Shown here: one piece after another, positions 1 to 16,144 of the stretch
How positions within the stretch are numbered: the first letter of the stretch is position 1
Layout of the letters: every line of letters starts with the position of its first letter
DNA from: an uncultured Ruminococcus sp.
GTDB lineage: Bacteria; Bacillota; Clostridia; Oscillospirales; Ruminococcaceae
Assembly (NCBI GenBank): GCA_902796865.1
Contig: CADBQZ010000003.1
Span: forward strand, 1 to 16,144
Direction: 5' to 3'
DNA length: 16,144 nucleotides
Notes under the pieces: generated by a model
Databases searched by the model: none
What the model was told of the DNA's origin: nothing
The model's input: the letters and a program-made list of their open reading frames with translations, nothing else
Position numbers and translations under genes: made by a program

Positions 1-2267
1 TTCTGAGCATTTCTGTAAGAATCGAAATCTGCAAGTACCATATAAGGATCCTGATCCTTTAATGAATTTGCAACATCATTGAATGTACATCCATTTATGC
101 CGTGATACATTCTGTCGATACCATTCTTGATAGTCTGATTTGAATGATAATAGCCTTCCGGATTATATCCTCTTCTCTTCAAGTCTTCAACTTCTTCAGT
201 CTTCATACCAAAGATAACGATATTATCCTCGCCTGCTGCTTCTCTGATCTCGATGTTTGCACCGTCAAGCGTTCCGAGCGTTACCGCACCGTTGAGCATA
301 AGCTTCATGCAGCCTGTACCTGAAGCCTCAGTACCTGCAAGAGAGATCTGCTCTGAAATATCAGCTGAAGGCATAAGAAGCTCAGAAAGTGAAACACTGT
401 AGTCTTCAAGGAAGTATACAGCAAGCTTCTTGCTGATCTTAGGATTCTTTCTTATCTCTTCTGAAATAGCCCAGATAAGCTTGATTATCTGCTTTGCAAG
501 ATAATATCCAGGTGCTGCCTTTGCAGCAAAGATATATGTCTTAGGAGTGAAGTCTGCATTCGGATTTGCAAGGAGATACTCGTAATCAGCAAGTATGTTC
601 ATTACATTAAGATGCTGACGCTTATATTCATGAAGTCTCTTTACCTGTACATCAAAAATACTGTCTGTATCTATCTTATAACCGCTCTTCTTCTGAACAT
701 AATTTGCAAATCTTTCCTTGTTCTTCTTCTTGATCTCCATGAGCTTTTCAAGAACAGCCTGATCGTTTTCAAATACGCAGAGCTTGCGAAGTTCGCTTCC
801 GTCATGCAGGAACTTATTTCCGATCTTTTCACGGAGCAATTCTGTAAGGTCTGGATTTGACTGATAAAGCCATCTTCTGTATGCGATACCGTTTGTAACA
901 TTTTTAAACTTTCTAGGTGTGTCAGTGTATTCATCCTTGAATACGCTCTGATTGATGATCTCTGAATGGAGCTTTGAAACACCGTTTACGCTGTGTGATG
1001 CAACAACGCAAAGAGTTGCCATATGTATCTGATTGTCCTTGATGATAGACATTCTTGTTGTCTTAGCGCTGTCACCGCCGTTTCTTTCCATAAGACGGGC
1101 GCAGTAACGGTTATTGATCTCAACGATTATGGAGAATATTCTTGGGATTATCCTCTTGACAAGGTTTACATCCCACTTTTCAAGAGCTTCAGCCATTACT
1201 GTATGGTTTGTGTAAGCAAATGTATTCTTTACTATATGCCATGACTTATCCCATGAATAGCCGCACTCATCAAGGAGTATTCTCATAAGTTCCGGAACAG
1301 CAAGTGTCGGATGTGTATCATTGATATGGATAGCTACCTTTTCGTGGAAGTTATCAAGTGTACCGTAAACAGCCATATGATTGTTTACAATATCACCGAT
1401 AGATGCGGCGCAGAGGAAATACTGCTGACGAAGTCTGAGAGACTTACCTTCAAGGTGATTATCGTTAGGATAAAGTACCTTTGAGATAGCGTTTGCAGCA
1501 GCGTTCTGTCCAAGAGCCTTTTCATAATCGCCCTGGTTGAACATAGACATATCAAAGCTCGGAGCCTTTGCAGCCCAGAGTCTTAATACTGAAACTCCCT
1601 CGCTGTCATATCCTGATACATACATATCATACGGGATAGCCTGTACTGTTGTATAATTAACGTGTGAAAGGTGATGATACTGATTATCCCAGTATTCATT
1701 GAGTTCACCTTCAAAATGTATATCAATAGAATGCTCCGGACGAGGATCGAGCCATACTCTTCCGCCCGGGAGCCAGTTATCAGGAAGCTCTGTCTGCCAG
1801 CCGTCTTCGAGCTTCTGCTTGAAGATACCATATTCATAGCATATCGAATATCCCATTGCAGGATTTGCAGTAGTAGCAAGTGCATCAAGATAGCAGGCTG
1901 CAAGACGTCCGAGACCGCCGTTTCCGAGACCTGCATCAGGTTCGCATTCAAATATGCTTTCTATATCAATATTATTTTCAGCAAGCATATCTCTTATCTC
2001 ATCTGCGATCTCTAAATTATAAAGACTCGTTTTGAGTGAACGTCCCATAAGGAACTCCATTGAAAGATAATAGATCTGCTTCTTGCCGTTTGAGTGTACT
2101 CTGTTTATATATTTCTGACGTTTTTTCTTGAGTACATCAACGATGATAGAGGAAAGTGCCTGATATATCTGCTGGTCAGATGCTTCATCTATAGAAGCGC
2201 CGAACTGCAGTTCAAGCTTTTCCAAAAATTTTTCTTTTATCTTCTGTACATCTGGTTTCTCTGCCAT
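1..2267 (-). CDS. glgP: Glycogen/maltodextrin phosphorylase (GT35), C-terminus cut by window edge
   Basis: This enzyme releases glucose-1-phosphate from the non-reducing ends of cytoplasmic glycogen or maltodextrin, using pyridoxal phosphate. Reading the minus strand from the ATG at 2267-2265 gives about 755 open residues in one frame to position 1. Family members are usually 800-840 residues, so roughly 50-80 C-terminal residues are missing. Recognisable blocks are YLSMEFLMGRSL near residue 66, GLGNGGLGRLAACYLDAL, VKRLHEYKRQ, and the cofactor motif EASGTGCMK. The PLP lysine is K655 (codon 305-303). The usual Asn of GTGNMK is Cys here, which I believe occurs in other clostridial members. A GGAG at 2277-2274, six bases upstream, supports the start. 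The gene stands alone and is divergent from htpG. It cannot be told from sequence whether glycogen or maltodextrin is the preferred substrate. Confidence 0.96.
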   Translation of the reverse strand, partial: MAEKPDVQKIKEKFLEKLELQFGASIDEASDQQIYQALSSIIVDVLKKKRQKYINRVHSNGKKQIYYLSMEFLMGRSLKTSLYNLEIADEIRDMLAENNIDIESIFECEPDAGLGNGGLGRLAACYLDALATTANPAMGYSICYEYGIFKQKLEDGWQTELPDNWLPGGRVWLDPRPEHSIDIHFEGELNEYWDNQYHHLSHVNYTTVQAIPYDMYVSGYDSEGVSVLRLWAAKAPSFDMSMFNQGDYEKALGQNAAANAISKVLYPNDNHLEGKSLRLRQQYFLCAASIGDIVNNHMAVYGTLDNFHEKVAIHINDTHPTLAVPELMRILLDECGYSWDKSWHIVKNTFAYTNHTVMAEALEKWDVNLVKRIIPRIFSIIVEINNRYCARLMERNGGDSAKTTRMSIIKDNQIHMATLCVVASHSVNGVSKLHSEIINQSVFKDEYTDTPRKFKNVTNGIAYRRWLYQSNPDLTELLREKIGNKFLHDGSELRKLCVFENDQAVLEKLMEIKKKNKERFANYVQKKSGYKIDTDSIFDVQVKRLHEYKRQHLNVMNILADYEYLLANPNADFTPKTYIFAAKAAPGYYLAKQIIKLIWAISEEIRKNPKISKKLAVYFLEDYSVSLSELLMPSADISEQISLAGTEASGTGCMKLMLNGAVTLGTLDGANIEIREAAGEDNIVIFGMKTEEVEDLKRRGYNPEGYYHSNQTIKNGIDRMYHGINGCTFNDVANSLKDQDPYMVLADFDSYRNAQ

Positions 2268-2304
2268 TTCATTCTCCAATCCCTTGTATTATAAATTTGC
2301 ATCA

Positions 2305-2343
2305 TCATTCTGACGCAGCGCTTGTTACAGCCATCCCGGGCAT
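2305..2343 (-). CDS. Possible 12-residue leader ORF in the glgP 5' UTR
   Basis: Between the predicted glgP promoter and the glgP start, the minus strand has a GGAGG (2355-2351), a 7-base spacer and an ATG opening a 12-codon frame, MPGMAVTSAASE, ending in TGA. A 6-bp inverted repeat (2318-2323 with 2346-2351) closes around most of it, so the ribosome site and hairpin overlap. The segment is clearly more GC-rich than the AT-rich flanks. This could be a regulatory leader or a chance ORF; I know no family for it. Confidence 0.22.
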   Translation of the reverse strand: MPGMAVTSAASE

Positions 2344-2375
2344 CAAAGCGCCTCCGTTCACTAATGCTAATAATT

Positions 2376-2404
2376 ATTATACACTAAAAACATAACTTTT
2401 TCAA
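2376..2404 (-). promoter_or_regulatory. Predicted sigma-A type promoter of glgP
   Basis: On the minus strand, TTGAAA (2404-2399) and a perfect TATAAT (2381-2376) are separated by exactly 17 bases. Transcription would begin near 2369. This leaves about 100 nt of leader before the glgP start, including the candidate leader ORF. Confidence 0.6.
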
Positions 2405-2474
2405 TAGTTAAAAAAGCGTTTTTATATTTTAGCTTAAATTTACCAATGAATTTTGGCATTTTTTCTCCATTTTC

Positions 2475-2514
2475 ATTATATCACACAATTTTTAAAGTTG
2501 GATTTTGTGATATA
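2475..2514. promoter_or_regulatory. Inverted repeat overlapping an extended -10 element in the glgP-htpG divergent region
   Basis: TATATCACA (2477-2485) and TGTGATATA (2506-2514) form a perfect 9-bp inverted repeat with a 20-base spacer. The left arm, read on the minus strand, continues into TGTGATATAAT, a good extended -10 (TATAAT at 2480-2475), but no convincing -35 lies 17 bases away. It may be a second, upstream glgP promoter or an operator. The rest of 2405-2591 is AT-rich and shows nothing else I can support. Confidence 0.3.
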
Positions 2515-2591
2515 TTACTTTAAATTAACTGTCCGGAGCACATTATTCAAACAAGTCTTATCGCTTTTTCTGATATTTTTTTAAAAACCTC

Positions 2592-2619
2592 TTGATTTTT
2601 TCTGAAATTGTGCTATACT
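2592..2619 (+). promoter_or_regulatory. Promoter of htpG
   Basis: TTGATT (2592-2597), a 16-base spacer and TATACT (2614-2619) preceded by TG-n (extended -10 at 2611-2612) give a strong vegetative promoter. The predicted transcription start, near 2626, falls inside the CIRCE element, so bound HrcA would block initiation. Confidence 0.7.
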
Positions 2620-2623
2620 ATAA

Positions 2624-2650
2624 TTAGCACTCGCAAAGACAGAGTGCTAA
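2624..2650. promoter_or_regulatory. CIRCE element (HrcA operator)
   Basis: The inverted repeat TTAGCACTC (2624-2632), a 9-base spacer (2633-2641) and GAGTGCTAA (2642-2650) match the CIRCE consensus at every arm position. CIRCE is bound by the repressor HrcA, which normally controls dnaK and groESL operons. Here it overlaps the htpG transcription start and lies 27 bp before the start codon, so htpG should be a class I heat-shock gene in this organism. Confidence 0.96.
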
Positions 2651-2677
2651 TTTATCAAAAAACGGAGCTGAATAATA

Positions 2678-4558
2678 ATGGAAACAAAGGAATTCAAAGC
2701 AGAATCCAAACGACTTCTTGATCTCATGATCAATTCTATCTATACCCATAAGGAAATATTCCTGAGGGAACTTATCTCGAACGCATCGGATGCTATCGAC
2801 AAGCTTTATTTCAAGTCGTTGACAGACGATAAGGTCGGCATAAAAAGAGACGAATTTAAAATAGACATCTCTGTTGATAAAAATGCAAGAACTATAACTA
2901 TCACAGATAATGGCATAGGCATGACCGCCGAAGAACTCGAGGAGCATCTGGGTACTATCGCAGACAGCGGCTCTTTCAAATTCAAAAAAGAAAATAAGCT
3001 CGAAGATGATGTCGAGATAATCGGACAATTCGGTGTAGGCTTCTATTCGGCATTCATGGTTGCAAAGGAAGTCACCGTAAAGAGCAAGGCTTATGGCTCA
3101 GACAGTGCATTTGAATGGATAAGCGAAGGAACAAGCGGATATACTATCGGTGAATGCACAAAAGACGGCGTAGGAACACAGATCACTCTGCTTTTAAAGG
3201 ACAATACAGAGGACGAAAACTACGACGAATTTTTAGAGCAGTACAGGATACAGTCACTTATAAAGAAATACTCCGACTATATAAGATACCCTATAAAGAT
3301 GGATATGCAGAAAAGCCGTCTTAAAGAGGGCAGCGAGAACGAGTATGAAGATTATACCGAAAATGTAACAATGAACAGTATGATCCCTATCTGGAGAAAG
3401 AACAAGAGCGAACTCAAAGATGAGGATTACAATAAATTCTACAAAGAAAAGTTCATGGACTATACCGACCCTATCTGCCATATCCATACAAAGACAGAAG
3501 GTACCGCAACATACAATGCGCTTTTGTATATCCCGTCGAAAGCGCCTTATGACTATTATTCAAAGGAATACGAAAAGGGTCTTCAGCTCTATTCAAGCGG
3601 TGTTCTTATAATGGATAAGTGTGCTGATCTTCTTCCGGATCATTTCAGCTTTGTAAAGGGTCTTGTCGATTCAGAAGACCTTTCGCTCAATATTTCAAGA
3701 GAGATGCTCCAGCATGACAGACAGTTAAAGCTTATTGCTAAAAATCTTGAAAAGACTATAAAGAATGAGCTTACAAAAATGCTTAAAAATAACAGGGAAA
3801 AATATGAGGAATTCTATAAAGCATTCGGTCTCCAGCTCAAATTCGGCGTATACAATAACTATGGCATGAACAAAGAGCAAGTACAGGATCTTATAATGTT
3901 CTATTCATCTACAGAGAAAAAGCTTGTTACTCTTGACGAATATGTATCAAGAATGAAAGAAGACCAGAAGTATATCTACTTTGCAAGCGGTGAGACTGTA
4001 GAAAGGATAGACAGCCTCCCTCAGACAGAGCTTGTAAAGGACAAAGGCTTTGAGATACTTTATTTTACCGACAGTGTTGACGAATTTGCAATAAGAATGC
4101 TCATGAGCTATAAAGAAAAGCAGTTTAAGTCCGTATCAGCCGACGATCTTGATATTGAGACAAGTGAGGAAAAAGAAGAAATAAAGCAAAAAGAAGACGA
4201 AGCAAAAGATCTCTTCAATTTCATGCAGGAAAAGCTTTCGGGTAAAGTCAAGGCTGTAAAGCTTTCAGGAAGACTTAAAACACACCCTGTATGCCTTTCA
4301 AGTGAGGGTGCTGTATCTGTCGAGATGGAAAAAGTCCTGAATGCTATGCCTAACGATCAGAAGGTAAGTGCTGAGAAGGTGCTTGAGATAAATCCTGAAC
4401 ATCCGGTATTTGAAACGCTCAAAAATCTTTATTCAAATGATAATGACAAGCTTGCAAAATACAGTGAGCTGCTCTATGACCAGGCCCTTCTTATCGAAGG
4501 TATGCCTGTTGAAGATCCGGTCAAATTCTCAAATCTCGTTTGTGAACTTATGGTCTGA
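2678..4558 (+). CDS. htpG: HtpG, bacterial Hsp90 chaperone
   Basis: HtpG is a cytosolic, homodimeric, ATP-driven chaperone that helps refold or mature client proteins under stress. The 626-residue length is typical. The N-terminal GHKL ATPase domain shows the [12 protein letters not shown] helix (residues 31-42), DNGIGM (77-82) and the lid and glycine-rich [11 protein letters not shown] (116-126). The middle domain contains [12 protein letters not shown] with the conserved arginine, followed by a C-terminal dimerisation region. There is no MEEVD tail, as expected for bacteria. An acidic, charged stretch ([18 protein letters not shown], around residue 490) separates the middle and C-terminal parts. 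A GGAG at 2664-2667 lies 10 bases before the ATG. The gene is monocistronic, controlled by CIRCE and closed by a hairpin terminator. Confidence 0.98.
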
Positions 4559-4582
4559 TCTTAAATTTAATATATAAATGCA

Positions 4583-4616
4583 AAAAGCAGGGTGAGCAAA
4601 TACTCACCCTGCTTTT
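4583..4616. terminator. Bidirectional hairpin terminator between htpG and mazF
   Basis: A perfect 14-bp stem (4583-4596 with 4603-4616) with a 6-base loop starts with AAAA and ends with TTTT, so each strand has a U-run at the 3' side of a GC-rich helix. It lies 25 bp past the htpG stop and touches the last base of the convergent mazF stop codon. It can therefore end transcripts from both sides. Confidence 0.9.
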
Positions 4617-4960
4617 CAGTGCAGTCCAAAACTTATCGAAAGAGCATTGTCAACTCTGTCCATAGCGCCGTTATCGAGTGCTCCCATTCTCTCTTTTAAA
4701 CGCTTTTTATCGATAGTCCTTACCTGTTCCAATAAAACTATACTGTCCTTTGACAATCCGCAGCCGGCGGCGCTAAGCTCGATATGTGTCGGAAGCTTAG
4801 TCTTTTCACGCTGGCTTGTGATAGCAGCTGCTATCACTGTGGGGCTGTGGCGGTTTCCCACGTCGTTTTGAACGATAAGTACCGGTCTTACTCCGCCCTG
4901 CTCCGAACCCACAACAGGGCTTAGATCGGCATAATAGATCTCTCCTCTTTTAACAGACAT
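4616..4960 (-). CDS. mazF: MazF/EndoA-type mRNA interferase, no adjacent antitoxin
   Basis: This 114-residue protein belongs to the MazF/PemK family of sequence-specific endoribonucleases, which cleave mRNA and are neutralised by a MazE-type antitoxin. The match to Bacillus EndoA (NdoA) is close: [44 protein letters not shown] and [10 protein letters not shown]. The catalytic Arg25 (in GVRPV) and Thr48 (in AAITSQ) are both present, so the toxin should be active. The start is supported by a GGAG at 4973-4970. In Bacillus the antitoxin gene sits directly upstream; here the 245 bp before mazF hold no credible antitoxin, and the next gene is a divergent ATPase. Either the antitoxin is encoded elsewhere or the enzyme is controlled differently. 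Confidence 0.94.
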
Positions 4961-5118
4961 ATGAATATTCTCCGTTTCTCAGGTCAATTTTGTTGCTTGC
5001 AGCATATCTGCTGTTCATATATATTGTTGCCTTGATATTTTCCGTTTATTCGGTAAAATAAGGTCATGATATTATTTAAATCAATTGATGTCATACGAGA
5101 ACCATGTCTCATATTGCT

Positions 5119-5150
5119 ATTATATTCTGTCAGTTGTATGCAGTTGCATA
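5119..5150. promoter_or_regulatory. Operator-like repeats next to a possible mazF -10
   Basis: On the minus strand a TATAAT (5124-5119) could be the mazF -10, giving a leader of about 150 nt. Its -35 zone is overlain by two direct CAGTTG copies exactly 10 bp apart (5131-5136, 5141-5146) and by the palindrome TATGCA-GT-TGCATA (5137-5150). No good -35 hexamer is visible, which would suit a regulated promoter, but this remains tentative. The rest of 4961-5205 shows no gene I can support. Confidence 0.3.
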
Positions 5151-5172
5151 TAGTTCGTCCCAAAAGCATATA

Positions 5173-5192
5173 TTCAAATGAAGATATTTGAA
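5173..5192 (+). other. Small hairpin just before the Ca2+-ATPase ribosome site
   Basis: TTCAAAT (5173-5179) and ATTTGAA (5186-5192) form a 7-bp perfect inverted repeat with a 6-base loop. It ends two bases before the GGAG (5195-5198) of the ATPase gene. It could tune translation or act as an operator, but it is short and AT-rich and so may be chance. Confidence 0.25.
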
Positions 5193-5205
5193 AAGGAGCG
5201 TTTAT

Positions 5206-7830
5206 ATGAACGGACTGACACAAAAGCAGGCTGAAAAGCTTTTGACAGAATACGGCAGCAACAGCATAGAGGAGAACAAAGGCAGCGGAGCGCTCAGGAT
5301 ATTTGTAGGACAGTTTCGTGATGTCATGGTCATGATACTTCTTGCCGCAACGATAGTATCAGTCTTTCTCGGTGAGATATATGATGCGGTAACTATAATC
5401 ACCATAGTCCTTTTGAATGCTGTACTGGGATTTGTACAGGAATACCGTACTGAAAAGACACTCGAAGCTTTAGCATCTATGACAGCGCCTACTGCAAAAG
5501 TACGGCGTGACGGAAAGCTTATTACTATAAAGGCAAAAGAGCTCGTTCCGGGCGACGTGATAGAGCTTTCCGCCGGAGACAGAGTTCCAGCCGACTGTGT
5601 GATACTCGAATGTACCGGACTTTTCGCCGATGAGTCGATGTTAAACGGCGAATCGGAAGCTGTACTCAAAACATCCGGTTCGCCCAATGATAAAGACAAT
5701 TCCCTTAACCGCTCATGTATAGCTTATTCAGGTACTATGATAACCAAGGGGAACGCAGAATGTCTTGTTACAGCAACAGGCAAAAATGCACAGGTCGGAA
5801 AAATATCAAGCATGATATCAAACGCCGAAAGCTCACAGACACCGCTCCAAAAGCGTCTCGGAGAACTCGGAAAGATAGTGGCATTCATCTGTATCGGCGT
5901 TTGTCTTATAGTTTTTGCAGCAGGCGTTTTAAGAGGAGAACCTGTTTTCGATATGCTTATGACCGGGATAACTATAGCCATTGCAGCTATCCCCGAAGGA
6001 CTGCCTGCAACTGTAACGATAGCGCTCGCTCTTGCAGTAAACCGTATGCTTAAAGTAAAAGCTCTGGTAAACCGGCTGCACAGTGTAGAGACTCTCGGCT
6101 GTACATCGGTCATATGCTCAGATAAAACAGGGACTATCACCGAAAATAAAATGACTGTAAAGCACATCTTCGCCGATATGAAGCTTTATGACGTTTCCGG
6201 GACAGGATATAAACGCTCGGGCAGTATAACGCTTGACGGCTCCCCTGTAACAAAAGAAAGTTCCGGAACGCTTCGTGAACTGCTTTACTGTTCTGTGTTA
6301 TGTTCATCATCTAAAATATATGAAAAAAAGCCTTCACAAGACAACAAAAAACGTCAGAAATACTTTTTCAAAAAAGAGGAAGAATGGGAGACCGTGGGCG
6401 ACCCTACCGAGACCGCTCTGCTTATCGCAGCCGCAAAGGGCGGTGTAACTGCCGGAAGCATAACAGGAATGAAAAAACTTTCTGAAATACCTTTTGACAG
6501 TGACACAAAGCAGATGTCCGTAAAATACAGAAATACTGGCGGTAAAGAGATAGTATACAGCAAAGGCGCACCGGATATACTTGTCAGGAAATGCAAATAT
6601 ATAAGCACAGAAAACGGTATTGTACCGGCAACAGCTTTTCTCACAAAAAAGATAACCGAAAATACCGATATGCTTTCTTCAAAAGGTCTCAGAGTGCTAT
6701 GTCTTGCATATGAAGAAGACGGCTGCGGAATGATATTTCTCGGACTTGCGGCAATGAGTGATCCTCCCAGAGAAGAAGCCAAAAAAGCCATAAAAGAATG
6801 CCGGAGCGCCAATATAAAAACAGTTATGATAACAGGCGATCACAAGGAGACCGCAGCAGCAGTTGCAGATGAAGCAGGTATACTATGCGGCAAAAAAGCC
6901 GTTACCGGAAAAGAACTTGACAGCATGACCGACGAACAGCTCGACAGCAGGCTTGATGAATTTGCGGTATTTGCAAGAGTAACGCCTGCACATAAGCTCA
7001 GGCTTGTAAGAGCCTATAAGCGCAGGGGCAATATCGTCACCATGACAGGAGACGGAGTAAATGATGCTCCTGCTATAAAAGAAGCTGATGTAGGCGTTGC
7101 AATGGGTATCACCGGCACAGATGTCGCAAAACAGGCGGCAGACGTTATACTTCTCGACGATAATTTTGCAACTATAGTAAAAGCTGTCAGAGAAGGAAGG
7201 GGCATATACGCAAACATAAGAAAATTCGTAAGATATCTTCTGTCATGCAATATCGGAGAGGTAATAGTCATGTTTCTGAGTATCATATCAGGGCTTCCTA
7301 TAGTACTTCTCCCAACACAGCTTTTGCTTGTAAATCTTGTAACAGACGGACTTCCTGCGATAGCACTTGGAATGGAACCGTGCGAAAAGGATGTCATGAA
7401 AAACAGACCCAGAGGCATAAACGAAAGTTTCTTTTCAGGAGGTCTTCTTTTTAAGATAATAATCAGAGGGGTACTGATAGGGTTTTCCACTTTAGGAAGC
7501 TTCGCTGCTGTTTTAAATATGTCCGGAGATCTTGTACAGGCAAGATCGGCTGCACTTATAACACTTATCATGTCTCAGCTAATACACGTTTTTGAATGCA
7601 GATCCGAGAAAAAAGGTTTGTTTTCCATTTCACCGTTTTCAAATATGAAGCTTCTGCTTGCTGTGATATTATCAGCAGCAGCTCTTGCAGCAGCGATCTA
7701 TCTTCCGGCTGCACAGCTGATATTCGCAACGTCCGCTCTTTCAGGGAAACTTTTGTGGACAGCCGCAGGCTTTTCGGCAGCCGTACCAATAATATCAGGG
7801 ATTGTATCTGCTTTATATCACAAACGCTGA
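5206..7830 (+). CDS. P2-type Ca2+-transporting ATPase (SERCA/PMCA-like)
   Basis: This integral membrane pump uses ATP through a phospho-aspartate intermediate, most likely to export Ca2+. The start is the ATG at 5206, with GGAG at 5195-5198 and a 7-base spacer, giving 874 residues. The order is cation-ATPase N domain, M1-M2, actuator domain, M3-M4 with PEGLP (263-267), DKTGT (306-310; phospho-Asp306), KGAPD (453-457), TGDH (543-546), GDGVNDAP (615-622), then M5-M10. Ligand residues typical of SERCA are visible: Glu264 in M4, Asn682 and Glu685 in M5, and Asn710, Thr713 and Asp714 in M6 (NLVTDG). No acidic residue aligns clearly with the M8 glutamate. The actuator motif reads NGES (147-150) instead of TGES. 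Mn2+ or another divalent cation cannot be excluded. No clear terminator follows, so some read-through into the next operon is possible. Confidence 0.95.
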   Translation: MNGLTQKQAEKLLTEYGSNSIEENKGSGALRIFVGQFRDVMVMILLAATIVSVFLGEIYDAVTIITIVLLNAVLGFVQEYRTEKTLEALASMTAPTAKVRRDGKLITIKAKELVPGDVIELSAGDRVPADCVILECTGLFADESMLNGESEAVLKTSGSPNDKDNSLNRSCIAYSGTMITKGNAECLVTATGKNAQVGKISSMISNAESSQTPLQKRLGELGKIVAFICIGVCLIVFAAGVLRGEPVFDMLMTGITIAIAAIPEGLPATVTIALALAVNRMLKVKALVNRLHSVETLGCTSVICSDKTGTITENKMTVKHIFADMKLYDVSGTGYKRSGSITLDGSPVTKESSGTLRELLYCSVLCSSSKIYEKKPSQDNKKRQKYFFKKEEEWETVGDPTETALLIAAAKGGVTAGSITGMKKLSEIPFDSDTKQMSVKYRNTGGKEIVYSKGAPDILVRKCKYISTENGIVPATAFLTKKITENTDMLSSKGLRVLCLAYEEDGCGMIFLGLAAMSDPPREEAKKAIKECRSANIKTVMITGDHKETAAAVADEAGILCGKKAVTGKELDSMTDEQLDSRLDEFAVFARVTPAHKLRLVRAYKRRGNIVTMTGDGVNDAPAIKEADVGVAMGITGTDVAKQAADVILLDDNFATIVKAVREGRGIYANIRKFVRYLLSCNIGEVIVMFLSIISGLPIVLLPTQLLLVNLVTDGLPAIALGMEPCEKDVMKNRPRGINESFFSGGLLFKIIIRGVLIGFSTLGSFAAVLNMSGDLVQARSAALITLIMSQLIHVFECRSEKKGLFSISPFSNMKLLLAVILSAAALAAAIYLPAAQLIFATSALSGKLLWTAAGFSAAVPIISGIVSALYHKR

Positions 7831-7872
7831 ATATTATCAAAGGCACATTTAGTCAATTCCTTTTCGCATATA

Positions 7873-7901
7873 TTGCATTTAGTACAAAAATGTGATATAA
7901 T
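7873..7901 (+). promoter_or_regulatory. Promoter of the cbiK-ABC-cobO operon
   Basis: TTGCAT (7873-7878), a 17-base spacer and a perfect TATAAT (7896-7901) preceded by TG-A (extended -10) predict a start near 7908. The -10 is embedded in the 10-bp palindrome ATAATATTAT (7897-7906), a possible repressor site. The resulting leader of about 59 nt is too short for a cobalamin riboswitch. Confidence 0.7.
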
Positions 7902-7909
7902 ATTATTTG

Positions 7910-7946
7910 TGCCGATGAAAAACGGCATGATAAGGATAATAAAAAT
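7910..7946 (+). other. Operon leader: small hairpin and GATAAT-like repeats
   Basis: A 5-bp stem (TGCCG 7910-7914 with CGGCA 7923-7927, 8-base loop) sits at the predicted transcript 5' end. It is followed by the tandem hexamers GATAAG, GATAAT and AAAAAT (7929-7946), which loosely resemble the old hexamer description of Fur sites. Neither is strong. They are recorded because iron or haem regulation would suit the operon. Confidence 0.2.
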
Positions 7947-7966
7947 ACTGAAAGGAAGTATAAAAA

Positions 7967-8983
7967 ATGAAAAAAATGATAACAGCAATACTTTGTTTAT
8001 CACTCATGACATCGGTTTTCGCAGCAGGCTGCGGAAAAGACGATTCTTCAAAAGAAAGCAGCAGTCAGTCTTCTTCACAGGCTGAAAGCTCATCGGCTGC
8101 TGAAGAATCATCACAGGCTGAAACTGAGGCTGAAGCTGCTGTTGAAGAAGAAGAAGAGGATACAGGTGATGCTTCACTCGACAATATACGCAATCAGGAC
8201 AATATAGGCGACAAAGAGCTTCTTGTTGTAAGCTTCGGAACAAGCTTTAACGACAGCAGAAGACTTACTATCGGTGCTATCGAAGACTCACTTGAAAAAG
8301 CTTTACCTGATATGGCAGTAAGAAGAGGATTTACTTCAAATATAATCATAAACCACATTTATAAGCGTGACGGCGTTGTTATCGACGATGTGGACGATGC
8401 GCTCAAAAGAGCAGTATCTAACGGCGTAAAGGAACTTGTTGTACAGCCTACTCACCTAATGAACGGACTTGAATACAACGAACTTGTAGACAAGGTAGGC
8501 GAATATGCTGATGCTTTTGAAAGCGTTAAATTCGGCAAGCCGCTCCTTACAAGTGATGATGACTTTGCCCGTGTGGAAAAAGCAATAACCGACTGGACAA
8601 AGGAATATGACGACGGTGAGACCGCTATATGCTTTATGGGTCACGGCACAGAAGCAGATTCTAACTCAGTATATCAGAAAATGCAGGATCTTCTCACAAA
8701 GGATGGCTTTAAGAACTATTTTGTAGGAACAGTTGAAGCAGAACCTTCTATAGACGACCTTCTTGCTGCCGTAAAGAAAGGCGGATACAAGAGAGTAGTA
8801 TTAGAGCCTCTCATGGTAGTTGCAGGCGACCATGCAAACAATGATATGGCAGGCGATGAAGAAGATTCATGGAAGTCAAAATTTGAAGCCGAAGGTCTTA
8901 AAGTCGAATGCCTTTTAAGAGGTCTTGGCGAAAACGAGGAAATAAGACAGATCTACGCAGAACACGCAAAGGCTGCCGAATAA
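7967..8983 (+). CDS. cbiK: Surface lipoprotein CbiK-type anaerobic cobaltochelatase
   Basis: CbiK enzymes insert Co2+ (or Fe2+) into sirohydrochlorin-type tetrapyrroles without ATP. This 338-residue protein starts with a lipoprotein signal peptide whose lipobox ends at Cys22 (FAAGC). A Ser/Glu-rich tether of about 45 residues follows, then a full CbiK domain from about residue 83: VVSFGTSFNDSR, VQPTH (159-163), FMGHGTEA, VGTVEAEPS and VVAGDHANNDMAGDEEDSW. His226, Glu257 and His289 match the metal-ligand triad known from Desulfovibrio CbiKP in identity and approximate spacing, so activity is likely retained. The protein should sit outside the membrane, tied to it by lipid, whereas typical biosynthetic CbiK is cytoplasmic. 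It is the first gene of the operon, with ribosome site AAAGGAAG. Its substrate could be a scavenged metal-free tetrapyrrole, or it could remove iron from haem. Confidence 0.93.
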   Translation: MKKMITAILCLSLMTSVFAAGCGKDDSSKESSSQSSSQAESSSAAEESSQAETEAEAAVEEEEEDTGDASLDNIRNQDNIGDKELLVVSFGTSFNDSRRLTIGAIEDSLEKALPDMAVRRGFTSNIIINHIYKRDGVVIDDVDDALKRAVSNGVKELVVQPTHLMNGLEYNELVDKVGEYADAFESVKFGKPLLTSDDDFARVEKAITDWTKEYDDGETAICFMGHGTEADSNSVYQKMQDLLTKDGFKNYFVGTVEAEPSIDDLLAAVKKGGYKRVVLEPLMVVAGDHANNDMAGDEEDSWKSKFEAEGLKVECLLRGLGENEEIRQIYAEHAKAAE

Positions 8984-8995
8984 TAAGGAGAAAAC

Positions 8996-9913
8996 ATGAA
9001 AATTAAAAGAACAATATTAGCAGTATTTTTATCAGCTGCACTTTTAAGCTCTCTGTCCGGCTGCGGCAGCAGTGATACGTCTTCGTCTGCTGACAGCAGC
9101 AGTGCACAGACACAGGCTGAAACACAGCCCGAAACTCAGGAGGAAACTCAGCACGAGACTGTTCCTCCCGAGGAGATAGGCTTTGATGGAATGACACCTG
9201 TCACGGCAGATGAGCTTTCCGACGGAGAATATCCTATAACCGTCGATTCAAGTTCCTCAATGTTCAAAATAACTGAATGTACACTTGCCGTATCAAACGG
9301 AAGCATGACTGCTAAGATGACTATGAGCGGCAAGGGATATGAGTATCTTTATATGGGTACTGAAGAAGCAGCAGCTTCAGCTGATGAAAATGACTTCATA
9401 AAATATGAAGAAAACGCTGACGGCGCTCAAGTATTCACTGTCCCGGTAGAAGCTCTCAACAAAGAGATAGACTGTGCGGCATTCAGCAAGAAAAAACAGC
9501 AGTGGTATGGAAGAACTCTTGTTTTCCGTGCCGATTCACTGCCCGATGATGCAGGATTTTCAAATAACGGAACTTCCGCTTCCGAGCTTGGACTTGAAGA
9601 CGGCGAATATACTGCCGATGTAAAGCTTGAAGGCGGTTCAGGAAGAGCCTCTGTATCGTCTCCGGCAAAGCTTACCGTAAAAGACGGCAATGTTACTGCG
9701 AAAATAATCTGGAGCAGCAATAAGTATGATTATATGATAGTAGGCGGCGAAAAGTATCTTCCTGTAAGCACCGATGAAAACTCCGTATTCGAGATACCGG
9801 TAAGCGGATTTGATTTCATGATGCCTGTAAAGGCAGATACTACCGCAATGAGTACTCCTCATGAGATCGAATATACACTTTATTTTGATTCTGCCTCAAT
9901 AGAAAAGAAATGA
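8996..9913 (+). CDS. Lipoprotein with two related beta-rich (NEAT-like?) domains
   Basis: The 305-residue product has a lipobox LSGC (Cys23), then a tether containing four Q-x-E-T tetrapeptides (residues 40-55). Two similar domains of about 105 residues follow (roughly 74-181 and 199-303). Both open with DGEY, carry a K-(M/I)-x-(M/W)-S...Y-(E/D)-Y core, an F-(T/E)-(V/I)-PV strand, and end in a hydrophobic beta strand (RTLVF; EYTLYF). The layout resembles haem-binding NEAT (iron-transport-associated) domains, but I cannot confirm that by eye. The second domain has the striking motif DTTAMSTPHEIEYTLYFDS. An AGGAG lies 5 bases before the ATG, 12 bp after cbiK. It probably binds or hands over the substrate of the neighbouring ABC importer at the cell surface. 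Ligand unknown. Confidence 0.85.
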   Translation: MKIKRTILAVFLSAALLSSLSGCGSSDTSSSADSSSAQTQAETQPETQEETQHETVPPEEIGFDGMTPVTADELSDGEYPITVDSSSSMFKITECTLAVSNGSMTAKMTMSGKGYEYLYMGTEEAAASADENDFIKYEENADGAQVFTVPVEALNKEIDCAAFSKKKQQWYGRTLVFRADSLPDDAGFSNNGTSASELGLEDGEYTADVKLEGGSGRASVSSPAKLTVKDGNVTAKIIWSSNKYDYMIVGGEKYLPVSTDENSVFEIPVSGFDFMMPVKADTTAMSTPHEIEYTLYFDSASIEKK

Positions 9914-11046
9914 AAAAAGCGGTCTTGATGATTCTTTCCTGCATGATATTTATACTTTCAATATCATGCAGCGAAAGCAATACAGATATTACAGATACTC
10001 TTTTCGGACTTAAAAAGACAGGCAGCATGGAGCTTTCATATGCCAAATGCTTCACAGCAGACTTTTATGACGAAGGCTATTCACTCGTTACTATCGGTGA
10101 GCAAAAGATACTTATAGTACCGAAGGACAAGCCTGTTCCCGAAGGTACAGAAGGGTATACTGTTATACAGCAGCCGGTCGAAAACATCTATGCCGCATCA
10201 TCTTCATCAGTCGATCTGTTTGACGGTATAGGAGCGCTCGACAGTGTGACCATGACTTCGACCGATATAAAGGATTGGGCGCTGCCTGATGTTATAAACG
10301 CTCTTGAAAACGAAAAGATGACATACATCGGCAAATACCGTTCCCCGGATTTTGAATGTCTGCTTGAAAATGAATGCGGACTTGCGCTTGAAAACACAAT
10401 GATATATCATAGTCCCGAGACATATGAAAAGATAGAAGAACTAGGTATACCGGTCATTGTTGAGAACTCAAGCTATGAGGAACACCCTTTAGGCCGTATG
10501 GAATGGATAAAGCTTTACGGACTTATTTTAGACAAGCTTGACACAGCCGAAAGCTTTTTTGATGCTAAGAAAGAAATATTTGACAAAGCAGCTGATGCTG
10601 TTTCAGACGGTGATAAAAAAACCGCGGCTTTTTTCTATGTAAGCAGCAGCGGTGCTATAAATATAAGAAAACCTAATGACTATATATCAAAAATGATAGA
10701 ACTTGCAGGCGGCAAATATATCTTTGATGCCGAAAGTCTCAATATACCGGAAACTGCTGTATCTACTATGAATATACAGCTCGAAAGCTTTTATAAGGCA
10801 GCAAAAGATGCTGATATACTTATATACAACAGTACAGTTGACGGTGAGCTTGACAGCATCAGTGATCTTATCGAAAAAAACAGTATATTTGCCGATCTCA
10901 AAGCCGTAAAAGAAGGAAATGTATGGTGCACACGCCAGAATGTTTTTCAGCAGACCACAGGTGCTGCCGAAATGATGACAGACCTTCACAGTATAATAAA
11001 CGGTGATACAGATAAGGAACTTAATTTTTTGAACAGGTTAAACTGA
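9910..11046 (+). CDS. ABC importer substrate-binding lipoprotein, iron-complex/corrinoid class
   Basis: This is the extracytoplasmic receptor of a type II ABC importer (BtuF/FepB/FhuD class, Peripla_BP_2 fold). It has 378 residues, with a hydrophobic signal segment and a likely lipidation site at Cys20 (ILSISC, a slightly weak lipobox). Family landmarks are IYAASSSSVDLFDGIGAL near residue 93, the inter-lobe region HPLGRMEWIK (192-201) and the C-terminal NVWCTRQNVFQQTTG. The ATG overlaps the previous stop (ATGA at 9910-9913) and lacks a good ribosome site, so it is probably translated by coupling. This class carries Fe-siderophores, haem or cobalamin. The operon context, with a chelatase and an adenosyltransferase, favours a tetrapyrrole, but specificity is not readable from sequence. 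Confidence 0.9.
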   Translation: MKKAVLMILSCMIFILSISCSESNTDITDTLFGLKKTGSMELSYAKCFTADFYDEGYSLVTIGEQKILIVPKDKPVPEGTEGYTVIQQPVENIYAASSSSVDLFDGIGALDSVTMTSTDIKDWALPDVINALENEKMTYIGKYRSPDFECLLENECGLALENTMIYHSPETYEKIEELGIPVIVENSSYEEHPLGRMEWIKLYGLILDKLDTAESFFDAKKEIFDKAADAVSDGDKKTAAFFYVSSSGAINIRKPNDYISKMIELAGGKYIFDAESLNIPETAVSTMNIQLESFYKAAKDADILIYNSTVDGELDSISDLIEKNSIFADLKAVKEGNVWCTRQNVFQQTTGAAEMMTDLHSIINGDTDKELNFLNRLN

Positions 11047-11051
11047 AAACT

Positions 11052-12071
11052 ATGACTAAAAAAAGAGATCTCAGGATCATATTATGCTTTTTATCCCTGT
11101 TTCTTATGATGGGGATATTTTTTTTGCTGAATCTTACAAACGGCAGCAGCCATATAAGTATATCTGAAATGTTCGATATACTAACAGGCGGCGGCGATGT
11201 GACAGCCAGAAAGATAATTCTTGATATACGCCTTCCGAGAGCCGCAGCAGCACTAATGCTTGGCGGAGCGCTTTCAATATCCGGTTATCTTTTGCAGAGC
11301 TTTTTCGGCAATCCTATAGCGGGTCCGTTCGTACTTGGAATATCATCCGGTGCAAAGCTTTTTGTCGCTGCCGTTATGATATACGCCGTAAAAAGCGGCA
11401 TGGCTGTAAATTCTGCAATGCTTGCAGCTGCGGCTTTTGCAGGCTCTCTTGCAGCAGTCGGACTTATACTGCCTCTTTCGGGCAGAGTAAAAGGAATGGC
11501 ACAGCTTATAATCATAGGCATAATGATAGGGTATATATGCTCTGCTGCAACAGAACTACTTGTAAATTTTGCGGACGATTCAAACATAGTAAACCTTCAT
11601 AACTGGTCTATGGGAAGCTTTTCCGGCATAGACAAAGATGATTTGAAAATAATAGCGGCAATAACCGGAACAGGTACTATATCAGCCTTTCTTCTTTCAA
11701 AGCCTATGGGAGCATATCTTCACGGCGAAGGATATGCTTCGAGTGTCGGCGTGAACATAAAGCTTTTCAGAGTGCTTCTGATGCTGCTTGCAAGTCTTCT
11801 TGCAGCGTGTGTCACGGCTTTTGCAGGTCCCGTTTCATTTGTCGGGGTAGCAGTGCCGCACCTTATCAAAGGTTTTTTCGGAACATCAAGACCTGTTATC
11901 ATAGTACCGGCAGTTTTTATCGGCGGAAGCACATTTTGTCTTTTCTGCGATCTTGCGGCACGAATGCTTTTTTCACCGCTTGAATTAAGTATAAGCACTG
12001 TTACCGCTATTCTGGGCGCACCCGTGGTAATAATCGTTATGATAAAGCGCAAAAGAAACGGAGGCTTATAA
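11052..12071 (+). CDS. FecCD/BtuC-family ABC importer permease
   Basis: This polytopic membrane subunit forms the channel of a type II importer, presumably as a homodimer. The 339 residues contain many hydrophobic helices and family landmarks: RLPRAAAALMLGGALSISG (60-78), FFGNPIAGPFVLGISSGA (84-101), GPVSFVGVAVPHLIKGFFG and the closing LELSISTVTAILGAP. It starts 5 bases after the receptor gene with only a weak ribosome site, suggesting termination-reinitiation. Its partners are the upstream receptor and downstream ATPase. The cargo is an iron complex, haem or corrinoid by family. Confidence 0.94.
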   Translation: MTKKRDLRIILCFLSLFLMMGIFFLLNLTNGSSHISISEMFDILTGGGDVTARKIILDIRLPRAAAALMLGGALSISGYLLQSFFGNPIAGPFVLGISSGAKLFVAAVMIYAVKSGMAVNSAMLAAAAFAGSLAAVGLILPLSGRVKGMAQLIIIGIMIGYICSAATELLVNFADDSNIVNLHNWSMGSFSGIDKDDLKIIAAITGTGTISAFLLSKPMGAYLHGEGYASSVGVNIKLFRVLLMLLASLLAACVTAFAGPVSFVGVAVPHLIKGFFGTSRPVIIVPAVFIGGSTFCLFCDLAARMLFSPLELSISTVTAILGAPVVIIVMIKRKRNGGL

Positions 12072-12073
12072 AT

Positions 12074-12841
12074 ATGGCTGTTCTTTCTTTAAAAGAGCTT
12101 TCCTGCGGATATGGAAAAAAAGTCATCGTAAAAGGTATAGAGCTTGAAGCAGATGCCGGTGAAATGATATGTCTTATAGGACAAAACGGCTCGGGCAAAT
12201 CAACTGTCCTGAAAACTATTGCCTCCATGATACCGCCTATAAGCGGCAGCATACTGATAGACGGAAAAAACAGATCAGATATAAGCAGGAATGAAGCTGC
12301 AAGGATAATGTCGGTACTGTTTACAGAAAGAGTGAACTATGACCGTATGACCTGCTTTGAAGCAGTCTCCGCCGGACGTTATCCTTATACAGGCCGACTT
12401 GGGATACTGTCTGACGATGACAAAAGGATAGTAAATGATGCTATGAAGCTTACAAAAACGTATGAGCTAAGAGACAGCGACATACGATTTATAAGCGACG
12501 GTCAGCGCCAGCTAGTTATGCTCGCAAGAGCCATAGCGCAGCAGCCGAGGATAATGATCCTTGACGAGCCGTCATCTTTTCTTGATATAAATAATAAGCT
12601 AAGACTTCTTGGCATATTAAAAAAGCTTACAGCCACAAAAAATATGACCGTAATAATGTCGCTGCACGAATTAGAGCTTGCAAAACAGTTTGCGGACAGG
12701 CTTATCTGTATAAAAAACGGAGCACCGGATAAAACAGGTACTCCCGATGAGATATTATCAGACGGATATATAAAAGAGCTTTTTGATATTGACGATGAGT
12801 ACACATACGAAATATCCGATATTCGGCAGGTGATAGAATGA
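12074..12841 (+). CDS. ABC importer ATPase (FecE/BtuD family) with variant motifs
   Basis: This 255-residue cytoplasmic subunit drives the importer. Walker A is GQNGSGKST (36-44), Walker B is IMILDEPS (160-167) and the switch histidine is His198 (SLHEL). Two sites are unusual. The signature is ISDGQRQ (140-146) rather than LSGGQ. The Q-loop region reads VLFTERV (81-87), with no obvious glutamine. I recall similar TER and SDGQ motifs in a clostridial subgroup, so this may be a lineage feature rather than decay. GGAGG (12060-12064) lies inside the end of the permease gene, 9 bases before the ATG. Only two bases separate the two genes. Confidence 0.94.
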   Translation: MAVLSLKELSCGYGKKVIVKGIELEADAGEMICLIGQNGSGKSTVLKTIASMIPPISGSILIDGKNRSDISRNEAARIMSVLFTERVNYDRMTCFEAVSAGRYPYTGRLGILSDDDKRIVNDAMKLTKTYELRDSDIRFISDGQRQLVMLARAIAQQPRIMILDEPSSFLDINNKLRLLGILKKLTATKNMTVIMSLHELELAKQFADRLICIKNGAPDKTGTPDEILSDGYIKELFDIDDEYTYEISDIRQVIE

Positions 12842-13356
12842 TACATATATACAGCGGAAGCGGCAAAGGAAAAACCACCGCAGCAGCAGGACTTGCTGTA
12901 AGAGCAGCCGGAGCAGGACTTAAAGTAATGTTTTATCAGTTTTTAAAAAACGGCAGCTCATCTGAGATAAAGATACTCGAAAGCATAGAAGGCATAACCG
13001 TTCGTCCATGCAGATGCTGTAATAAATTCACAAAGAAAATGACTGTCTCTGAAAAAGAAAAGGTAAAAGCCGAACATAATAAGATGCTGAAAGAAATACA
13101 GGATACGATAGAATGCGCTGATGCTGATATGATAGTTGCAGACGAGCTTATCGGCGCTTACAATAATGATATGCTTAACAAAGAATACGCCTTAAAGATA
13201 ATAAAAAAAGCATATGACAAAAATATAGAATTTGTTATGACCGGCAGAGAACCGCCTGATATTTTCTGTGAATTTGCCGATTATCACAGCGAGATAAAAG
13301 CCTTAAAGCACCCATATAAAAACGGAATAGCTGCTAGACTTGGCATAGAATACTGA
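12838..13356 (+). CDS. cobO: CobA/CobO-like ATP:corrinoid adenosyltransferase
   Basis: CobA/CobO/BtuR enzymes transfer the 5'-deoxyadenosyl group from ATP to Co(I) corrinoids. This 172-residue cytoplasmic protein, slightly shorter than the about 196-residue Salmonella CobA, has the family P-loop GSGKGKTTAAAG (7-18). It also has QFLK (34-37), ADELIGAYN (101-109), VMTGREPPD (133-141) and the closing ALKHPYKNGIAARLGIEY (155-172). In Salmonella CobA a Phe-Thr-Trp motif sits over the corrinoid; the matching place here seems to be KFTKK (63-67), keeping Phe64 but with Lys for Trp. A Cys cluster (C58, C60, C61) precedes it. The ATG overlaps the ATPase stop by 4 bases (ATGA). As last gene of the operon it would act on the imported ligand. 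A different but related role is possible. Confidence 0.9.
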   Translation: MIHIYSGSGKGKTTAAAGLAVRAAGAGLKVMFYQFLKNGSSSEIKILESIEGITVRPCRCCNKFTKKMTVSEKEKVKAEHNKMLKEIQDTIECADADMIVADELIGAYNNDMLNKEYALKIIKKAYDKNIEFVMTGREPPDIFCEFADYHSEIKALKHPYKNGIAARLGIEY

Positions 13357-13359
13357 ATA

Positions 13360-13397
13360 GATCCCCATAAAGCATTTTGTTTTGCTTTATGGGGATC
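13360..13397 (+). terminator. Terminator of the cbiK-cobO operon
   Basis: A perfect 15-bp stem (13360-13374 with 13383-13397) with an 8-base T-rich loop starts three bases after the cobO stop and is followed by GTTTCTTT. The convergent CAP-domain gene stops 11 bp further on, so the helix could also end that transcript. The minus side lacks a U-run. Confidence 0.88.
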
Positions 13398-13407
13398 GTT
13401 TCTTTGG

Positions 13408-14520
13408 TTAAGACTTCAAAAATCTCTTTTTAAGTATCAGAAGGTCAAAAACATTTATTTTATTGTCTTTATTCATGTCCTTTATTTTATCTGCATCAAA
13501 GCTTTTTTTGATAAGGAAATTAACAGTCTCTTTTATATCACTTGATGAAATACTTTCTTCCGGTTTAAGATCAATAAAATCTACCGTATATGATACCGGA
13601 GAAGAAAGCCCTTCTATCGTAACATCAAAGCTGTCTCCTGCTGCATAAGTGATATTATCCGGACGGAAAATTATACAGCCCTGCTGACCATAGTATTCGT
13701 TATTGACGTTGAAATATCCGTCTGCACTGCTGTTAGAAAACACCCATTTCTGACTGTCCTTTTTTCTTGTCAATGTAACTTTTACCGCCGAAGCATTAAC
13801 AGAATTTCCCATTGATATGCTCCAAGGATCTTTTTTATCAAAAAACTCTACAGGCATAGTCTGTGCCGGCCAGCATACACCATAATTCTCAGTGTATCCA
13901 AAGGTATTATCAAAAGCGTACATCGCAGTAAAATCTGAAACCATTCCGAAGCCGGTCTGTTTCATCGAAGGATTAAGGCACCAGCGCCTATGTCCGACAC
14001 GATCTATATTATAGCTGTCTTCATCTCTTATCCAGCCATACAATACCGCATCAATCGGTGAATAATAACCCCAGCCAAGATTAGAACTTGAAGCTCCCTC
14101 ATAGCCTTTATTATAAAGCTCATCTGACATATCCGCCGGCTTTGACGGCATATGCGAAAGCTGACCATTGACCGCATCTACAAGAGCGCCTGTCTGCGCC
14201 AGATCATTATAATTATCCGAGAGAGAAACTTCATCTATGCCTGCAATATATCTTACTATATTGAGCGCATTCAGCGCCGACTGTAATGTACTGTCACTTA
14301 ATTTTCCGGCACTGTACGGAGCAGTCTTATAATTCGGCTGTTCATCATAAGAAGCTGATGTGTCGAACGGATGTGTGTCGATATAATCAATTATTTCAGC
14401 CTTTGTTCGGCTTTGGACATTGATACCTGTCGAAGCCGCTTCTGTTGTAAATGCAAAAGAAGAAGATACTAGAGCCGCTGATGTCATAAAAATAGCAAAT
14501 GACTTGAAAATTTTTTTCAT
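13408..14520 (-). CDS. Secreted CAP/SCP-domain protein with short dockerin-like tail
   Basis: The 370-residue product has a Sec signal peptide (residues 1 to about 28), then a CAP (SCP/PR-1-like) domain at about 80-225. Likely pocket residues are His123 (LSHMP), Glu141 (YEGASSSNLGW), Glu167 and His177 (GHRRWCLNP). A beta-rich segment (about 235-315) follows. The last 45 residues resemble the second half of a type I dockerin. One complete Ca2+-binding loop is visible, D348-M-N-K-D-N-K-I-N-V-F-D359, followed by the LLILKKRFL helix; the first half has lost its loop residues. Bacterial CAP proteins are mostly uncharacterised, and the tail suggests attachment to a cohesin-bearing surface or cellulosome-like complex. 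GGGGGA lies 9 bases before the ATG. The gene lies downstream of the GH5 gene but has its own promoter. Confidence 0.9.
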   Translation of the reverse strand: MKKIFKSFAIFMTSAALVSSSFAFTTEAASTGINVQSRTKAEIIDYIDTHPFDTSASYDEQPNYKTAPYSAGKLSDSTLQSALNALNIVRYIAGIDEVSLSDNYNDLAQTGALVDAVNGQLSHMPSKPADMSDELYNKGYEGASSSNLGWGYYSPIDAVLYGWIRDEDSYNIDRVGHRRWCLNPSMKQTGFGMVSDFTAMYAFDNTFGYTENYGVCWPAQTMPVEFFDKKDPWSISMGNSVNASAVKVTLTRKKDSQKWVFSNSSADGYFNVNNEYYGQQGCIIFRPDNITYAAGDSFDVTIEGLSSPVSYTVDFIDLKPEESISSSDIKETVNFLIKKSFDADKIKDMNKDNKINVFDLLILKKRFLKS

Positions 14521-14609
14521 AATAATTATCCCCCGATAGGTTATTTAAGACAATACCACACATCAGATGCGATGCTGTGTCAGCTATTTGTCGGTTATGT
14601 GCCAACTAT

Positions 14610-14642
14610 ATTATATCATAAAGCGTAAGCGTATGATATAAT
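14610..14642. repeat. 11-bp inverted repeat upstream of the CAP gene
   Basis: ATTATATCATA (14610-14620) and TATGATATAAT (14632-14642) are perfect inverted copies around an 11-base centre containing a tandem AAGCGT. The 10-mer ATTATATCAT recurs in direct orientation at 14723-14732, so three copies lie within 125 bp. Each is also an extended -10 (ATGATATAAT) on one strand. It could be a dispersed palindromic repeat or an operator/promoter array. Confidence 0.6.
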
Positions 14643-14643
14643 T

Positions 14644-14690
14644 GCCCGATATGCAGGGAGCAAATCTATGATTTGCGTATCTGCAAGGGC
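14644..14690. other. Nested hairpin in the CAP gene 5' UTR
   Basis: Three nested complementary pairs are visible: GCCC/GGGC (14644-14647 with 14687-14690), GCAG/CTGC (14653-14656 with 14681-14684), and a 7-bp core GCAAATC/GATTTGC (14660-14666 with 14670-14676) with a 3-base loop. Together they form a 47-nt interrupted helix. It would lie about 26 nt into the predicted CAP transcript. It matches no riboswitch I recognise. Confidence 0.5.
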
Positions 14691-14722
14691 TTTTAAATAT
14701 TCTTAATGAATGCTTTGTATTC

Positions 14723-14751
14723 ATTATATCATGGTTCTGCACAAAAATCAA
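14723..14751 (-). promoter_or_regulatory. Promoter of the CAP-domain gene
   Basis: On the minus strand, TTGATT (14751-14746), a 17-base spacer and TATAAT (14728-14723) with an extended TG-A predict a start near 14716. This leaves a leader of about 196 nt that contains the inverted repeats. A second ATGATATAAT (14619-14610) nearer the gene lacks a good -35. Confidence 0.65.
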
Positions 14752-14796
14752 GAGCATAAGCACATTTTATTGTGAAAAAGCAATATTTGTAAATTT

Positions 14797-14827
14797 AAAA
14801 ACGGCAGATACAATATCTGCCGTTTTT
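14797..14827 (-). terminator. Terminator of the GH5-dockerin gene
   Basis: A perfect 14-bp stem (14797-14810 with 14814-14827) has a 3-base loop and terminal A/T runs that give a U-tract on the minus strand. It lies 26 bp past the stop of the glycoside hydrolase gene and separates it from the CAP gene. Confidence 0.9.
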
Positions 14828-14853
14828 ATTGAATATTAAACTAGATCTTATCT

Positions 14854-16144
14854 TTAGCCTGTATATTTCTTCAAGGCTTTTACTTTTCCGACAAGAAATT
14901 CATTAAGCATTATAAGATCTGAAACATTAACAGAGCTGTCACCATTAACATTTGCCGGTGAATCAATATCCATAGCTACATCTGAAGGAGAAGAAAGAGC
15001 TCTTTTAAGCTGTAAGGAATCGAAAACATTGAGCTTCTTATCGCCGTTCATATCGCCGACTATATAATCATTTTCCTCCGGATCGGACGGTTTGATCTCA
15101 GGATCCTTAGGATCAGTCGAACCATCGGAATCGAGATTGCTTCCTTCTGATGAAGCATAATTAGAATAATAATCCGATGTTGATATACCGTTTACACCAA
15201 GCGGTGTCTGATGGTCAAGTCCTATATACTTTCCGCTCTTGCTTGTCTGCCAGAGTGAAGGTTCAAAGAGATCATACTTTTCCGCATCCCACTCGGTAAC
15301 CGTACCGGTAGAAGGGTTGTACTGAATGCTCTTCCAAAGTCCACCTGTATCGCCAGAGTCATCATTCAGGCACCAGAATGTATGGTTTATATGATGCTTT
15401 ATCATATAATCACGGATAAGCCTCATCCACTTTTCATTATCTCCGCCGTCGAGCTTTCCGCCCCACTCGCCTATAAGAAGCGGTGCTATATCCTTATCAT
15501 TTACATATGCCCATGTATCATACCAGTAATCATCAAGAAGTGTCTGTTCGGTAAAGTCTTTATGGAACCATGTCTGATCGCTTACGATAGGACCATAATC
15601 GTGCGGTGAGTAAATTATCTGGCTTGTACCAGCCTTAGGTTCTACCGGATAATCCTTTACACCTCTGAGGTTTCCGCCCCACCATGCGCCGTGTCCCTGA
15701 TAGCCTTCTACGCCCTCGATAAGTATAAGAGCATTAGGGTTCTTTGCAAGTATTGCATCTGCACAGTCTTCAGCTGCCTTTTTCCAGTTGTTCGGAGCAT
15801 CTGAGTTGTCCCATATAGCATCGACCGGTGCACCGCCGTATGTGCTGTGCGGTTCATTTTTAAGGTCATATCCTATCAGTGTATCGTCGTTTTTATAGTG
15901 ATCTGCTGTCCATGCAAGAGTTTCCTGCCAAACCTTAGTAGTTACTTCGACTGTATCACCGTCATTTGCTGTAAAGCTTTTACCGTACCATATGCCGTAG
16001 TTGTGTCCCGAATTATTGGACTCAGGGCTGTGGATGTCAATAAATACCTTTACTCCGTTTTCCTTGCACTTTTTGAGCAGGACATCAAACACCTGCATAC
16101 TGTTCATTACAGAACCGTCCGGATTGATAAGATCAATATTAAAA
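14854..16144 (-). CDS. GH5 endoglucanase-like enzyme with C-terminal dockerin, N-terminus outside window
   Basis: Family 5 glycoside hydrolases cleave beta-1,4-glucans or mannans with retention. The frame is open to the window edge (about 429 residues), so the signal peptide and first strands of the barrel are missing; the Met at 16107 is internal. Visible landmarks are VKVFIDIHSPES, the acid/base Glu in GYDLKNEPHS (codon 15855-15853), IYSPHDYGP, the nucleophile Glu in LIGEWGG (codon 15468-15466) and FWCLNDDSGDTGG. After a Ser/Asp/Pro-rich linker comes a type I dockerin (about 14878-15063) with two Ca2+ loops, D-M-N-G-D-K-K-L-N-V-F-D and N-V-N-G-D-S-S-V-N-V-S-D. The second loop starts with Asn. 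Secretion and binding to a cohesin scaffold are expected. Cellulase activity is the likeliest, but the subfamily is not certain. Confidence 0.95.
   Translation of the reverse strand, partial: FNIDLINPDGSVMNSMQVFDVLLKKCKENGVKVFIDIHSPESNNSGHNYGIWYGKSFTANDGDTVEVTTKVWQETLAWTADHYKNDDTLIGYDLKNEPHSTYGGAPVDAIWDNSDAPNNWKKAAEDCADAILAKNPNALILIEGVEGYQGHGAWWGGNLRGVKDYPVEPKAGTSQIIYSPHDYGPIVSDQTWFHKDFTEQTLLDDYWYDTWAYVNDKDIAPLLIGEWGGKLDGGDNEKWMRLIRDYMIKHHINHTFWCLNDDSGDTGGLWKSIQYNPSTGTVTEWDAEKYDLFEPSLWQTSKSGKYIGLDHQTPLGVNGISTSDYYSNYASSEGSNLDSDGSTDPKDPEIKPSDPEENDYIVGDMNGDKKLNVFDSLQLKRALSSPSDVAMDIDSPANVNGDSSVNVSDLIMLNEFLVGKVKALKKYTG

What the first reader, a model, noticed from the sequence alone, without database searches (positions are those of the whole stretch)
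7873..13397. Six-gene operon linking a surface chelatase, an ABC importer and an adenosyltransferase
Seen: six genes with gaps of 12 bp or less, or 4-bp overlaps, between one promoter and one terminator. They encode a lipoprotein CbiK, a two-domain lipoprotein, an iron-complex/corrinoid-class receptor, permease and ATPase, and a CobA-like enzyme. Known: CbiK acts in the cytoplasm in anaerobic B12 synthesis, and CobA adenosylates corrinoids. Inference: this is a tetrapyrrole acquisition route in which metal is inserted or removed outside the cell, the product imported and then adenosylated. It could salvage incomplete corrinoids, or extract iron or cobalt from tetrapyrroles. I cannot say whether it has been described.
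Basis: partly seen in the sequence, partly recalled or inferred. Interest (0 to 1): 0.8.

Follow-up and report, generated by a model that had tools for sequence, protein, structure and literature searches.

The report
Surface cobalt-chelatase importer for B12 precursors
A gut bacterium carries an operon that probably loads cobalt into a scavenged ring molecule on the outside of the cell and imports it to make vitamin B12; this could explain how bacteria that cannot build the ring themselves may still make the vitamin.

Summary
The operon is real: six + strand genes, 7967-13356, gaps of 12 bp or less, closed by a strong terminator. It encodes a lipoprotein CbiK, a lipoprotein with NEAT fold, a binding protein, a BtuC-like permease, an ATPase and a CobA adenosyltransferase. 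The first five are a conserved module: complete and in order at 64 of 80 named loci, 12 more cut by contig ends. CobA is at none of the 80. The module belongs to B12 metabolism: cobalamin genes lie in the flank at 45 to 49 of 80 loci, and a cobalamin riboswitch lies upstream at 37 of 38 hand-picked relatives (not in the window). Module genomes often lack HemC (20 of 33, against 10 of 65 with cytosolic CbiK only); 19 of those 20 show no second CbiK or CbiX. Best reading: cobalt is inserted outside into a sirohydrochlorin-type ring, which is imported and made into B12. Substrate and chemistry are inferred. Against a simple reading: HemC is present in 13 of 33, CbiL is missing in 11 of 19, the sample outside the home order is not significant, and the binding protein's nearest folds are haem and siderophore binders. 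Novelty: new variant of a known kind.

The parts
7967..8983 (+). exported (lipoprotein) CbiK-type cobaltochelatase, 338 aa; His 226, Glu 257 and His 289 aligned with S. enterica CbiK (their roles as metal/catalytic residues are recalled)
8996..9913 (+). lipoprotein with two NEAT-type domains (residues ~76-180 and ~198-303); the second matches NEAT structures, the first only in two-domain matches
9910..11046 (+). Peripla_BP_2 substrate-binding protein, probable lipoprotein; nearest folds are haem and siderophore binders, BtuF further down
11052..12071 (+). FecCD-family permease, best NCBIfam match BtuC (188.9 bits, below its cut-off 334)
12074..12841 (+). ABC ATPase, 255 aa; lacks the C-terminal extension that many relatives have; best NCBIfam match FecE (191.2), corrinoid ATPase second (174.6)
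12838..13356 (+). CobA/BtuR-type corrinoid adenosyltransferase; the only PF02572 match found in this genome
13360..13397 (+). intrinsic terminator, 15 bp stem
7831..7966 (+). 136 nt upstream region; no cobalamin riboswitch found, unlike the relatives tested

Best explanation
The first five genes are a B12-precursor import module. The surface CbiK inserts cobalt into a sirohydrochlorin-type ring outside the membrane; the NEAT lipoprotein and the binding protein hold and hand over the ring; the pump imports it; cytoplasmic cbi genes (cbiD, F, G, H, J and an E/T-type gene on contig C260 of this genome) convert it to a corrin, and CobA adenosylates it. In most carriers of the home order the ring cannot be made at home, so it must be scavenged. 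Shown: genes, order, riboswitches in relatives, cob-cluster linkage, pathway gaps, retained residues, NEAT fold. Inferred: that CbiK is active at the surface, that cobalt is the metal, which ring is imported, and the hand-over.
For: Five-gene order in 64 of 80 named loci, 12 more cut off by contig ends. Cob/cbi genes in the flank of 49 of 80 (any profile match over 40 bits), 45 of 80 by a stricter count and 41 with two or more cob families; other species have a cytosolic cbiK in the same slot. RF00174 riboswitch upstream on the same strand in 37 of 38 hand-picked module loci (8/8, 8/8, 9/10, 12/12). In two relatives tested the ATPase's best hit is a corrinoid ATPase through its C-terminal extension (233.8 and 232.5 bits, next 198.7 and 197.7), in one the permease's is BtuC (225 against 178). 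HemC missing in 20 of 33 NEAT-linked exported-CbiK genomes against 10 of 65 cytosolic-only (Fisher p 1.4e-5; stratified by family p 3.9e-4, five informative families). Of 19 exported-CbiK genomes of the order, CbiC in 19, HemC in 4, SUMT over cut-off in the same 4. 19 of the 20 HemC-less module genomes show no second CbiK and no CbiX. All 37 NEAT-linked CbiK rows keep both His motifs.
Against: HemC is present in 13 of 33 module genomes, and outside the home order the association is not significant (HemC absent in 4 of 13 against 4 of 28, p 0.24). Export alone does not go with HemC loss (exported without NEAT: absent in 7 of 30), and 10 cytosolic-only genomes also lack HemC. No CbiL over cut-off in 11 of 19, so Co-sirohydrochlorin could not follow the textbook route there. 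G288 has HemL-like, HemB, HemC and HemD-SUMT genes by its cob genes yet only an exported CbiK; G221 is similar (HemB, HemC, SUMT). The binding protein's top Foldseek hits are haem binders (ranks 1, 2, 4, 6), BtuF is at rank 21. The window has no riboswitch. Its own genome shows no CbiC, HemC, SUMT or CbiL, but is an 89% complete draft. Transporter scores lie below curated cut-offs. CobNST chelatases were not searched.
Confidence: 0.53

Rival explanations
1. Corrinoid uptake: the transporter is an ordinary BtuFCD for cobamides or cobinamide; the lipoprotein CbiK and NEAT protein only bind corrinoids or their breakdown products and do no chelation.
For: BtuC-like permease and, in relatives, corrinoid-ATPase-like ATPase; cobalamin riboswitches; CobA next to the pump resembles the B. 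subtilis btuFCDR arrangement (recalled); missing CbiL in 11 of 19 is no problem for it.
Against: Both His motifs kept in all 37 NEAT-linked CbiK rows; an exported CbiK is the only CbiK/CbiX seen in 19 of 20 HemC-less module genomes, and all 15 HemC-less ones among the 19 tested have CbiC; haem binders rank above BtuF for the binding protein's fold.
Confidence: 0.18
2. Haem or iron acquisition (Isd/Iht-like): NEAT captures haem, CbiK removes or exchanges iron, the pump imports haem or porphyrin.
For: NEAT fold; the best solved CbiK relative by sequence is the haem-binding FetB, 9b86 (168.2 bits, S. enterica CbiK 165.5), identified with P. gingivalis FetB/IhtB by recall, which papers place in haem/iron uptake or Mn-porphyrin formation; binding-protein fold nearest to haem binders in Foldseek, haem and siderophore binders close to tied in the second look; weak IsdE match (19.9 bits).
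Against: Neighbours are cob genes and control is by B12 riboswitches at 37 of 38 loci tested; relatives' ATPase and permease score higher with corrinoid than haem models; the residue that seems to replace the NEAT haem-tyrosine is His in 32 of 36 (equivalence inferred).
Confidence: 0.17
3. Cobaltophore: cells secrete their own sirohydrochlorin, load cobalt outside with CbiK, and re-import it to gain cobalt.
For: Eight of 13 HemC+ module genomes show no second CbiK and no CbiX; G288 has upper-pathway genes by its cob genes plus only an exported CbiK.
Against: 16 of 20 module genomes of the home order lack HemC; no export pump was looked for or seen.
Confidence: 0.1

Closest known systems
Iht (Fet) locus of Porphyromonas gingivalis: IhtB/FetB lipoprotein with IhtCDE importer
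   Same: CbiK-like surface lipoprotein with a binding protein, permease and ATPase; FetB entry 9b86 is the top solved relative of the window CbiK (its identity with IhtB is recalled)
   Different: Iht has a TonB receptor, lists no NEAT protein, and is assigned to haem/iron or Mn-porphyrin; here NEAT, and in relatives B12 riboswitches and cob clusters
BtuFCD / B. subtilis btuFCDR corrinoid uptake (recalled)
   Same: binding protein, BtuC-like permease, ATPase, adenosyltransferase at the end; cobalamin riboswitch in relatives
   Different: adds an exported cobaltochelatase and a NEAT protein; scores below family cut-offs; binding-protein fold nearer to haem binders
Desulfovibrio vulgaris periplasmic CbiK (entries 2xvx, 2xvy, 2xvz; identity recalled)
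   Same: exported CbiK; in Desulfovibrio a B12 element regulates cbiK-cbiL and btuCDF (PMC545781, passages); a rumen paper, citing the D. vulgaris CbiK study, already calls the enzyme responsible for transporting sirohydrochlorin as well as cobalt insertion (PMC12654859, passage)
   Different: no NEAT protein known to me; no scavenging module in the passages seen
Isd haem uptake (NEAT proteins, IsdE)
   Same: NEAT fold with binding protein and FecCD pump
   Different: no chelatase, iron control, haem ligand Tyr (recalled)
Tetrapyrrole precursor salvagers (Shelton et al., PMC6461909)
   Same: corrin pathway kept, first tetrapyrrole steps missing, mostly Firmicutes
   Different: that paper tests 5-aminolevulinate; the passages seen name no importer for later precursors

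Membership tests
CbiK sirohydrochlorin cobaltochelatase | CbiK domain | tested here: met
   PF06180 279 bits
CbiK sirohydrochlorin cobaltochelatase | NCBIfam equivalog score (NF047852, cut-off 400) | tested here: not met
   235.2 bits; so CbiK-like, not filed as the classical equivalog
CbiK sirohydrochlorin cobaltochelatase | two metal-site His conserved | tested here: met
   alignment to 1qgo; 37 of 37 NEAT-linked rows by motif
CbiK sirohydrochlorin cobaltochelatase | cobalt insertion activity | not testable with these tools
   needs enzyme assay
NEAT domain | fold | tested here: met
NEAT domain | Pfam curated score | tested here: not met
   30.4 against 32.8 bits; so NEAT by fold, not by the Pfam threshold
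NEAT domain | haem-binding tyrosine (YxxxY, recalled) | tested here: inconclusive
   His in 32, Tyr in 4 of 36 at the presumed position; equivalence inferred
BtuFCD corrinoid importer | binding protein, FecCD permease and ATPase together | tested here: met
BtuFCD corrinoid importer | BtuC/corrinoid-ATPase equivalog scores | tested here: not met
   below cut-offs in window and in the relatives tested
BtuFCD corrinoid importer | BtuF-like binding protein | tested here: inconclusive
   BtuF 5ysc at Foldseek rank 21, haem binders above it
BtuFCD corrinoid importer | cobalamin riboswitch | tested here: inconclusive
   not found in window; present at 37 of 38 relatives
CobA/BtuR adenosyltransferase | PF02572 domain and GxGKGKTT P-loop | tested here: met
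   169.1 bits; P-loop kept
CobA/BtuR adenosyltransferase | TIGR00708 equivalog score (167.75) | tested here: not met
   109.7 bits; a cob-cluster CobA of a relative also scores only 126.8
Tetrapyrrole precursor salvager | corrin genes present, HemC and SUMT absent | tested here: inconclusive
   own genome: cbiD/F/G/H/J/E-T-type present, HemC and SUMT not found, but CbiC and CbiL not found either; 89% complete
Iht/FetB chelatase-importer | CbiK-like lipoprotein with binding protein, permease and ATPase | tested here: met
   against the description
Iht/FetB chelatase-importer | haem or porphyrin as substrate | not testable with these tools
   needs binding assays

The most novel reading that the evidence does not exclude
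A widespread, B12-riboswitch-controlled system performs the cobalt-insertion step of vitamin B12 synthesis outside the cell: a lipoprotein chelatase metallates isobacteriochlorins (sirohydrochlorin or, in CbiL-less species, factor III) shed by neighbours, and a NEAT plus BtuCD-like importer takes up the cobalt-loaded ring. Having it lets lineages lose ring synthesis and sometimes the first corrin methylation. The P. gingivalis IhtB/FetB importer, read as haem uptake, would be a cousin and could answer the published enigma of its B12 pathway without precorrin-2 synthesis.
Probability: 0.33. Interest if true: 0.92.

Novelty: new variant of a known kind. Interest (0 to 1): 0.78.

Why it matters
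How bacteria that keep the corrin pathway but lack tetrapyrrole synthesis obtain the ring is open; Shelton et al. define the class and the passages seen name no importer. This module gives a named, testable candidate, implies that a biosynthetic chelation step can sit outside the cell, and points to exchange of metal-free B12 intermediates in gut and rumen communities. It also suggests that some genes annotated as sirohydrochlorin cobaltochelatase (names) are surface proteins of an uptake system.

Tried and rejected
Considered and rejected: that CobA is part of the conserved module (0 of 80 named loci; elsewhere in cob clusters); that the window's genome lacks corrin synthesis altogether (first suggested by missing CbiC and HemC, overturned by contig C260); that the ATPase extension in relatives is a CobA fragment (CobA profile: no hit in the 100 loci L033-L132; it follows a corrinoid ATPase model).

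Led nowhere or told little: sequence search of the PDB with the NEAT lipoprotein or its profile (nothing meaningful); binding-protein sequence search (one weak hit); independent-pairs test on the CbiK tree (one pair only, because the 37 NEAT-linked CbiK rows fall in one clade of 40 rows, SH-aLRT 96). No tandem repeats in the window. The search for CbiK with NEAT domain gave no paper; in the listings and passages I saw none that describes this module; only open-licence papers are held.

Choices that affect counts: export was called by a home-made signal-peptide rule, not a trained predictor. Genomes were classed by the loci fetched; second CbiK copies of G260, G558 and G590 were taken as cytosolic from their short reading frames, not fetched. 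For genomes outside the order, second CbiK copies were sought only with the window protein. G051, whose CbiK is cut by the contig end, was set by hand to NEAT-linked. G396 was not classified. Six same-genus genomes were dropped from the HemC count because HemC was not searched there. G033 (76% complete) was left out of the CbiL test. The 19 exported-CbiK genomes include G107, where the contig ends before any NEAT gene, and not G051 or G000. Riboswitch loci (38 of the module loci fetched) were picked by hand, mostly with the module at an operon start and sequence upstream; module loci with cbiC directly upstream were mostly not tested; in L102, L111 and L119 the first possible start of the cbiK frame lies within the riboswitch and a later start is assumed. 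P values treat genomes as independent except the family-stratified one.
Full report
What is there. Six + strand genes, 7967-13356, with gaps of at most 12 bp or 4 bp overlaps, end in a 15 bp terminator at 13360-13397. They encode a CbiK with a lipoprotein signal, a second lipoprotein, a Peripla_BP_2 protein, a FecCD permease, an ABC ATPase and a CobA-type adenosyltransferase. The window is contig C3 of a 1.77 Mb, 89% complete draft genome with 276 contigs, in which this is the only CbiK-domain match and CobA the only PF02572 match.

Conservation. Among 80 named loci fetched with the CbiK alignment (the best 80 of at least 589), CbiK, NEAT, binding protein, permease and ATPase follow in order in 64; 12 are cut off by a contig end; four deviate (L051, L076, L078, L104). 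CobA is in none of the 80. Where CobA is seen among other loci, it often lies in the cob cluster, for instance between cobQ and cbiC or cobT. So the conserved unit is five genes, and the sixth is a local addition, plausible because CobA serves the same pathway.

B12 context. Cob/cbi genes lie in the flank of 49 of 80 loci if any profile match counts, 45 of 80 by best matches over 60 bits to seven specific families, 41 with two or more families; often as cobT-cobU-cobS-cobC-cbiB-cobD-cobQ-cbiC followed by the module. Pfam confirmed representatives of CobQ, CbiC, CobU, tetrapyrrole methylase, CobT, CobS, CbiB and CbiD; the cobD label rests on a general aminotransferase match. Other species have a cytosolic cbiK at the same slot. 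Some ATPases are fused to CbiD. A cobalamin riboswitch lies upstream on the same strand in 37 of 38 hand-picked module loci: 8 of 8, 8 of 8, 9 of 10 (the miss, L124, lies at a contig start), 12 of 12. Named isolates among them include R. flavefaciens Y1 and ND2009. The window itself has none. Many relatives' ATPases carry about 110 extra residues, and the two tested match a corrinoid ATPase model through that part as best hit; one relative's permease matches BtuC best; all below curated cut-offs. The window ATPase, without the extension, matches FecE best.

Pathway gaps. In 295 genomes of the order, a CbiK relative is found in 58, CbiC in 59, HemC in 39. Of 19 genomes with exported CbiK, CbiC is present in 19, HemC in 4, SUMT over cut-off in the same 4. 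With a phylum sample of 398 genomes, a few of them shared (CbiK in 75, HemC in 232), and the loci fetched, 128 genomes were classified: exported and NEAT-linked 33 (HemC missing in 20), cytosolic only 65 (missing in 10), exported without NEAT 30 (missing in 7). Fisher p, first against second group, is 1.4e-5; in the home order 16 of 20 against 6 of 37, p 6e-6; in the rest 4 of 13 against 4 of 28, p 0.24. Stratified by family it is p 3.9e-4, from five informative families. A separate short CbiX occurs in only 4 of 53 genomes searched; together with the second CbiK places, 1 of 20 HemC-less module genomes has another CbiK or CbiX, against 5 of 13 HemC+ ones.

The window's own genome. HemC, SUMT over cut-off, CbiC and CbiL over cut-off were not found, but contig C260 carries cbiD, cbiF, cbiG, cbiH, cbiJ and a cbiE/T-type gene near its end (cbiF and cbiH by profile and order only). 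So it has the middle of the corrin pathway; the rest may be missing from the assembly. Two genus mates have the module next to cbiC or in the cob cluster, with riboswitches (L151, L152).

How it most likely works. The exported CbiK keeps its two His motifs in all 37 NEAT-linked rows, so activity at the surface is likely, and it is usually the only CbiK. With B12 control in relatives and cob linkage, the simplest reading is that it metallates a sirohydrochlorin-type ring outside, which NEAT, binding protein and pump bring in. Shown: parts, order, control in relatives, gaps. Inferred: activity, metal, ring, hand-over.

What does not fit. HemC+ carriers exist; G288 has genes for a HemL-like aminotransferase, HemB, HemC, HemD-SUMT and a CbiJ fused to an NAD_binding_7 (precorrin-2-dehydrogenase-like) domain, yet only the exported CbiK and no CbiX. 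CbiL is absent in 11 of 19 exported-CbiK genomes and in 1 of 12 cytosolic ones (p 0.0016 without the incomplete G033); either the entry point there is factor III or another enzyme methylates C20. The CbiK tree puts all 37 NEAT-linked rows in one clade with three other exported ones (SH-aLRT 96), so the trait probably arose about once and spread; this limits independent tests on that gene tree.

What is known. The P. gingivalis Iht system pairs a CbiK-like lipoprotein with an importer and is called haem/iron uptake (PMC10913741, passages); FetB is said to insert Mn into protoporphyrin (PMC13402209, passages; the primary paper was not held). Shelton et al. define tetrapyrrole precursor salvagers and note that P. 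gingivalis lacks precorrin-2 synthesis (PMC6461909, passages and section 13); the 2000 paper on the enigma of its B12 pathway was seen only as a title in a reference list. In Desulfovibrio a B12 element regulates cbiK-cbiL and btuCDF (PMC545781, passages). A rumen study describes CbiK, citing the D. vulgaris work, as both transporting sirohydrochlorin and inserting cobalt, and notes BtuFCD in the same genome (PMC12654859, passages): the nearest statement to this idea that I saw. No paper describing a CbiK-NEAT-importer module showed up in searches, which cover open-licence papers only.

Verdict. Observation confirmed, interpretation partly supported. The module is a new variant built from known parts, with an unusual implication: the cobalt step of B12 synthesis may happen outside the cell.

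Noticed in passing
P0121-P0132 except P0126: Longer CbiK homologues of 512-591 aa; the two aligned (P0124, P0132) carry two CbiK copies in tandem.
   Followed up: no
L095:11395-13992, L116:2631-5753: Importer ATPase read in frame with CbiD (Pfam-confirmed for L095); L116 and L105 also carry a Cys-rich stretch after the ATPase (domain recalled, not scanned).
   Followed up: partly
L101, L102, L109, L112: NEAT ORFs of about 1.8-2.1 kb without a separate binding-protein ORF, suggesting NEAT-binding protein fusions.
   Followed up: no
L157:17445-18635: CbiJ fused to an NAD_binding_7 (precorrin-2 dehydrogenase-like) domain in G288.
   Followed up: no
L153, L154, L155: A second module layout in the same genus: riboswitch, NEAT, binding protein, permease, ATPase, CbiK, NEAT.
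   Followed up: partly
window 4616-4960: PemK/MazF-like toxin gene on the - strand; an antitoxin was not searched for.
   Followed up: no
window 13408-14520 and 14854-16107: CAP-domain protein with a sub-threshold dockerin and a cellulase-like protein with a C-terminal dockerin-like repeat (by eye; weak CelK match), both on the - strand: cellulosome-type Ruminococcus context.
   Followed up: no
Genomes G331, G370, G436, G461, G485, G509, G531, G551, G572, G592, G610, G628 and others: Exported CbiK without NEAT, 23 of 30 HemC+, some with a FecCD permease nearby; many form a separate branch of the CbiK tree. Role unknown.
   Followed up: no
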